Below, piece by piece: positions 1 to 64,000 of a stretch of 64,000 nt of DNA. The first letter of the stretch is position 1. Each line of letters starts with the position of its first letter. The DNA is from Gaetbulibacter sp. 4G1 (GTDB lineage Bacteria > Bacteroidota > Bacteroidia > Flavobacteriales > Flavobacteriaceae), in assembly GCF_002741945.1 (NCBI RefSeq), contig NZ_MDVN01000020.1, forward strand, positions 310,001 to 374,000, written 5' to 3'. The notes beneath the pieces are model-generated. The model saw only the letters and a program-made list of their open reading frames with translations, was not told where the DNA came from and searched no databases. The translations under genes and the position numbers were made by a program.

Positions 1-1
1 A

Positions 2-982
2 CCTATTGAGGTTATTGTAATGAATACTCTTACTGCCAACCTTCATTTTATGATGGTATCGTTTTATAAACCAACTAAAACGCGCTATAAAATACTTATT
101 GAAAGTGATGCTTTTCCGTCTGACAAATATGCAGTAGAATCGCAATTGCGTCATCATGGAATTGATGATAAAGAAGGATTAATTTTATGGAAACCTCGCA
201 AAAATGAAGAGCTATTAAGGTATGAAGATTTAGAAGTCATCCTTGAAACTCAAGGCGATGAGATTGCTTTAATTATGATAGGTGGTGTTAATTACTATAC
301 AGGTCAATATTTTGATTTAAAAAGAATAACCGAGCTTGGTCACAAAAACAATTGTATAGTTGGTTTTGACTGTGCTCACGGTGCTGGAAATGTTGAGCTT
401 AATTTACACGATTCGGGAGCTGATTTTGCCGTTTGGTGTACTTATAAATATTTAAATTCTGGACCAGGAAGTTTAGCAGGAGCTTTTGTTCACGAACGAC
501 ATGCCTATGATAAAAATTTAAATCGATTTACAGGTTGGTGGAGTCACAACAAACAAACACGTTTCAATATGCGCGATGAATTTGATGTACTCCCAGGAGC
601 TGAAGGATGGCAGCTTAGCAATCCTCCTATTTTATCTATGGCAGCCATTAAAGCATCATTGGATATGTTTAATGAAGTTGGTATTAATAAGTTAAACGAT
701 AAGTCTAAAAAATTAACTGGTTATTTCGAGTTTCTTTTGAAACAATTAGGAGAAGACACTATTAAAATTATAACGCCTAATAATTCTGAAGAGCGAGGAT
801 GTCAGTTATCCATCCAAGTTAAAAACGCTAATAAAAATTTACACAACAAATTAACTGAAGCCGGTGTTATAAGTGACTGGAGGGAGCCAGATGTGATTCG
901 CTGTGCTCCAGTACCGTTTTATAATTCGTTTCAAGATGTTTATAATTTGGTTGAGAAATTGAAAGCTATTTTAAATGAATAA
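2..982 (+). CDS. kynU: Kynureninase, 5' end cut off by the window
   Basis: PLP-dependent hydrolase that cleaves 3-hydroxykynurenine (or kynurenine) to 3-hydroxyanthranilate (or anthranilate) and alanine. The reading frame is open from base 2, and the residues before the first ATG (base 20) continue the family sequence, so the true start lies upstream; roughly 100 of the usual ~420 residues are missing. Visible motifs are NTLTANLHFMMVSFY, the cofactor-binding FDCAHGAGN stretch, and the Schiff-base lysine in CTYKYLNSGPGS. The stop codon overlaps the kmo start by 8 bases, so the two genes are translationally coupled. Assignment is firm. Confidence 0.95.
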   Translation, partial: PIEVIVMNTLTANLHFMMVSFYKPTKTRYKILIESDAFPSDKYAVESQLRHHGIDDKEGLILWKPRKNEELLRYEDLEVILETQGDEIALIMIGGVNYYTGQYFDLKRITELGHKNNCIVGFDCAHGAGNVELNLHDSGADFAVWCTYKYLNSGPGSLAGAFVHERHAYDKNLNRFTGWWSHNKQTRFNMRDEFDVLPGAEGWQLSNPPILSMAAIKASLDMFNEVGINKLNDKSKKLTGYFEFLLKQLGEDTIKIITPNNSEERGCQLSIQVKNANKNLHNKLTEAGVISDWREPDVIRCAPVPFYNSFQDVYNLVEKLKAILNE

Positions 983-2372
983 ACAACAAAACATACTAAT
1001 CATCGGCGCAGGTCTCTGTGGTTCACTCCTAGCCCTACGCTTAGGGCAACGAGGATATAATGTCACTGTTTATGAGATGCGTCCAGATTTGCGAAAAGTC
1101 GATATTTCTGCTGGTCGGTCTATAAATCTTGCTTTTTCAGATCGTGGCGACAAAGCCATGAAACTTGTAGGTATTGAAGACAAAGTAAAAGCGCTTTGTA
1201 TTCCTATGAATGGTAGAATGATTCACGATAAAAAAGGAAATACGCATTTATCAAATTACAGCGGACGGGAACATGAATATATTAATTCCATTTCTCGTGG
1301 TGAACTTAATGGGTTGCTTTTAACCGAAGCAGAAAAACATAAAAATGTTTCTATTTACTTCAATAAAAAATGTAGATCAGTCGATTTTGAAAAAACCACT
1401 GCCCTATTTCAAGATTACAAAACCAAAGATGAGTTTATAGAAGATGCTGATGTTATTATAGCTACCGATGGGGCTGGCTCAGCAATGCGAAAAAGCTATT
1501 ATTTAGGCAAAAAGTTTTTGTTCAGCTTTTCTCAAGATTATTTAACACATGGTTATAAAGAATTAAGTATTCTTCCTAAAGAAAATGGCGATTATAAAAC
1601 CTATAAAAACGCGCTTCACATTTGGCCTCGTGGATCTTTTATGCTTATCGCTTTACCAAATCTGGATGGTAGTTTTACGGTTACTCTATTTTTAAGTTAT
1701 GATGAAGGCGAATATAATTTTAACAATCTAACTACCGAAGAAATAGTTTTAGAATTTTTTCAAAAAGAATTCCCTGACACTTTAATATTAATGCCTAATT
1801 TAATTGATGATTTCTTTGAAAACCCAACATCGCCTTTGGGTACTGTAAAATGTTCCCCTTGGCATTATAAAGGCAATACGCTTTTAATGGGAGATGCTGC
1901 TCATGCTATTGTACCGTTTTACGGACAAGGCATGAATGCCTCTTTTGAAGATGTTGTTGAGTTTGACAAAATATTAGATAAAAGCTTAGGAAGTTGGGAA
2001 GATACTTTTACCGCTTACGAAAAGGAACGCAAAAAAGATACCGATGCTATTGCAGATTTAGCTATTGATAATTTTCATGAAATGAAAGATCATGTAGCTA
2101 AAACTATATTCCAAGAAAAGCGTAAATTAGAAATGGATTTAGAAAAAAATTTTCCTAATGAATATTCATCAAAGTACTCGTTAGTAACTTTTAATGAAGA
2201 CATTGGGTATAGAGAGGCTATGTTAAAAGGAAGAGCACAAGACAAAGCTATTTTAAATTTACTGACCGATGGAAAGATAGATTTAAAAGAAGACTTAAAA
2301 GTCATTTTAAATAAAGTAAAGCAAGAAACCGAAGCTATTTTAGAAGATGATAAAATTGCTGGATTAAAATAG
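975..2372 (+). CDS. kmo: Kynurenine 3-monooxygenase
   Basis: FAD-dependent aromatic hydroxylase that converts L-kynurenine to 3-hydroxykynurenine using NADPH and O2. The N-terminal dinucleotide fold shows IIGAGLCGS (GxGxxG, residues 9-17). The conserved arginine-containing AGRSINLAFSDRG segment follows, and the second FAD motif is MGDAAHAIVPFYGQGMNASF. At 465 residues it has the usual length. The ATG at 975 lies inside the end of kynU, and the RidA gene begins 6 bases after the stop. A C-terminal membrane anchor like that of the mitochondrial enzyme is not obvious, as expected for bacterial Kmo. Confidence 0.95.
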   Translation: MNKQQNILIIGAGLCGSLLALRLGQRGYNVTVYEMRPDLRKVDISAGRSINLAFSDRGDKAMKLVGIEDKVKALCIPMNGRMIHDKKGNTHLSNYSGREHEYINSISRGELNGLLLTEAEKHKNVSIYFNKKCRSVDFEKTTALFQDYKTKDEFIEDADVIIATDGAGSAMRKSYYLGKKFLFSFSQDYLTHGYKELSILPKENGDYKTYKNALHIWPRGSFMLIALPNLDGSFTVTLFLSYDEGEYNFNNLTTEEIVLEFFQKEFPDTLILMPNLIDDFFENPTSPLGTVKCSPWHYKGNTLLMGDAAHAIVPFYGQGMNASFEDVVEFDKILDKSLGSWEDTFTAYEKERKKDTDAIADLAIDNFHEMKDHVAKTIFQEKRKLEMDLEKNFPNEYSSKYSLVTFNEDIGYREAMLKGRAQDKAILNLLTDGKIDLKEDLKVILNKVKQETEAILEDDKIAGLK

Positions 2373-2378
2373 TAAAAC

Positions 2379-2780
2379 ATGAGTAACAAAGTAACACCAA
2401 GAGGCGCTTATCCACACACCAAACGGGTTGGTGATTTTATATTTGTATCTGGTACCAGTTCTCGACGAGCAGACAACACCATTGCTGGTGTAGATATTAT
2501 TGATGAAATGGGAACTAAACGTTTGAATATTGAAGTTCAAACCCGAGAAGTTATATTAAACATTGAAAAAAATCTAGCTAAAGAAGGTGCTACTTTAAAT
2601 GATGTGGTTGATGTAACATCATTTTTAGTAAACATGAACGATTTTGCAGGTTATAATAAAGCATACGCTGAATTTTTTAATGCCGAAACTGGACCAACAC
2701 GAACAACTGTTGCAGTACACCAATTACCGCACCCAGATTTGGTAGTGGAAATTAAGGTGATGGCTTATAAGAAATTGTAA
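2379..2780 (+). CDS. RidA-family deaminase, probable 2-aminomuconate deaminase
   Basis: Small trimeric YjgF/YER057c/UK114 (RidA) protein of 133 residues. It keeps the arginine in GPTRTTV (R108) and the glutamate in VEIKVMAY (E124) that line the family's active site. RidA relatives in 2-nitrobenzoate and aminophenol clusters (NbaF/AmnD) hydrolyse 2-aminomuconate to 4-oxalocrotonate and ammonia. That step would follow the aldehyde dehydrogenase encoded downstream, so the operon context supports this role. A general enamine/imine deaminase role cannot be excluded from sequence alone. Confidence 0.85.
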
Positions 2781-2785
2781 TTTAT

Positions 2786-3502
2786 ATGAGTAATTTTCTC
2801 AACAACTTAGTTGAATTAAATGAGAGGGGATTTTCAATATCCTCTCAAGTGTTTAATACAAGTGAATTAGAAAATATATCTGAATTAATTAACTCATTTC
2901 TTGAGAAGAATAATTTTCAAAAATATGCCATTAGAAGTTTATTTAAAAACATTCCAAAGCTATTTGAATACATCTCTAGTATTCCTGGATTTAATCATTT
3001 CAAAGATTCGGTTCTTTCAAAGGATTATTTTTTAACAAAGTCTATATATTTTAACAAACCTAATATGTCTAATTGGTTTGTCCCTTATCATCAAGATTTA
3101 AGTATTAGTGTGAAAAACAAAATTGAAAATAAATATTATTTAAATTGGACTAAAAAAGACAATATTTATGGCGTACAGCCTCCAAATGAAATCTTAAAGA
3201 ACACAATAACCATGAGAATTCATTTAGACGATACAGATAAAAATAACGGGGCATTAAAAATAATTGAACGCTCACATAATAATGGAATTATCAGAGTTGA
3301 TGAAAGTTTTGATTCATTAAAATATGGAGAAGAAAAAATTTGTAATGTTTCTGAAGGATCAATTATGTTAATGAAGCCACTGGTTTTACATTCATCAGAA
3401 AAATCTATTTCAAATACCAACAGAAGAGTTATCCATATAGAGTTTTGCAATATAAATATTCCAAATAAAATTGATTGGTATGAAAAAATAAATCTGAATT
3501 AA
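2786..3502 (+). CDS. Phytanoyl-CoA dioxygenase (PhyH)-family Fe(II)/2-oxoglutarate oxygenase
   Basis: 238-residue protein with the signature of a cupin-fold Fe(II)/2-oxoglutarate dioxygenase: metal ligands H102-x-D104 in YHQDLS, a distal histidine H202 in VLHSSEKS, and an arginine pair (R213/R214) about 11 residues later that could bind the 2-oxoglutarate carboxylate. It starts 6 bases after the RidA gene, and its stop codon overlaps the next ATG (TAATG), so it is a true operon member. No step of the known 3-hydroxyanthranilate pathway needs such an enzyme; the substrate is unknown. Its Asn/Ile/Lys-rich composition is more A+T-driven than that of its neighbours, which could indicate a later arrival. 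Confidence 0.75.
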   Translation: MSNFLNNLVELNERGFSISSQVFNTSELENISELINSFLEKNNFQKYAIRSLFKNIPKLFEYISSIPGFNHFKDSVLSKDYFLTKSIYFNKPNMSNWFVPYHQDLSISVKNKIENKYYLNWTKKDNIYGVQPPNEILKNTITMRIHLDDTDKNNGALKIIERSHNNGIIRVDESFDSLKYGEEKICNVSEGSIMLMKPLVLHSSEKSISNTNRRVIHIEFCNINIPNKIDWYEKINLN

Positions 3503-4941
3503 TGAACATCCAAAACTACATAAACGGAAAATTTATGTCCCCCATTGCTAATGGGTGGATTGACAATTACAATCCAGCGAGTGGAGAAGTATACGGGCAA
3601 ATACCTAACTCATCCAAAGAAGACGTAGAAAATGCATACATCGCAGCAAAATCTGCTTTTCCAACTTGGTCGCAAACCACATTAGAAGAACGTAGTCGTA
3701 TTTTAATAAGAATTTCAGAATTACTAGAAGCCAACTTACAACGCTTTGCCGAGGCTGAAAGCAAAGACAATGGCAAACCTATTAGTTTAGCAAAAACAGT
3801 AGATATTCCACGAGCTGCAAGTAATTTTAGGTTCTTTGGTAATGCTATTACACAATTTGCTAGCGAAAGTCACGAAAGTGTTGGTCAACAAGCTATAAAC
3901 TACACACTTCGTCAACCTATTGGTGTGGTTGGTTGTATTTCACCTTGGAATCTACCACTCTATCTTTTTACTTGGAAAATAGCTCCAGCAATTGCTGCAG
4001 GTAATTGTGTGGTTGCAAAACCTAGTGAAGTTACACCAATGACAGCTTATCTTTTGAGTGAGGTACTAAATGAGGCTGGCCTTCCAAAAGGTGTTTTAAA
4101 TATTGTTCATGGATTAGGAACAACAACTGGGCAAGCTATTATTGAGCACCCAAATATTAAAGCCATTAGCTTTACAGGAGGAACAGCAACAGGTGCAAAT
4201 ATTGCAAAAATTGCAGCTCCCATGTTTAAAAAACTGTCATTAGAGCTCGGTGGCAAAAATCCTAACATCATTTTTGCTGACTGTGATTATCACGATATGT
4301 TAGAAACTACTGTACGGTCATCATTCGCCAATCAAGGGCAAATTTGTTTATGTGGAAGCAGAATTTTTGTTGAAGCTTCCATATATGAAAAATTCAAAAA
4401 AGATTTTGCTAAAAAAGTAACACAACTTAAAGTTGGACATCCTTCTAAAAGTAGCACAAATATTGGAGCTTTAGTTTCTAAACCGCATTTAGAAAAAGTA
4501 AAAGAGTACATTCAAATTGCTAAAGAAGAAAATGGAACCATTTTATGTGGCGGAAACGATGTTACTGTTAAAGACTTTGAAGGCGGATATTACTTAGAAC
4601 CCACCGTTATTGAAGTTAAAAATGATGAATGTAGGGTAAATCAAGAAGAAATATTTGGACCAGTAGTAACCATTATGCCTTTTGATACCGAAGATAATGT
4701 TTTACAGATGGCCAACAAGGTAAAATATGGTCTATCGGCTACATTATGGACTAATGATTTAAAACGCACCATTCGAATGAGCAATCAATTACAAGCAGGT
4801 ATAATATGGGTAAATACTTGGATGATGCGCGATTTACGAACACCTTTTGGTGGCGTAAAAGCGTCTGGAGTTGGTCGCGAAGGTGGTTTTGAAGCTTTAC
4901 GTTTTTTTACTGAAGCAAAAAATGTTTGTATTAAGTATTAA
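3502..4941 (+). CDS. Aldehyde dehydrogenase, probable 2-aminomuconate-6-semialdehyde dehydrogenase
   Basis: NAD-dependent aldehyde dehydrogenase of 479 residues. Family motifs are in order: SPWNLPLYLFTWKIAPA, cofactor site FTGGTATG, general base in LELGGKNPN (E248) and catalytic cysteine in NQGQICLCGSR (C282). Within this cluster the expected reaction is oxidation of 2-aminomuconate-6-semialdehyde, the ACMS decarboxylase product, to 2-aminomuconate (AmnC/NbaE type). 2-Hydroxymuconic semialdehyde dehydrogenases are very similar, so the substrate is inferred from context. The gene overlaps the PhyH gene by one base. Confidence 0.9.
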   Translation: MNIQNYINGKFMSPIANGWIDNYNPASGEVYGQIPNSSKEDVENAYIAAKSAFPTWSQTTLEERSRILIRISELLEANLQRFAEAESKDNGKPISLAKTVDIPRAASNFRFFGNAITQFASESHESVGQQAINYTLRQPIGVVGCISPWNLPLYLFTWKIAPAIAAGNCVVAKPSEVTPMTAYLLSEVLNEAGLPKGVLNIVHGLGTTTGQAIIEHPNIKAISFTGGTATGANIAKIAAPMFKKLSLELGGKNPNIIFADCDYHDMLETTVRSSFANQGQICLCGSRIFVEASIYEKFKKDFAKKVTQLKVGHPSKSSTNIGALVSKPHLEKVKEYIQIAKEENGTILCGGNDVTVKDFEGGYYLEPTVIEVKNDECRVNQEEIFGPVVTIMPFDTEDNVLQMANKVKYGLSATLWTNDLKRTIRMSNQLQAGIIWVNTWMMRDLRTPFGGVKASGVGREGGFEALRFFTEAKNVCIKY

Positions 4942-4948
4942 AGAAATT

Positions 4949-5890
4949 ATGAGAATTTTATTTGTTTTAGTTTTTGCTGGTTTTTTTGTTTGTAATTCAT
5001 GTAATCAACAAAAAACTGATTGGATTGATAGATCCAAACATGAAGGGTTACATAATATTACTTTATCAGATAAATTCGAAACTTATGCGACAGAAGTCCA
5101 ACCTGCCAATCTAGAAAATACCATTAAAAATCTTGAATTAGCAAAAGCTTACTTTGACAAGATCTTTGATGAAAATTTAAATTTTGCTGTATTATTTGTT
5201 GATAACCAAAACTGGGATAAATATGCTTTTACACCACCTCCTGGAATGCCACAAGCTCATCATGAGGGCAATATTATTTTGGGTATAAATAAATCAGTTA
5301 TGGCTAATGGTTTTGAACAAGCCTTAAGTCAAATGCCTCCTCAAGCAACCCAAGAGTTAAAGAAATATTTTGGAGAACCTATTAATCTTGATAAATTTTT
5401 CAGAGATTGCTTAGCACTTCACGAGCTTGGGCATTTGTATCAATTTTATAAAACCAGTAAAAGCAGTCAAAGAAATTGGCTCAACGAACTTTTTGGAAAT
5501 TTATGTCAAGTGGCAGCAGCAAAAAGCTTTAAAAATCAAACAACATTTAAACAAATGGACTCTTATCAAAATTTATTAATAAGAGGTAATCAATGGGGAG
5601 AATTAAATTATAAAACATTACAACAGTTTGAAAACAATTATTTTGATGTACTAAAATCTGGAAGAAATTATGGATGGTATCAAACCCAATTCTATACAAT
5701 GGCTAAAGAGTTATATTCAAAATATGGTGATTCACTTGTTACAAAATTTAGAACGTTTTTAATAGATACTGATGTCCAAAAACTAGGCGAATTGAATGAC
5801 GTTGAACTAAATGAAATTATTAAAAAAACCTTCGGAGAAGATGTTCTCAGTATTTTAAAATGGGATTATCCCAATTCATCAACAGACTAA
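4949..5890 (+). CDS. Lipoprotein with an HExxH zinc-metallopeptidase-like motif
   Basis: Predicted 313-residue envelope lipoprotein of unknown role. The ATG at 4949 is preferred over an in-frame ATG at 4871: it lies 8 bases after the dehydrogenase stop and directly precedes a lipoprotein signal (MRILFVLVFAGFFVCNSC, acceptor cysteine about residue 18), whereas the longer start would read 78 bases through the dehydrogenase gene. HELGH at residues 158-162 is a thermolysin/gluzincin-type metal site. E180 in WLNELFGN is 18 residues later and is a plausible third ligand. No further family match is recognised. Its position between two kynurenine-pathway genes is unexplained. Confidence 0.7.
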   Translation: MRILFVLVFAGFFVCNSCNQQKTDWIDRSKHEGLHNITLSDKFETYATEVQPANLENTIKNLELAKAYFDKIFDENLNFAVLFVDNQNWDKYAFTPPPGMPQAHHEGNIILGINKSVMANGFEQALSQMPPQATQELKKYFGEPINLDKFFRDCLALHELGHLYQFYKTSKSSQRNWLNELFGNLCQVAAAKSFKNQTTFKQMDSYQNLLIRGNQWGELNYKTLQQFENNYFDVLKSGRNYGWYQTQFYTMAKELYSKYGDSLVTKFRTFLIDTDVQKLGELNDVELNEIIKKTFGEDVLSILKWDYPNSSTD

Positions 5891-5903
5891 TAATAATTTT
5901 GCA

Positions 5904-6344
5904 ATGATAGAAATTAAAGATTCTATTTACTTTTCATCAGATTATAACGATATGGATTTAGAGCTTATCTATACGTTTATTAAAAACTCATATTGGGGAG
6001 AAACAAGAACCTTTGAGGAACAAAAAATGGCCTCTGAGAACACCATTAATTTTGGTCTGTTTCATAACGGACAGCAAATTGCCTACACAAGAGTTATGAC
6101 AGACAAGGTGTTTTTTGCTTATCTTTTAGATGTTTTTGTTATTGAAGATTATCAAGGTAAAGGTTACTCAAAATTATTAATTGATAAAATAATGAATTTT
6201 CCAGAGCTAAAGGCGATTGACAAATGGATGTTGGCAACAAAAGACGCCCATACTTTATACGAAAAGTTTGGGTTTACTGCCATAAAAAGTCCAGAAAAAT
6301 TAATGGAAAAATTAAGCGAACGCGCAAAAATAATATACGAATAA
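5904..6344 (+). CDS. GNAT-family N-acetyltransferase
   Basis: 146-residue acetyl-CoA-dependent N-acetyltransferase. The acetyl-CoA loop is the QGKGYSKLL segment (Q/RxxGxG/A) following the central strand LLDVFVIEDY, and the C-terminal LYEKFGFTAI is the usual last helix-strand of the fold. It begins 13 bases after the HExxH lipoprotein gene and ends 1 base before the SDR gene, so it is cotranscribed with the kynurenine cluster. The acyl acceptor is unknown; acetylation of an aromatic amine intermediate is conceivable but is only a guess. Confidence 0.8.
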   Translation: MIEIKDSIYFSSDYNDMDLELIYTFIKNSYWGETRTFEEQKMASENTINFGLFHNGQQIAYTRVMTDKVFFAYLLDVFVIEDYQGKGYSKLLIDKIMNFPELKAIDKWMLATKDAHTLYEKFGFTAIKSPEKLMEKLSERAKIIYE

Positions 6345-6345
6345 G

Positions 6346-7128
6346 ATGAACTTAAACTTAAATAATAAAAACGCTTTAGTTTGCGGAAGCACTCAAGGCA
6401 TAGGAAAAGCAACTGCCATGGCTTTAGCTGCAGAGGGCGTAAATGTTACCTTAGTAGCTAGAAACAGGGAAAAACTAAAAGCAGTTTTAGAAGAATTGCC
6501 AGAACACAGAAACCATAATTATATAGTTGCAGATTTCTCAAACCCAAGAGAGTTACAAGAACAGGTTATTAAATTTATCGAAAAAAACCATGGGTTTCAT
6601 ATTGTTATAAATAATACTGGTGGTCCAAGAAGTGGCCCTATTTTAACTGCTGCACTTGAAGAGTTTGATAATGCGTTTATACAGCACTTAAAATGCAACC
6701 AAGTTTTAGCTCAAGCAACTATTCCGTTTATGAAAGAAGTTGGTTTTGGTAGAATTATTAATATTATTTCTACATCGGTTAAAGAGCCTATTCCTGGTTT
6801 GGGTGTAAGTAACACCATTAGAGGAGCTGTTGGTAACTGGAGTAAAACATTATCTATTGAAGTTGGTGCTTTTGGTATTACGGTAAATAACGTGTTACCT
6901 GGATTTACCGAAACAGAGCGATTAAACGAGATTATTAAAATTAAGGCTACACAAGAAGACAGAAGCATTGAAGAGATGGCAGAAATAATGAAAAACTATA
7001 CGCCAGCTAAACGCTTTGCTAAACCAGAAGAAACCGCAAATGTTATCACTTTTTTAGCAAGTGAAACAGCAAGTTATGTTAACGGAATTAACGTTCCGGT
7101 TGATGGTGGACGTACAAAAAGTTTGTAA
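6346..7128 (+). CDS. Short-chain dehydrogenase/reductase with atypical active site
   Basis: 260-residue Rossmann-fold SDR. The N-terminal nucleotide site is CGSTQGIGKA (residues 13-22), NNTGGP stands where NNAG is usual, and the C-terminal NGINVPVDGG is the classical SDR ending. The serine-bearing segment (IISTSVKEP) is present. The usual YxxxK pair is not: the aligned stretch reads GVSNTIRGAVGNWSK, with serine/asparagine at the tyrosine position and arginine at the lysine position. Some FabG-like SDRs share this SNxxR pattern, so it may be a subfamily trait. It lies between the GNAT and nbaC genes in the operon. The reaction is unassigned. Confidence 0.8.
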   Translation: MNLNLNNKNALVCGSTQGIGKATAMALAAEGVNVTLVARNREKLKAVLEELPEHRNHNYIVADFSNPRELQEQVIKFIEKNHGFHIVINNTGGPRSGPILTAALEEFDNAFIQHLKCNQVLAQATIPFMKEVGFGRIINIISTSVKEPIPGLGVSNTIRGAVGNWSKTLSIEVGAFGITVNNVLPGFTETERLNEIIKIKATQEDRSIEEMAEIMKNYTPAKRFAKPEETANVITFLASETASYVNGINVPVDGGRTKSL

Positions 7129-7155
7129 CTTTAAAGACAACAAAAAAATAAAATC

Positions 7156-7692
7156 ATGAGTAAAGTATATCCTCCTATAAATTTTAAAGCTTGGATTGAT
7201 GAAAATAGGCATTTACTAAAACCACCTGTAGGGAATAAAGTGGTTTGGAAAGATGGCGATTTCATTGTTATGGTAGTTGGTGGACCAAATAGCAGAAAGG
7301 ATTATCACTATAATGAAACTCCTGAGTTTTTCTATCAAGTTGAAGGAGATATTGTTTTAAAAATTATTGATAAAGGCACACCAAAAGATATTCATATAAA
7401 AGAAGGAGAGATTTTTTTATTACCTCCAAAAGTACCACATTCTCCACAACGGGGGGCAAATACAGTAGGTCTGGTTATTGAATACCCAAGAGAAAAAGGA
7501 GTTCAAGATGCTTTACTTTGGTTTTGCGAAAATTGCACAACTAAATTATATGAAGAAGATTTTACGCTAGATAATATTGAAACTGATATGCCTAAAATTT
7601 TTGACAATTACTATAGCGATAATGATAAGCGCTCATGCCCGAATTGTGGTGAAGTGATGCAACCTCCAAAAAAAATTAAATTAGAAGATTAA
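7156..7692 (+). CDS. nbaC: 3-hydroxyanthranilate 3,4-dioxygenase
   Basis: Cupin-type extradiol dioxygenase (also called HaaO) that opens 3-hydroxyanthranilate to 2-amino-3-carboxymuconate-6-semialdehyde (ACMS), which can cyclise to quinolinate. At 178 residues it matches the bacterial enzyme. Iron ligands H51, E57 and H95 and substrate-binding R47 and R99 fall at the positions known for the Cupriavidus enzyme. The C-terminal rubredoxin-like site is formed by two CxxC pairs (C124/C127 and C161/C164). It starts 27 bases after the SDR stop; ACMS decarboxylase follows 90 bases later. Confidence 0.96.
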   Translation: MSKVYPPINFKAWIDENRHLLKPPVGNKVVWKDGDFIVMVVGGPNSRKDYHYNETPEFFYQVEGDIVLKIIDKGTPKDIHIKEGEIFLLPPKVPHSPQRGANTVGLVIEYPREKGVQDALLWFCENCTTKLYEEDFTLDNIETDMPKIFDNYYSDNDKRSCPNCGEVMQPPKKIKLED

Positions 7693-7782
7693 TTTATGAA
7701 TCATCCATAACTAAATCTTGACACCCAAGAGAATAATTAAATGGATGCTATATGTGCCAAATAAAAAAATAAAATTAAACAC

Positions 7783-8865
7783 ATGAAACGAAAACTCCGC
7801 ATTAACGGACATTCGCATTTACTCCCTTACCCTGAGGAGATTCCTCAATTTATGAAGGAGAAAGAAATATTTTGGGTTGATGATGAACGAAAACATATGC
7901 TTCAAAAAGGGTGGAAAAGACCTGTAACACATTCCAGTTTTTTTCTAGATGAAAAGCTAGAATGGATGGAAAGAAACAAGCTCGACCATGCTGTTGTTTT
8001 AAATCTATCTCAATTATACGGTAATGGATTACGCTTAGAAGAAATGAAAAAAGCATTGCGCTTTCAAAACGATTTTAATGCTAAAATACAACATGATAAT
8101 CCTGATAAATTTACCTGTGGGTTTGTAGTACACCCTGGATTTATTCATGGCGCTTTATGGGAAATTGAACGTTGTGTTGAACAATTGGATATGAAAGTTT
8201 TATGTCTTCCTACGCATTTTATGGATTCTATTGGGCAATGGCGATCTGTTTTCGATAAAGAAAATGATGCTATTTTTGAAATGGCTGACAGGTACAAATT
8301 AGCTATTGAAATTCATCCATACGATGGAGATAAAATGATAAATCTTGAAAATACAGCATGGCGCTTTCATCTTATTTGGATGCTTGCTCAATGTGGTGAT
8401 GCCTATCATTTTTACACATTAAATGGTATGCAAGAACGTTTCCCCAATATTAGAACTTGTTTTGCTCATGGAGGACAATTGGCACAAATGAATTTGGGTA
8501 GACGAATACAAGGTTTTGATGGTAGACCCGATTTGTTTGAAGGGAAACATCATCCGCGAAAAGCTGTTGGCCATCCAAATATTTATTTTGACACTTTAGT
8601 ACACGATACTGATTCACTAAAATTAATGATTGATCGCCAAGGCTCTAATCAAGTTATTATGGGGCTAGATGATCCTTATCCGCTAGGTGAAATGGAAAGT
8701 GATGCGCAATCATCTTACCCTGGAAAATTATTAGATTTAGCTATTGATAGAGATATTATCAATCAAAAACAATACGATGACATATGGGAAGATAATGTCC
8801 TTCGTTGGCTATTTGGAGATGATGAAATTGCCAAGAGAAATTTAGTTAAAAAAATATTAGAGTAA
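7783..8865 (+). CDS. nbaD: 2-amino-3-carboxymuconate-6-semialdehyde decarboxylase (ACMSD)
   Basis: Amidohydrolase-superfamily decarboxylase of 360 residues that turns ACMS into 2-aminomuconate-6-semialdehyde. This diverts ACMS from quinolinate/NAD formation into catabolism. Metal-binding residues are visible: H10 and H12 in NGHSHLLP, H177 in EIHPYDG, H228 in CFAHGGQ and an aspartate at 295 in GLDDPYPLGE, close to the positions in the Pseudomonas enzyme. The substrate-adjacent arginine region GRRIQGFDGRP is also present. The last third of this gene is duplicated as a degenerate fragment at about 11672-11910. Confidence 0.96.
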   Translation: MKRKLRINGHSHLLPYPEEIPQFMKEKEIFWVDDERKHMLQKGWKRPVTHSSFFLDEKLEWMERNKLDHAVVLNLSQLYGNGLRLEEMKKALRFQNDFNAKIQHDNPDKFTCGFVVHPGFIHGALWEIERCVEQLDMKVLCLPTHFMDSIGQWRSVFDKENDAIFEMADRYKLAIEIHPYDGDKMINLENTAWRFHLIWMLAQCGDAYHFYTLNGMQERFPNIRTCFAHGGQLAQMNLGRRIQGFDGRPDLFEGKHHPRKAVGHPNIYFDTLVHDTDSLKLMIDRQGSNQVIMGLDDPYPLGEMESDAQSSYPGKLLDLAIDRDIINQKQYDDIWEDNVLRWLFGDDEIAKRNLVKKILE

Positions 8866-8871
8866 TACATA

Positions 8872-10014
8872 ATGACTGAAGTATCTGAATTTTATATATT
8901 ATCACATATTTTCATTTCTTTAGTTGGAGCCATTTTGCTTCTTGCCATTTGGTATAATATTAGGCTTCGTTTTAAACAAATTCTTGAAGAAGATGACACC
9001 CAAAAACGCGTTGACAAAGGATTACTTTATCTAAGTCTTGCTATGTTTGTTTGGGTGCTTTCTGGGTGCTGGTCTTACACTGGTAATCTATTTTCTTTCG
9101 AAAAAACAATTAGTTTTCAATTAGGCATCTATCTATTTTCCATAATTAATAATATGTTTTTGCTGTTGGCATTATTCTATTTTTATTATGCTCCTAAATT
9201 TATTTATAATAACAAAAAGAATGTTAAGCTTATTTTAATTGTTATAGCTATTACTTCTTTTGCTACTTTTTTCCTTTCCTATTTTTTTCAAGAAAATGAT
9301 ACTGCAAATGGAATCAAGTTAAGCGGAATTCCTGATTTATTACTCACAAGTTTTCTATGTTACTTATTAGGAATTTCATTATACAGAACATTTTCGCATA
9401 GAGGTTTAAAAATTGTTGGTGTCATATCTATCCTGATAATGCTTTTAATTGTTACTTCACAAGTTTCTAGTGTGTTTATAGAAGTTGGAAATGAGTTTAG
9501 TAACAACTTTTTAAAGATAATTGCTAAAGCTTCTTTAATATCAGTATTTTTAGTATTAGCAACTACTTGGGTTATTCGTTTAGCAAATATGCCTAAACCA
9601 AACGAAATGACCATCAGTTTTATGGATTGGAGTTTAGTAAAAATTAGTATTCCAACAAAAGGTGTTTTTGATCAAACTATAGATTTTGGTTCAAAAACCA
9701 CTCAATATAAAAACTTACTCAAGTTTGCTATAAGACGAAAATACGGAGAAGGTAATTCGCAAAGCATATTTATAAGTTTAGGTGGTGAAATAAAAAATCA
9801 AACTTACTTGACAAGGATTATTGAGAATATCAATTCCATTTTACAACTAGACGCCACTCAATTATTAGAAAGGCGTGATCTATTTACATTCATAGGAGAG
9901 GGCCGATATAGATTGCGTATGATTCCTGATAACATAAATATTGACGTTACTTTACTAGAAGAATTTTATAAAATCCCAGAAAACAAGGAATATAAGTCAC
10001 TTTGCAACGCTTAA
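8872..10014 (+). CDS. Seven-helix membrane protein with cytoplasmic C-terminal domain, unknown function
   Basis: 380-residue integral membrane protein. About seven hydrophobic helices occupy residues 1-240, starting with FISLVGAILLLAIWYNI and ending with FLVLATTWVIRL. A soluble domain of about 140 residues follows (from about 245) with no motif I recognise. The layout resembles 7TM sensor or regulator proteins that carry a cytoplasmic effector domain. It starts 6 bases after the nbaD stop and so appears to be in the kynurenine operon. A sensory or accessory transport role is inference only. Confidence 0.65.
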   Translation: MTEVSEFYILSHIFISLVGAILLLAIWYNIRLRFKQILEEDDTQKRVDKGLLYLSLAMFVWVLSGCWSYTGNLFSFEKTISFQLGIYLFSIINNMFLLLALFYFYYAPKFIYNNKKNVKLILIVIAITSFATFFLSYFFQENDTANGIKLSGIPDLLLTSFLCYLLGISLYRTFSHRGLKIVGVISILIMLLIVTSQVSSVFIEVGNEFSNNFLKIIAKASLISVFLVLATTWVIRLANMPKPNEMTISFMDWSLVKISIPTKGVFDQTIDFGSKTTQYKNLLKFAIRRKYGEGNSQSIFISLGGEIKNQTYLTRIIENINSILQLDATQLLERRDLFTFIGEGRYRLRMIPDNINIDVTLLEEFYKIPENKEYKSLCNA

Positions 10015-10126
10015 AAACTTCGGTCACAATTAAGCACAATCTATTATAATTTACTATTAATTACTACATCATTCTGTATTGACGGTGTCTTAAAATACAT
10101 TGCCTTCAAATCAAAAAACAGAACAG

Positions 10127-11671
10127 ATGCATACCATTAAATCTAATGAAGCTTTTGGGCATCCAAAAGGCTTAGTCTACTTATTTTTTGCTGAACTTTG
10201 GGAACGCTTTTCATTTTATGGAATGCGTGCCCTTTTGGTTCTTTATATGACCAAACAATTATTGTTCACTGACGATATGGCTTTTGGTGTTTATGCCGCT
10301 TATATGTCATTGGTTTATGTAACTCCCATGATTGGCGGTATACTTGCAGACAAAATCCTTGGGTTTAGAAAAGCCATATTATTAGGGGGCATTTTAATGG
10401 CTTTAGGACATTTCTTTTTAACTTTTGAGCACCCTATATTCTTTTACGGCTCACTAGGTCTTATTATTGTTGGAAATGGTTTTTTTAAACCCAATATTTC
10501 TTCGTTTGTTGGCGACTTATACAAACATGGAGACCATAGACGAGATTCTGGGTTTACCATTTTCTATTTAGGAATAAATTTTGGTGCTGCAGTTGCACCA
10601 CTAATGTGTGCGTGGGTTGCAGCCTCTTATGGTTGGCATTACGGATTTGTACTTGCGGGTATAGGTATGGTAGCCGGATTGTTAGTTTTTAAAAGCGGAC
10701 TTAAAAATAATGTATTCGAAAATAAAGGCTTGGTTCCTGATGAAAATCTTTATAAACAAAAACACTTAGGAATCCCTAAAGGGACAATAATTACTATATG
10801 TGCATTTTTAGCCGTTCCTATTTTTGCTTTAATTATTAACTACCATCAATTTGAGCATTATCTAGTTTGGATAGTTTCTGCTTTTTTAATTATCTACATC
10901 ATTTACATCTTAACAACGGTTAGTTTAACAGAAAAAAAACGTTTATTAATTGCTGTATACTTTACAGCTCTTTATGCCCTATTCTCAGCTATTTTTGAAC
11001 AAGCTGGAAGCTCTTTAACCCTATTTGCAGATAGAAATGTAAACTTAGTAGGCATGGATGCAGCAGGTACAAATAGTATTAACGCTGGTTTTATAATGCT
11101 GTTTGCAATCCCTTTCTCTTTATTATGGACCTTTTTAAATAAGCGAAAAGCAAACCCAAATTCTGCTATTAAGTTTGGTTTGGGGTTAATGTTTTTAGGC
11201 CTAGGATTTTTAGTTTTTGCTTTATCAGCTCATAACGTTGATGCATTTGCAAAAACTTCAATGCTTTATTTAATTGTTGGATACATGGTGTTAACTATTG
11301 GTGAGTTATTCTTATCTCCTATTGGGCTTTCAAAAATGACTGAACTGTCTCCATTAAAATATGTATCATTTATTATGGGTGTTTGGTTCTCTGCAAATTT
11401 TTATGGACACTTTTTTGCTGGTAAAATAGCCAAACTAACAACTGTAAATGAAGGAGAAGCCAATATGTTCTCTAAAGGTTTTTTTGGTCAAGTCGTTGAA
11501 TTTATAACTGGTATTACACCAGAAATTGCTTCCCAAAATAGTGATAACTTTCAGCAGCTTTATTCATACTTATCTGTGTATGCAAGTTTTGGGGTAATTA
11601 CTATTGTTGTTGGTATCTTTGCATTATTAATTTCGCCAATAATCAAAAAAATGATGTCTGGCGTTCATTAA
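10127..11671 (+). CDS. POT/PTR-family proton-dependent oligopeptide transporter
   Basis: Major-facilitator-type di/tripeptide symporter in the inner membrane, about 12-14 helices, 514 residues from this start. Family signatures: the early AELWERFSFYGMRALLVLYM helix carrying the ExxER motif, IGGILADKILGFRKAILLGG, and GNGFFKPNISSFVGDLY. The ATG at 10127 is chosen because the conserved sequence begins soon after it; an in-frame TTG at 10100 would add nine residues. The gene lies 112 bases after the membrane-protein gene. Import of tryptophan-containing peptides would suit the catabolic cluster, but this is inferred from position only. Confidence 0.9.
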   Translation: MHTIKSNEAFGHPKGLVYLFFAELWERFSFYGMRALLVLYMTKQLLFTDDMAFGVYAAYMSLVYVTPMIGGILADKILGFRKAILLGGILMALGHFFLTFEHPIFFYGSLGLIIVGNGFFKPNISSFVGDLYKHGDHRRDSGFTIFYLGINFGAAVAPLMCAWVAASYGWHYGFVLAGIGMVAGLLVFKSGLKNNVFENKGLVPDENLYKQKHLGIPKGTIITICAFLAVPIFALIINYHQFEHYLVWIVSAFLIIYIIYILTTVSLTEKKRLLIAVYFTALYALFSAIFEQAGSSLTLFADRNVNLVGMDAAGTNSINAGFIMLFAIPFSLLWTFLNKRKANPNSAIKFGLGLMFLGLGFLVFALSAHNVDAFAKTSMLYLIVGYMVLTIGELFLSPIGLSKMTELSPLKYVSFIMGVWFSANFYGHFFAGKIAKLTTVNEGEANMFSKGFFGQVVEFITGITPEIASQNSDNFQQLYSYLSVYASFGVITIVVGIFALLISPIIKKMMSGVH

Positions 11672-11910
11672 AAATGAATAGTTGATCGTTTAGGCTGTAT
11701 CCAAGTTATTATGGACTCGGTGATCCTTATTCGCTTGGTGAAATGGAAAGTGATGTACAATCATCTTTCTCTGGAAAATTACTAGATTTAGCTATTGATA
11801 GAGATATAATCAATCAAAAACAATACGAAGACATGTGGGGAGTCAATGTCCATCGTTGGTTATTTGGAGATGATGAAATTGCTAAGCAAACGTTAATTAA
11901 TAGAATTATA
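11672..11910 (+). pseudogene. Degenerate duplicate of the 3' end of the ACMSD gene
   Basis: This stretch begins immediately at the POT stop codon and aligns collinearly with about 8620-8860 in nbaD. From 11737 to 11886 I count 14 differences in 150 bases against 8686-8835. A one-base deletion near 11713-11720 breaks the reading frame relative to 8661-8669, and the similarity ends around 11910, before a matching stop codon. The conceptual peptide reads GKLLDLAIDRDIINQKQY as in nbaD, but the N-terminal two thirds, including most metal ligands, are absent. It is a non-functional relic and abuts the 3' end of the convergent LytTR gene. Confidence 0.9.
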
Positions 11911-11916
11911 AATTTA

Positions 11917-12678
11917 TTACATACTCATCCAACTTTTAATTTGTTGTGTATAAGTTCTACCTGAAATAACGCTTGTTTTTTGTTTATTTTGCAATGTAAT
12001 AACATACCTACTATTAAAATATTTTTGAACCTCTTCAACATAAACTGTATTTATTATTACAGCCCTATGCACTCTTAAAAACTCATCTGGTAACTTATGC
12101 TCTAATTGAGATAGAGATAGATTAGTTAAGTGATTAGTAGTACTTGTAAATACGGTTACATATTTCTCATTGGCTTCTAAAAAAATAATATCTTCTAGCT
12201 TCACAAAAATTAACTTCTCTCCTTTTTTTATAGTAATAGAGGTCATTTTCTTTGTTCCTTTCTTTATAGAGATTTCTTTAATCGCTTCTAAAAGTTGTTG
12301 AGTGCTATTAGTGCCCTTAAATAATTTCAATTTTTTAATGGTCTTTTCAATACGCTCTAATCGCACTGGTTTTACTAAATAATCAATGCTATTAGTTTCA
12401 AAAGCTTTAAGCGAGTATTGATCATAAGCTGTACAAAAAACTACAATTGGAATAGTCTCTAATTGCTCCAACAACTCAAAACCAGTTAAACCAGGCATTT
12501 CAATATCTAAAAATATTAAACCGGGTTGTAATGTCTTTATTTTTTCTTTAGCCTCCATACCATTTTTAGCGGTATCAATAACTTGAAATGTCTCAGGAAA
12601 GTTTTCAAGTAAACTAAGCAATCTTTCTCTTGCCAGAGGCTCATCATCAATAATAACAGTTCTATATGGTTTATTCAT
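11917..12678 (-). CDS. LytTR-family response regulator
   Basis: 253-residue two-component regulator. The N-terminal receiver domain (about 1-120) has acidic residues in IIDDEPLARERL, the phospho-acceptor aspartate in LIFLDIEMPG and the conserved lysine in YLVKPVRLE. The C-terminal LytTR DNA-binding domain (about 145-250) is marked by FLEANEKYVTVFT and LRVHRAVIIN. The start codon overlaps the kinase stop by one base, so it is the partner of the LytS-type kinase encoded just upstream. Target genes are unknown. Confidence 0.93.
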   Translation of the reverse strand: MNKPYRTVIIDDEPLARERLLSLLENFPETFQVIDTAKNGMEAKEKIKTLQPGLIFLDIEMPGLTGFELLEQLETIPIVVFCTAYDQYSLKAFETNSIDYLVKPVRLERIEKTIKKLKLFKGTNSTQQLLEAIKEISIKKGTKKMTSITIKKGEKLIFVKLEDIIFLEANEKYVTVFTSTTNHLTNLSLSQLEHKLPDEFLRVHRAVIINTVYVEEVQKYFNSRYVITLQNKQKTSVISGRTYTQQIKSWMSM

Positions 12679-14621
12679 TATATCACAGTTTTTTCAATAG
12701 TAATTTTGATATGCTTTACTGGTGTATTTTCCCAACTAAGTAATGCTTTTTCTTCATAGGTTAATCTCAATAAATCGAATACCGTTTGTAATCCGTGACC
12801 ACTTACCAAGCCTTCAAGGAATTGAGGTCCATTATCTTCGACTATAATATCAAGACCTATTTCACTATTTTTAATTTTCAGAATAATCTTTCCATTTTTT
12901 TCAATTTTAGAAACACCATGCTTTACAGCATTTTCAACCAAAGGCTGAATAATAAACATAGGGATTTTTACAGATTCAACATTTTTATCTACCTCTATTG
13001 AAAATTGTAAGCGGTCTCCAAAACGTATTTGTTCAATATCTAAATAATTTTTCACCATGTCTACCTCATCGGCAACCGTGCTCATTTTTTGTCCTTTTTT
13101 ATTAATGGAGTACTTAAACAAATCGGATAATGACAATGCCATTTTTTCCGTTTTATCAGCATTTTTATGCGCTAAGCTCGCTATTGAATTTAAGGCATTG
13201 TATAAAAAATGTGGATTTATTTGCGATTGCAATAATTTGACCTCGGCTTGAGCATTTACTTCTTTTAAACGACTTAACTCTATATCTTTTTGTTTTACTA
13301 AAGAGTCTGAAAAGTTTTCAATATACAGTAACAACCCTCTACTCATAGCAAAAGTAAATACCAATAATAAAAATGGATTTAAACTAAACCAAGATGTATT
13401 ACTATTGTTTTCTAAAAAAAAGATAGCAGCGACCGGAGCAATACAAACAAAAAAAGTAAACACCGTTTTAAGAGTTATTTGCAATGTAAAACTCATGTTG
13501 TTTTTAATAATAAATTTATCAAAAAGCATTAAGAACAAAGCAATCAATAATGCAACTATTATAAAAATAACATGAATACTTATATATTGACGCCAATGTT
13601 CAAATTCATAAGGCTTAGTCATATAAGTAAATATTTTAAAAACATACAGAATGCATATCATAAAATACAAAACAGGAGCAAAATAACTATAATAAAGGTG
13701 TTTATATTTTCTTCTATAAAAAAGGCTAAAACCTAAAACAAAAAGGATTACACCTAACATAATACTTGTCCAAATAGCAAAAACCTTTGTTTTCTCCCTA
13801 TTTATATAATTGCTTGCATAATTCCAAGGATAAGTTTTATACATATAAGCTTTAAACTCCTTCTTTAAGTTAGGTGAGTATAATTTTTGTAATAAAAACT
13901 TATCCAATTCACTAAATTGACTTCCCATACTAACATTCTCTTTGTTATTCAATATCGAGTTTCTAGAATTGACTATTTTATCTTTTTTGCTTTGAAAAAA
14001 TTGAGCACATGTCATTGTCCTAATAATATCTCTTTGAATTTCTCTTTTTCTTTGTTTCAAAGTAGAACTACTAGTAAATACATATTGTAAATCAGCCTGA
14101 AAAAGCCCAGATATTCCATTTTTTTTTGAATAAAATGTAGGCTCTCCTTTGTAAATTTTAAAACCAGAAGTCATATTATAATTAAACCAATTACTGAATC
14201 CTTCATTTTCTTCAAAATGTAAATTAATTGTCACTTTTGTTAAATCTGAAAATTTATAATGATTAACATTTTTATTAGTCTCTCTATTTGAAAGAGTATC
14301 ATTAAATACTTTATCTACATAATTCTTAAGGTAACCAATTTCTTTATTTGGCAACAAAAGTCTTAGTTCTTCCATAATTATATTCATTGCTAGACTATCT
14401 TTTGATGTCGCATTGATAAGTTTATATAAAATAGGTCCATTATACTTATACACCCTTTCGCCATAACCGTTAAACACACGCTCTTTAACATACTCCCAAT
14501 TTTCATCTTTTGGTAAATCAGGATAATTATCATAATGATAGCTAGGGTTTTTACTCGTATCATCAATGATTATTATAGGAATTATTAAAGTAATAATGAT
14601 TAGTAAAATTATTTTCTTCAT
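12678..14621 (-). CDS. LytS-type sensor histidine kinase with large extracytoplasmic domain
   Basis: 647-residue membrane kinase. An N-terminal signal anchor (residues 4-20) leads into an extracytoplasmic domain up to about 278. About five helices follow (281-302, 310-332, 347-368, 384-402, 414-434), then a short coiled coil. The His_kinase motif is QSQINPHFLYNAL with the phospho-acceptor at H471. The ATPase region has the N-box-like QPLVENAVKHG and a degenerate G-box. The extracytoplasmic segment near 195-255 loosely resembles the helical core of DUF2927-type putative peptidases without the catalytic glutamate; this is tentative. It forms a cistron pair with the LytTR gene. Confidence 0.92.
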   Translation of the reverse strand: MKKIILLIIITLIIPIIIIDDTSKNPSYHYDNYPDLPKDENWEYVKERVFNGYGERVYKYNGPILYKLINATSKDSLAMNIIMEELRLLLPNKEIGYLKNYVDKVFNDTLSNRETNKNVNHYKFSDLTKVTINLHFEENEGFSNWFNYNMTSGFKIYKGEPTFYSKKNGISGLFQADLQYVFTSSSTLKQRKREIQRDIIRTMTCAQFFQSKKDKIVNSRNSILNNKENVSMGSQFSELDKFLLQKLYSPNLKKEFKAYMYKTYPWNYASNYINREKTKVFAIWTSIMLGVILFVLGFSLFYRRKYKHLYYSYFAPVLYFMICILYVFKIFTYMTKPYEFEHWRQYISIHVIFIIVALLIALFLMLFDKFIIKNNMSFTLQITLKTVFTFFVCIAPVAAIFFLENNSNTSWFSLNPFLLLVFTFAMSRGLLLYIENFSDSLVKQKDIELSRLKEVNAQAEVKLLQSQINPHFLYNALNSIASLAHKNADKTEKMALSLSDLFKYSINKKGQKMSTVADEVDMVKNYLDIEQIRFGDRLQFSIEVDKNVESVKIPMFIIQPLVENAVKHGVSKIEKNGKIILKIKNSEIGLDIIVEDNGPQFLEGLVSGHGLQTVFDLLRLTYEEKALLSWENTPVKHIKITIEKTVI

Positions 14622-14760
14622 AATTGTAAATTTAATCTATTTAAACATCAAAGAAACTTGATAAATTTAGTTATTAAAACTAGTTTCCGACGAACTGCAT
14701 TATAGACTTTACAAATTGCAATTATGATGATTTAATGAAAACCGATACATAAAAAAGTAA

Positions 14761-14768
14761 TACTTTTG
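14761..14768 (+). promoter_or_regulatory. Bacteroidota -7 box upstream of the O-methyltransferase gene
   Basis: TACTTTTG matches the TAnnTTTG -7 consensus and lies 44 bases before the ATG at 14812, in the divergent interval between the kinase and methyltransferase genes. The -33 element is not clear. Confidence 0.5.
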
Positions 14769-14811
14769 ATTTTTAATTAACTTAAATAGACCTAACAGGT
14801 CTGGTAAATAG

Positions 14812-15456
14812 ATGCATTTTATACCTGAAAACATTGATGATTATGTTGTAAAACATTCTGAAGACGAACCAGTATTATTACAGCAATTAAATAGAGAAAC
14901 TTACCAAAAAATATTGCAACCACGTATGCTTAGTGGGCATTACCAGGGTCGTGTATTGAGTATGATTTCTAAATTGGTTAATCCAAAAAATATATTGGAA
15001 ATAGGAACTTATACTGGATATTCTGCTTTGTGTTTAGCAGAAGGGATACAAGTCAATGGCGAGCTACATACTATTGATATAAATGAAGAGTTATCCGATT
15101 TTTCTAGAAAATACTTTGACAAATCTAACTATGGCAATCAAATAGTTCAGCATTTAGGTAATGCCTTAGAGATTATTCCAAAGCTTGATAAAGCTTTCGA
15201 TTTAATTTTTATTGATGCAGATAAAGAGAATTACTCTAATTATTTTGATGCTATAATTGACAAATTAAATTCTGGAGGCATTATTTTATCTGACAATGTA
15301 CTTTGGAGTGGCAAAATATTAGAAACCACGTTTAAAAAAGAAGATACTTCTACTCCTGCTTTAATAGAATATAATCGTCTGTTAAAAAATGATAAGAGGG
15401 TTGAAACTGTAGTATTACCAATTAGGGATGGTTTAACTATTAGTAGAAAAAAATAA
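14812..15456 (+). CDS. SAM-dependent O-methyltransferase (caffeoyl-CoA/catechol type)
   Basis: 214-residue class I methyltransferase of the cation-dependent O-methyltransferase family. The SAM-binding motif is ILEIGTYTGYSALCLAEG. The metal-site aspartates are in LIFIDADKENYSNY and in LSDNVLWSGK, where the usual DNVLW motif is intact. Bacterial relatives methylate catechol-like hydroxyls, but the substrate here cannot be deduced. It appears monocistronic, with its own promoter and a dispersed repeat downstream. Confidence 0.9.
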   Translation: MHFIPENIDDYVVKHSEDEPVLLQQLNRETYQKILQPRMLSGHYQGRVLSMISKLVNPKNILEIGTYTGYSALCLAEGIQVNGELHTIDINEELSDFSRKYFDKSNYGNQIVQHLGNALEIIPKLDKAFDLIFIDADKENYSNYFDAIIDKLNSGGIILSDNVLWSGKILETTFKKEDTSTPALIEYNRLLKNDKRVETVVLPIRDGLTISRKK

Positions 15457-15484
15457 CCTTTTTTTAATAGAATCTTGGCAGATT

Positions 15485-15626
15485 GGTTGCGTTAAGGATT
15501 GCAGCGACATCCTTTTTTGTGCTTAACTATAAGTTTGATTTAAAACTTATTTTAAAATATATAGAAATACTTGATGAGGCACAGAAACAAGTTCAGCACA
15601 AGAAAGATATAGCGGAAAGCCTGACC
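15485..15626 (+). repeat. Dispersed intergenic element, copy A (long-loop form)
   Basis: Two conserved arms are present. The left arm (15491-15518) contains GGATTGCAGCGACATCC followed by a T-run; the right arm (15604-15626) contains AAGATATAGCGGAAAGCC. The same arms recur at 19031-19101 and 39519-39589 in the opposite orientation. Here they are separated by about 85 bases instead of about 20. TTTTTTGTGCT at the end of the left arm can pair with AGCACAAGAAA at the start of the right arm, extending a hairpin. The element lies between the convergent O-methyltransferase and tatA genes. An open frame across it is not credible as a gene. Confidence 0.75.
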
Positions 15627-15676
15627 ACATTTTTGTGGGAACGCCAAAAACCTTCAGCTAGGCTATGGATGCCAAA

Positions 15677-15964
15677 TTATAGTTTACGCTTTACAGAGCC
15701 TGTAAAATCATCAAGGTCTTCTTTTACTTTATCCAGCTCTTTTTTTACATCTTTAGTAATGCTTGTATCTATACCGTTGTTTTCAGCAGTTTTGGTAATC
15801 TCATGTTTAATATCGTTAGTAGCATCTTTAAGCGTGCGCATTCCTTTCCCTAAACCACGAGCTATCTCAGGTAATTTGTCGGCACCGAAAACCATAATAA
15901 CGATAAATAGTATGAAAGCTATTTCTCCTCCGCTTATAAATAAAAATGTAGTTTGATAAATCAC
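15677..15964 (-). CDS. tatA: Sec-independent protein translocase TatA-type protein
   Basis: 95-residue membrane protein of the twin-arginine translocation system, which moves folded proteins across the inner membrane. The single N-terminal helix (about 10-27, GGEIAFILFIVIMVFG) is followed by the FGADKLPEIARGLGKGMR amphipathic helix typical of TatA/B in Bacteroidota, then a charged tail. The start is a GTG at 15964; no upstream ATG is available in frame and the helix needs this start. No tatC lies nearby, so whether it functions as TatA or TatB is not settled here. Confidence 0.9.
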   Translation of the reverse strand: MIYQTTFLFISGGEIAFILFIVIMVFGADKLPEIARGLGKGMRTLKDATNDIKHEITKTAENNGIDTSITKDVKKELDKVKEDLDDFTGSVKRKL

Positions 15965-15999
15965 AGTACAAATATAGTGAGTTGTTTTGGTAGAATAAA

Positions 16000-16026
16000 A
16001 AAAGCCAACTATTAAAGTTGGCTTTT
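16000..16026 (-). terminator. Rho-independent terminator after the M1 peptidase gene
   Basis: Perfect 11-bp stem AAAAGCCAACT/AGTTGGCTTTT with a 5-base loop, followed on the - strand by a T-run (plus-strand A-run at 15996-16003). It sits 10 bases beyond the stop of the peptidase gene. Confidence 0.85.
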
Positions 16027-16035
16027 AAATAAAAT

Positions 16036-18342
16036 TTATCCTTTTACTTTATCTTTAAATTGATCAAATTCGCTTTGCTTAATTTCTTTAGGCCAAGAAT
16101 TGTTTGATGTATCAATATCTGCGGTTTCTTTATTAGGGTCAACAGAAATACTAACAATTTCTTTATCTGATGCTATTGCTTTACTAACTTCATTATCATT
16201 AAATCTCCATATTTGAGCAGGATACGTTTCTTTTTTAGATGTTCCGTCAGCATATTTATATTCCACAATAATAGGCATTACTAAGCCTCCTGGTTTTTCG
16301 AACGTAATGTTATAGAAATATTTAGGAGCTTTAATGTTTTTTTGTTCTTCAGGAGTAAAATTATCCATTATATACTCCTTAAGAGGTGTTGAATTTTCAT
16401 CTGGAGTTCCATTTTTCATCTCCTCTTTAAACTCTTCACTGCCTTCTTCAACTAAATAAACTAATGGACGTAAATCGCTTACTTTTCTATTATGCTTTTT
16501 TAAATAGTCTTTTATATATTGATTAGGACCAGTTGACACATAGTATTTTTTTACTTCTTTAACACCAATATCTACCCAATCGGTTGTGTAAAACCAACCT
16601 CTCCAAAACCAATCTAAATCGAAAGCTGAAGCATCTTCCATAGTTCTAAAGAAATCCTCTGGAGTTGGGTGTTTAAACATCCAACGCTGTGCATATTCTC
16701 TAAACGAATAATCAAATAACTCCTTACCCATTACAGTTTCTCTTAGAATATTTAAAGCTGTTGCTGGTTTACCATAAGCATTGTTTCCAAATTGATAGGT
16801 ATTAAGGCCTTTAGTCATAATTGGAGCGATATAATCTTGATTGCCTCCCATATAAGGTACAATCATATGTGCTGGCCCACGATCAGATGGAAACGTTTTG
16901 TGTTGTGGCGATAATGCTTCTGGGTATTTCTCTCCAAAGTCTTGCTCTGCAACATATTGCACAAAAGTATTTAACCCTTCATCCATCCATGTCCATTGGC
17001 GTTCATCACTATTCACAATCATTGGGAAAAAGTTATGTCCAACTTCATGAATAATTACTCCCATCATACCATACTTTACACGGTCACTATAATTTCCTTC
17101 TTCATCAGGGCGACCATAATTCCAACAAATCATAGGGTATTCCATTCCTTGGCTTTTTGCATGTATCGAAATGGCTTTATGATATGGGTAATCAAAAGTC
17201 ATTCTTGAATACGATTCTAAAGTACTAGCTACAGCTTTAGTAGACCATTGCTCCCAAAGCGGGTTTCCTTCTTTAGGGTACATTGATACTGCCATTACAT
17301 CTTTACCACCAATTTTAACAGCCATCATATCCCAAATAAATTTTCTTGATGTTGCAAACCCAAAATCACGTACATTCTCTGCATGTAATTTCCAAGTTTT
17401 AGTTTCATTCGAAAATCCTTTTTCTGCAGCTTCAGCTTCTGCTTGAGTTACAATAATAACAGGTTCGTCATAAGACTTTTTTGCTTGCTCGTAGCGTTGC
17501 ATCATTGTTTTAGAGTAAACTTCTTTTCTATTTACAAGCTTACCTGTTCCATCTAAAATATGGTCAGCAGGCACTGTAATATTTACTTCGTAATCTCCAA
17601 ATGGTAAAGCAAACTCATCGCGCCCCCAAAATTGCGAGTTTTGCCACCCCTCTACATCACTATATACAGCCATTCTTGGAAAAAATTGAGCTATAACATA
17701 CGCTTTATTACCATCCTTTGGAAAATACTCATAACCAGAACGCCCATCTTCAACAACATGATCGTTAATGTTATACCACCATTTAATTGAGAATGAGAAT
17801 TTATCACCAGATTTCATTGCCTTAGGTAATTCTACACGCATCATAGTTCTATTAATCATATGCTTTAACGGTTTCCCGTTTACATCCTTAACTTCAAGAA
17901 TATTAAAACCTCTTTCTAAAGGTTCTTGCATATAATCAGCTGTAAATTTCGCTGGTGTTTGAACTACGTCTACACCACTTCCTTCAATTAAAGGCGATTT
18001 AGAGTCTTTTGCTCTTTTATTTTGTTCTAATTGCACCCATAAATACTTTAAAACATCTGGAGAATTATTAGTATAAGTAATGGTTTCAAAACCAGATAGC
18101 TTAGCATTTTTATCATCTAAAACAATATCCATTTTATAATCGGCTTGTTGCTGATAATATGCTACACCTGGCGCTCCAGATGCTGCTCTATACATATTTG
18201 GTGTTGAAAATTCGTCATACAATTGCTTAAATTTATTAGTATTTGTATGTCCTTTTTGAGGCTTTTGTTCTTCTTGATTTTGAGCATATGCACCTGTAGT
18301 AATAAATGCTACAGACAATAAATAATAAGCAAGTTTTTTCAT
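16036..18342 (-). CDS. M1-family zinc aminopeptidase, secreted
   Basis: 768-residue gluzincin peptidase. The N-terminal signal peptide (MKKLAYYLLSVAFITTGAYA, residues 1-20) directs export to the periplasm or surface. The catalytic zinc site is HEVGH at 432-436 with the third ligand E455 in WMDEGLNTF, the exact HExxH-x18-E spacing of M1 enzymes. A GMEYPM segment stands where aminopeptidases have GAMEN. The N-terminal beta-sandwich (residues 60-280) and the long C-terminal region agree with other secreted Bacteroidota M1 peptidases. A DUF6702 gene follows its start in the same orientation, so the two may be cotranscribed. Confidence 0.93.
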   Translation of the reverse strand: MKKLAYYLLSVAFITTGAYAQNQEEQKPQKGHTNTNKFKQLYDEFSTPNMYRAASGAPGVAYYQQQADYKMDIVLDDKNAKLSGFETITYTNNSPDVLKYLWVQLEQNKRAKDSKSPLIEGSGVDVVQTPAKFTADYMQEPLERGFNILEVKDVNGKPLKHMINRTMMRVELPKAMKSGDKFSFSIKWWYNINDHVVEDGRSGYEYFPKDGNKAYVIAQFFPRMAVYSDVEGWQNSQFWGRDEFALPFGDYEVNITVPADHILDGTGKLVNRKEVYSKTMMQRYEQAKKSYDEPVIIVTQAEAEAAEKGFSNETKTWKLHAENVRDFGFATSRKFIWDMMAVKIGGKDVMAVSMYPKEGNPLWEQWSTKAVASTLESYSRMTFDYPYHKAISIHAKSQGMEYPMICWNYGRPDEEGNYSDRVKYGMMGVIIHEVGHNFFPMIVNSDERQWTWMDEGLNTFVQYVAEQDFGEKYPEALSPQHKTFPSDRGPAHMIVPYMGGNQDYIAPIMTKGLNTYQFGNNAYGKPATALNILRETVMGKELFDYSFREYAQRWMFKHPTPEDFFRTMEDASAFDLDWFWRGWFYTTDWVDIGVKEVKKYYVSTGPNQYIKDYLKKHNRKVSDLRPLVYLVEEGSEEFKEEMKNGTPDENSTPLKEYIMDNFTPEEQKNIKAPKYFYNITFEKPGGLVMPIIVEYKYADGTSKKETYPAQIWRFNDNEVSKAIASDKEIVSISVDPNKETADIDTSNNSWPKEIKQSEFDQFKDKVKG

Positions 18343-18439
18343 TATAAATAGTTGTGTTTTATATTCTCTTTTAAAACAATCATTTCTTTATTTTAAAAGT
18401 TTTCGAAAATAATAAATTTTAGAGAGTATTAACTTTATT

Positions 18440-18943
18440 TTAATTAAAGTTTAACAAAGCATTATCTTTTTGTGGAATAAGCAAATAACTTTTCTGTTTA
18501 GCGTTTATTCTTGTTTTAACTATATTTTGTTGCTCTTCGTATAAATCAAATAATAGCTGATTAGTAATTTGAAATGTATTAATAGCTTTAACCCCCTCTA
18601 TTTCTAGATAACATCTCATAATATCTGCATCGTATTCTTTACCTATAAAATTAAATTTTGCGTCCTTATTATTAATCTTAATCTTAATCTTATCGTTTAA
18701 ATATCTTTCAATGTAAGTGTCAACAATTTCTAGTTCATTTTTATCAGCTAATGTTATATTTTCATCATAACGCTTACGTAATAAATTTTCAAAATCATCA
18801 ATAAAAATTCTCGATGTTATCTGAACAGATTCTTTTTCTTTTATATAATTTATCTGGGTAACACTAACATAGTATTTATGTGCCGTAGTAAATGCTAATA
18901 ACGGGATTATTAAAAAAAGGAAAAAAGACTTTGTAAACTTCAT
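18440..18943 (-). CDS. DUF6702-family secreted protein, unknown function
   Basis: 167-residue protein with a short N-terminal signal (SFFLFLIIPLLAFTTAHKYY). The body carries the family's recognisable opening KYYVSVTQINYIKEKESVQI and IDDFENLLRKRYDENI segments. The function of the family is not known. It lies 97 bases upstream of the M1 peptidase gene on the same strand; this pairing is common in Flavobacteriaceae and suggests a shared role in envelope protein turnover, which is inference. Confidence 0.8.
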   Translation of the reverse strand: MKFTKSFFLFLIIPLLAFTTAHKYYVSVTQINYIKEKESVQITSRIFIDDFENLLRKRYDENITLADKNELEIVDTYIERYLNDKIKIKINNKDAKFNFIGKEYDADIMRCYLEIEGVKAINTFQITNQLLFDLYEEQQNIVKTRINAKQKSYLLIPQKDNALLNFN

Positions 18944-19030
18944 GCTATTTTTTTGCTAAAGTAATTATTTTAGGTTGCTAGTTTCAAAAAGCATTCCAAA
19001 AACATTTAAATCATTTGGGTGTTACCTAAA

Positions 19031-19101
19031 GGTCGGGCTTTCCGCTATATCTTTTTTTCGTAGCTCAAAAAAGGATGCCGCTACAATCCCTAACACATAA
19101 C
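19031..19101 (-). repeat. Dispersed intergenic element, copy B
   Basis: Read on the - strand it runs TTAGGGATTGTAGCGGCATCC, a T-run, a short loop, an A-run, then GATATAGCGGAAAGCCCGACC. Both arms contain TAGCGG in direct orientation, while the T-run and A-run pair as a hairpin. It lies 3' of the tandem-paralog genes and upstream of the DUF6702 gene, where it could act as a terminator or processing site. Same family as copies at 15485 and 39519. Confidence 0.8.
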
Positions 19102-19108
19102 GAGTAAA

Positions 19109-19909
19109 TCAATCATTAACAATTTTAAGATTAGCTTTATATGCTATTAGTTTTTCTCTTAAAAACTCAAAAATCTCAATATCTGTTTTGCCTTTGCACC
19201 TATTGTTGAAATTCTCATCTTCTTGACAGAAGTAAAAAAAATCTATATGCTTACTTTCATCTAGTTCATAAACACTAAAAAAGCTCTCATACAATCTTAC
19301 TTTTATATTATGCAACAGTTCATCATCTGCTTCAAGTTTTACTCTATTTTTTAACATTTTTGTCCTGCCAGAAACGCCATTCAATATTGGATTTAGAGGA
19401 ATCCCACCTGTTAGAAGTCCTAAAAGCATTTTTGGTTTAAACTCTCCAGCCTCACTAAGGCGTCGTTCACTTTGTGTTGCAGGTTTGCCTTTATAACCAG
19501 GTATTCCAACATCAAAAAAATTAATTGGTGGGTCTCCTTCAACATTTTCAACATCAGACAATAAGTCTCCTGTTAGCACTTTCCCTACTACAACCTCATC
19601 CAACTTATTTATTTGTTCTTCAAGTTTTACATTTAGTTTTCTAATTAAAATTGTATTATTACTAATAGTAATAATTTTTTGAATATGCTGAATTGACGAA
19701 AACATTATTGTATCATTTAATTTTGCTGTAATTGTAAACTCGCCCGCTTTATTTGTTGTTGTAAAAACTTGTGCCGTTTTATTTATTACATGTATATTTT
19801 CAACACTAACATTACTCACTACCTTACCGTTAATTTCAACAGATTGAGATACTGCTATTTGAATATTAAGCAATAGCATAAAATAAATAAATAGTTTAAT
19901 TTTTTGCAT
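19109..19909 (-). CDS. Tandem paralog 3: secreted protein with carboxypeptidase-regulatory-like domain
   Basis: 266-residue exported protein (signal to about residue 21). Residues 22-95 form a carboxypeptidase-D regulatory-like (transthyretin/SusC N-terminal) beta domain with VEINGKVVSNVSVENIHV and LNDTIMFSSIQH. Residues 98-115 carry the linker NKLDEVVVGKVLTGDL, similar to the segment preceding the plug in TonB-dependent receptors. A poorly conserved C-terminal half follows, and no barrel is present. It is the last of three related genes on the - strand, and its ATG overlaps the previous gene by 14 bases. Function unknown. Confidence 0.75.
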   Translation of the reverse strand: MQKIKLFIYFMLLLNIQIAVSQSVEINGKVVSNVSVENIHVINKTAQVFTTTNKAGEFTITAKLNDTIMFSSIQHIQKIITISNNTILIRKLNVKLEEQINKLDEVVVGKVLTGDLLSDVENVEGDPPINFFDVGIPGYKGKPATQSERRLSEAGEFKPKMLLGLLTGGIPLNPILNGVSGRTKMLKNRVKLEADDELLHNIKVRLYESFFSVYELDESKHIDFFYFCQEDENFNNRCKGKTDIEIFEFLREKLIAYKANLKIVND

Positions 19910-20708
19910 CCTTTAATTTCAAAAACGCATTGCTTTGTTTAATTAAAAAGTCAATTAAATATACTTCGTTTTCATCTTCTAAAAGCTCAAAATTCATTCC
20001 ATTCTTATCAATAAATGCTAAAAATTGGTCAACCTCATCTAAAGGTATATTAAAGGTTTCATTAAGATTTTTGTTTGAATAAACATCTAGTAAGTCTCTA
20101 GGCATTTTTTCTTCTACTTCTTTTTCAAAAAGTTTTTTCCGAATACTTAATGGATTTTTTTTGAATATTAACTTAAGTATTTTACCAACATCAGGTAAAT
20201 AATTACGAGCTTCAGGGTCTAATATTGATGTTAAGTGATTATTTACAACCGAGTTATCAAAGGCGTTGTCATCATTATACTCATAGTCTATATTCATATT
20301 ACCCATATCAATAGCTATAGGGTCTACAGTTTTAACATTTAAGATATCTGTTTCTATATTTCCAGAAAGGCCTGACGATAATAAAACAGCATCCAATGTA
20401 TTAACTTGTTCTACCAAATGTATTTTTAGTTGCTTAGACTCTATTGTTTCAGCATCAATATTTACGGAGACCGTTTCGAATTGCAAAGCAGATATTTCAA
20501 TAATATCATTTAAAGCTATCTTAATAACAAATTCACCCTTAGCATTGGTTATTGTTCCTTTATTAGATGATGTATTATAAACTGTAACATTTTCTACCTC
20601 ATTAACACTGGAAGTAATCAGTCCTTTTACTTCTATTCTGTTAATAGTTTGACCATGTATAACAAATGATAATAAGGCAAATAATAAGAAAGCTAATTTT
20701 TGTACCAA
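19896..20708 (-). CDS. Tandem paralog 2: secreted protein with carboxypeptidase-regulatory-like domain
   Basis: 270-residue relative of its two neighbours. The start is a TTG at 20708 (no suitable ATG), giving a signal peptide LAFLLFALLSFVIHGQ. The regulatory-like domain has RIEVKGLITSSVNEVENVTV and KGEFVIKIALNDIIEISALQF. The linker is VNTLDAVLLSSGLSGNIETD, so the usual DEVVV has decayed to DAVLL. The C-terminal region has acidic stretches and a LDEVDQFLAFIDKNGMNFEL segment that matches the FIRFVETENFDFTL region of paralog 1. Function unknown. Confidence 0.75.
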   Translation of the reverse strand: MVQKLAFLLFALLSFVIHGQTINRIEVKGLITSSVNEVENVTVYNTSSNKGTITNAKGEFVIKIALNDIIEISALQFETVSVNIDAETIESKQLKIHLVEQVNTLDAVLLSSGLSGNIETDILNVKTVDPIAIDMGNMNIDYEYNDDNAFDNSVVNNHLTSILDPEARNYLPDVGKILKLIFKKNPLSIRKKLFEKEVEEKMPRDLLDVYSNKNLNETFNIPLDEVDQFLAFIDKNGMNFELLEDENEVYLIDFLIKQSNAFLKLKDAKN

Positions 20709-20802
20709 ATTTTATAAATTATTAGAGTGATATAACTTAATATTAAAAAAATCACTGGTATAAAGAACGCATTTCTAATCTTAAAGAAATTAAAAATTGC
20801 TT

Positions 20803-21600
20803 TTAATTTTTTGTTAAAAACTCTGTGCTTTTTTTATTTAGAAGCTCCAAAAACTCTATTTCTTTGCCATAATTCAGCAAAGTAAAATCAAAGTTTTCTG
20901 TTTCTACAAATCGGATAAATTCTTCAACTCTGTGTTTAGGAATATCAAAATTATCAACTAAAAACTCAGAGCCAAAATAGTATTTAATTGATTCTACAGG
21001 AACATCAGGAACACCCACTTTTTCCTTATTAGGAACCTCTGATCTAAACAAAGGAATTAATAATTGATCTACTACATTAACAATATTCAATCCATTAACC
21101 ATAGGCTTATGTTGTCTATCAATACTAATATTATCAACTTTTGATATCGCATCATTTTCAAAATTATAATCCTTATTATTCTTTACTCCAAAATACAAAG
21201 CATCTAACTTAGGCTTAAACAATTTGGTGGTTTTTATATCAGTTTTTAGGTTTCCAGAAAGCTTATTTTTAGTTACAACAATCTCATCTAATTTATTTAT
21301 CTCTTCAATTAAAAAAAGTTTAATTTTTTTAGATTCAATAATATCTTCATTTACAATAAAACTTATATTTTGATATTGCAGTGCACTTACTTCAATGGTA
21401 TCATTCAATGCTACATTTAATTTAAACTCGCCTTTTTCATCAGTAATAGTACCTATACCTGTGGATACATTAAAAATTGTAATGCCAATAATATCACTTC
21501 CTTCAACTATAATATTTCCTGAAACTTCAATTCTTTTAACAGTTTGAGAAACTGCACTTATAGAAACAAAAAAAGCAAGAATGACAAGTAATTTTTTCAT
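20803..21600 (-). CDS. Tandem paralog 1: secreted protein with carboxypeptidase-regulatory-like domain
   Basis: 265-residue first gene of a three-gene family array. Signal peptide MKKLLVILAFFVSISAVSQ; regulatory-like domain with RIEVSGNIIVEGSDIIGITI and LNDTIEVSALQYQNI; linker NKLDEIVVTKNKLSGNLKTD. A C-terminal helical part contains VPVESIKYYFGSEF and a motif shared with paralog 2. All three proteins look like the periplasmic N-terminus of a TonB-dependent receptor with an unrelated C-terminal domain in place of the barrel. Function unknown. Confidence 0.75.
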   Translation of the reverse strand: MKKLLVILAFFVSISAVSQTVKRIEVSGNIIVEGSDIIGITIFNVSTGIGTITDEKGEFKLNVALNDTIEVSALQYQNISFIVNEDIIESKKIKLFLIEEINKLDEIVVTKNKLSGNLKTDIKTTKLFKPKLDALYFGVKNNKDYNFENDAISKVDNISIDRQHKPMVNGLNIVNVVDQLLIPLFRSEVPNKEKVGVPDVPVESIKYYFGSEFLVDNFDIPKHRVEEFIRFVETENFDFTLLNYGKEIEFLELLNKKSTEFLTKN

Positions 21601-21672
21601 AGGTTTTTATTTTAAAAATATGATTTAAAAGGCTAATATTAAAGTAAAATTTATTAAATCTTTTATAAAAGC

Positions 21673-21680
21673 TAATTTTG
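21673..21680 (+). promoter_or_regulatory. Bacteroidota -7 box upstream of pepE
   Basis: TAATTTTG matches TAnnTTTG and lies 30 bases before the pepE ATG, in the divergent intergenic region. Confidence 0.5.
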
Positions 21681-21709
21681 ATTAGTTTTACAGTAAATTA
21701 TAAATTTCT

Positions 21710-22417
21710 ATGAGAAATATTATTATCGCAAGCACTTCTACATTACACGGAAGTGATTATTTAGATTATATTTTAGATGAACTAACTCATTTTTTTAAAA
21801 ATGCTCAAACTGTTTTATTCATTCCGTATGCCAGACCTGGTGGAATATCGCATGATGATTATACTAAAAAGGTAGAAATGGCTTTTTCTAAAATTAATAA
21901 AAAAGCTGTAGGTATTCATACTTTTGAAAACCCAATAGAAGCCATTAAAAATGCTGAAGCCATTTTTACTGGTGGTGGGAATACTTTTGTTTTGGTAAAT
22001 CAGTTATATAAAAATAATTTGGTTGATGTTTTAAAAGAAACGATTACAAATGGCACTCCCTATTTAGGCACAAGTGCTGGTAGTAATATTTGCGGACTTA
22101 CAATAAAAACATCCAACGATATGCCAATAGTATATCCTCCTAGTTTTAATACTCTAGGTTTAGTGCCTTTTAATATTAATCCACATTATTTAGACCCAGA
22201 CACCAATAGTAAGCATATGGGAGAAACTAGGGAAACAAGGATTAAAGAATTTCATAGTTATAATACACCGCCTGTAATTGGTTTGCGCGAAGGTAGCTGG
22301 TTACATGTTATAGATGACTCAATTGTTTTAAATGGCAATTTAACGGCTCGTATTTTTGAATATAACAAAGTTCCATACGAAGTAGAGTCTGGAACACAAT
22401 TAAATCATTTAAAATAA
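21710..22417 (+). CDS. pepE: Dipeptidase E (peptidase family S51)
   Basis: Cytoplasmic serine peptidase, 235 residues, that cleaves dipeptides with N-terminal aspartate. The nucleophile elbow is LGTSAGSN with S122. D137 in SNDMPIV and H159 in NPHYLDPD complete the triad at spacings matching Salmonella PepE. FTGGGNTF supplies the glycine-rich oxyanion region. It is transcribed alone and converges on the terminator of the tRNA-Gly gene. Confidence 0.92.
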   Translation: MRNIIIASTSTLHGSDYLDYILDELTHFFKNAQTVLFIPYARPGGISHDDYTKKVEMAFSKINKKAVGIHTFENPIEAIKNAEAIFTGGGNTFVLVNQLYKNNLVDVLKETITNGTPYLGTSAGSNICGLTIKTSNDMPIVYPPSFNTLGLVPFNINPHYLDPDTNSKHMGETRETRIKEFHSYNTPPVIGLREGSWLHVIDDSIVLNGNLTARIFEYNKVPYEVESGTQLNHLK

Positions 22418-22419
22418 AA

Positions 22420-22443
22420 AAGCTTCATATTTCTATGAAGCTT
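22420..22443 (-). terminator. Terminator between tRNA-Gly and pepE
   Basis: Perfect 10-bp stem AAGCTTCATA/TATGAAGCTT with loop TTTC. On the - strand it follows the tRNA 3' end and is followed by a T-rich run (plus-strand A-rich 22411-22419). It may also terminate pepE on the + strand. Confidence 0.8.
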
Positions 22444-22447
22444 AAAG

Positions 22448-22520
22448 AGCGGGAGACCAGGTTCGAACTGGCGACATTCAGCTTGGAAGGCTGACGCTCT
22501 ACCAACTGAGCTACTCCCGC
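22448..22520 (-). tRNA. tRNA-Gly, anticodon TCC
   Basis: Read on the - strand, the acceptor arm GCGGGAG pairs with CTCCCGC (plus-strand 22514-22520 and 22449-22455). The D-arm has AGCTCAGTTGGTAGAGC. The anticodon loop CTTCCAA gives anticodon TCC, and the T-arm is GGTTCGAACC-like. The discriminator base is U, as expected for glycine tRNAs. CCA is not encoded. Length is 73 bases with no variable arm or intron. Confidence 0.97.
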
Positions 22521-22569
22521 ATTAGCGATGCAAATATATACAATCTTATAAACTATTTGCAAGCAAAAA

Positions 22570-22995
22570 CTACAACTTTTTAAAAAAATGATAACCTAAA
22601 ATTTTAAAACCCTCATTATAATAAAATTTATGCGAAGGAGGATTACTTACATAGGTGTTTAATTCAATTGACTCACAACCTTTTAGCCTTACATAATTAT
22701 AAATCCATTCAAAAAATTGCTTACCTAAACCTTTTCCACGATAAGTATCATCAATATAAACATGATCTGGTTCAACACTTTTCCCAGAATAATGTCTCGT
22801 ACAAAACCACAAACCACATATTCCTATTAATTTTTCATTATCAAAAATGCCTGCACACTCATAGTTTTGGGTAATCATTTCTGAAAAACGTTGCTTTAAA
22901 ACAGCATCTGTATCTTTATTTCCATTTAGCTTTTGAACTAATGGTATAATAGAATTTATGTTTTGTTTATCGATAATTTTAAATAGAAAAGACAT
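22570..22995 (-). CDS. GNAT-family N-acetyltransferase
   Basis: 141-residue acetyltransferase. The acetyl-CoA-binding motif is YRGKGLGKQFFEWI, preceded by the beta-strand VEPDHVYIDD. ELNTYVSNPPSHKFYYNEGF is the conserved C-terminal half, where the tyrosine-containing FYYNEGF helix often provides the general acid. No substrate can be inferred. It is a single gene in the interval between tRNA-Gly and the divergent M48 peptidase gene. Confidence 0.85.
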   Translation of the reverse strand: MSFLFKIIDKQNINSIIPLVQKLNGNKDTDAVLKQRFSEMITQNYECAGIFDNEKLIGICGLWFCTRHYSGKSVEPDHVYIDDTYRGKGLGKQFFEWIYNYVRLKGCESIELNTYVSNPPSHKFYYNEGFKILGYHFFKKL

Positions 22996-23172
22996 TACAT
23001 ATTTTTTGCACGAAGGTAATTATTTTCTAATTATTAAAGAACCCTAATTTTAAACTGAGCAAATTAAAAGAGTGACTTAAAGACTGAAAATTGTGTCTAA
23101 TATTAACACATAAAAGCAAATTATTTATATAAAGTCTTTTTTTTGTAATTTTAGTATCATAAACATATTCTG

Positions 23173-23940
23173 ATGAGAGGTAGAAATTTTAAAGTTAGGT
23201 TATTAATTGGTTTAGCTATAGTAGCTTTTGCATTTATTAAAAAATGTAATAGCAAAGAGAAAAATGAGTATACAGGACGTATTCAAACTATTAACATGAC
23301 ATCGGACCAAGAAATAGCAATTGGATTACAAAATGCTCCGCAAATGGCTCAGCAACACGGTGGATTACATTCAAATAATCAATACCAAGCCTTGGTTGAT
23401 AAAGTAGGGAACAAACTTATTAATAATAGTATGGCCAAAGATACACCTTACAGGTACGAGTTTCATCTTTTGGCGGATGAAAATACTATAAATGCATTTG
23501 CGCTTCCTGGAGGGCAAATTTTTATAACGTATGCACTATTTTCTAAACTAGAAAATGAAGATCAATTAGCTGGTGTTTTAGGACATGAAATTGGACATGT
23601 TTTAGGGCGGCATTCTGCAGAACGTATCGCCGAAAGTGACTTTTGGCAAACCGTATCAACTGGAGCTTCAGTAGGAGCAGATATGGGAGGTTTAGTAAGT
23701 GGGATTGGGCAGCAAACCTTATTGAAAAATGGTCGTGGTGATGAATTGGAAAGTGACGACCTTGGTGTTTTATTTATGCTGAATTCTGGCTATAATCCTG
23801 AAGAAATGATTGGGGTTATGCAAATTTTAAAAGATGCAGCTGGACCAAACCGTGTACCAGAATTTCAAAGTTCGCATCCAGATCCAGATAACAGGATTGA
23901 AAAAATTCAAGAATCTATAGAGAAATATAAAAATCAATAA
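23173..23940 (+). CDS. M48-family metallopeptidase
   Basis: 255-residue zinc peptidase related to BepA/LoiP-type envelope proteases. The active site is HEIGH at residues 138-142, with the third ligand E191 in DELESDDLG (ExxAD-like). NAFALPGGQIFITYAL is the characteristic family strand before the active-site helix. An N-terminal hydrophobic segment (about 9-22) anchors or exports it; a cysteine at about 25 is not in a good lipobox. The gene ends in a strong hairpin terminator. Confidence 0.9.
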   Translation: MRGRNFKVRLLIGLAIVAFAFIKKCNSKEKNEYTGRIQTINMTSDQEIAIGLQNAPQMAQQHGGLHSNNQYQALVDKVGNKLINNSMAKDTPYRYEFHLLADENTINAFALPGGQIFITYALFSKLENEDQLAGVLGHEIGHVLGRHSAERIAESDFWQTVSTGASVGADMGGLVSGIGQQTLLKNGRGDELESDDLGVLFMLNSGYNPEEMIGVMQILKDAAGPNRVPEFQSSHPDPDNRIEKIQESIEKYKNQ

Positions 23941-23942
23941 AA

Positions 23943-23968
23943 AAAAGCCTTGTGAAAACAAGGCTTTT
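23943..23968 (+). terminator. Bidirectional terminator after the M48 peptidase gene
   Basis: 11-bp stem AAAAGCCTTGT/ACAAGGCTTTT with a GAAA tetraloop, A-rich upstream and T-rich downstream. It lies between the convergent M48 and ankyrin genes and can serve both. Confidence 0.9.
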
Positions 23969-24013
23969 TCGAGTGACTAGCTCTAAATAATTGTTATATG
24001 AATTTTAATTATT

Positions 24014-24397
24014 TTAACTTAATGCTTCTTCAATAATTATTAAAGCCTCTTTGGCATTAGATTGTTTTGCATACTTCTTAGCAGTCATGCCTTTATCAGA
24101 CTTAACTTTTAATTTAGCTCCTTTAGATATTAAAAGCTTTAAAATTTCTGTTCTATTAAACTTAGCCGCATACATAGCTGGCGTCATTCCATTAGACTTT
24201 TTGTTTACATCTTCTCCCAAGTTAATTAGCTTTTTTACGGTCTCAATATCTCCTTTTGCAATAGAAACACAAAAAGGATTCACCTTTACAGTAGTTTGAG
24301 TAATAAAAGTAGATTGATTTTCAGTAATGTTTTTTGCGTTAACTGATACTACAGAGAAACATAATGCGATTGCAGAAATAATGATTGATTTTTTCAT
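24014..24397 (-). CDS. Small secreted ankyrin-repeat protein
   Basis: 127-residue protein with a signal peptide (KSIIISAIALCFSVVSVNA). It has about two and a half ankyrin repeats: DIETVKKLINLGEDVNKKSN, then GMTPAMYAAKFNRTEILKLL, then a final GMTAKKYAKQSNAKEALI. Such small periplasmic ankyrin proteins are common in Flavobacteriaceae; partner and function are unknown. It has a 248-base upstream region facing the divergent gpmI gene. Confidence 0.88.
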   Translation of the reverse strand: MKKSIIISAIALCFSVVSVNAKNITENQSTFITQTTVKVNPFCVSIAKGDIETVKKLINLGEDVNKKSNGMTPAMYAAKFNRTEILKLLISKGAKLKVKSDKGMTAKKYAKQSNAKEALIIIEEALS

Positions 24398-24615
24398 GAT
24401 GAAAGATTTTAATTTGATTAATGATTTTGTTTTTTGATATACTAAAGAGACGACAAAAAAATTAATCTGTTACATTAATTAACATAAATAATTATTTTTT
24501 AACTTAATTTTTAGAAATCCTTAAGATAATTTATAGATTTCTAAAAAACATTTAAAAACCAATAAAACCAGTAAGTTAAAAGGGTTTTCGCAACTTAGTT
24601 TCGTCAAAGTTCTTG

Positions 24616-24623
24616 TATCTTTG
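24616..24623 (+). promoter_or_regulatory. Promoter of gpmI (-7 box)
   Basis: TATCTTTG is a perfect TAnnTTTG -7 element 22 bases before the ATG. A TTTCG at 24599-24603 is a possible -33 element at somewhat short spacing. Confidence 0.65.
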
Positions 24624-24645
24624 TTAAGAATTAATTTTTTTAAAA

Positions 24646-26163
24646 ATGAATAAAAAAGTCATATTAATGATATTGGACGGTTGGGGAAACTCACCAGATC
24701 CAAAAGTTTCTGCAATCGATTATGCCCATACTCCATTTATTGACTCATTATATAAAAAATATCCTTTCGCCACTCTAAGAACCGATGGCCTTCATGTTGG
24801 TTTACCAGAAGGACAAATGGGAAATAGCGAAGTTGGCCATATGAATTTAGGTGCTGGTCGCATTGTATATCAAGACTTAGTTAAGGTAAACTTAGCAGTA
24901 AAAAACAAAACACTTAATAACGAGAAAGTTTTAGTAGATGCTTTTAGCTATGCAAAAAACAATAACAAAAATGTTCACTTTTTGGGCTTATTAAGCGACG
25001 GAGGTGTACACTCTCATATTAATCACCTATTAGGCTTAATTGATGCTGCTAATGAATTTGGGATAACTAATACTTTTGTGCACGCATTTACTGATGGACG
25101 TGATGTTGACCCAAAGTCTGGCTATGGTTTTATAACAGCACTTGAAAATCATATTGAAAAAACGAATACCAAACTAGCAACTGTTACAGGACGTTACTAT
25201 GCCATGGATAGAGATAAACGTTGGGAACGTGTTAAATTAGCATATGATGCTTTAGTAAATGGTATTGGCGAAAAATCTACAAATGCTACGAAATCCATTC
25301 AAAAAAGTTATGACGATGATATTACCGACGAGTTTATAAAACCAATTATTCTAACTGATAATGAAGGAAATCCAATTACAAATATTAAAGACGATGATGT
25401 TGTAATATTTTTTAATTTTAGAACAGATCGAGGTCGTGAGTTAACTGAAGCTTTAACGCAAACTAATTTTCATGAACAAAACATGCATAAATTAAATTTG
25501 CATTATGTAACACTTACCAATTATGATGATACTTATAAAAACATCAATGTTATATTCAATAAAGAAAATTTAACTGAAACTTTAGGAGAGGTTTTAGAAA
25601 AACACAATAAAAAACAAATTAGAATTGCCGAAACTGAAAAATATCCTCATGTTACATTTTTCTTTTCTGGAGGTCGGGAAGAACCATTTAATGGTGAATC
25701 TCGAATTTTAAGGAATTCACCTAAAGTAGCTACATACGATTTAAAACCAGAAATGAGTGCTTACGAATTACGAGACGCTTTAGTGCCTGAATTACAAAAA
25801 GGCGATGTAGATTTTGTTTGCTTAAATTTTGCTAATGGAGATATGGTTGGTCATACTGGTGTTATGGAAGCAGCAATAAAAGCATGCGAAGCAGTTGACG
25901 AGTGTGTAAAGGATGTTGTAAATACTGCACTAAATAGTGGCTATTCAACATTATTAATTGCAGATCATGGTAACTGTGAAACCATGATTAACCCGGACGG
26001 TTCACCAAATACGGCACATACTACAAACCCAGTACCAGTTATTTTAATTGATAATGATTTAACACAAATTAAAGATGGTATTTTAGGCGATATGGCCCCT
26101 ACCATTTTAAAACTAATGGGAATACCACAACCTGAAACCATGACTCAGCAGGCTTTGGTTTAA
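24646..26163 (+). CDS. gpmI: 2,3-bisphosphoglycerate-independent phosphoglycerate mutase
   Basis: Glycolytic/gluconeogenic enzyme that interconverts 3- and 2-phosphoglycerate through a phosphoserine, using two metal ions. The 505 residues match the family length. Metal-site aspartate is D11 in MILDGWGNS and the phospho-acceptor is S61 in GQMGNSEVGHMNLG. FTDGRDVDP and the C-terminal LIADHGNCETM with TAHTTNPVP provide further ligands. It is followed 55 bases later by a small HAD-like gene with its own -7 box. Confidence 0.97.
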   Translation: MNKKVILMILDGWGNSPDPKVSAIDYAHTPFIDSLYKKYPFATLRTDGLHVGLPEGQMGNSEVGHMNLGAGRIVYQDLVKVNLAVKNKTLNNEKVLVDAFSYAKNNNKNVHFLGLLSDGGVHSHINHLLGLIDAANEFGITNTFVHAFTDGRDVDPKSGYGFITALENHIEKTNTKLATVTGRYYAMDRDKRWERVKLAYDALVNGIGEKSTNATKSIQKSYDDDITDEFIKPIILTDNEGNPITNIKDDDVVIFFNFRTDRGRELTEALTQTNFHEQNMHKLNLHYVTLTNYDDTYKNINVIFNKENLTETLGEVLEKHNKKQIRIAETEKYPHVTFFFSGGREEPFNGESRILRNSPKVATYDLKPEMSAYELRDALVPELQKGDVDFVCLNFANGDMVGHTGVMEAAIKACEAVDECVKDVVNTALNSGYSTLLIADHGNCETMINPDGSPNTAHTTNPVPVILIDNDLTQIKDGILGDMAPTILKLMGIPQPETMTQQALV

Positions 26164-26185
26164 ATAAATGAAAAATAAATTATTG

Positions 26186-26193
26186 TACTTTTG
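26186..26193 (+). promoter_or_regulatory. Bacteroidota -7 box upstream of the small HAD-like gene
   Basis: TACTTTTG fits TAnnTTTG and lies 25 bases before the ATG at 26219, implying transcription independent of gpmI. No convincing -33 element. Confidence 0.45.
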
Positions 26194-26218
26194 TAACAAA
26201 CTCAAGTCTTTAATTTGA

Positions 26219-26623
26219 ATGAATTTTAACGAGACACTTATAATAGCTGTAGATTTTGATGGCACTATAGTAGAAGATGCTTATCCGAAAATAGGGAAGC
26301 CTATGCTTTTTGCTTTTGAAACCTTAAAAAAATTACAAGAAGAAGGGCATCGGTTAATTTTATGGACCTATAGATCTGGTGAAAAATTAAATGAGGCTGT
26401 TAATTTTTGTGAGGAGAATGGCATAGCTTTTTACTCTGTAAATAGTAGTTTCGCTGAAGAAGAATATAGCAAAAACATTAGCAGAAAAATTCATGCCGAT
26501 CTATTTATTGACGACAGAAATATTGGTGGCTTTATTGGTTGGGGGGAGATATACCAGATGTTAACCAACACGAAACCTAATATTCCAGAAAAGAAAAAAG
26601 GGTTCTTTAATTTCTTTAAATAA
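26219..26623 (+). CDS. Small HAD-like hydrolase (BT0820 type)
   Basis: 134-residue minimal haloacid-dehalogenase-fold protein. The nucleophile motif is AVDFDGTIVED near the N-terminus, motif II is LILWTYRSGE, and the acidic motif IV is LFIDDRNIGG. There is no cap domain insertion. Relatives of this size in Bacteroidota are annotated as BT0820-type hydrolases; the substrate is unknown. Its stop codon is only 2 bases from that of the convergent CoA-transferase gene, leaving no room for a terminator between them. Confidence 0.85.
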   Translation: MNFNETLIIAVDFDGTIVEDAYPKIGKPMLFAFETLKKLQEEGHRLILWTYRSGEKLNEAVNFCEENGIAFYSVNSSFAEEEYSKNISRKIHADLFIDDRNIGGFIGWGEIYQMLTNTKPNIPEKKKGFFNFFK

Positions 26624-26625
26624 GC

Positions 26626-27891
26626 TTAAATTAATTCAAAATAAGCTTTATCAATAGACTCCCTATGATCTGGGTGTGCTATATCTACTAAAGCTTTAAC
26701 TCTATCCTTAATTGTTTTTCCGTATAAATTGGCTATACCGTACTCTGTAACTACATGATGTACGTGCGCGCGCGTTGTAACAACACCTGCACCTGGCTTT
26801 AAACTTGGTACAATTCTGCTAATTCCTTTTTTTGTTGCAGAAGGCAATGCAATTATTGCTTTACCACCCTCGCTTAATGAGGCTCCACGAATATAATCCA
26901 TTTGCCCTCCAACACCAGAGTACATTTTAGCTCCAATAGAATCCGCACAAACTTGTCCTGTTAAATCTACTTCTATAGCTGAATTTATGGCTACCATTTT
27001 TGGATTTTGTTTAATTATCGAAACATCATTTACATAATCTGATGCTCTCATTTCAACAAATGGGTTATCGTCAACATAATCATAAAGTCGTTTTGATCCA
27101 ATTAAAAAAGTTGCTAAGGATCGACCTGGATTAATACCTTTAAAATTTCCATTAATCACATCTTTTAAAATTAAGTCTATTACACCATCTGAGAACATTT
27201 CTGTATGTAACCCTAAATTCTTATGATTTTTTAGCCGCGATAAAACAGCATTTGGTATGGAGCCTATGCCCATTTGTAAAGTACTCTTATCTTCTATTAA
27301 ACTAGCTACATAATCTCCAATTTTATTTTCAATATCAGAAGGCTCGCCATTGTTATGCACTGGTATTGGTTCATCACATTCAACAAATAAATCAATCTCT
27401 GTATGATGTATTATACCATCTCCATGAGTTCGAGGCATTTGAACATTTACCTGAGCTATAACAATTTTTGCACTTTCTATTGCAGCCAAAGTAGCTTCAA
27501 CTGAAACTCCTAACGAGCAATACCCATGCTTATCTGGAACAGATACATGAATTAAAGCCACATCTAATGACAAAATATTTCGTTTAAACAATAAGGGTAA
27601 TTCGCTTAAAAAGACTGGAGTGTATGATCCGTTTCCAGCGGCTAATGTATGCCTAACATTACTCCCTATAAAAAAAGAATTAACGTGAAAACTATCTTTT
27701 AAATCAGGATTTGCATAAGGTGCCGCACCTTCTACATGTAAATGGCAAACCTCAACATTTCTAAGTTCTTCATATCTATCCGACATTGCTTTTGTTAGCA
27801 ATTGTGGCGCAGCTGCCGCCGCTTGAACATATACTCTATCATTACTTTTTATAACTTCTACAGCTTCTTCAGCACTAACTACTTTATACAT
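26626..27891 (-). CDS. Acetyl-CoA hydrolase/transferase family protein
   Basis: 421-residue CoA-transferase of the acetate/4-hydroxybutyrate CoA-transferase group. The N-terminal domain has VYVQAAAAAPQLLTKAM and VEVCHLHVEG. The C-terminal domain has the glycine-rich VGGQMDYIRGASLSEGGKAI, which includes the CoA-binding region, and a VVTEYGIANLYGKTI signature. Likely reactions are CoA transfer between acetate and another short acyl group, or acyl-CoA hydrolysis; sequence does not decide the acyl partner. It is monocistronic with its own promoter. Confidence 0.9.
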   Translation of the reverse strand: MYKVVSAEEAVEVIKSNDRVYVQAAAAAPQLLTKAMSDRYEELRNVEVCHLHVEGAAPYANPDLKDSFHVNSFFIGSNVRHTLAAGNGSYTPVFLSELPLLFKRNILSLDVALIHVSVPDKHGYCSLGVSVEATLAAIESAKIVIAQVNVQMPRTHGDGIIHHTEIDLFVECDEPIPVHNNGEPSDIENKIGDYVASLIEDKSTLQMGIGSIPNAVLSRLKNHKNLGLHTEMFSDGVIDLILKDVINGNFKGINPGRSLATFLIGSKRLYDYVDDNPFVEMRASDYVNDVSIIKQNPKMVAINSAIEVDLTGQVCADSIGAKMYSGVGGQMDYIRGASLSEGGKAIIALPSATKKGISRIVPSLKPGAGVVTTRAHVHHVVTEYGIANLYGKTIKDRVKALVDIAHPDHRESIDKAYFELI

Positions 27892-27910
27892 CTTAACTCA
27901 TTTTATACAG

Positions 27911-27918
27911 CAAAATTA
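27911..27918 (-). promoter_or_regulatory. Promoter of the CoA-transferase gene (-7 box)
   Basis: On the - strand this reads TAATTTTG (TAnnTTTG), 19 bases before the ATG at 27891. A TTTTGACAG further upstream may supply the -33 element, though spacing is long. Confidence 0.5.
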
Positions 27919-27988
27919 CCTATTATTTAAATTATAAAAACTGTCAAAAGTCATATAAAATCAAAATAGATAGAATTTTATTTTTAAG

Positions 27989-27996
27989 TATCTTTG
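27989..27996 (+). promoter_or_regulatory. Promoter of map (-7 box)
   Basis: TATCTTTG is a perfect TAnnTTTG 16 bases before the map ATG, in the divergent region shared with the CoA-transferase gene. Confidence 0.6.
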
Positions 27997-28012
27997 CCAT
28001 TATTTTTTAAGT

Positions 28013-28831
28013 ATGATTATAGTAAAAACTAGTGAGGAAATTGAATTGATGCGCGAAAGCGCTTTGATTGTTTCTAGAACGTTAGGAATGCTGGCGAAAG
28101 AAGTTAAACCAGGTGTTACAACCTTGCAATTGGATAAATTAGCCGAAGATTATATTCGCTCTCAAGGTGCTATTCCTGGATTTTTAGGCTTGTACGACTT
28201 CCCTAATACACTTTGCATGAGTCCTAACGATCAAGTAGTTCATGGTTTTCCTACCAGTGAGCCTCTTGTAGAAGGAGATATTATATCTATTGATTGTGGC
28301 GCTTTAAAAAACGGTTTTTATGGCGATCATGCTTATACTTTTGCTGTTGGTGAGATCGCTCCAGAAACAGAAAAATTACTTCAAGTAACTAAAGAGTCTC
28401 TTTACGTTGGTATAAGGGAATTTAAAAAAGGGAATCGTGTTGGAGATGTTGGCTATGCCATTCAAAAATATTGTGAAGATCATGGTTATGGTGTAGTAAG
28501 AGAATTAGTTGGTCATGGATTAGGTAGTAAAATGCATGAAGACCCAGAAATGCCAAACTATGGAAAACGTGGTCGTGGTAAAAAATTTATTGAAGGTATG
28601 GTGGTTGCTATTGAACCTATGATTAATATGGGAACTCACCGTATAAAACAACACAGAGACGGTTGGACAATTACTACTTTAGATAATAAACCAAGTGCAC
28701 ATTTTGAGCATGACGTAGCTCTTATAAATGGCAAACCAGAATTACTTTCAACTTTCGCCTATATATATGACGCTTTAGGAATTGAAAGTAATGAAGAAGA
28801 AGAATTTAGACAAAAGCAGTTTGTATTATAA
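28013..28831 (+). CDS. map: Methionine aminopeptidase, type I
   Basis: Cytoplasmic dinuclear-metal enzyme that removes the initiator methionine. Five metal ligands are recognisable: aspartates in SIDCGALKNGFYGDHAYTF, histidine in LVGHGLGSKMHEDP, glutamate in VVAIEPMINMG and glutamate in FEHDVALI. The 272 residues include a short extra C-terminal tail (ESNEEEEFRQKQF) typical of Bacteroidota MetAP. It is followed 3 bases later by a cupin gene and then a methyltransferase, forming a three-gene unit. Confidence 0.96.
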   Translation: MIIVKTSEEIELMRESALIVSRTLGMLAKEVKPGVTTLQLDKLAEDYIRSQGAIPGFLGLYDFPNTLCMSPNDQVVHGFPTSEPLVEGDIISIDCGALKNGFYGDHAYTFAVGEIAPETEKLLQVTKESLYVGIREFKKGNRVGDVGYAIQKYCEDHGYGVVRELVGHGLGSKMHEDPEMPNYGKRGRGKKFIEGMVVAIEPMINMGTHRIKQHRDGWTITTLDNKPSAHFEHDVALINGKPELLSTFAYIYDALGIESNEEEEFRQKQFVL

Positions 28832-28834
28832 TTT

Positions 28835-29152
28835 ATGACTCACAAATTTTCAGACATACCAGAAAAGGACCTTGTTGAAGGCATAAAAGGAAAATATATC
28901 CATACTGATAACAATACCGTAGGGCTTATCAATATTGAAGAAGGAGCTATTTTACCGGCACATTCTCATATACATGAGCAAATAACACAAGTTATTTCTG
29001 GTAAATTAGAAATGACAATTGATGGCATTACTAAAGTTCTTGAAGCAGATTCTATAACAGTAATACCTTCTAATGCTATTCATAGTGCGAATGCTTTAAC
29101 AAACTGTGTTGTAATTGACACATTTTTTCCAGTACGCGAAGATTATAAATAA
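28835..29152 (+). CDS. Single-domain cupin protein
   Basis: 105-residue small beta-barrel protein. Cupin motif 1 is the HSHIHEQITQVISGKLEMTI segment with two histidines and a glutamate as metal ligands; motif 2 is VIPSNAIHSANAL with the third histidine. These proteins can be isomerases, dioxygenases or sugar-binding sensors, and the substrate is not deducible. It lies 3 bases after map and 6 bases before the methyltransferase start, so cotranscription is expected. Confidence 0.85.
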   Translation: MTHKFSDIPEKDLVEGIKGKYIHTDNNTVGLINIEEGAILPAHSHIHEQITQVISGKLEMTIDGITKVLEADSITVIPSNAIHSANALTNCVVIDTFFPVREDYK

Positions 29153-29158
29153 TCGTTT

Positions 29159-29923
29159 TTGAAAAAACTTTTCAAGATTATATTGAATATTATCCCAAGA
29201 CCTTTACTTATAAGGTTAAGTTATATTATTCGTCCCATTTTGGCTTTTTTTTTAAAAGGAAACAAGCACATTGATCCTATAGATGGAAAAGGTTTTAAAA
29301 CCTTTTTACCCTACGGGTATGGTACTCAACGCAACAATGTATTATCTCCTTCAACTTTAAGTTTAGAGCGCCACCGCTTATTATGGCTGTATTTACAAAA
29401 TAAAACTGATTTCTTTTCTACTAATAAAAAAGTGCTTCATTTTGCTCCAGAACAAGCTTTTTACAAGCGCTTTAGAAGGATGCCTAATCTAGATTATACA
29501 ACTACAGATTTAAACTCGCCTTTAGCTGATGTAAAAGCTGATATTTGTAACCTTCCTTTTAAAAATGATAGTTATGATGTTATTTTTTGCAACCATGTTT
29601 TAGAGCATATTCCTGATGATGCTAAAGCAATGCAAGAATTATATCGTGTTTTAAAACCTAATGGAATGGGAATTTTTCAAATACCACAAGATTTATCAAG
29701 AGAGTTTACTTTTGAGGACGATACTATAACAGATAAAAAAGAACGCGCAAAGATTTTTGGACAATATGACCATGTTCGTGTTTATGGTCGTGATTATTTT
29801 GACAAACTCCGTTCTGTAGGTTTTAAAGTTGATGAAGTTGATTATACCTCTAAGCTTTCTGATGATGACATCGCAAAATATTGTTTAGCAAAAGGAGAAA
29901 TTATTCCTGTAGTAACTAAATAA
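29159..29923 (+). CDS. Class I SAM-dependent methyltransferase
   Basis: 254-residue methyltransferase of the type-11 fold. The core shows DLNSPLADVKADICNLPFKN (acidic loop and motif II), then the CNHVLEHIPDDAKAMQEL and YRVLKPNGMGIFQ motifs. The classical N-terminal GxGxG is weak (VLHFAPEQAFY), as in a subfamily of Bacteroidota methyltransferases. Translation probably starts at the TTG at 29159: the sequence from there is conserved in style (MKKLFKIILN-like) and no ATG precedes the fold. The N-terminal 35 residues are hydrophobic and could associate with the membrane. Substrate unknown. Confidence 0.82.
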   Translation: MKKLFKIILNIIPRPLLIRLSYIIRPILAFFLKGNKHIDPIDGKGFKTFLPYGYGTQRNNVLSPSTLSLERHRLLWLYLQNKTDFFSTNKKVLHFAPEQAFYKRFRRMPNLDYTTTDLNSPLADVKADICNLPFKNDSYDVIFCNHVLEHIPDDAKAMQELYRVLKPNGMGIFQIPQDLSREFTFEDDTITDKKERAKIFGQYDHVRVYGRDYFDKLRSVGFKVDEVDYTSKLSDDDIAKYCLAKGEIIPVVTK

Positions 29924-29960
29924 AAAAAGCTGAACTAAAATATATTTAGAACAACTTTTT
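29923..29960 (+). terminator. Terminator after the methyltransferase gene
   Basis: Imperfect stem AAAAAAGCTGAACTAAA/TTTAGAACAACTTTTTT with a two-base mismatch and one wobble pair, followed by T-rich sequence. It closes the map-cupin-methyltransferase unit. Confidence 0.65.
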
Positions 29961-30012
29961 TATTGATTAATAGCAATAATAAGACACAAAACTTCTAAAA
30001 AAGTCACAAAAC

Positions 30013-30987
30013 TTATTCTGGAAAATTATTTAAGTTTAAAGTTTTAATCTCGCTTTTATCGTTTTCAAAAATTAAAAACACTTTAAGCTCTGGATGTGTT
30101 TTTAAAAACGTTTTTACTTTTTCAATACCCATAGTTTTGAAAACAGTTGCATAAGCATCAGCCTCCATACAGTTATCTGTAATAACAGAAATGCTTAATA
30201 AATTAGTTTTGCTAGGGTAACCTGTTTTGGTATCAATTATATGGGCATAACGGTTACCGTTTTCGTCTATTTTAAACTTTCTATAGGTTCCAGAAGTTGC
30301 CATGGCTTCATTTTGTAATGGTATAGCATGATTTATGGATTGTGTCCCATCAAAATTTGGATTTTCAACACCAACTCTCCATTCTAATTTTCTTTCAATA
30401 TTTATGCCTTGTGCTCTCAATTCTCCTCCAATATCAACTAGGTAGTTTTTTATATTTTCACTTTGCAAAAATTCTGAAATAACATCAACGGCATAGCCCT
30501 TTGCTATAGCGTTGAAATCTAGAAACATACCATCTGGCTTAATAATTTCATTATCAATTCTATGAATCTTGTCAAATCCAACAAACTGCATTAAACTATC
30601 AATTTTCACACTATCTAAAGCAATGATTTTACCTTCTGGTCCAAAATCCCAAGCATTCACTAGCTTTCCAATCGTTGGGTCAAAAAGACCTTCAGTTTCA
30701 ACATAAACTTTTTTAGAAGTATCATAAACATTTCTAAAATGAGAATCCATTGTAAGAGATTCATTTCTATTTAATTTAGAAATATCTGAGTTTACTTGAT
30801 AAGTAGACATAGATTTATTAATAACATAAAATAGACTATCAAATTGTTTTTGATAATTAATTTCAGAATTATAAGTAACTCTATAATATGTGCCAAAAAC
30901 CGCACCTTCAAGTATGGTGTTTTTTTGTTCTTTTTTACATGAAACTATAAGTAAGACAGTAAAAATTAATGCTAATATTTTTTTCAT
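30013..30987 (-). CDS. apbE: FAD:protein FMN transferase (ApbE family lipoprotein)
   Basis: 324-residue periplasmic flavin transferase that attaches FMN to threonines of NqrB and NqrC. The lipoprotein signal is ILALIFTVLLIVSC, with the acceptor cysteine at about residue 17. The conserved DPTIGKLVNAWDFGP, DFNAIAKGYAVDVI and VDIGGELRAQG segments form the FAD/Mg site, and MEADAYATVFKTMG is the C-terminal metal-binding motif. It lies 3 bases after the 125-residue gene and downstream of nqrF, consistent with its role in assembling the complex encoded there. Confidence 0.95.
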   Translation of the reverse strand: MKKILALIFTVLLIVSCKKEQKNTILEGAVFGTYYRVTYNSEINYQKQFDSLFYVINKSMSTYQVNSDISKLNRNESLTMDSHFRNVYDTSKKVYVETEGLFDPTIGKLVNAWDFGPEGKIIALDSVKIDSLMQFVGFDKIHRIDNEIIKPDGMFLDFNAIAKGYAVDVISEFLQSENIKNYLVDIGGELRAQGINIERKLEWRVGVENPNFDGTQSINHAIPLQNEAMATSGTYRKFKIDENGNRYAHIIDTKTGYPSKTNLLSISVITDNCMEADAYATVFKTMGIEKVKTFLKTHPELKVFLIFENDKSEIKTLNLNNFPE

Positions 30988-30990
30988 CTT

Positions 30991-31368
30991 TTAATTCAAG
31001 TTAGTTTCTAAAACTTGTATACCATTATACTCTAACAAATATTCTTCATTTAAATAGATTGGAGATTTTTTGTCATTACTATTTCCTAAACCAACGCCAG
31101 CATATAAAACTTTAGCATCTTTTTCTCTGGCATGTTTTTTAAATGACTCCATCCAAACTACATCATAATTGTTAGGGTTGTCAGGTAAAATAACTGCCCG
31201 TACAATTACAAAATAATACTGCTTATTTTTATCGATACATACAAATTGTGGATGTTTTTTCAGCTTACTGTTTACAGCAATAAACTCAAAACCGCGTTCT
31301 TCTAAATCTTTTCCAACATGGTTCATTGCTAAATTATGTAGCTCTTGTTCTGAAAGTGGTTTACTCAT
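30991..31368 (-). CDS. Conserved small protein between nqrF and apbE, unknown function
   Basis: 125-residue cytoplasmic protein without signal peptide or membrane segment. Alternating strands such as PQFVCIDKNKQYYFVIVRAV and KVLYAGVGLGN suggest an alpha/beta fold. No catalytic motif is recognised. It is separated from nqrF by a terminator but sits 3 bases upstream of apbE, so it is expected to be cotranscribed with apbE. A role in Na+-NQR assembly is plausible from position only. Confidence 0.75.
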   Translation of the reverse strand: MSKPLSEQELHNLAMNHVGKDLEERGFEFIAVNSKLKKHPQFVCIDKNKQYYFVIVRAVILPDNPNNYDVVWMESFKKHAREKDAKVLYAGVGLGNSNDKKSPIYLNEEYLLEYNGIQVLETNLN

Positions 31369-31387
31369 ACAGCAAAAATAATATAAA

Positions 31388-31415
31388 AAAACCCAACACT
31401 TTCGTATCGGGTTTT
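31388..31415 (-). terminator. Terminator of the nqr operon
   Basis: On the - strand AAAACCC pairs with GGGTTTT around a loop that has some internal pairing, followed by a run of Ts (plus-strand A-run 31385-31391). It sits 21 bases past the nqrF stop. Confidence 0.75.
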
Positions 31416-31435
31416 AGTTTTATAAAGCTTGAAGT

Positions 31436-32749
31436 CTATCCTCCAAAATCATCAAATCTGATATGCTCATCTGGAATACCAAAATCTTCTCCCATTTTCT
31501 GAACGGCTTTATTCATTAATGGTGGTCCACAGAAATACAGTTCTATATCTTCTGGTGATTCATGATGACTTAAATAGTTATCAATTACACAGTTGTGAAT
31601 AAATCCAACAAAACCATCTCCTTCCTCATCATTAATATCTGTTTTAACCTTCCAATTATCACTTTCCATTGGTTCTGATAATGCTAAATAGAATTTAAAG
31701 TTTGGAAAATCTTTTTCTAATGCTCTAAAATAATGGATGTAAAACAATTCAGCTTTAGAACGTCCTCCATACCAATACGTTACTTTACGTCCTGTTTTTA
31801 AAGTTCTGAATAATTCGTATAAATGCGAACGCATTGGGGCCATACCAGCACCACCACCTACATACAACATTTCACTTTCAGACTCGTTGATAAAGAACTC
31901 ACCGTAAGGCCCTGAAATTGTTACTTTATCCCCAACTTTTTGGTTGAAAATATAAGATGAAGCAACACCAGGATTTACATCCATCCAGCCTCCTTTAGCA
32001 CGATCAAAAGGAGGAGTTGCAACACGAACATTCAGCATAATTTTTCGTCCTTCAGCTGGATATGAAGCCATAGAATAAGCACGTTCAACAGGCTCGTCAT
32101 TCTTCATAACCAAAGGCCATAAACCAAATTTCTCCCAATCTGCTTTAAATTTATCAGGTTCTCCAGGATGATCTTCTGGATGTGCAGAAATATCCATATC
32201 TGAATATTTTATTTCACAGTTAGGAATTTCAATTTGAATATATCCACCTGCTTTATAATTCATATCTTCTGGAATTTCAACAACAAACTCCTTAATAAAC
32301 GTTGCCACATTATAGTTTGAAACTACAGTTGCTTCCCATTTTTTAATACCAAACACTTCCTCTGGAATGGTAATGTTCATATCTTGTTTCACTTTTACTT
32401 GACAAGACAAACGTGCGCCTTCTTTTAATTCTTTACGTGTAAAGTGTGGCACTTCTGTAGGTAAAGCTTCTCCTCCACCTTCTAATACATGACATTCACA
32501 TTGAATACATGTTCCACCACCACCACATGCAGATGGTAAAAATATTTTTTGCGCACCCAATGTTGATAACAATGTACCTCCAGAAGCTACTTCAATTTCT
32601 TTTTCGCCATTGATGGTGATCTTTACTGGACCAGATGGTGATAATTTTTGTTTTACAAATAATAATAATGCTACCAACAACAACGTAATGATTAAAAATG
32701 CTGTTACTGTTGCTATTACTGTTCCTAATGTTCCTGCTGCCAAAATCAT
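31436..32749 (-). CDS. nqrF: Na+-translocating NADH:quinone reductase subunit F
   Basis: 437-residue electron-input subunit that oxidises NADH. An N-terminal helix (about 8-28) anchors it. The 2Fe-2S ferredoxin domain has cysteines in [16 protein letters not shown] and the fourth in RLSCQVKV. The FAD domain contains [13 protein letters not shown] (RxYS motif), and the NADH domain has [20 protein letters not shown] and the C-terminal YFCGPPLMN. It follows nqrE by one base. Electrons pass from NADH via FAD and 2Fe-2S to the flavins in NqrB/NqrC. Confidence 0.97.
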
Positions 32750-32750
32750 A

Positions 32751-33470
32751 TTACTCAGTTACTTTTATGTTGTTAGCTAATACTTTATCTTCTTTTGTAG
32801 AATCTTTAGATTCAACTTTTGCAGTCTTTTCTTCTTTCGGAGCTTCTTCTTCTCCTCCAGTTAACATCCCACCAAAACTCATAAACCCAATCGCCATTAA
32901 TCCTGTAATGATGAATGTAATCCCTAAGCCTCGTAATGCTGGTGGTACATTTGAATATCTGATTTTTTCACGAATAGCAGCAATGGCTAATATCGCTAAA
33001 AACCATCCTATTCCCGAACCAACTCCATAATTTAAGGCTAATCCTAAGGTTGCTATTTCACGAGATTGCATAAATAATGAACCTCCTAAAATCGCACAGT
33101 TTACAGCGATAAGTGGTAAAAAGATCCCTAGTGAATTATATAATGATGGTGAAAATTTTTCAACCACAATTTCTACCAATTGTACCATCGTTGCAATGGT
33201 TGCAATAAACATGATGAATGATAAGAAACTTAAATCGTAATCTGCATACTCTTCTCCTAACCAAGACAACGCTCCTGGTTGTAATAAATATTGGTCTAAC
33301 AACCAGTTAAGAGGCACCGTTATGGCTAATACAAATATTACTGCAGCACCTAGACCAACTGCGGTGCTTACTTTTTTAGAAACAGCAAGGTAAGAACACA
33401 TTCCTAAGAATGTAGCAAACACCATGTTGTCTATAAATATTGATTTGAAAAATAATTCTATATGTTCCAT
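32751..33470 (-). CDS. nqrE: Na+-translocating NADH:quinone reductase subunit E
   Basis: 239-residue six-helix membrane subunit. The conserved cysteine-containing inverted half-repeats [17 protein letters not shown] and [17 protein letters not shown] bind the intramembrane iron centre shared with NqrD. The C-terminus after about residue 205 extends into a charged tail ([20 protein letters not shown]) longer than in the Vibrio protein (about 198 residues). It precedes nqrF by one base but is 83 bases from nqrD, the only sizeable spacer in the operon. Confidence 0.97.
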
Positions 33471-33553
33471 ATTTTTAAGTCTTAAGTCTTCAGTTAGCAG
33501 TCTTCAGAATTAGCATTTAATGCCAATCGTGGGCTCTTTTACTGATGACTATT
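33471..33553. repeat. Repeat-bearing spacer inside the nqr operon
   Basis: 83 bases separate nqrD and nqrE while all other nqr junctions are 1-3 bases or overlap. The spacer contains short tandem-like units: TTAAGTCTTAAGTCTTCAG followed by TTAGCAGTCTTCAG. No open frame or clear hairpin terminator is seen. It resembles the AGTCTTCAGT-type intergenic repeats of Flavobacteria and probably inserted after the operon formed. Confidence 0.5.
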
Positions 33554-34198
33554 TTAATCTTCTACTAATGCTTTATTTCTACTACGTTGAACCCAAATAA
33601 TGATTCCTACAACTATTAATGCCATTGGTGATAATAACATAAATCCGTTATTTTCATAACCAATAGAATATAATCCTGTTTTTTCAATTGGATCACCTAA
33701 TACTGGTATTCCTAATAATGTTCCAGATCCAAGTAACTCTCTAAAGAATCCAACTATAATTAGTATAACAGCATATCCTAAAGCATTTCCAATGCCATCC
33801 AGAAATGACCTCCATGGGCCATTACCTAAAGCAAAAGCTTCAAAACGCCCCATAATTATACAATTGGTAATTATTAATCCAACAAATACTGAAAGTGTTT
33901 TACTTAATTCATAAGCAAATGCTTTTAGTACTAAATCCACAATAATTACAAGTGTTGCGACAACGATAAGTTGAACGATAATTCTAATTTTTGATGGAAT
34001 GATATTTCTCATTAATGAAATAACTACATTTCCTATTCCTAAAACAAATAATACAGATATAGACATTACAATTGACGCTTCTAATTCTGCCGTAATTGCT
34101 AAAGCTGAACAAATACCTAATACTTGAATAGTAATTGGGTTGTTATCTGCTAATGGGTCTAATATTAATTTGCCGTCTTTTTTTGAAAGTAAGCCCAT
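33554..34198 (-). CDS. nqrD: Na+-translocating NADH:quinone reductase subunit D
   Basis: 214-residue membrane subunit paralogous to NqrE. The two conserved half-repeat cysteines are in QVLGICSALAITAELEAS and LIITNCIIMGRFEAFA; with the NqrE cysteines they hold the intramembrane Fe site between subunits. GNGPWRSFLDGIGNALGY is the family's cytoplasmic loop. It lies 3 bases after nqrC. Confidence 0.97.
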   Translation of the reverse strand: MGLLSKKDGKLILDPLADNNPITIQVLGICSALAITAELEASIVMSISVLFVLGIGNVVISLMRNIIPSKIRIIVQLIVVATLVIIVDLVLKAFAYELSKTLSVFVGLIITNCIIMGRFEAFALGNGPWRSFLDGIGNALGYAVILIIVGFFRELLGSGTLLGIPVLGDPIEKTGLYSIGYENNGFMLLSPMALIVVGIIIWVQRSRNKALVED

Positions 34199-34201
34199 AA
34201 A

Positions 34202-34948
34202 TTAATTGTTTTTTAAGTTTTCAAAATAAGATACATAAAGCTTCAAATCACTTCTTATCATGGCAGAAACTCCATCTCCTGTAATGGTAGCTCCAGCAAT
34301 AGCATCTACTTCGTTATCAGTTTTATTTTCGTTTTTTGGATCCGCGTTTCCTTTGGCTACATTAATTCCTTTAAAACTCCCATTGCTCATTAAATGCTCG
34401 CCAATAAAATCATCCATAAAAAAGCGTTGCTTGATATTTGCACCTAATCCTGGTGTCTCGCCTTTATGGTCAAAATATGCGCCTTGCACTACCATACTTT
34501 CATCCATAGCAACATAAGCCCAAATAGCATCCCAAAGGCCTTTTCCTCTAATTGGAGCTATATAAAATGTTTTACCATCCTTTTCTCCTATAAATAAAGG
34601 CAAACGTCTTGCTATACCAGCTTTAGCATTTGCTTGTTCCTTTTTTACATCAATTAAATACGCTTGGTCGTCTTCAGATACTTTCCCGTCTTGAATTACC
34701 AATTGTTTCTTAATATATTGAGAGAATAACTCAGGTGCTTTTTCTGTAGATACAAAATTAGCACTGTTTCCTTCATTTTCATTTACTCCCATAGCATACA
34801 AAATATTTTGCTGCTTTTCAATTTCTTCATTTTTTGTTATCATTGGTTTTGTCCAACCAAATAAACCTGCTAAAATAACGCCAACCACAATTACCATAAT
34901 TATGGCAAATATTATAGTATATGAATTTTTATCTGTTCTATTTTCCAT
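34202..34948 (-). CDS. nqrC: Na+-translocating NADH:quinone reductase subunit C
   Basis: 248-residue subunit with one N-terminal helix (about 11-31) and a periplasmic FMN-binding domain. The flavinylation site is DAIAGATITGDGVSAM with T221 as the expected FMN-carrying threonine; the motif is AGAT rather than the S(T)GAT described in Vibrio. FDHKGETPGLGANI is the conserved loop before it. FMN would be attached by the ApbE encoded downstream. Spacing to nqrB is 2 bases. Confidence 0.97.
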   Translation of the reverse strand: MENRTDKNSYTIIFAIIMVIVVGVILAGLFGWTKPMITKNEEIEKQQNILYAMGVNENEGNSANFVSTEKAPELFSQYIKKQLVIQDGKVSEDDQAYLIDVKKEQANAKAGIARRLPLFIGEKDGKTFYIAPIRGKGLWDAIWAYVAMDESMVVQGAYFDHKGETPGLGANIKQRFFMDDFIGEHLMSNGSFKGINVAKGNADPKNENKTDNEVDAIAGATITGDGVSAMIRSDLKLYVSYFENLKNN

Positions 34949-34950
34949 CG

Positions 34951-36177
34951 TTATGCAACTTTAGCTTTTAAACGTTTCATTCTTTTCTTAACATTGCCCT
35001 GTACTACGTAGTGGTCAATTGTTGGTGCAAACACATTCATTAATAGAATAGCTAGCATTACTCCTTCTGGATATGCTGGATTAAATACACGAATTAGAAT
35101 AGAAATAAATCCTATTAAAAATCCATAAATCCATTTTCCTTTATTTGTTTGCGATGCAGTTACAGGATCAGTAGCCATAAACACGGTACCAAAGGCAAAA
35201 CCTCCTATTAATAAATGATGCCACCATGTTGTGCTCATTAATCCGTAAAATTTACTGCTTTCAGTTATCCAACCATAATCTATAACTTGATTAAATATTA
35301 ATCCCATAACTAAAGCTCCTAATACAGAGGATAACATAATTCTCCAGCTTCCAATTTTTGAAAAGATTAAAAATAATCCTCCTAATAAAATTAGTAATGC
35401 AGACGTTTCTCCAACCGAACCTGGTATGAAACCTAAAAACATATCCATTACTTCATAACCAGCTCCTTTATTTTGAGCTAGACTTCCTAATATAGTTTCA
35501 CCAGAAATAGCATCTAGATTTGCTCCTGCTGCAATTTCGTTTGTTCTTTCAACAGCACCTTCAACCCAAACTTTATCTCCACTCATCCAAGTTGGGTAAG
35601 CAAAGAATAAAAATGCACGAATAGTTAATGCTGGATTAAGAATATTCATTCCTGTACCTCCAAAAACTTCTTTACCTATAACAACACCAAATATTACTGC
35701 CACAGCAAGCATCCAAAGTGGAATATCAACAGGTACAATAAGTGGCACTAACATTCCTGTTACTAAGTAACCTTCTTCTACTTCGTGTCCTTTAATTATG
35801 GCGAAAATAAATTCAATTCCTAAACCAACACCGTAAGACACGATTACTAATGGTAATATTTTCCAGAATCCAATCATAAAGTTGGCCATTGTCCAGAATT
35901 CTGAACTAAAGAAACCGCTAGCTGCTGCTTGAATTTCTCCAACAGCTAAATTATGTTGGTAACCCGCATTAAACATCCCGAAAATTAAACATGGTACCAT
36001 AGCCATAATAACAGTATTCATGGTACGCTTTAAATCATCGGCAACTTTTATATGAGTACCATTATGTGTGGTCTCATTTGGCAAGTATAAAAACGTATGG
36101 ATAGCATTAAATGCTGGTATCCATTTTTTGTGTTTATTCTTTTCTTTAAACTTATGTAAATTTTGTTTTAAACCCAT
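34951..36177 (-). CDS. nqrB: Na+-translocating NADH:quinone reductase subunit B
   Basis: 408-residue polytopic subunit (about ten helices) that carries covalent FMN and riboflavin and forms the Na+ path. Typical segments: MNTVIMAMVPCLIFGMFNAGY, FGGTGMNILNPALTIRAF, and the flavinylation region LDAISGETILG (T228). The site reads SGET where S(T)GAT is the published consensus. The C-terminus has FGTVFMATDPVTAS and NPAYPEGVMLAILLMN. Its start overlaps the nqrA stop by one base. Confidence 0.97.
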   Translation of the reverse strand: MGLKQNLHKFKEKNKHKKWIPAFNAIHTFLYLPNETTHNGTHIKVADDLKRTMNTVIMAMVPCLIFGMFNAGYQHNLAVGEIQAAASGFFSSEFWTMANFMIGFWKILPLVIVSYGVGLGIEFIFAIIKGHEVEEGYLVTGMLVPLIVPVDIPLWMLAVAVIFGVVIGKEVFGGTGMNILNPALTIRAFLFFAYPTWMSGDKVWVEGAVERTNEIAAGANLDAISGETILGSLAQNKGAGYEVMDMFLGFIPGSVGETSALLILLGGLFLIFSKIGSWRIMLSSVLGALVMGLIFNQVIDYGWITESSKFYGLMSTTWWHHLLIGGFAFGTVFMATDPVTASQTNKGKWIYGFLIGFISILIRVFNPAYPEGVMLAILLMNVFAPTIDHYVVQGNVKKRMKRLKAKVA

Positions 36178-37532
36178 TATCCTATCTCTTTAAGCATTAA
36201 GTCTAATCCTGCTCTTATAATTTTTTGGTGTGGTTGTTTAGACACACAAACAAATTCTGTTAATGCAAAATCTTCAGGTGCAACTTCATACATTCCTAAA
36301 GCTTCCATTTCATCCAAATCTTGATACATACAAGCCTTTAAAATTTGCATTGGATATATATCTAAAGGAAAAACTTCTTCGTAAGTTCCAGTAGTTACAA
36401 ATGCACGATGCTCGCCGTTTGTATTTGTATTTAAATCATATTTTTTCTTAGGAGTTAACCAAGAAAATGTTAAAGCTCTAGAAGTAGATACTTTATTGAA
36501 AACAGGTTTATTCCAACCAAACAGCTCGTAGTCATCACCTTCTGGAATTATAGAAATTACATTGCTATAATAATCTAAACTACCATCTGGTTTTACTTGT
36601 TTTCCTGAAAGTACATTCCCTGAAATAATTCTAGCATTAGCATCTTTTGAAATGCCTTTATCATAAATCATGGTTGCAACTTCGCTTCCAATTTTTGTAA
36701 CAAAATACCTTGGTTTTTCTACTGAAGATCCAACTAAGGCTACAACACGTTCTGCGTTAAACTTACCAGTTAATAACAACTCACCTATTATAACTAAGTC
36801 TTGAGCATTAACTGTCCAAACCACTTCGCCTTTATTAATAGGGTCTATTTTATTAATTTGAGTTCCTACATTACCAGATGGATGCGGACCAGAAACTTTA
36901 TGAATAGTAGCTCCAGAAAGATTAGCTAATGGCGAATTAGAGTTTTTTCCAACAGAAACATGAACCTTCCCTTCTGTAAGTTTACTAAGAGCAGTAATTG
37001 CGGCTTGTAATTCAGCTTCTTTACCTTTCAGTATAAAATCTAAATCAGCAGCTAAAGGTGCACTAGCATAAGCAGAAACAAAAATAGATTTTGGTGCTTT
37101 ATCCGGGTTTGCAATAACATCATACGGACGTTGTTTTACAAATGGCCAACAGCCAGAAGCTAATAAATGTGCTTTAACTGTATCTGCGGTTGCAGAATCT
37201 AAATTAAAACTCTCATTATCTTGATAAGTTTGTGCTTTATCTGCCTCAATCTTTATGGCATCAATGCGTCTTTTTGGTCCACGAACTACCTCTATCACTT
37301 TTCCAGATACAGGCGAAGGAAATTTAACAGCTTCATTAGACTTATCAAAAAACAATGTCTCTCCAGCTTTAACTGTAGTACCTTCTTTTGCGATAAGTTT
37401 TGGAATAATGCCGTGAAAATCTTCTGGTCTTATGGTGCAGTAGTTACTAACAATAGCTTGTTCAGCAGTTTTTTCAGCTTCACCAATGAGTTTAATGTCC
37501 AGACCCTTTTTAATACGAATGTCGTTTGACAT
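36177..37532 (-). CDS. nqrA: Na+-translocating NADH:quinone reductase subunit A
   Basis: 451-residue cytoplasmic/peripheral subunit implicated in quinone binding. It starts with the characteristic DIRIKKGLDIKLIGEAE, then the barrel-sandwich segment VKFPSPVSGKVIEVVRGPKRR, and the C-terminal CMYQDLDEMEALGMYEVAPEDFALTEFVC region with conserved cysteines. It is the first gene of nqrABCDEF and has a promoter in the 165-base divergent interval to the T9SS plug gene. Confidence 0.97.
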   Translation of the reverse strand: MSNDIRIKKGLDIKLIGEAEKTAEQAIVSNYCTIRPEDFHGIIPKLIAKEGTTVKAGETLFFDKSNEAVKFPSPVSGKVIEVVRGPKRRIDAIKIEADKAQTYQDNESFNLDSATADTVKAHLLASGCWPFVKQRPYDVIANPDKAPKSIFVSAYASAPLAADLDFILKGKEAELQAAITALSKLTEGKVHVSVGKNSNSPLANLSGATIHKVSGPHPSGNVGTQINKIDPINKGEVVWTVNAQDLVIIGELLLTGKFNAERVVALVGSSVEKPRYFVTKIGSEVATMIYDKGISKDANARIISGNVLSGKQVKPDGSLDYYSNVISIIPEGDDYELFGWNKPVFNKVSTSRALTFSWLTPKKKYDLNTNTNGEHRAFVTTGTYEEVFPLDIYPMQILKACMYQDLDEMEALGMYEVAPEDFALTEFVCVSKQPHQKIIRAGLDLMLKEIG

Positions 37533-37569
37533 ATTTATTTTATTGAAATTAGTTGTCTAAAAATCGGTG

Positions 37570-37577
37570 CAAAAATA
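37570..37577 (-). promoter_or_regulatory. Promoter of the nqr operon (-7 box)
   Basis: On the - strand this reads TATTTTTG, a perfect TAnnTTTG, 37 bases before the nqrA ATG. A TTTG-containing stretch at 37602-37605 could be the -33 element at long spacing. Confidence 0.55.
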
Positions 37578-37670
37578 CGAATTAATACCTAAAAATTCAT
37601 TCAAAAAAAATCATCTTTATTATTTATATTTATTCTAAATAACATTTTTATATTAGGCATAAAATTTGTA

Positions 37671-37678
37671 TATCTTTA
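37671..37678 (+). promoter_or_regulatory. Promoter of the T9SS plug gene (-7 box)
   Basis: TATCTTTA is one base off TAnnTTTG and lies 19 bases before the ATG at 37698, divergent from the nqr promoter. Confidence 0.5.
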
Positions 37679-37697
37679 CAAAAAAACTAGTAGCATA

Positions 37698-38948
37698 ATG
37701 ACGTTTAGGTCTTTGTATTTAATTTGTTTATTATTAATTCCTGTATTAACTTTTTCTCAAGTTACAGAAGTTAATCCGCCTGATTATATCAAAACTATTG
37801 CCTTTAGAGGCGACACCAGAGAGAGCCAATTACCCATTTTAAAACTTGGGGACTATGTGATATTAGAGTTTGATGCATTAAATGGCGATGAAGAAGACTT
37901 TTATTATAAAATTGAACATTTTAATTTTGATTGGACACCGTCTATTTTAGTAAAATCTGAATATATGGATGGTTTTGATAATCAACGTATTCGAAATTAC
38001 GAAAACTCATTAAACACCTACCAAATATACTCTCATTATAAACTTACAATTCCTAATTTACAAACCAAACGTTTAAAGGTGTCTGGCAATTATTTATTAA
38101 GTGTTTTTAATGATGATGACGAGCTAGTTTTCTCAAGAAAATTTATGATTTACGAAGACAAAGCCAATGTAGGCGTAAGTATAAAACGCTCTAGAGATGT
38201 TCAATTTATTGAAGAAAAGCAGCGTGTAGATATTGTTATTTCATCAAACGAAATGCAATTAAATAACCCAAAACAAAATGTAAAAACACTAGTAATACAA
38301 AACAATAATTTAAACACAGCCATTTCTAATTTAAAACCGCAATACACTATAGGTAATAAACTTATTTATAAATATGATACCGAATCTAGTTTTTGGGGTG
38401 GAAATGAATATTTATATTTTGAAAATAAAGATGTTAGAACAGCAAACATTGGAGTGCAACAAGTTGATTTGCAAGATTTATATCATAATTATTTATTCGC
38501 AAATACTGAAAGAGCTGGTAAACCATATACTTACAACCCAGATATTAACGGAAATTACTTAGTAACAAATATTGATGCCGACAATCCAAATATTGAAGCA
38601 GATTATGTTTGGGTACATTTCTCGTTAATTGCAAACGAGGCTTTAAAAGACAAATCTATTTATATATATGGTAATTTTAACAATTACGCCATAGATGAGA
38701 GTACAAAAATGATTTATGATGAATACAATCAAGTATTTACAAACGCTCTATTACTAAAACAAGGCTTTTACAATTACAAATATGTAATTGTAAATAATAG
38801 TGATGATATTGAAGAAGGCGCCATTAGTGGAAATTACTACCAAACCGAAAACAATTATAAAGTTATAGTGTATTACAGAGATTTGGGTGCACGATACGAC
38901 AAAATAATAGGTTTGGGCGAAGGTAGTTCGGTCAATATCTCCAATTAA
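37698..38948 (+). CDS. DUF5103 protein, type IX secretion system plug
   Basis: 416-residue exported protein with signal peptide LYLICLLLIPVLTFS. The family signature is at the N-terminus (PPDYIKTIAFRGDTRESQLP, then FDWTPSILVKSEYMDGFDNQ). In Flavobacterium johnsoniae the homologous Plug protein blocks the periplasmic end of the SprA translocon when PorV-substrate is absent. Its presence fits the T9SS-sorted protein at 52887-57785. The C-terminal 110 residues resemble an immunoglobulin-like carbohydrate-binding-style sandwich (VWVHFSLIANEALKDKSIYI). It is transcribed alone; apaG follows 107 bases later. Confidence 0.85.
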   Translation: MTFRSLYLICLLLIPVLTFSQVTEVNPPDYIKTIAFRGDTRESQLPILKLGDYVILEFDALNGDEEDFYYKIEHFNFDWTPSILVKSEYMDGFDNQRIRNYENSLNTYQIYSHYKLTIPNLQTKRLKVSGNYLLSVFNDDDELVFSRKFMIYEDKANVGVSIKRSRDVQFIEEKQRVDIVISSNEMQLNNPKQNVKTLVIQNNNLNTAISNLKPQYTIGNKLIYKYDTESSFWGGNEYLYFENKDVRTANIGVQQVDLQDLYHNYLFANTERAGKPYTYNPDINGNYLVTNIDADNPNIEADYVWVHFSLIANEALKDKSIYIYGNFNNYAIDESTKMIYDEYNQVFTNALLLKQGFYNYKYVIVNNSDDIEEGAISGNYYQTENNYKVIVYYRDLGARYDKIIGLGEGSSVNISN

Positions 38949-39055
38949 TTGTACCGTTCAACTAATATTTTCAATCATTGATGTTAATTTTTGTTATTCT
39001 CAATGTAATATTCATTATTTTAGCCGACTAAACGCATTGTATATCAACAGTTAAC

Positions 39056-39442
39056 ATGGTTCAACAAGTTACAAGTGGCATAAAAATTTCGGTAGAAACC
39101 AATTTCGAAGGCTCATTTTATAAAAATTATAAAATACAGTTTGCCTTTGGATATACGGTAACTATAGAAAATCAAAGTAAGGACTCGGTGCAGCTTAATG
39201 CGCGTCACTGGGAAATTATGGATGCCTTAAATAATGTTGAAGTTGTAACAGGCGAAGGTGTTATTGGCGAAAAACCTGTTTTAAAACCAGGAGAATCGCA
39301 TACCTATACATCAGGTTGTTTATTAACCTCTCCTTTTGGTGCAATGCAAGGGCATTACAGCATGGTAAACTTTACCACTACTAAAAAGTTTCAAGTTACC
39401 ATTCCTACATTTAAGTTAAGCGCTCCTTTTGCAATAAACTAG
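39056..39442 (+). CDS. apaG: ApaG protein
   Basis: 128-residue fibronectin-III-like protein linked to Co2+/Mg2+ efflux and diadenosine tetraphosphate phenotypes in enterobacteria; biochemical function is uncertain. Family motifs are FAFGYTVTIENQSKDSVQLNARHW, the glycine-rich VTGEGVIGEKPVLKPGESHTY and LTSPFGAMQGHYSM. Length is as usual. It precedes the accessory stretch of small genes. Confidence 0.95.
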   Translation: MVQQVTSGIKISVETNFEGSFYKNYKIQFAFGYTVTIENQSKDSVQLNARHWEIMDALNNVEVVTGEGVIGEKPVLKPGESHTYTSGCLLTSPFGAMQGHYSMVNFTTTKKFQVTIPTFKLSAPFAIN

Positions 39443-39490
39443 TTCGTTATTACGAATCACTCTTTTTTGAGTGATGGAGCATCTCATCTT
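39443..39490. repeat. Hairpin and degenerate GTCATTGCGAG-like repeat after apaG
   Basis: TTCGTTATTACGAATCACTC, a T6 loop, GAGTGAT and GGAGCATCTCATC resemble a decayed copy of the dispersed bacterial repeat GTCATTGCGAGG...CAATCTCATC. A perfect 7-bp stem ATCACTC/GAGTGAT (39456-39475) is present and could help terminate apaG. Confidence 0.4.
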
Positions 39491-39518
39491 AAAATTTTAA
39501 ACAATATTTATATAAAAA

Positions 39519-39589
39519 GTTGGGCTTTAAGCTATATCTATTTCTCGTGACTCGAAAAAATAAGGATGCCACTGCAACCCCTAATGCGA
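39519..39589 (-). repeat. Dispersed intergenic element, copy C
   Basis: Third member of the family also at 15485 and 19031. On the - strand the arms read AGGGGTTGCAGTGGCATCC, a loop with TTATTTTTTCGAGTCACGAG, then ATATAGCTTAAAGCCCAAC. Several substitutions (AGTGG for AGCGG; TAGCTTA for TAGCGGA) show it is the most diverged copy. It lies in the intergenic region between apaG and the 152-residue membrane protein gene. Confidence 0.7.
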
Positions 39590-39699
39590 ACCCTTCGTTT
39601 GGTAACAACTTGTGATTAATTAACGTTAATGAAAATAAAAAATCAACTATATTAGTCTTAGTAATGTATATATAGACAACTATTAATCACACGCAAACA

Positions 39700-40158
39700 A
39701 TGAAAAATTGGAATAAAATCGGAAAAATAAAAAGTTTAGCGATTTTGATTCTTTGTGTTTTATCACTAATGCTTGTTGATTTTAGCAGAAAAACGGAATT
39801 TAGAAATGACTTTTTTATCGGAATTATTATTCTGACTTTTTTATTCTTTGTTTCATTTCTTCCATTAATCACCAAATTTTGGAGTTTACTCGGATTTAAG
39901 TTTGAAAAACCAAATTGGAATGAAAACCCAATTACTTTTAAATTCTCAAAGAGCTTGAACTTTTTTCAATTTATGGCTTTTTGGTTTATAAGCTCAGGGT
40001 TTATTAACACTTTAATTGTTGGAATTTTTAATCAACAATTTGATGGAGAAAGTAGTAATTTATTTTTTGCGGGAATCAGTCTATTAATCGGAATAAAATT
40101 GAGCTTAAAATGGCTGAATAAAAACAGAAAAGAAAAAAATATTACCAACAATGCATAA
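39700..40158 (+). CDS. Small four-helix membrane protein, unknown function
   Basis: 152-residue hydrophobic protein with about four transmembrane segments: KSLAILILCVLSLMLVDF, FFIGIIILTFLFFVSFLPLI, FMAFWFISSGFINTLIVGIF, and LFFAGISLLIGIKLSLKW. No family is recognised. It lies alone between two repeat-rich intergenic regions; its 3' end overlaps an imperfect palindrome that recurs after the next gene, as if each small gene travels with its own palindrome. Confidence 0.6.
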   Translation: MKNWNKIGKIKSLAILILCVLSLMLVDFSRKTEFRNDFFIGIIILTFLFFVSFLPLITKFWSLLGFKFEKPNWNENPITFKFSKSLNFFQFMAFWFISSGFINTLIVGIFNQQFDGESSNLFFAGISLLIGIKLSLKWLNKNRKEKNITNNA

Positions 40159-40220
40159 CAAAAATAGTGCTAATTTAGTTGTTGAAACACGCAACGAAAT
40201 CATGCACAAGGCCGTTAACC
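40144..40220. repeat. Imperfect palindrome, cassette-like, copy 1
   Basis: Head ACCAACAATGCATAAC and tail GCAACGAAATCATGCA...GTTAACC are roughly inverted copies of each other, and both share sequence with the palindrome at 40656-40775 (AACAAT..TATAA head, CAACGA..TCAT.CA tail, TTAACC end). The overall look recalls integron attC sites, although the termini do not fit the RYYYAAC/GTTRRRY consensus exactly. Confidence 0.4.
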
Positions 40221-40236
40221 TTTCTTTTTAAACTCT

Positions 40237-40647
40237 ATGAAAATGATTGAATATTTATACTTAGGATTTCTTATTGTCTCTATGGTACTCATTTATTTTG
40301 CTTCTAAACAATATTACAACACGAAACATTTAATTCATAATGGTATTAAAACGAATGCAAAGGTTATTGACTTGATTAAGATAAGTAGTGATGATGGTTA
40401 CACCTATAAACCTGTCTTTGAATTTACTGATAAAACTGATAGAAAAATAACATTTAAAAGTGATGTTAGCTCTAGTCCTGCACCTTATAAAATAGGTGAA
40501 ACAGTTAAAATCGTTTATTCTAAAAAAACGGATGAAAAAAAAGTTGTTTCTTTTTGGGGATTATATAGATGGACAATAATACTTCTTTGTTTCGCTTCTC
40601 CGCTATTAATAATTGGAGGTGGATATTTTCTTTATTCAAAAACCTAA
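40237..40647 (+). CDS. DUF3592-family membrane protein
   Basis: 136-residue protein with an N-terminal helix (YLGFLIVSMVLIYFASKQYY), an extracytoplasmic beta domain (about 35-105), and a C-terminal helix (IILLCFASPLLIIGGGYFLY). The TNAKVIDLIK and GETVKIVYSKK segments are typical of DUF3592. Function unknown; such proteins are widespread in accessory regions. It is flanked on both sides by the cassette-like palindromes. Confidence 0.75.
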   Translation: MKMIEYLYLGFLIVSMVLIYFASKQYYNTKHLIHNGIKTNAKVIDLIKISSDDGYTYKPVFEFTDKTDRKITFKSDVSSSPAPYKIGETVKIVYSKKTDEKKVVSFWGLYRWTIILLCFASPLLIIGGGYFLYSKT

Positions 40648-40655
40648 TCAACAAA

Positions 40656-40775
40656 GGCTAACAATATGTATAATTCATTGCTGCTGATTTTCCTGTCGGA
40701 AAATCAGCCGTGGCTAAACAATAGGAGTTGCTTTTTACTATCTCAATGATTACAACAACGAGTCATACATTAACC
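40656..40775. repeat. Imperfect palindrome, cassette-like, copy 2, with perfect apical hairpin
   Basis: A 120-base inverted-repeat structure. The outer arms are GGCTAACAATATGTATAATTC against ACAACAACGAGTCATACATT/TTAACC. Inside it, GCTGATTTTCC (40683-40693) pairs perfectly with GGAAAATCAGC (40698-40708) around a TGTC loop. It begins 9 bases after the DUF3592 stop. The remaining sequence to 40924 shows no gene. Confidence 0.55.
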
Positions 40776-40924
40776 TGATATAAAATATCAGAACTCTAAC
40801 ACATGAGTGTTCCATATTTTAACAGAATACTAGAATTTTTTTAAGTTAAAAAAAGACTAATTGTATATATTTTAACTATAGTAGAAATAGAATAAAAATA
40901 GTTTAGTGGTCTAATTCACTTTCT

Positions 40925-41641
40925 ATGAAAATAAAACTACTATTTCTAATTCTGATTTTTTCACTTTCCTATATTACTGGATATACGCAAACAGAATCCA
41001 ATACTAAAAAAAACAAACTTGAATTTTCAACAGGTTACATTGTTGGGGCTTTAAAAAATCTTGAATTTGCACCAATTGCGCGTTACAATTATAATGGTTT
41101 AATCTACAAGTTGAATTATGAACGCATAAGTAAAAATCAAAATTTATTTGAAATACAATTAGACTATTTAAATTCGGAATTAAAAACAGATTTTATTCCA
41201 ACTCTTAATGCAGGCTATTCAAAAACAGGACTAGGCTTTTCGTATTTAAAGCAAATTTATTATAAAAACGCTTTTTCTATACATCTAGGTTTACAAGCAC
41301 AAACCAATGTGTCAGTATATTCAAATAGCAACTATTACGCTGCGGAGCAAGAGTTTGGAATCGCAAGTCGATTTACTTATCAATTAAACAAAAAGCAATA
41401 TTTAACGTCAAAAATAATTATTCCTATAGCCTTATTAAGAGTTACGGAAAGTTCTGGTTTTAGTACCTACTCTTTAAATCGCTACCAAAGTGCCTTATGG
41501 GTGTTAGAGTACGGCTATACATTTTCTAACAATTTTGATTTAAAGTTAAACTATGATTTTAAATATAATAGACTTCAAATTCCAAATATTTTTAGAGAAT
41601 TACAACATCAAATTAACTTAGGTATTAACTATAAATTTTAA
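40925..41641 (+). CDS. Predicted outer-membrane beta-barrel protein, unknown function
   Basis: 238-residue exported protein: signal peptide LLFLILIFSLSYITGYTQ, then alternating aromatic/hydrophobic strands throughout (for example FAPIARYNYNGLIYKLNYER and FDLKLNYDFKYNRLQI) and a C-terminal ...INLGINYKF ending in phenylalanine, typical of outer-membrane barrels. About 8-10 strands are expected. No specific family recognised. It is followed 6 bases later by an M23 peptidase lipoprotein gene, so the two are likely cotranscribed. Confidence 0.65.
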   Translation: MKIKLLFLILIFSLSYITGYTQTESNTKKNKLEFSTGYIVGALKNLEFAPIARYNYNGLIYKLNYERISKNQNLFEIQLDYLNSELKTDFIPTLNAGYSKTGLGFSYLKQIYYKNAFSIHLGLQAQTNVSVYSNSNYYAAEQEFGIASRFTYQLNKKQYLTSKIIIPIALLRVTESSGFSTYSLNRYQSALWVLEYGYTFSNNFDLKLNYDFKYNRLQIPNIFRELQHQINLGINYKF

Positions 41642-41647
41642 TTAATT

Positions 41648-42370
41648 ATGAAACTCAATACATCTATAATTTATATTTTTTATCTCCTATTTATTTTAAT
41701 GATAATTTCTTGTGCAGACTCCTTAATTGGTGATAATGGAAAACAAGATGAAGACATTTATTTAAATTACCAAACCAAAACTGATTTAGAATTACCGTTT
41801 GATGAAGAATGGTATGTATCTGTTGGAGGAAGAACACACCTAGAAGGAGGCCACCACTTTATTACTCGTGGTTCTGGTCAAAGATATGCGTATGATATTG
41901 GCAAAGTAGTAAATGGAAGTTATTTTTCTGGAGATGGCGGTACAAATGAGGATACTTATACTTTTGGAGCACGTTTAAATGCACCTGGCGATGGAAAAAT
42001 AATAGCTCTAGAAAATAATATTGAAGATAATGTTAGACCCGGCACTGTCAATGAGAACATTAATGATAGTAATCTTGCTGGGAACTATATTATGATAGAC
42101 CATTTAAATGGTGAATACTCTTTTATGGCACATTTTAAAAAAGGGTCAATAATAGTTTCTGTTGGCGATACAGTTGTAAAAGGGCAAGAAGTTGGTAAGG
42201 CAGGAAATAGTGGAAATTCTTCTGGTCCACATTTACACTATCATTTGCAAAACACACCAGAATATCTTAACGGAATAGGTCTTCCTGCTCAATTTATAAA
42301 TTATTATGCAGATGATAAGTTTATAGAAAGAGGGGAGCCCGTAAAAAATCAAATAGTAAAGAAAAACTAA
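41648..42370 (+). CDS. M23-family peptidase lipoprotein
   Basis: 240-residue LytM-type protein. The lipoprotein signal (YLLFILMIISCADS) has its acceptor cysteine at about 22. The C-terminal HxH zinc motif SGPHLHYHLQ and the core MIDHLNGEYSFMAHFKKGSI are intact. The usual HxxxD ligand pair reads RYAYD, so the histidine is replaced by arginine while the aspartate remains; H residues in the preceding GGHHF stretch might compensate. It could be a peptidoglycan or glycine-peptide endopeptidase, or a non-catalytic relative. Confidence 0.8.
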   Translation: MKLNTSIIYIFYLLFILMIISCADSLIGDNGKQDEDIYLNYQTKTDLELPFDEEWYVSVGGRTHLEGGHHFITRGSGQRYAYDIGKVVNGSYFSGDGGTNEDTYTFGARLNAPGDGKIIALENNIEDNVRPGTVNENINDSNLAGNYIMIDHLNGEYSFMAHFKKGSIIVSVGDTVVKGQEVGKAGNSGNSSGPHLHYHLQNTPEYLNGIGLPAQFINYYADDKFIERGEPVKNQIVKKN

Positions 42371-42544
42371 AAAAACGTTTTATAATAACATGCATAGTTA
42401 ATGTTTTGGTAATTACATACTCGGAAAATCCTATAGATTGCCCACTGATTCGTTTTCTTTTGCTAACTTAGTGTCATTCTCAAAGCTACAAACCATGGCC
42501 AGCACGTTATGCTTCATTAAAGCAATACTAAAAATTAATAAAAC

Positions 42545-43237
42545 ATGAAACGTATTATTACAGCATTTGTTTTTACAGGAATTTTGATTTCTTGTAATTC
42601 ATCAGACAAAACTAAAACCTCTATACAAGAACCCTCTGCGACAGAAACCACAACAGAAACCGCAACAGAAAGCACATCAAATGATATAGATAAACAATTA
42701 AAAACTATTGATACTGATGAAGATTTAATTGCTACTGCATTAATGGCTGCTCCTGCAGAAAGCAGATCAGGCTGTAAAGTTATTGGGTATAACATGGCAG
42801 GTGAATTTGTGACGTTAAGAGATGGAAATAATGAATTTATTGTTCTTGCAGATAACCCTAATAAGGTTGGGTTTAATGCCGCATGTTATCATAAAAGCCT
42901 TGAACCCTTTATGGCAAGAGGAAGAGCCCTAAAAGCTGAAGGCAAAACAGGGCAAGAAATCTTTGCTATTCGTGAAGCAGAAATGAAATCAGGGCAACTT
43001 AAAATAATTCCTGGATCGACTTTGCACATCTACTTCGGATCAAAAACAACGTATAACCCTGAAACCTCTATGGTTGAAGATGCTCAACTCCGTTATGTAG
43101 TATACATGCCTTGGTCAACATCAGAATCTACCGGCTTACCAAAAGTACCACCGGCTCCAAATCATCCTTGGATTATGAATCCAGGAACACATAGAGCACA
43201 TATTATGATTTCGCCTTTACCTGAAGATTCTGAGTAA
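42545..43237 (+). CDS. Lipoprotein of unknown function
   Basis: 230-residue protein with a lipoprotein signal (FVFTGILISCNSS, acceptor cysteine about residue 17), then a threonine/glutamate-rich linker (residues 25-50, TETTTETATEST). The C-terminal domain (about 60-230) contains AAPAESRSGCKVIGYNMAG and ends with proline-rich NHPWIMNPGTHRAHIMISPL. Three cysteines are spread through the chain and several histidines cluster near the end. No family is recognised. It is a stand-alone gene in the accessory region. Confidence 0.6.
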   Translation: MKRIITAFVFTGILISCNSSDKTKTSIQEPSATETTTETATESTSNDIDKQLKTIDTDEDLIATALMAAPAESRSGCKVIGYNMAGEFVTLRDGNNEFIVLADNPNKVGFNAACYHKSLEPFMARGRALKAEGKTGQEIFAIREAEMKSGQLKIIPGSTLHIYFGSKTTYNPETSMVEDAQLRYVVYMPWSTSESTGLPKVPPAPNHPWIMNPGTHRAHIMISPLPEDSE

Positions 43238-43378
43238 TCTTAATGAAGAATTAAAATTACTTATTGTATGTAATCATAAAATCTTGTCGGTTTTCTAGTG
43301 GTTCGTTTTCTTTTATTAATTTAGAATAAACAATACAGCCAATCATATACAAATACGTTATATCTAATTTGGTGAAAT

Positions 43379-44431
43379 ATGAGATTTAAAAGCTTCATTT
43401 TTACAATACTATTTCTTTCTTCGTCCATCATAATATTTGCACAAAAGTTTGAACCAGAAGATGGCAAATGCTTAGTTTTTATTGGGCAAGATTTAGAAGC
43501 AACTGGTGGCTTTGATGATTACAATAATGGTTACACTGATTATTTTGACATACCCGCTGGTGTAACAATATATACAAACTTATCTCCAAATAATACATCC
43601 TACGGGTACTACAACAAAGGGTTAGACGGTCTTAAAACCAAAGCCAATTGGGGAGCTGGAGATTCTTGGGCTAATCTTTATCTACAAGATTCTACTTATC
43701 AAAACAGTGCTATAGCCATTGGGTTATCCTTTGTAAACCATGAAAAAAATGTTTCTATAGGAAAGCTTGATTACTTAATTAAAGATTTAGCTGATTGGAT
43801 AAAATCTACTAAGCGTCCAATATTTTTAAGGATTGGTTATGAGTTTGATGGTTGGGATTGGAATCATTATAAGAAAAAATATTATTTAAAAGCATGGAAA
43901 AGAATACACTCTATTTTTAAAACTAAACAAGTCGATAATGTTGCTTTTGTTTGGCAATCTAAAGGAACAGATTCTAATCAAAATATTTTAGAAGCATGGT
44001 ATCCTGGTGATGATTTAGTCGATTGGTGTGCCTATTCTTATTTTGGGCAACCGGATCAAGAAATGCTCATTTTTGCGAGGAAACATAAAAAGCCAGTATT
44101 TATTTCGGAAGCAACTCCAGTAAGGCAAATAGACAATTTATATTTCGATTCTGATTTAAAAAAAGAAAAACTAGAAAAAACAATATGGAAAGAATGGTTC
44201 ATACCTTTTTTCAAGACCATAAACAAAAACTCAGATGTAATCAAAGCATTTAGTTATATAAACTCTGATTGGTCTTCTCAACCCATGTGGATTACAAATT
44301 CAACATTTAATAAAGTTGACTCTAGGCTTCAGGTTAGTAAATATGTTTCGCAAAAATGGAAAGAAGAAATAGAGAAGCCAAAATACTTAAATGCTTCTGA
44401 CGAATTATGGAATAAAGGATTAAAAAACTAG
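43379..44431 (+). CDS. Glycoside hydrolase family 26-like protein, secreted
   Basis: 350-residue (beta/alpha)8-barrel candidate with a signal peptide (FIFTILFLSSSIIIFA). The putative acid/base is E155 in FLRIGYEFDGWDW and the putative nucleophile is E244 in KPVFISEATPV; both match the positions of GH26 mannanase/glucanase catalytic glutamates. WYPGDDLVDWCAYSYF is also characteristic. The substrate is not clear; no carbohydrate-binding module or sorting domain is present and no polysaccharide-utilisation genes lie nearby. Confidence 0.75.
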   Translation: MRFKSFIFTILFLSSSIIIFAQKFEPEDGKCLVFIGQDLEATGGFDDYNNGYTDYFDIPAGVTIYTNLSPNNTSYGYYNKGLDGLKTKANWGAGDSWANLYLQDSTYQNSAIAIGLSFVNHEKNVSIGKLDYLIKDLADWIKSTKRPIFLRIGYEFDGWDWNHYKKKYYLKAWKRIHSIFKTKQVDNVAFVWQSKGTDSNQNILEAWYPGDDLVDWCAYSYFGQPDQEMLIFARKHKKPVFISEATPVRQIDNLYFDSDLKKEKLEKTIWKEWFIPFFKTINKNSDVIKAFSYINSDWSSQPMWITNSTFNKVDSRLQVSKYVSQKWKEEIEKPKYLNASDELWNKGLKN

Positions 44432-44456
44432 AGGAAACAAAAAACTAACTTAAGAA

Positions 44457-45449
44457 TCAAAGCTTCCTCTCAAACCTAAAAACCTTTCCATTCTGCTCCA
44501 CTTGAAAAAATTTGCAATTGGAATAATGTACAAATAGGTATCCAAAATTATAATTGAAAGTTTTATCCTTAATTTTAAAAATAGCATCAACATCAACATT
44601 CCCATATGGAGAAATACGTCTGAATCTATATTCTAACTCATCATCAGTTTTATGTAGCTCAAACCAAGCTCCTGCAGCAATTCCAGAAAGCCATTGTGCT
44701 TTTTCATGCAAACCCTCAACTGGTTTTGGTTTCTGTGTTCCTACTAAGTTAACTTTATGGTTTTTCAACTTATCTAAAAAGCAGCGTATATTTTCACTTT
44801 TTTGTGATCCTTTAAATTCTGAAATAACACCTGTTTCAGAAACCTCATAAGGATGATTTTCAGTATCAGCCAATAAAACATTACCAACAGTGCTTGGTGT
44901 AAACCATTTCGAATTTTTTAAATCCTTTTTTATTTGAGAATCTGTTCCCGAAACTATTAATGTATCGGTAACAAAACGTGCACAATTGCAAGCCTCTTTT
45001 ATAAATGCTGCGTAACGTACAAAATGCTTGTTTTGCATTTTCGTAATATGCGCTCGAGCCTTTTGGTAATCAATAGACTTACAAACCGAAGCTACTAATT
45101 TACCATCACCATGCGTAAGTTTTGGGTGAGTTGCTAAAAACTTTAAAATGGCATCTAAATTTTTAATAGAGTCATTTTCAATTTCAGCTTTTAACGGAAA
45201 ATGCAATTCGTTATCGGTATCTCTTCCTCTAACACGTCCGTTTGGTTCTGGCGTAATATAACGTCCAAAATCATGATATTCTAAAATGCCAGTTTCTTTA
45301 TTAATCAACACCAAAGCGGCATGCCCTGCTCGCAAATAATCTTTTTTACCAACGCCTAAAAAACGTAAATAAGGAGAAAACCATTCTTCAGAAACCATTA
45401 CAATAGTATCTGGATACGCCAAGGTTAAAATAATGCCTGTGTTATTCAT
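44457..45449 (-). CDS. DUF6695-family protein, permuted-papain-like candidate
   Basis: 330 residues from the ATG at 45449, preferred over an in-frame TTG at 45455; it overlaps the NRDE gene by 8 bases. The family function is unknown. The N-terminal GHAALVLINKETG (histidine about residue 43) and the later ACNCARFVTDTLI (cysteine about residue 156) give the H-then-NC order of circularly permuted NlpC/P60-LRAT cysteine hydrolases, so a hydrolase or acyltransferase activity is suggested. A C-terminal domain (about 235-330) seems separate. No signal peptide is seen. Cotranscribed with the upstream NRDE gene. Confidence 0.75.
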   Translation of the reverse strand: MNNTGIILTLAYPDTIVMVSEEWFSPYLRFLGVGKKDYLRAGHAALVLINKETGILEYHDFGRYITPEPNGRVRGRDTDNELHFPLKAEIENDSIKNLDAILKFLATHPKLTHGDGKLVASVCKSIDYQKARAHITKMQNKHFVRYAAFIKEACNCARFVTDTLIVSGTDSQIKKDLKNSKWFTPSTVGNVLLADTENHPYEVSETGVISEFKGSQKSENIRCFLDKLKNHKVNLVGTQKPKPVEGLHEKAQWLSGIAAGAWFELHKTDDELEYRFRRISPYGNVDVDAIFKIKDKTFNYNFGYLFVHYSNCKFFQVEQNGKVFRFERKL

Positions 45450-46167
45450 TAACAATTTGCGGAATATGGAATGTTTTTGAAGTAATTACGTGGTCTACAA
45501 GACTTTCATACTGCATTTTTACAGTATGATTTGTTTTTTCTACTTGAGTTATACTAGTAGTTTTTACAAAATGACGATCCATAACAACGCCATATTCGAT
45601 ATTTTCTTTACCAGCACTTTTATGAAAGTTTATTAATGACTCTTTATTTAATTCATTTCCATTTTTAAAATCTTCAAACCAATTTAATCGTTCGGTTTTC
45701 ATGGCTTTGGTATATAACGTAGAAGACGACCAAATTTTAGGTTCTAAAGGTAACTTTGTAAAATGTTTCTCAGTTCCGTCCCAAACCAACTCATAAAATT
45801 CTAAATTAGAATTCCAATCTGCAATCACCATTGTAAAAGGCTCAATATCTTCAAAATCATATGTATTTACAGTATGTTTCAAAGTATCAGCAACCATAAA
45901 ATGATTAGCTACCACACCTCTACTCAATCTATATTCAGGTTTACGTTCATGAAACTCAAAACCTCCATTAAGCACACAAATCAATCTGTTTTTTTCGCTA
46001 ACACCAATCCATGTCCCTCCAGAAATCTCATCTTTTGGAAATAAAACTGTAGTTTCATTAATAGTATAAAATTCAGGTTTTAACGACACTCTATTTGGTG
46101 CTTCATCACGATTTGAAGTCAACACAAAGTCATTTTCACCTTTAGGAATTATAGTTACTGTACACAT
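45442..46167 (-). CDS. NRDE-family protein (TANGO2-like)
   Basis: 241-residue member of the NRDE family, starting with the diagnostic MCTVTIIPKGENDFVLTSNRDE, in which NRDE supplies the family name and the cysteine at position 2 recalls N-terminal-nucleophile hydrolases. GGTWIGVSEKNRLICVLNGG is the second conserved block. The molecular function of TANGO2-like proteins is unsettled. Translationally coupled to the downstream DUF6695 gene. Confidence 0.88.
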   Translation of the reverse strand: MCTVTIIPKGENDFVLTSNRDEAPNRVSLKPEFYTINETTVLFPKDEISGGTWIGVSEKNRLICVLNGGFEFHERKPEYRLSRGVVANHFMVADTLKHTVNTYDFEDIEPFTMVIADWNSNLEFYELVWDGTEKHFTKLPLEPKIWSSSTLYTKAMKTERLNWFEDFKNGNELNKESLINFHKSAGKENIEYGVVMDRHFVKTTSITQVEKTNHTVKMQYESLVDHVITSKTFHIPQIVNE

Positions 46168-46268
46168 GTAATCGATAGTCTTTAATCAGATTGCCAACTT
46201 ACAAAAAATAACTAATATTTAACGCCATTTTAATAAACCATCAATTTAATAAATCATTTAAAAATTCG

Positions 46269-46276
46269 TAATTTTG
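46269..46276 (+). promoter_or_regulatory. Promoter of pruA (-7 box)
   Basis: TAATTTTG is a perfect TAnnTTTG located 41 bases before the pruA ATG in the divergent interval. Confidence 0.55.
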
Positions 46277-46317
46277 CAGCTCAATTTTTGACAATTCAAT
46301 AAAACACACACATTATA

Positions 46318-47946
46318 ATGGGAAAAGGATTTTTTAATGTACCAGTAGCTGTTAACGAACCAGTTAAGGGATATGCTCCAGGTTCACCTGAGCGCGAAGC
46401 TGTTCTTTCTGCTTACAAAGACATGTTTAATAGCCAAATTGATGTACCAATGTACATTAACGGACAAAACGTTACTACAGGAAACACAAGAACAATGTCT
46501 CCACCGCATGATCATAAACATATTGTAGGCACATACCATTTAGCCGAACAATCTAATGTTGATGCAGCCATTTCTACAGCCTTAGAAGCTAGAAAAAGCT
46601 GGTCGTTAATGCCATGGGAACAACGCGCAGGTATCTTTTTAAAAGCAGCAGAATTAATTGCTGGTCCTTACCGCGCTAAAATAAATGCTGCTACTATGAT
46701 AGCGCAGTCTAAAACGGTGCATCAAGCAGAAATAGATGCGGCTTGTGAGTTGATTGATTTTTTACGTTTTAATGTTCAGTTTATGACTGACATTTACATG
46801 GAACAACCAGAGAGTACAAGCGATGCTTGGAACCGTATTGAGTACCGCCCATTAGAAGGGTTTACATATGCTGTTACTCCTTTTAACTTTACAGCTATTG
46901 CAGGAAATCTTCCTGCATGCATGGCTTTAATGGGGAATGTTGTAGTTTGGAAACCTAGTGATAGTCAAGTATATTCTGCCAAAGTTATTATGGATGTATT
47001 TGACGAAGCTGGTGTTCCTCCTGGTGTTATTAATGTAGTTTTTGGAGACCCTGTTATGATTACTAATACAGTAATGGCTAGTCCAGATTTTTCTGGATTA
47101 CATTTTACAGGTTCTACCTTTATATTTAAAGAACTTTGGAAACAAATAGGAAACAATATTCATAACTATAAAACTTACCCAAGAATTGTTGGAGAAACTG
47201 GTGGGAAAGATTTTATTGTTGCTCATAAATCTGCAAATGCAAAACAAGTAGCAACTGCTATTGTTCGTGGTGCTTTTGAATTTCAAGGACAAAAATGTAG
47301 TGCAGCTTCTCGTGCATATATTCCACAAAGTCTTTGGGCAGATGTTAAGAAATATGTTGTTGAAGATGTAAACTCTTTTAAAATGGGGTCCCCAGAAGAT
47401 TTAAGCAATTTTATTACCGCTGTAATTCACGAAGGTTCTTTTGATAAATTAGCTAAATATATTGATGGCGCAAAAGCTGATGCTGATGCAGAAATACTAG
47501 TTGGTGGCGGTTATGATAAAAGCAAAGGATACTTTATCGAACCTACAGTTATTGTTACTAAAGATCCTAAATACACAACAATGTGTACAGAGTTATTTGG
47601 TCCTGTAATTACTATTTATGTTTATGAAGACGACGCTTACGCGGAAACTTTAAAACTAGTAGACGAAACTAGCGAATATGCTTTAACAGGTGCTATTTTA
47701 TCTACCGACAGATATGCAGTAACGCAAGCTACTGAAGCTTTACAAAATGCCGCTGGAAACTTTTATATTAATGATAAGCCAACCGGTGCAGTTGTAGGCC
47801 AACAACCTTTTGGTGGAGCAAGAGCTTCTGGAACTAATGATAAAGCAGGTTCTGCTCAAAACTTATTGCGTTGGGTATCGCCAAGAATGATAAAAGAAAC
47901 TTTTGTTACTCCAACAGATTATCGCTACCCGTTTTTAGGTGAATAA
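46318..47946 (+). CDS. pruA: L-glutamate gamma-semialdehyde dehydrogenase (1-pyrroline-5-carboxylate dehydrogenase)
   Basis: 542-residue aldehyde dehydrogenase for the second step of proline catabolism, oxidising glutamate semialdehyde to glutamate with NAD. Family signatures: YAVTPFNFTAIAGNLPA, GLHFTGSTFIFKELW, general base in VGETGGKDFIV, and the catalytic cysteine in FEFQGQKCSAASRAYIP. It ends with GSAQNLLRWVSPRMIKE typical of the monofunctional group. No proline dehydrogenase gene lies in this window. A strong terminator follows. Confidence 0.96.
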   Translation: MGKGFFNVPVAVNEPVKGYAPGSPEREAVLSAYKDMFNSQIDVPMYINGQNVTTGNTRTMSPPHDHKHIVGTYHLAEQSNVDAAISTALEARKSWSLMPWEQRAGIFLKAAELIAGPYRAKINAATMIAQSKTVHQAEIDAACELIDFLRFNVQFMTDIYMEQPESTSDAWNRIEYRPLEGFTYAVTPFNFTAIAGNLPACMALMGNVVVWKPSDSQVYSAKVIMDVFDEAGVPPGVINVVFGDPVMITNTVMASPDFSGLHFTGSTFIFKELWKQIGNNIHNYKTYPRIVGETGGKDFIVAHKSANAKQVATAIVRGAFEFQGQKCSAASRAYIPQSLWADVKKYVVEDVNSFKMGSPEDLSNFITAVIHEGSFDKLAKYIDGAKADADAEILVGGGYDKSKGYFIEPTVIVTKDPKYTTMCTELFGPVITIYVYEDDAYAETLKLVDETSEYALTGAILSTDRYAVTQATEALQNAAGNFYINDKPTGAVVGQQPFGGARASGTNDKAGSAQNLLRWVSPRMIKETFVTPTDYRYPFLGE

Positions 47947-47975
47947 ACTCCTAATCGAGAAACAATAAATTTATA

Positions 47976-48008
47976 AAAGAGACTGCCTTAATTTTAGGTA
48001 GTCTCTTT
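47976..48008 (+). terminator. Terminator after pruA
   Basis: 13-bp stem AAAGAGACTGCCT/AGGTAGTCTCTTT with one G-T wobble and a 7-base loop, followed by a T-run to 48013. Confidence 0.9.
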
Positions 48009-48142
48009 TTTTTAAATCCATTTTGAATTTAAGCCGCTTGCCTTTATCAAAAAAAATGTCGAAATTCGTTTAAAAAGGATTTGTATACTTGAAATTGGCT
48101 ACAGTTATTAATTTATTCTAAAACAGTTTATAAATTAAAAAA

Positions 48143-49015
48143 ATGAAAGAAGTTCTTTACCCTGTGAATTTAAACGGAAAACTTCTTAAACTTTCAGAGA
48201 GAAAAGAAAAATATATCTTAGGTGTTATTTTAACATTCTTATTTAATACACTTAATTATCACTTAGCATATAATGTTAAATGGTTTTCCTCCTTTTTTTT
48301 TAAAACATATTTTAATGATTTATTAATGGGATTATGTGCATGGACTCTTGCTTTTTTCTTAATTAATAAACTCAATAATTATATTAATTCAAACAAACCA
48401 TATTTTATTAGGTATATACTAATGTATGTTTTAGCTTCAGTACCTGCAATTCTAGTTTTGGTAATTTGGACAAAAATGACTTCCTTAGTTATTAACGAAC
48501 AAAATGTTAATTCGGAATTTTATACTCATACTCTATTAATAATTGCTCTTGAAGCTGCTTTTTTTTGTCATATCTATCTCAATTACAAAACTAAATCAAC
48601 TACTACTCAAACTTCAAAACCACTCACCTCAAGTAAAATCGAAATGTATCATAGACAAAATAAATTTTACATTGATTCTGCTGAAATATCTTATTTTTTT
48701 ACAGAGTTTAATTTAACGAAAGCTTTTCATATAGGAGGAAAAAAATATAACCTAAACAAAAACTTAAAACAGTTGGAAGAGACACTAAACTCTGCACATT
48801 TTTTCCGGGCAAACAGACAATATATAGTAAATAGAGATGCTATTAAATGTATTTCTAAAGCAGAAAACAAAAAGCTTAGTATAAGAATTAATCATGATAA
48901 TGACGTTATTGATGTATCAATTTCTCGAACTAAGGCGCCTCATTTTAAAAAATGGTTAAATAAAAAGGTACATTTTAATACCAAAAATGGTACAGTTCAC
49001 TTAAAGAACAACTAG
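48143..49015 (+). CDS. Membrane-bound LytTR transcriptional regulator
   Basis: 290-residue protein with four N-terminal helices (about 28-48, 57-75, 88-112, 126-144) and a C-terminal LytTR DNA-binding domain (about 165-275) marked by YHRQNKFYIDSAEISYFFTE and FFRANRQYIVNRDAI. There is no receiver domain, so it is a one-component, membrane-tethered regulator rather than a two-component response regulator. The linker (TKSTTTQTSKPLTSS) separates the two parts. It is followed 58 bases later by a serine hydrolase gene that may be its target or partner. Confidence 0.88.
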   Translation: MKEVLYPVNLNGKLLKLSERKEKYILGVILTFLFNTLNYHLAYNVKWFSSFFFKTYFNDLLMGLCAWTLAFFLINKLNNYINSNKPYFIRYILMYVLASVPAILVLVIWTKMTSLVINEQNVNSEFYTHTLLIIALEAAFFCHIYLNYKTKSTTTQTSKPLTSSKIEMYHRQNKFYIDSAEISYFFTEFNLTKAFHIGGKKYNLNKNLKQLEETLNSAHFFRANRQYIVNRDAIKCISKAENKKLSIRINHDNDVIDVSISRTKAPHFKKWLNKKVHFNTKNGTVHLKNN

Positions 49016-49073
49016 ACTTCTTTATTTCATTTGGATTTAATGTTTCTTTTGTCATAAATAAAAAACATTAAAA

Positions 49074-50222
49074 ATGAAAACGCCAACAATAAGATTTACA
49101 AATATTCTGATTACGTTTCTTATATTAATACCTCACATTGCTTGTACACAAACTATAAATGAGCAGATAACCGAATTACTCAAAAATCATTTAGTTGAGA
49201 AAGGGAAAAGACCTGTTCATAATATCATGTTATATTTAAAAAATGATTCTAATGATTTTGAATATCACAATGGATTAGGCATAAGAGGAAGAGATAAAAC
49301 ACCTATAAACAAAGATTATCAATACAGAATTGCAAGTATTACGAAGACTTTTATTGCTATTATAATACTGCAGTTATATGAAGAAGGTAAAATAGATATC
49401 GATAGCTCTATAACAGATTATATTAAAAAAAAACAATACGCAGGTATAGAAGACCTCCATATCTATAAAAAAGAAAACCATACCAATACAATTACAATAA
49501 GAATGTTGCTTAATCATACCTCTGGTATTGCAGATGTGTTTAATGATACTAGGTTCAGATGGAACCTCAGTGTATTCTTTAAGCCTAGTAAACAATATAA
49601 TGCACAATCATTTTTTTATAAATACTATAAGTACAACTTGAATAAAAATCCTCATAATCTTCCTGGTGCGGGTTATAACTATACAGACATTGGATATATG
49701 GTATTAGGGTTTATTATAGAAAGTGTCACTGGAAATAATTTGCCATATGTATTAAGAAATCGAATAATTGTACCATTAAATATGAAAAACACCTATTTTG
49801 AATACTATGAACCATCTACTGGCCATGGAAAGCAAATCGATGCTTTTCTTAACCGTATTAATTTCACTAAAAAGGTCAACACATCCTATGAATGGGCTGG
49901 TGGTGGATTAATTTCAACAACTAAAGAGTTAGGTGTGTTTTTTGAAAAACTCTTTACTAATCAATTGTTTAAATATGAAAAAACTTTAGATTTAATGATA
50001 GATACAAGCCTAGCAAGTAAATTTGGTGTAGATTATGGCTTAGGTATAGCTAAGTATGTATTTAACGATACTGTTTTCTATGGACATTCAGGGTTTTATG
50101 GCTCCTTTACCGCGTATTCGCCTGATAAAAAAATAATATTTTCAGCTAATATAGGACAGGTAAATCCGCCATATAATACAGGAAAATTAATAGAACAAAT
50201 ACTTAGCACTGTTGTAAATTAA
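49074..50222 (+). CDS. Beta-lactamase-related serine hydrolase, exported
   Basis: 382-residue penicillin-binding-protein/class C beta-lactamase-fold enzyme with a signal peptide (ILITFLILIPHIACTQ). The SxxK nucleophile is S88-I-T-K91 in RIASITKTFIA. The YxN motif reads YTD (Y201-T-D203) in YNYTDIGYMVLG, and the third motif is HSG in YGHSGFYGSF. The YTD variant is frequent in esterase/peptidase members. It may be a D-Ala-D-Ala or D-amino-acid peptidase or an esterase. Adjacent to the membrane-bound LytTR gene. Confidence 0.88.
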   Translation: MKTPTIRFTNILITFLILIPHIACTQTINEQITELLKNHLVEKGKRPVHNIMLYLKNDSNDFEYHNGLGIRGRDKTPINKDYQYRIASITKTFIAIIILQLYEEGKIDIDSSITDYIKKKQYAGIEDLHIYKKENHTNTITIRMLLNHTSGIADVFNDTRFRWNLSVFFKPSKQYNAQSFFYKYYKYNLNKNPHNLPGAGYNYTDIGYMVLGFIIESVTGNNLPYVLRNRIIVPLNMKNTYFEYYEPSTGHGKQIDAFLNRINFTKKVNTSYEWAGGGLISTTKELGVFFEKLFTNQLFKYEKTLDLMIDTSLASKFGVDYGLGIAKYVFNDTVFYGHSGFYGSFTAYSPDKKIIFSANIGQVNPPYNTGKLIEQILSTVVN

Positions 50223-50604
50223 TATAAACCTTTAAAATAATGAGTATTGTTTTTCACTAGAATAAGTAAAATTTACTAGTATTATATGTGTTAAGAAATT
50301 CAACTATTGTAGTTTCTTTACTTTGTTGGCTATCAGGATACCGCTTAAATGTAGAGCAATAAAATTTTAAAGAACTCCTACTATTAGATATTACTTAGGA
50401 ATTAATTCTCTAAGCCCTATAATTGATAGGTATTACATATATTCCTGATTTCAATCCTCGGTTAGAATTGGAATTTAGATTTTAAGAAAGAAAAGATTAG
50501 TAAATAATTAGCTATAATAGAGGATACGATTAAACGGGCATTATAAATTTATCTTAAATTTAATCAAAATTGGTTTTATCTAAGGAGGAATTATTAAATT
50601 CGAA
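50223..50604. other. Gene-free interval downstream of the serine hydrolase gene
   Basis: About 380 A+T-rich bases with no credible open frame, tRNA or strong hairpin. An AAGGAGG (50582-50588) looks like an ideal Shine-Dalgarno site but no start codon opens a gene after it. The sequence may be a decayed coding region; I see no recognisable relic. Confidence 0.5.
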
Positions 50605-50608
50605 AACG

Positions 50609-50636
50609 TGTCCCCTTTTTTAATTTAACAAACGTC
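50609..50636 (+). promoter_or_regulatory. Putative ECF42-dependent autoregulated promoter
   Basis: TGTCCC (50609-50614) and CGTC (50633-50636) separated by 18 bases fit the TGTCGA / CGTC-type -35/-10 elements reported for ECF42 sigma factors, which commonly control their own YciI-sigma operon. The expected start site, about 7 bases on, leaves a leader of about 25 bases before the ATG at 50668. The assignment rests on motif and context. Confidence 0.5.
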
Positions 50637-50667
50637 TTAACTATATAAACTTTAAAAATATATAATT

Positions 50668-51015
50668 ATGAAAGAATTTATGATGATTTTCGTTGGAGCT
50701 GATTATGTTGATTTAGGCTTATCGCCTGAAGAACTTCAAGGTAGAATGGGCAAATGGTTTGCTTGGAATGATAAAATGACACAAGCAGGTATTGTTACTC
50801 ATGGTAATGCATTAACGCCACAAATACGTCGTGTGGTTGGAGCCAACAGGACCGTAACTGATTTAACATCGGCAGAGGTTAAAGAAATTGTTGGTGGGTA
50901 CTACATTGTTAAAGCTCAAGATTTTGATGCGGTTCAAAAAATTGCTGAAGATTATCCAGATTATGACCTTGGTGGCACTGTAGAAATTCGTGAAATTATG
51001 GTATTTGACCAATAA
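50668..51015 (+). CDS. YciI (DGPF-domain) family protein
   Basis: 115-residue ferredoxin-like alpha/beta protein. The family's start (KEFMMIFVG), the central KWFAWNDKMTQAG and the C-terminal VEIREIMVF are all present. YciI-like proteins are usually encoded beside ECF42 sigma factors, as here, and may bind or process a small molecule; their biochemical role is unclear. The stop codon overlaps the sigma gene start by one base (TAATG). Confidence 0.9.
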   Translation: MKEFMMIFVGADYVDLGLSPEELQGRMGKWFAWNDKMTQAGIVTHGNALTPQIRRVVGANRTVTDLTSAEVKEIVGGYYIVKAQDFDAVQKIAEDYPDYDLGGTVEIREIMVFDQ

Positions 51016-52268
51016 TGGAGCAAAAAAACATAGACCATCTTTTTCGCTATCATAGCGGAAAGATGGTTTCTGTATTAACCCGAATCTTCGGTCTTAAGCA
51101 TCTTGATATTATTGAAGATGCTGTACAAGACACCTTTATAAAAGCTAGTATTAGCTGGCGCACCAAACAACCCGATTATCCTGAAGCATGGTTAACTCAA
51201 GCTGCAAAAAATAGAGTTTTAGATATTTTTAGAAAACTAAAAACGGCACAAAAACACCTTCCAAACATCAATCAAGGAACAGACGCTATTGCTATAAATG
51301 AGCTTTTTTTAGATTCTGAAATTGAAGATGCGCAATTGCGTATGATTTTTACCGCTTGTCATCCTAAATTAGATTCAAGAGATCGCATTTCATTTGCCTT
51401 AAAAACTGTTTCTGGGTTTAGCATAAAAGAAATATCATCGGCCTTACTTACCAAAGAAGACACTATTAAAAAACGACTATTAAGAGCAAGAAAAACCATA
51501 AAAGAATCACAATTAAAATTTAAAATTCCTCAAGGTAAATCGCTTGCGCCACGCTTAGAAAGTGTTATGGAAGTGCTATATCTTATTTTTAATGAGGGGT
51601 TCCATTCAAACAAACGTGATATACTCATAAGAAAAGAATTGTGTGGAGAAGCTATCCGTTTAACCCAAATGCTTTTAAAAAACAAGCTTACCAGAACACC
51701 TGAAGCTTATGCTTTATGCGCTTTAATGTGTTTTCATTCGGCTCGATTAGAAACCAAAACCAATGCAGAGAACGAACTTTTAGATTTAAAGACCCAAGAT
51801 AGGAGCCAATGGTATTTTCCGCTTGTAAAATTAGGTAACACCATGATGAATAAAGCCGTTGTTGAACAAAATGAATTTTCTTGTTATCATTATGAAGCTG
51901 CAATTGCTGCAGAGCATTTACGCGCAAGAAATTTTGAAGATACTAATTGGGATAAAATTCACTATTGGTATCAATGCTTAAACACTTTACAACCTATGCC
52001 AATTCATGTATTAACTATGGCCGTAGTATGCATGCAAAACCAAAATTACACCATAGCAAAAACATATTTAGACGATATTAAGCAAGATGACTTTGAACAA
52101 CGCAGTTATTTATATTATGGAGCAAAATCTGATTATCATGCTGCAACAAACAACATTGACAAGGCTATTAAATATATTAATTTGGCCTTAAATACTGTAA
52201 ACAATCAATTAGAAAGAGAGTATTTATTAAAAAAGAAAACAGCACTTTTAAGCAAAAAAAATGATTGA
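51015..52268 (+). CDS. ECF sigma factor of the ECF42 type with C-terminal helical extension
   Basis: 417-residue RNA polymerase sigma factor. Region 2 (residues 1-75) includes LDIIEDAVQDTFIKASISWR; region 4 (about 105-165) includes FSIKEISSALLTKEDTIKKRL. The long C-terminal part (about 180-417) contains EVLYLIFNEGFHSN, the ECF42 signature, and TPR-like helices that replace an anti-sigma partner and regulate activity. It is translationally coupled to the YciI gene. A putative self-recognised promoter lies at 50609-50636. Confidence 0.93.
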   Translation: MEQKNIDHLFRYHSGKMVSVLTRIFGLKHLDIIEDAVQDTFIKASISWRTKQPDYPEAWLTQAAKNRVLDIFRKLKTAQKHLPNINQGTDAIAINELFLDSEIEDAQLRMIFTACHPKLDSRDRISFALKTVSGFSIKEISSALLTKEDTIKKRLLRARKTIKESQLKFKIPQGKSLAPRLESVMEVLYLIFNEGFHSNKRDILIRKELCGEAIRLTQMLLKNKLTRTPEAYALCALMCFHSARLETKTNAENELLDLKTQDRSQWYFPLVKLGNTMMNKAVVEQNEFSCYHYEAAIAAEHLRARNFEDTNWDKIHYWYQCLNTLQPMPIHVLTMAVVCMQNQNYTIAKTYLDDIKQDDFEQRSYLYYGAKSDYHAATNNIDKAIKYINLALNTVNNQLEREYLLKKKTALLSKKND

Positions 52269-52310
52269 ACTTCGTAAGTTTATAATCAAACCCTTAATCT
52301 AATAGCATCG

Positions 52311-52877
52311 ATGAAAAAAAGTATAATTCTTTGGTTAATTGCCTTAGCAATAATTGGCTGTAAGCACGATACAGACCCCAATGAAAATTCAAGAGTGCCA
52401 TTAATTACTTTGATTGATTCTTTAAATTTAAATAAAACCGATTTAAAAATTTTAATTGATAAAAGTGATTATAAATTACTTGTAGTTTCAAATTCTAAAA
52501 CTATTAGAGAATATAAATCTGTATTTGGAACAAATCCGATTGATGACAAATTAATGGAGGGAGATAGGTGTACACCTGAAGGAAAATTTAAAGTTAGAGA
52601 TTTATATCCGCATAAAGCTTGGTCTAAATTTATATGGATTGATTACCCTACTGAGGATTCATGGAAAAAACATAGAAAAGCTAAATTAGAGAATCGTATT
52701 AGTCAAGACGCCAAAATTGGTGGAGAAATAGGGATTCATGGCGTTCCTAATAATAGTTCTAATTTAATTTCAGAAAAACAAAATTGGACTTTGGGATGTA
52801 TCTCTTTATCCAACGATGATATAAATGATTTATACGACGTTGTTTATAAAAATATGAGTATTGAAATTGTCAAATAA
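52311..52877 (+). CDS. L,D-transpeptidase (YkuD domain) lipoprotein
   Basis: 188-residue cell-wall enzyme with a lipoprotein signal (LWLIALAIIGCKHD, acceptor C17). The YkuD catalytic motif is present: H143 in IGIHGVPNN and C163 in WTLGCISLSN. Enzymes of this type cross-link meso-diaminopimelate residues or attach proteins to peptidoglycan. It is monocistronic and converges with the giant surface-protein gene, with stops only 9 bases apart. Confidence 0.9.
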   Translation: MKKSIILWLIALAIIGCKHDTDPNENSRVPLITLIDSLNLNKTDLKILIDKSDYKLLVVSNSKTIREYKSVFGTNPIDDKLMEGDRCTPEGKFKVRDLYPHKAWSKFIWIDYPTEDSWKKHRKAKLENRISQDAKIGGEIGIHGVPNNSSNLISEKQNWTLGCISLSNDDINDLYDVVYKNMSIEIVK

Positions 52878-52886
52878 AAAATACAA

Positions 52887-55800
52887 TTATTCAATAATAA
52901 TTTTTTTGTTAATTCTCCCTTTAACCGTATTCAATTTTACAATATAAGCACCTGTGCCTACTAGTATTTGCTTAGATGTTTTACTTGTAGTATAATCTAT
53001 AAACTTTATTTTTTGTCCAATAATATTATATAATGTTACATCTAAAACATCTTCGTAATCTATTCCTATTATTTTTAATTCGGATATCGACTTATCAAAA
53101 TAAACAAATACATTATCTGTAATTCCAATATCATCAACCGATAAAGATTGTGACTGAAATACTAAAGAAAATCTATCGTTATAAACACCTGCATCTAGAA
53201 ATATTTCAAATGGATTATTATTTATTAAAAACGTTTCGTTGGTAATATTATCTTTTATATAAAGTGTTTTAGTCTCATTTAAATTTTCAACACCATCAAG
53301 TTTAATTCTTGCTATACCAGAGTTTTTAATAACGATTCCTATTGGAAATTCTTCAGTGTCATCAAAATTACCAACTCCTTGAATGACAAACTTTCCTTTG
53401 CTAAAAGTCCAATACATATCTTCTTCTGCAACATCAAGCATAAAAGCATCATACCCTAAATCAAATTCATTAGAGGCATTAATATCCTTACCTATAACTA
53501 TTTGCCTATGATATCCTGTTGGAGAATCAAAAATTAATCGTATTCTAGGAGTATCGTCTCTATGCTCATTATTTGTAATACTGTTTTTCTTATCTGTAGG
53601 CTTTAAAAATAATGATGTTGAACCGTCTTCGGTAGCAAAAACACGTTGGCTATTTTTAAATACAATATCGCCTCCATCAACAATATCGACAGCTGCTCCA
53701 TTATCGTCATCAAAACCATCTAATGCAGTACTTACAAAAAATCCTTGATTAACCGGAATGTATTGTCCTGGAATTTTAGTTCCCAAAGCTGGCCCTCCTG
53801 CATTTGAAGTATTATTAATCCTCGCATCATCTGAAATTGCCGCAGCACCTCCAGTTAAGTTTCTTGTTGCATAACCACCAACATAACCTCTCAACTCGTG
53901 AGTGTTTTCTTCTCCAAAATGGTCCCAAAAATATAAAGCACCATTAAAAATAGTTCCTGTTGCATTATTTCCACCATCAGCAATACTCATATTATCCAAA
54001 ATAAATTCTGTTGCATCAATTGCCGATGGATATGGGTTACCTATTAAACGATCGACATCTCCAGTAGGGTTTTGAGCGGTTACATTTTTATTTAATGCTA
54101 GTGTTACATCTCCATTATTTGGTAAACCTTTGAACACATAGTTTTGTTGATCTGCAATTGCCACAGCCCCTGATGTGCCTTTCATTGTAAAGCCTTCTCC
54201 CACAGCCAAAGATGTTGCTTCGCTAATACTTTCCCAAGAATTATAATCATCTTCTGGTCCATAAAACTTGAATAGCCAATGCGAGCTGATTTCTTTTGCA
54301 GTCCCTGGAGGTGGTGGCAAACCTACTCCTGTACTTAAAGCTAAAATAAAATCTAATGATTGATATGCATTTGTATCTGTCCCGTCGTTTAAAACGTCAG
54401 ATATAGTATGATTAGCATTTGATGAAGAAACTCCTGTACCTCTAGTACTTGTATTTCCTGCTATTGGACCAACAGAAGAAGACCAATAATTATAGTTAAA
54501 ACCATTTGCAGTTCCTTGCTGATCTTTTTCTAAAAAGCCGCCACTATCTGCATCTATAATACTACTCTCACCTTGAATTAATTGAGATTCGCCTATCAAA
54601 TCTATAATCCCATCTAATTCTAAGTAATGAGAAATAGTTAATGCTTGCCCTGAATTTGTTTCATCCTGAGTATCAACAGGGTCTGCTATTGTTAAAGTTC
54701 CAGCGGTTTGAATTAAGCCTAATAACGATATATCTCTATCTCCGGACGTAATATCATGAGAGATTTCAGCAATATTCCAATCCATTACAGTAGTTCCATC
54801 TAAACTTAGCGAATTTGGCACCATTTGATCAGCACTATTACTCCAGGTTGTTCCAGCATCCCAAGCTCCGTTAGCAATAGATACATAAGGCAAAGGTGTG
54901 GTTTGATTATCTATTACCTCCTTCGTTTTATTTAAATATTTTAATCGTAAAAAGAAGCGATCATCGGTTAATCCTTCAATAGTAGAACCGTAAAAAGAAT
55001 TAAAATCATAATACACTCTTAAATTACTCCATGGTATATTCGCTATCTCATTACTTGTAGAGGCTTGTGGTAAAATTTTTCCGTCTACATAATCCGTTCC
55101 AGCAATATCAAATCGTTCAATTTCTTGATTCATTAAATAGCGTATCTGATCTTGACTTAATGCTAAATCCCAAACATAAACTTCATCAATCTCACCTAAT
55201 AAAGGATTTATAATATTATTTTTATCAACATAAACTGCACCTATAGCGTAATTATTAAAGTTTGGAGATGGGTGCACAATGTCCTGGACTGACTTATCTA
55301 AAACACCATCTATATACATTAAAATAGTACCACTATGGTACACAAATGTGGTATGATGCCATTTACCATCATCTACATCGACATTTGATGTATATTTTGG
55401 TGTAACAGCATCATCAATATACACCTCAATATTACCCGTTGTATTTAGTCTGATTTGTAACTTTTCGCCTTTAGCCATTACTGTTCTATTGCTAGCATTT
55501 GCGGCACATTTAATCCAAGCAGAAATTGTAAAATTATCCACATTTAAATTAAGATTAAATTCTCCAACTAGGTAATCCCCTGAGGCTATACTTACTGAAT
55601 GATTTTCGGCTAAGTTTGATGTTTTACCAAAAGTAAAATACTTTGCGCCATCAAAATCATACCAAGTTTGGAGGTTTACTCCCCCATCTTCAGATCTAAG
55701 CGGAATTACATCAATAATATCTCCATTTGCGAAATTAGGGTTATCAGCAACTATTAAAGCATATTCCTCAGTAGCTAGTTTTGAAAAACTACTAAATGCA

Positions 55801-57785
55801 GCTGATGGAATAGAAATATAAACAGTTTCTACATCGCCATTTACGTTTTCATTTGATTCAACAATTTTCCATATTCTATCAATACGTGTTAACGATGTTG
55901 TAATTCCAGAAGCTATAGTTACTGTATTTGTACTAGAACCAGAAAAAGATGCATTATTATTTCCCCAAACCAAAAAATCTCCATCTTTTTTGAATTCATT
56001 TGGATTAGCACTGTTGGTTGTAAAAAGCCCGCCTAAACCAATACATACTTCATTAAGCATGTTTATAGTTTTTGATTGTTTTTGATTTAAATCTGAAATT
56101 GAATCTCTACCAATACCAGCAACATGGTAATTATAACCAGAGTTAGCCGTAATATCCCAAACTTTTGTGTCGAAAGAGTTAACATAATCCTTTTGCACTT
56201 CGGTTGAAGTGCCTAATGTAATTCCGTATTTAACAGCTAAATATGATTCCACTTTTTGTCTATCAGCATCAGATAATCTTTCAGAGAATGTAAATACCTC
56301 AGCAACACGACCATTTAAACTGCCTTGGATGTCGAAATTTCTACCAATCCAATAATCACTCCCCGATATATTTGTAAAAGCAACATCTGAAACATTTGAC
56401 GTTGTTAACACATTAGAATTATAAAGTATATCTTGCTTAGTAGGTGATACTGCAGCATCATTTCTTACATTAATTATTCCAGCACTGGAATAAGATGAAC
56501 TAATTTCTGCTTCACCATTAAAACTACCTCCGCCATCTACATCTTGATTATATGATAAGGTTTCGTTAGTAAACTCCGTCGAATAATTGCCAAATCCAAT
56601 ACCTGTAATATCTCCTGCACTTCCTGAATCTACGCCTGCAAAAATGGTATTTCTAACCGACGCACTAGTCATAGTAGCATCTGGAATCATAACAATAAAT
56701 ACATCATGGTTATAAAAACCGCTTATTGGTGCATCATTATTATACATGTATTGCTCAGTAGCTCCGCCATCGTTTTCAAATTTTACTACAGGGTTATAAT
56801 TAATATTATCTGTAGCTGTATCTAAAAAGGTTGGTTCTTTACCAGATACAGTAGCGGCATCTTTTCCATTAGTTCCTAAATCTAACCAACTTGTTAAATT
56901 GGAACCAGATGTGACTATTCCTCTTGTAGATTTTAACCACAATTTGAAATTGGCGGTAATACCTCCAGGTCCCGGTATATTTTCGTTAAACATTTCTGCG
57001 GTTACATTTAATAGAAAAGGATTCGTATCAGGATCGTTAGTATTTATGCTAATGGTGGCAGACTGAGTACCTGTACCAGCAACTGGTGCAACAAAAGTTA
57101 CATCGAGATAAATTCCAAAAAACGAAGGTAATCCTACAAATGGTATCCCCTGAGGTGAAGCTGTAGTAAAATCTCCATTATTACTTGTAGCCGACGTAAT
57201 ATTCATTGGACAATTACCAATATTAGCAATTAGAAACCTTCTTGTAACAGATGCTCCTTCGTCTACAACTCCAAAAAATGTTCCATTCGCATCTGAAGTT
57301 GTTGCATTGTTATAAGAAATATCAGCAAAAGGATTTCCTCCTAAAACATATATTTCTGGAGAAGAATTAACTTGTAGTGTAAAAGTAAAATCAGGTTGGT
57401 TTTTAATTTCAACTGTAACCAGTGTACTAGTAGTTGCACAACCTGGGCTTATATTTTCTATCTCAAAATCTAAATATTTATTCCCTCCTCGACAACCGTT
57501 TGGCTTTATATTCTTTTTAGGGTTATTTGGATTAATATCGAAGTCTGTAGTGTTAGATATATCTATATCTTGAATTTTTAGATTTTTACAATTAGAGCCT
57601 TCAATGTTAGTAATTGTAAAATCTAAGGTATTACCAGCGTTAATGGTTATAGTAGATCCTTGTGTAACAACTGAACCTCCAATAACTTCAAGCTGCATAA
57701 CTTGAGTATTACCGGCAAAACAAATTAAGAAAAAAGAGATTAAGAAGTAATTAAAAGGGCAATTGAGACTAGAGGGCTTTCTCAT
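52887..57785 (-). CDS. Giant type IX-sorted surface protein with LamG-like domain
   Basis: 1632-residue secreted protein. A signal peptide (FNYFLISFFLICFAGNTQ) is followed by an immunoglobulin-like/choice-of-anchor region (about 25-270: GVVDEGASVTRRFLIANIGN, NTNDPDTNPFLLNVTAE). Next come a lectin-like region with NFKLWLKSTRGI and YLAVKYGITLG, then a LamG/concanavalin domain (about 755-920: FTISAWIKC, GKWHHTTFVYH). The last about 70 residues (ELKIIGIDYEDVLDVTLYNI...GAYIVKL) form a type A T9SS sorting domain, so it is exported by the T9SS and attached to or released at the cell surface. Its ligand is unknown; adhesion is likely. Confidence 0.9.
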   Translation of the reverse strand: MRKPSSLNCPFNYFLISFFLICFAGNTQVMQLEVIGGSVVTQGSTITINAGNTLDFTITNIEGSNCKNLKIQDIDISNTTDFDINPNNPKKNIKPNGCRGGNKYLDFEIENISPGCATTSTLVTVEIKNQPDFTFTLQVNSSPEIYVLGGNPFADISYNNATTSDANGTFFGVVDEGASVTRRFLIANIGNCPMNITSATSNNGDFTTASPQGIPFVGLPSFFGIYLDVTFVAPVAGTGTQSATISINTNDPDTNPFLLNVTAEMFNENIPGPGGITANFKLWLKSTRGIVTSGSNLTSWLDLGTNGKDAATVSGKEPTFLDTATDNINYNPVVKFENDGGATEQYMYNNDAPISGFYNHDVFIVMIPDATMTSASVRNTIFAGVDSGSAGDITGIGFGNYSTEFTNETLSYNQDVDGGGSFNGEAEISSSYSSAGIINVRNDAAVSPTKQDILYNSNVLTTSNVSDVAFTNISGSDYWIGRNFDIQGSLNGRVAEVFTFSERLSDADRQKVESYLAVKYGITLGTSTEVQKDYVNSFDTKVWDITANSGYNYHVAGIGRDSISDLNQKQSKTINMLNEVCIGLGGLFTTNSANPNEFKKDGDFLVWGNNNASFSGSSTNTVTIASGITTSLTRIDRIWKIVESNENVNGDVETVYISIPSAAFSSFSKLATEEYALIVADNPNFANGDIIDVIPLRSEDGGVNLQTWYDFDGAKYFTFGKTSNLAENHSVSIASGDYLVGEFNLNLNVDNFTISAWIKCAANASNRTVMAKGEKLQIRLNTTGNIEVYIDDAVTPKYTSNVDVDDGKWHHTTFVYHSGTILMYIDGVLDKSVQDIVHPSPNFNNYAIGAVYVDKNNIINPLLGEIDEVYVWDLALSQDQIRYLMNQEIERFDIAGTDYVDGKILPQASTSNEIANIPWSNLRVYYDFNSFYGSTIEGLTDDRFFLRLKYLNKTKEVIDNQTTPLPYVSIANGAWDAGTTWSNSADQMVPNSLSLDGTTVMDWNIAEISHDITSGDRDISLLGLIQTAGTLTIADPVDTQDETNSGQALTISHYLELDGIIDLIGESQLIQGESSIIDADSGGFLEKDQQGTANGFNYNYWSSSVGPIAGNTSTRGTGVSSSNANHTISDVLNDGTDTNAYQSLDFILALSTGVGLPPPPGTAKEISSHWLFKFYGPEDDYNSWESISEATSLAVGEGFTMKGTSGAVAIADQQNYVFKGLPNNGDVTLALNKNVTAQNPTGDVDRLIGNPYPSAIDATEFILDNMSIADGGNNATGTIFNGALYFWDHFGEENTHELRGYVGGYATRNLTGGAAAISDDARINNTSNAGGPALGTKIPGQYIPVNQGFFVSTALDGFDDDNGAAVDIVDGGDIVFKNSQRVFATEDGSTSLFLKPTDKKNSITNNEHRDDTPRIRLIFDSPTGYHRQIVIGKDINASNEFDLGYDAFMLDVAEEDMYWTFSKGKFVIQGVGNFDDTEEFPIGIVIKNSGIARIKLDGVENLNETKTLYIKDNITNETFLINNNPFEIFLDAGVYNDRFSLVFQSQSLSVDDIGITDNVFVYFDKSISELKIIGIDYEDVLDVTLYNIIGQKIKFIDYTTSKTSKQILVGTGAYIVKLNTVKGRINKKIIIE

Positions 57786-57986
57786 ATTAAAACTTTTTAG
57801 GGCGTTAAAATTTTAAATGAGAGACTAACGTTTTATAAACAACGCTAAACAAATCTAATGAAAATTCGCGCAAAAATCAAAAAAAGTTGAGAGACACTAG
57901 TTGCAACAAATTATTTTTCAATTTAATACAAGATAAATTTTATTTTATTTAACATTGTTTTTTGTATGAATTTACTATATTTCTAT

Positions 57987-58946
57987 ATGAAAAAGAATAT
58001 CCTACTATTAATATTTTTAATCCCTTTATTGTCCTTTACCCAAGCAAAAAAACTTTACAGAAAGGCAATTAAAGCAACAAACCCTAAAGACAAAATAGAG
58101 TTATTTACACAAGTAATAAAGTTAGAACCTAAAAATTTTAACGCCTATTTTCAAAGAGGCATTGCCAAAAATGATATAGGCGATTATTATGGAGCTATGA
58201 TGGATTATTCTAAAATAATTATTTATAAACCCGATGCCGATTCATATTATAATCGAGGTAATTCGAAATTCAGTTTAGAGGATTATTCTGGTGCAAAGCA
58301 AGATTATGAAAGTGCTTTAAAACTTGATCCTCAATTTTTTGATGCATTATATAATTTAGCTTATAGTAAATACTATTTAGAAGACTATATAAGTTCTATT
58401 GTAGATTTAAGCAACATTATTAAGGCAATTCCAACAGAATATAAAGCATATACACAAAGAGCAAATGCTCTTTTAGCTTTAAAAAAGTATAAATTGGCGT
58501 TACAAGATTTTTCGATGGCTGTTTTAATTAACCCTAGTGAAGACACTTATTACGATCGGGGTTTAACACACCTAAACATTAACTATTATAAACAAGCAAA
58601 AAATGATTTTAAAAAATGTTTAAGCTATAATTCAAAGAATGTTTCGGCTTATTTTTACCTAGGCGCTTCTCATTTACTTTTAGGTAAATACGACAAGGCT
58701 TTATCTAATTTTACTACCACTTTAAAATATGATGCGTTAGATTATGAAGCCATTTTAGGGTTAGCATTAACCTATTACAAAATGAATGATATAGAAAATG
58801 CTAAGTTATACTTAAAAAAAGCTCAAACTATGCTATCGACTGATATTAAAAGAGACAGTACAATTGAGCTATTTGCTGATACATATTGGTATAAAAATCA
58901 GTTTTACTTTTTCAAACAAAATTTTGAAGCGTTAAGTAAGATTTAA
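57987..58946 (+). CDS. Secreted TPR-repeat protein
   Basis: 319 residues from the ATG at 57987, chosen because it directly precedes a signal peptide (KNILLLIFLIPLLSFTQ); an in-frame ATG at 57966 would add seven residues. About seven to eight tetratricopeptide repeats fill the rest, for example NFNAYFQRGIAKNDIGDYYG, ADSYYNRGNSKFSLEDYSGA and AYFYLGASHLLLGKYDKAL. Such periplasmic TPR proteins act as scaffolds; the partner is unknown. The gene is divergent from the giant surface-protein gene and convergent with the LytTR gene. Confidence 0.85.
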   Translation: MKKNILLLIFLIPLLSFTQAKKLYRKAIKATNPKDKIELFTQVIKLEPKNFNAYFQRGIAKNDIGDYYGAMMDYSKIIIYKPDADSYYNRGNSKFSLEDYSGAKQDYESALKLDPQFFDALYNLAYSKYYLEDYISSIVDLSNIIKAIPTEYKAYTQRANALLALKKYKLALQDFSMAVLINPSEDTYYDRGLTHLNINYYKQAKNDFKKCLSYNSKNVSAYFYLGASHLLLGKYDKALSNFTTTLKYDALDYEAILGLALTYYKMNDIENAKLYLKKAQTMLSTDIKRDSTIELFADTYWYKNQFYFFKQNFEALSKI

Positions 58947-58981
58947 TAGACTTGTAAGCTTAAAAATTAATAAACTAAGCA

Positions 58982-59734
58982 TCACTTTAACTCAGTAAGC
59001 TTTATAATAGTTTCTTCTTTCCTAGATTTAGAAACGCTTACAGCACTCCCGTCCTCCATAAGTACATATCCTCCATCTTTCTTAACATAAGCTTTAGCAT
59101 AAGTACTATTTATTAAATGTGATTTGTGTGTTCTTATAAACTGGTAATCAACTAAAAGTGCTTCCCATTCTTTTAAAGTTTTAGAGACCAAAACAGTTTC
59201 ACCATTGACTAAATAAAATAATGTATAATTATTTTCTCCTTTACATCTTATTATATCATTTATTGGAACAAAATTGAGAGCCTCAGATGTTGGTAAGGCG
59301 ACTCTTTGAAACTTATTTGTGTTTTTTAAATTGTCTATCAATACTTTTATTCTTTCATTTTCACGTTTTTCTACTACAACTTTTTCCACTTTAAGAACTG
59401 CTTCCTTTAATTCTAAAATGGATACAGGTTTCATTAAATAATCCAGAGCACATGTTTTAATAGCTTGTAACATATATTGATTGTAAGCAGTAACAAAAAT
59501 GACTTCAAAATTTATTTCCTGAAGAGATTTCAACATTGAAAAACCATCTTGAACTGGCATTTCAATATCTAAAAAAACTAAATCTGGTTTATATTTATCA
59601 ATTAATAATAGACCTTCTTTCGCAGATGATGCCAATGCCAAAACACAAAGATTTGGACAATACCTATTTATCAATCCATTTAAGTTTTCAAGATTATGTA
59701 ACTCGTCATCAATTATAACACAATTTACTTTCAT
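58982..59734 (-). CDS. LytTR response regulator of the lipoprotein/LytS/LytTR operon
   Basis: 250-residue regulator. The receiver (about 1-120) has IIDDELHNLENL, the phospho-acceptor in LVFLDIEMPVQDGF and the lysine in YLMKPVSILEL. The LytTR domain (about 145-245) has IRCKGENNYTLFYLVNGETV and FIRTHKSHLINSTY. It starts 11 bases after the kinase stop and is the output of the three-gene operon. Target promoters are unknown; the neighbouring genes are candidates. Confidence 0.93.
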   Translation of the reverse strand: MKVNCVIIDDELHNLENLNGLINRYCPNLCVLALASSAKEGLLLIDKYKPDLVFLDIEMPVQDGFSMLKSLQEINFEVIFVTAYNQYMLQAIKTCALDYLMKPVSILELKEAVLKVEKVVVEKRENERIKVLIDNLKNTNKFQRVALPTSEALNFVPINDIIRCKGENNYTLFYLVNGETVLVSKTLKEWEALLVDYQFIRTHKSHLINSTYAKAYVKKDGGYVLMEDGSAVSVSKSRKEETIIKLTELK

Positions 59735-59745
59735 TCTATTTGGAT

Positions 59746-61104
59746 TTAATAAGCTATCGGCGTATAAATTTCAACAACTGTTCCTGTTAATTTTTCTTCA
59801 ATATCTGACCTATCTGAAATTTTTAATTTTGCTTTTGTATTATGGCTTTTGTTAATCAATTTAATACGATCTTCTGCTAATTTTAGACCGTAAGAGTTTC
59901 GTTTTATTGTTGATTTAACTTTTGCTAAACTAGCATTTATTCCTATACCATTATCTGTTATTATACATAATAAATACTCTTCTTCTAACTTGAATTCTAT
60001 ACTTAATTTTTTGTTATTCTCATTCTCATTTATACCATGAATGATTGCATTTTCAACAAAGGGCTGTACCAGCATTGCTGGAATTTCTACTAGATTTTCG
60101 TCTATTTTTGAGTCCACATTAATAGAATAATCAAACTTAAAACGTAGGTTTTCCAGTTCTAAATATTTTTTTATTGACTTAATTTCATCAGATAGAGTCA
60201 CAAGGCCTTTTTCAGATTTATCTAAGGTCAACCTCATAAGTTGTGAGAACTCTGTTAAATAATGATTTGCCTGATCATGACTCCCTTTATTTATAAGATT
60301 TTGAATGGCGCTCAATGCATTGAACAGGAAGTGAGGATTCATTTGAGACCGAATACTCTTTAATTGCATTTCGACAATCTTTCGTTTTAATTGTTCTTTT
60401 CTTTTAATTATTATCAACCTCCATCTAACTAACAAATAAACAAATATTGAAATAAAAATGATTAACAAGCTTATAAACCAATTAGAATATTTATGAAAAA
60501 TAGATTCTTTAAAAAACTTTTGCTTTGTTAAACCAAAAGCTTCAAGAACCATTTCTCCTTTAAACATTTTTATATTCAACAAGAAATAATTTCCGCCATT
60601 ATATAGTACCAAATTATATCCATTCTCTTTTGTTTTTGCAATATAATCACAAACAAAAACCTTTTCTTTATATATAATCATATCTTTGTTCTTAATACTA
60701 ATTATATCCTCAGAAGATAACCAGTTCCCTAACAAATCGTCAGGTATTCTTTTAATTTTGTTCTCATCTTTAATAAGTTCAAAATCTTTTCTGTTATAAT
60801 AAAAATATGCTGACTTATCACTGTTTACAAAAAATTGAAAAATGTTAGAACGAGTTTCATTAATGCATGTAATTGAGATTTTTATATTGTCTTCTGTATT
60901 GATATATTTATAATACCAAATTTCATCTTCAACAATCAGGTAATCTTTTGTAATTAACAGACATACTTGCCCTGTTTCATCATCAAACCAAGTCCCAAAG
61001 AGGTGTAGAGGTAAATCTTCTGGTAGTAAATCCTTTCCTTGTCCTGCGACAATATTTAACGATAAAAAGATTGTAATATAAAATATTATTATTCTTAAAT
61101 TCAA
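59746..61104 (-). CDS. LytS-type sensor kinase with a duplicated periplasmic domain
   Basis: 452-residue kinase. Signal segment at 3-20, an extracytoplasmic domain at about 25-205, one helix at 207-227, then the phospho-acceptor H258 in SQMNPHFLFNALS and an ATPase with QPFVENAIIHGINENE, DNGIGIN and SYGLKLAEDR. The periplasmic part has two related halves beginning LPLHLFGTWFD (residues 31-41) and IPDDLLGNWLS (120-130). The same arrangement makes up the lipoprotein encoded upstream. The start is a TTG at 61104, preceded by AAGGAT; no ATG is available before the signal segment. Confidence 0.9.
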   Translation of the reverse strand: MNLRIIIFYITIFLSLNIVAGQGKDLLPEDLPLHLFGTWFDDETGQVCLLITKDYLIVEDEIWYYKYINTEDNIKISITCINETRSNIFQFFVNSDKSAYFYYNRKDFELIKDENKIKRIPDDLLGNWLSSEDIISIKNKDMIIYKEKVFVCDYIAKTKENGYNLVLYNGGNYFLLNIKMFKGEMVLEAFGLTKQKFFKESIFHKYSNWFISLLIIFISIFVYLLVRWRLIIIKRKEQLKRKIVEMQLKSIRSQMNPHFLFNALSAIQNLINKGSHDQANHYLTEFSQLMRLTLDKSEKGLVTLSDEIKSIKKYLELENLRFKFDYSINVDSKIDENLVEIPAMLVQPFVENAIIHGINENENNKKLSIEFKLEEEYLLCIITDNGIGINASLAKVKSTIKRNSYGLKLAEDRIKLINKSHNTKAKLKISDRSDIEEKLTGTVVEIYTPIAY

Positions 61105-61125
61105 ATCCTTTTATATGGAGTTTAA

Positions 61126-61809
61126 TTAATTTTTATCTTTTGTAAAATACCCCAAAGAAATGCCCTTAGAATTAAAAAAATAGTTTTCACCTTTTTTACT
61201 AGCCAAACTCACTTCATACATACCATCCTTATATAAAATAAAAAACCAATAAGAATCGTCAGGATTCCTCGACCCTCCAACATGATCAATTGGCAAACCT
61301 TTAAAATTATCCTCTTCTGGTCCAAATTTACAAAACCCATCAGTTACTTTTAATTTTATATCTGCATTAGACCAATTAGACCAACTTCCTTTTAAAAATG
61401 CTGGTACTTTATCTTTCACATTTCCTTTAACAAAAGTTAGTAGTCTATCAGTACGTATTGTTAAACTGTCATTACTTAACCTTAGCACCTCTAGTTTATC
61501 AGTCACTTTTCTATTAGTAAATTTTATTTGGTAATTAGAGTTATCTAATATTTTTACATCTTCATAATACCATACTTGGATAGCATTTACTATATAATCT
61601 GGGGTAATAATCATCATTAGTGTACCATATTTATCATACCAGTTTCCAAAAATTTCTTTCGGTAAATCCTTTGCCATTAATAATTCTTGATTATTTAAGT
61701 GGTTTGTAGCTATGGCCAATTTGGAATTACTCTTAACTATTTGTTTTGTTTGACAACTAACAGAAAAACAAAATGCTAAAATTAAAAATGATAATGTTGT
61801 AGTTTTCAT
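61126..61809 (-). CDS. Lipoprotein sharing the sensor kinase's periplasmic domain
   Basis: 227-residue lipoprotein (signal LSFLILAFCFSVSC, acceptor C19). The mature part contains DLPKEIFGNWYDKYGTLMM, IITPDYIVNAIQVWYYED and a second half starting VPAFLKGSWSN, collinear with residues 30-200 of the kinase encoded 21 bases downstream. It therefore looks like a free copy of the sensory domain fixed in the membrane leaflet. It could bind the same ligand or interact with the kinase. First gene of the operon, with a good -7 box upstream. Confidence 0.82.
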   Translation of the reverse strand: MKTTTLSFLILAFCFSVSCQTKQIVKSNSKLAIATNHLNNQELLMAKDLPKEIFGNWYDKYGTLMMIITPDYIVNAIQVWYYEDVKILDNSNYQIKFTNRKVTDKLEVLRLSNDSLTIRTDRLLTFVKGNVKDKVPAFLKGSWSNWSNADIKLKVTDGFCKFGPEEDNFKGLPIDHVGGSRNPDDSYWFFILYKDGMYEVSLASKKGENYFFNSKGISLGYFTKDKN

Positions 61810-61825
61810 AATTTTATGTTTTAAC

Positions 61826-61833
61826 CAAATATA
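61826..61833 (-). promoter_or_regulatory. Promoter of the lipoprotein/LytS/LytTR operon (-7 box)
   Basis: On the - strand this reads TATATTTG, a perfect TAnnTTTG, 16 bases before the ATG of the lipoprotein gene. Confidence 0.55.
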
Positions 61834-61930
61834 ATATCATTTCAATACTAAAATTATACTAAATGAGTATTTGGCGTAAACAAATTAGTATACAACCTAA
61901 AAAACCAAGGATTTTGCTTTTACAAATATT

Positions 61931-62560
61931 CTAACCTCTATATTTTAAAGGCAAATGCACTAATTTTTTAGTTTCAAAAAAGTCTTCGTTATAATAATCG
62001 GTTAAATTATAAATAGATGCGGTTTTATAGTCTTTAAGCTCTTCACTTAAATCGCCTCCTTTCAAATATAAAATACCGTTTTTTAAATCGTGATTTTGCT
62101 TTTTAGCAATTTTACCTTTTACCCAATGCACAAAGGTTGGCATTGCAGCAACGGCACGACTAATAATAAAATCATAAGTATCATTAATTTCTTCAACACG
62201 GCTATGCGTAGTTTTAACATTGGTTAATCCTAAACCTTCCGTAACTTCATCTACTACTTTTAATTTTTTTGCAATACTATCAACTAAATGAAATGAGCAT
62301 TCTGGGAATAAAATAGCTAAAGGAATACCAGGAAATCCGCCACCTGTACCAACATCTAAAAGTTTAGTTTCATCTTTAAATTGAATTAACTTCGCTATAG
62401 CTAAAGAATGTAATACATGACGTAAATAAAGTTCATCAATATCTTTACGTGATACTACATTAATCTTTAAATTCCAATCCTTATACAGGGATTCAAGTTG
62501 CTCAAATTTATGTATTTGATCTTCAGTTAGATTTGGAAAGTATTTTAAAATCAGTTGCAT
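61931..62560 (-). CDS. rsmG: 16S rRNA (guanine-N7) methyltransferase RsmG
   Basis: 209-residue SAM-dependent enzyme (GidB) that methylates G527 of 16S rRNA; loss gives low-level streptomycin resistance in many bacteria. The SAM motif is LLDVGTGGGFPGIPLAILFP, with NVVSRKDIDELYLRHVLHSL before it and DFIISRAVAAMPTFVHW after it. Length and motifs are typical. It has its own promoter, divergent from the desaturase gene. Confidence 0.96.
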   Translation of the reverse strand: MQLILKYFPNLTEDQIHKFEQLESLYKDWNLKINVVSRKDIDELYLRHVLHSLAIAKLIQFKDETKLLDVGTGGGFPGIPLAILFPECSFHLVDSIAKKLKVVDEVTEGLGLTNVKTTHSRVEEINDTYDFIISRAVAAMPTFVHWVKGKIAKKQNHDLKNGILYLKGGDLSEELKDYKTASIYNLTDYYNEDFFETKKLVHLPLKYRG

Positions 62561-62577
62561 CTATGTTAAATTTTCAA

Positions 62578-62585
62578 CAAAAATA
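62578..62585 (-). promoter_or_regulatory. Promoter of rsmG (-7 box)
   Basis: On the - strand TATTTTTG fits TAnnTTTG, 17 bases before the ATG at 62560. Confidence 0.5.
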
Positions 62586-62642
62586 TACTTTTTATATGCA
62601 TATTTTTACAAAAAAACGTTATTACTTAACTTGGTTTATACC

Positions 62643-62650
62643 TATCTTTG
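62643..62650 (+). promoter_or_regulatory. Promoter of the desaturase gene (-7 box)
   Basis: TATCTTTG is a perfect TAnnTTTG 51 bases before the ATG at 62702. The -33 element is weak. Confidence 0.55.
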
Positions 62651-62701
62651 TCGCGTATAGGTATAAGCTAAAATAAGTGTAGCATATTTAAAATTAATAG
62701 C

Positions 62702-63796
62702 ATGACTAAACAAACCCTTTCTTTCTCAAGAAAAGACTCTACAAAGTTTTTTAAAACGCTTAACAAACGTGTAAACGATTATTTTAAGGAAAACAACGTT
62801 AAACGCACAGGGAACTGGAAATTGTACTTAAAAGCAATTGTAATGTTTTCTTTATTAATAGTACCTGTAGTTTTAATTTTAACTAATGACTTACCTGCCT
62901 GGGCTCAAATTATCCTTATGATGGTTGTTGGTGTTGGTATGGCAGGCGTTGGTATGAATGTTATGCACGATGCAAATCATGGCTCATTTTCAAGTAAAAA
63001 ATGGGTTAACAAATTAATGGGAAGTAGTATTTATATCTTAGCTGGAAACGACTATAATTGGAAAGTGCAACACAATGTATTACATCATACATATACCAAT
63101 ATTCAGGGGCATGATGAAGATATTGATGCTGGTAGAATAATCCGCTTTTCTAAACATACAAAGTGGCTAAAAATTCATAAATACCAAAAGTATTATGCTT
63201 TCTTTTTATATGGTTTATTAACTGTAAATTGGGCAATAACTACCGATTTCATACAATCGTATCAATACCTAAAAAGAAAATTAGCTTACGGTAAGCTTCC
63301 AAACCCAGCAACACAATGGACAAAGTTAATTATTGGTAAAATAGTATATTATGCTATATGGATAGTTTTACCAATATCATTAGGTTTTACCTGGTGGCAA
63401 GTTCTAATTGGATTTTTAGTTATGCATTATACCGCTGGCATCATTTTAAGTGTTATTTTTCAATTAGCGCATGTAATGCCTAATACAGAAATGCCTTTAC
63501 CAGACGAAAAAGGTAATATGAAAAATACCTGGGCTATTCACCAATTATTTACAACTTCAAATTTTTCACCTAAAAGTTGGTTAGTAGAATTTTATACAGG
63601 TGGTTTAAATAGGCAAGTTGAGCATCACTTATTTGCTAACATAAGTCATATTCATTACAGAAAAATAGCAAAAATTGTTAAAGAAACTGCAAAAGAGTTT
63701 AGCTTGCCATATAATGAATACAACACCTTTTGGAAAGCAGTCTCAGAACATTACAACCAATTAAAAGTGCTAGGGCAAAAACCTGGTCTAGCCTAA
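62702..63796 (+). CDS. Membrane fatty-acid (acyl-CoA/acyl-lipid) desaturase
   Basis: 364-residue di-iron membrane desaturase. The three histidine boxes are HDANHGSFS (about residue 90), HNVLHHTYTN and the C-terminal NRQVEHHLFANI; the QxEHH form of the last box is typical of front-end/linoleoyl-CoA-type desaturases. Four hydrophobic helices pair around the boxes (for example AIVMFSLLIVPVVLILT and AQIILMMVVGVGMAGVGM). It introduces double bases into acyl chains and so tunes membrane fluidity, as expected in a cold-water marine bacterium. Regiospecificity is not deducible. Confidence 0.92.
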   Translation: MTKQTLSFSRKDSTKFFKTLNKRVNDYFKENNVKRTGNWKLYLKAIVMFSLLIVPVVLILTNDLPAWAQIILMMVVGVGMAGVGMNVMHDANHGSFSSKKWVNKLMGSSIYILAGNDYNWKVQHNVLHHTYTNIQGHDEDIDAGRIIRFSKHTKWLKIHKYQKYYAFFLYGLLTVNWAITTDFIQSYQYLKRKLAYGKLPNPATQWTKLIIGKIVYYAIWIVLPISLGFTWWQVLIGFLVMHYTAGIILSVIFQLAHVMPNTEMPLPDEKGNMKNTWAIHQLFTTSNFSPKSWLVEFYTGGLNRQVEHHLFANISHIHYRKIAKIVKETAKEFSLPYNEYNTFWKAVSEHYNQLKVLGQKPGLA

Positions 63797-63827
63797 ACTT
63801 CATATATACCTATAAACAACCAAATTC

Positions 63828-64000
63828 ATGAGTTTACTTTCAGAGAGAATTTTAAACATGTCTACCTCTGCCACATTAGCTATGGCTGCCAAAGCAAGAG
63901 AATTAAGAGGAGAAGGAAAAGATATTATTGGTTTAAGCCTTGGCGAACCAGATTTTAATACCCCAGACTTTATTAAAGAAGCTGCAATTCAAGCTATTAA
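63828..64000 (+). CDS. Class I/II aminotransferase, 3' end cut off by the window
   Basis: The first 57 codons of a PLP-dependent aminotransferase run off the window edge. The visible sequence MSLLSERILNMSTSATLAMA followed by KARELRGEGKDIIGLSLGEP and DFNTPDFIKEAA is the hallmark N-terminus of bacterial aspartate/aromatic aminotransferases of the I-gamma type (SxGEPDFxTP). The ATG is 31 bases after the desaturase stop. The exact substrate needs the rest of the protein. Confidence 0.88.
   Translation, partial: MSLLSERILNMSTSATLAMAAKARELRGEGKDIIGLSLGEPDFNTPDFIKEAAIQAI

Follow-up and report, generated by a model that had tools for sequence, protein, structure and literature searches.

Gene content and distribution of the operon

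The window, a stretch of 64,000 nucleotides from Gaetbulibacter sp. 4G1, contains three open reading frames on the minus strand, located where an earlier note on this DNA had placed them and arranged in the order free protein, kinase, regulator, with gaps of 21 and 11 bases. The first gene (61126-61809) encodes a protein of 227 aa, here called the free protein, which consists of a signal peptide and a predicted two-barrel module. The second (59746-61104; 452 aa, with a TTG start according to the ORF list) encodes a LytS-type histidine kinase. The third (58982-59734; 250 aa) encodes a response regulator with a receiver domain (PF00072, Response_reg, E 2.3e-19) and a LytTR DNA-binding domain (PF04397, LytTR, E 2e-14). 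Within the kinase, the two halves of the sensor, delimited by profile comparison (60751-61035 and 60496-60750), are followed by a hydrophobic run at the junction of sensor and transmitter, read by eye as a transmembrane segment (60421-60483), by a His_kinase domain with the PHFLFN histidine (PF06580, 60136-60369, E 4.4e-24) and by an HATPase_c region (59758-60072). The HATPase_c match was weak in the window (E 1.2e-4; 22.9 bits, below the cut-off of 26.4), whereas the kinase orthologue of Flavivirga aquimarina scored 29.9 bits, above the cut-off. Judged by these family matches, the kinase and the regulator form a LytS/LytTR two-component system.

The N-terminus of the free protein (61753-61809) was read by eye as a signal peptide with a lipobox-like SVSC, the cysteine being residue 19; a lipobox is a pattern with a cysteine near the end of the signal peptide. 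The window protein is thus probably lipid-anchored. The residues from Cys19 onwards are C-Q-T-K-Q-I-V-K, none of them acidic. Surface-exposed lipoproteins of Bacteroidetes are described, in the cited part of PMC5080379, as carrying the export signal K-(D/E)2 or a similar acidic signal after the cysteine. Neither was found in the window's free protein, which according to this rule should therefore face the periplasm. The lipobox-like cysteine was seen, by eye, in this one of eight loci only. The other seven free proteins (354-384 residues) have a signal-peptide-like start without such a cysteine, and carry an extra N-terminal domain of about 145 residues that the window copy lacks. The description of the first gene product as a membrane-tethered lipoprotein in the earlier note thus holds for the window copy, but does not extend to its seven relatives.

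TlpA-like oxidoreductases encoded next to the operon in the two Flavivirga loci also have the extra domain (E 2e-27 and 4e-23). When the window's genome was searched with the TlpA-like protein of F. aquimarina, 6 matches were obtained, and none reached residues 1-427 of that protein. The kinase has no counterpart of the domain, and the seven free proteins may have a job of their own.

The trio was found in eight loci: the window, an uncultured Flaviramulus contig (L003), F. aquimarina (L004), F. jejuensis (L005) and genomes G249, G231, G811 and G384. Gene order was identical in all eight. G231 and G811 are near-identical (0.97-0.998), which leaves seven effectively distinct loci. The system is rare and patchy in its distribution. 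It was present in 1 of 4 genomes of the window's genus, in 3/12, 1/7 and 2/60 genomes of three other genera, in 4 of 397 genomes drawn from the family, as judged by strong matches (G000, G231, G249 and G384), and in 1 of 395 drawn from the phylum, where all 21 listed rows belonged to the window's family; as up to 7 or 8 candidates per genome were scored in the large draws, distant members may be missed in these counts. One family search listed 7 of 397 genomes, namely the four strong ones and weak matches in G025, G253 (by eye a beta-galactosidase) and G292 (an unrelated-looking ORF), the last two of which were rejected. The other listed 11 of 397, the same four and seven weak ones with E between 7e-4 and 0.01. 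A second, weak match in G384 is an ORF whose start resembles, by eye, that of the TlpA-like neighbours.

In none of the genomes searched (genus, family, phylum and three other genera) was there a strong match to one partner without the other, and the pairing of lipoprotein and kinase, whose survey in relatives the earlier note had suggested as a check, was seen in eight of eight loci. The arrangement is not a general rule for LytS-type kinases in the window's genome. The genome encodes 18 of these, and for the other 17 no ORF resembling their own N-terminal part was found in the fetched stretches nearby, apart from two chance-level matches of 25 and 30 residues (E 0.007 and 0.023, as against 1.6e-9 for the window pair with the same script).

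Homology and predicted fold of the sensor module

The free protein matched the kinase in BLASTP (E 4e-10), and when the whole genome was searched with it, the kinase sensor was the sole second match (E 3.4e-8). Neither single-protein search nor a 14-row profile revealed a third copy of the module in the genome. Profile-profile comparison, which the earlier note had suggested as a check, aligned residues 40-227 of the free protein with residues 20-205 of the kinase over 173 columns with an E-value of 1.8e-21, compared to 0.0085-0.62 for column-shuffled controls (n = 20). The lipoprotein and the extracytoplasmic half of the kinase are homologous over their length, which bears out the proposal that the free protein is a duplicate of the kinase's sensory domain.

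The two-part pattern of motifs pointed out earlier is indeed common to both proteins. In the free protein and the kinase, respectively, the first motif reads DLPKEIFGNWYD and DLPLHLFGTWFD, the second IITPDYIV and LITKDYLI, the third VWYY and IWYY, and that of the second unit VPAFLKGSW and IPDDLLGNW; the distance from W to W between the units is 86 and 89 residues. The kinase form of the second motif departs slightly from the pattern originally given. Six columns are invariant across the free proteins and the kinase sensors.

The halves of the two proteins are collinear. Comparison of half 1 with half 1 and of half 2 with half 2 gave E-values of 1.4e-16 and 3.4e-10, and the crosswise comparisons were weaker (5.8e-5 and 0.0043). 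Within the kinase sensor half 1 matched half 2 (E 5.6e-6), whereas profile comparison of the two halves within the free protein gave no match (E 0.59). Because of the latter value, the view that the halves are repeats of each other rests on the kinase profile and the structural model, not on the sequence of the free protein; the absent match counts against reading the module as a simple repeat. In a tree of 14 modules the free proteins and the kinase sensors were split (clade support 100/99). The duplication is therefore older than these species, and both copies have been kept.

A model of the window module, built from 14 aligned sequences, consisted almost entirely of strands (pLDDT 90.1, pTM 0.85) and is called two small lipocalin/calycin-like barrels in tandem. 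Barrel 1 (61417-61680, GNW at residues 55-57) and barrel 2 (61135-61410, GSW at residues 141-143) were delimited from the profile comparison and the model. Although Foldseek gave no match at E 0.001 against the PDB and viral models, structural re-alignment of its candidates, in which a Z below 8 may mean only a common arrangement, placed barrel 1 on Treponema Tp0751, which we take to be lipocalin-like (Z 10.1, rmsd 2.1, 81 residues), and on the lipocalin-like BT_0869 (Z 7.6, rmsd 2.7, 75 residues). Barrel 2 aligned with the C-terminal barrel of 2qmi (Z 9.4, rmsd 2.3, 81 residues). Both barrels in a row aligned with the C-terminal part of the D-aminopeptidase 1ei5 (Z 6.8, rmsd 5.5, 157 residues), which is, however, an enzyme and not a sensor. 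In a model of the F. aquimarina protein, which was poor as a whole (mean pLDDT 62) and in its N-terminal domain, barrel 2 aligned with Tp0751 (Z 10.1) and the module with 1ei5 (Z 8.4, rmsd 4.9, 161 residues).

A GxW at the first strand marks lipocalins. G and W were invariant in half 1 in 14 of 14 rows, and in half 2 the W alone was. The sequence families gave little: PF13648 (Lipocalin_4) matched weakly (E 0.084) in 1 of 14 rows, and no family in Pfam, NCBIfam or PADLOC covered the sensor module, the PADLOC matches falling on the regulator. A single-protein search of PDB sequences yielded no match at E 10 and none to 1ei5, and the best PDB profile match (E 0.041) was rejected. From the homology we infer the same fold for the kinase sensor. 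Lipocalin-like domains generally bind small hydrophobic molecules, as stated in the cited part of PMC10269533.

Promoter region and candidate operator

All eight loci have two copies of CT[CA]AT upstream of the free gene, with starts exactly 21 bp apart; in the window this direct repeat (CTMAT-N16-CTMAT) lies at 61863-61888 on the minus strand. An element resembling TANNTTTG (TANNTTT) starts exactly 34 nt downstream of the first base of the second copy, again in eight of eight loci. It reads TACTTTAG in G384 and TATATTTG in the window (61826-61833, minus strand), where it is the putative -7 promoter element, TANNTTTG being presumably the flavobacterial -7 element. Among seven loci, column identity was 0.95 and 0.81 in the two boxes and 0.89 in the -7 element, compared to 0.41-0.43 between and upstream of them.

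The exact full motif was absent from 20 Markov resamplings (563,526 bases, both strands counted). When 7 periods and 9 distances were tabulated for the DNA analysed, G231 being omitted, the combination 21/34 accounted for 10 sites and all other cells together for 2. The ten sites comprised seven operons, two TlpA-like neighbours (L005 and L055) and one site in L083 that lies inside an ORF and was taken as chance. Of the two remaining sites, one agrees with a 23/33 variant that precedes the TlpA-like gene of F. aquimarina. As the boxes were defined from operons related by descent, the operon sites are not an independent test of the motif, but those at the TlpA-like neighbours are. In G811 a copy with one mismatch precedes the next gene by 99 bases, and G231 has the same copy; judged by eye, the product of the G811 gene is related to the outer-membrane beta-barrel protein encoded downstream in L003. 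Leave-one-out scores of the seven sites ranged from 17.8 to 40.6 and the best outside site scored 19.3 with the full matrix, so the weakest site (G384) is not distinct on its own.

LytTR sites are described, in the cited part of PMC4847170, as two repeats of 9-11 nt with spacers of 11-13 nt. The 21-bp period fits this two-repeat geometry, with a conserved core here of 5-6 nt, and the direct repeat is a candidate LytTR operator of the operon. No convincing second operator site was found in the scanned stretches of the window's genome. Among outer-membrane genes sought there as targets, the best matches had 26-27% identity and no operator upstream. A scan for Sigma-70 promoters returned 31 sites, compared to 26.9 in shuffles.

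The sites at neighbouring genes bear on an alternative role of the free protein as an effector of the response, for example a carrier in the periplasm or a protein acting on lipids or in redox reactions, whose likeness to the sensor would only reflect shared substrate recognition. In favour of this, the extra domain in Flavivirga also occurs in the adjacent TlpA-like oxidoreductases, and the promoter motif is exact at the TlpA-like neighbours in L005 and L055 (the latter, by eye, without the extra domain) and occurs as the 23/33 variant in L004. Against it, no strong match to the free protein without the kinase was obtained in the genomes searched, and the window copy has been kept although it lacks the extra domain. 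We consider this explanation unlikely.

Proposed mechanism and comparison with known systems

As the free twin and the kinase were found together in 8 of 8 genomes having either, the twin probably belongs to the sensor. What was computed is the homology of the two proteins, their co-occurrence, the fold class modelled for the free protein and the conserved geometry of the promoter; on this basis we infer a heteromer, a class of ligand, binding and activation by the regulator and a direction of control as follows. The extracytoplasmic region of the kinase and the free protein are ancient paralogues, and each would consist of two small lipocalin-like barrels in a row. The exported free protein would act as a co-sensor, most likely docking on the homologous barrels of the kinase, whether or not a small hydrophobic ligand is involved, and would set kinase activity. 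The kinase would phosphorylate the LytTR regulator, which would activate the operon by binding the direct repeat of 21-bp period that precedes it. In the relatives, the regulator may also activate adjacent envelope genes, encoding the TlpA-like oxidoreductase and possibly the outer-membrane beta-barrel protein. To this autoregulated three-component envelope-sensing system, in which a sensor paralogue co-senses with the kinase, we give about an even chance of being correct.

In seven loci (G811 dropped), mean pairwise identity was 0.55 and 0.42 for the halves of the free protein, 0.39 and 0.37 for those of the kinase sensor and 0.70 for the transmitter; the best-conserved stretch of the free protein is FGNWYDKxGTL. 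Divergence is thus faster in the kinase sensor (half 1: 0.39, as against 0.55 in the free protein), which would be equally in keeping with a kinase that has lost its ability to bind the ligand, or with different functions of the two proteins. Correlated identities gave no specific sign of coevolution of free protein and kinase, since the correlation between their first halves (0.87) was no better than that between kinase half 1 and the LytTR domain (0.90).

Besides heteromeric sensing, the earlier note had suggested ligand sharing and titration. The free protein could instead compete for the ligand of the kinase as a decoy, so that, being made from the same autoregulated operon, it would end the response by negative feedback and need no contact with the kinase. 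The homologous modules are in keeping with this, and the free gene, which comes first in the operon, has an ATG start in 6 of 8 loci, as against a TTG start in 7 of 8 for the kinase (mechanical ORF calls), and may be made in excess. A common ligand site should, however, be conserved in the two proteins, whereas no more than the six columns are invariant in both, and divergence is greater in the kinase sensor. Titration appears to us improbable. Chance resemblance, or a recent non-functional duplication, is hardly credible: short motifs in AT-rich DNA can mislead and the system is rare (4 of 397 family-draw genomes by strong matches), but the profile match far exceeds its shuffled controls, the split is old and both genes are retained in eight loci.

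Returning to co-sensing, a more specific form of it can be put forward tentatively, as somewhat less probable than the general scheme: a homotypic co-component kinase, in which the kinase barrels and a soluble or lipid-anchored paralogue would form a hetero-oligomer and the free subunit, its level self-set via the LytTR operator, would tune the response.

The earlier note knew of no described system with this layout. In the open-licence literature, no system was found in which the accessory protein is homologous to the sensor domain of the kinase, and to that extent the statement stands. Parts of the layout, however, have precedents: the cited parts of the sources below describe co-component receptors that include a lipocalin-like partner, as in VtrA/VtrC, and a kinase gated by a lipoprotein, as in QseG/QseE.

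The co-components VtrA/VtrC and ToxR/ToxS, as described in the cited part of PMC9214523, likewise have adjacent genes and a fast-evolving envelope partner beside a membrane signalling protein, and in the VtrA/VtrC type the partner contributes a lipocalin-like barrel to the receptor, the two envelope domains forming an obligate heterodimer. Their output is, however, a membrane-bound HTH transcription factor, of which the present system has none, its output being a histidine kinase with a separate LytTR regulator. Moreover, the VtrA sheet extends the split barrel of VtrC, the same text describing no mutual duplicate, and there is one barrel, in enteric bacteria, instead of the two modelled here.

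QseE/QseG/QseF resembles the present operon in that a kinase, a lipoprotein and a response regulator are encoded in one cluster. The QseG lipoprotein binds the periplasmic domain of QseE and activates the kinase; in the cited parts of these sources no homology of QseG to the QseE sensor is described, that sensor is a helical one, the promoters at which QseF acts are of the sigma-54 type and the system is from Pseudomonadota (PMC12691602, PMC6075780). In SaePQRS a kinase and a regulator share an operon with the auxiliary lipoprotein SaeP, but SaeS is called an intramembrane-sensing kinase, and the account consulted in part mentions no likeness of SaeP to it. YpdA/YpdB is a LytS/LytTR pair with two direct repeats as operator; the cited part of PMC4847170 describes no accessory envelope protein for it, and its signal (pyruvate) and target are unrelated.

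The accessory proteins of sensor kinases in the compared literature, as far as the cited parts go, are thus not described as relatives of the sensor, whereas here the accessory protein is an old sensor paralogue that was not found without the sensor, which makes homotypic co-sensing directly testable. The system would add an uncurated lipocalin-like sensor, as modelled, to the LytS kinases and provides a LytTR regulator of this bacterial family with a candidate operator. New here is the promoter arrangement common to all eight operons, in which a direct repeat of 21-bp period and a TANNTTT element lie exactly 34 nt apart. If the reading as a homotypic co-component kinase is true, the system would be, within the open-licence literature searched, the first of the two-component kind to be gated by a separate copy of its sensor domain.

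Start codon of the kinase

According to mechanical ORF calls, the LytS-type kinase starts with TTG in seven of the eight loci that carry the trio, including the window (61102-61104), and with ATG only in the uncultured Flaviramulus contig (L003). The TTG start may keep the level of the kinase below that of the free protein. At 13008-13247 (minus strand), the window contains another LytS-type kinase, approximately 647 residues in length, whose N-terminal part is long; an ORF of 253 residues directly follows it.

Genes flanking the trio

In L003, an outer-membrane beta-barrel gene (6908-9634; CarboxypepD_reg and OMP_b-brl_3) is located downstream of the regulator. By eye, a similar gene was recognised in G811, another trio genome (L091, 299-3049), and an operator-like site is present upstream of it. 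In trio genome G384, an upstream ORF of 290 residues (L056, 2641-3513) has a lipoprotein-like start and a long internal repeat; it adjoins genes that by eye resemble a sigma factor and anti-sigma pair.

TlpA-like or similar proteins

TlpA-like or similar proteins are encoded in Flavivirga aquimarina (L004, 2121-4289), F. jejuensis (L005, 7941-10076) and at two further loci, L055 (553-2400) and L030. The N-terminal domain of the free protein also opens the L004 and L005 proteins, as tested, and by eye the L030 protein; farther along, all four contain a single GNW/GSW-like unit (by eye). The N-terminal domain and this unit suggest a broader, uncurated family.
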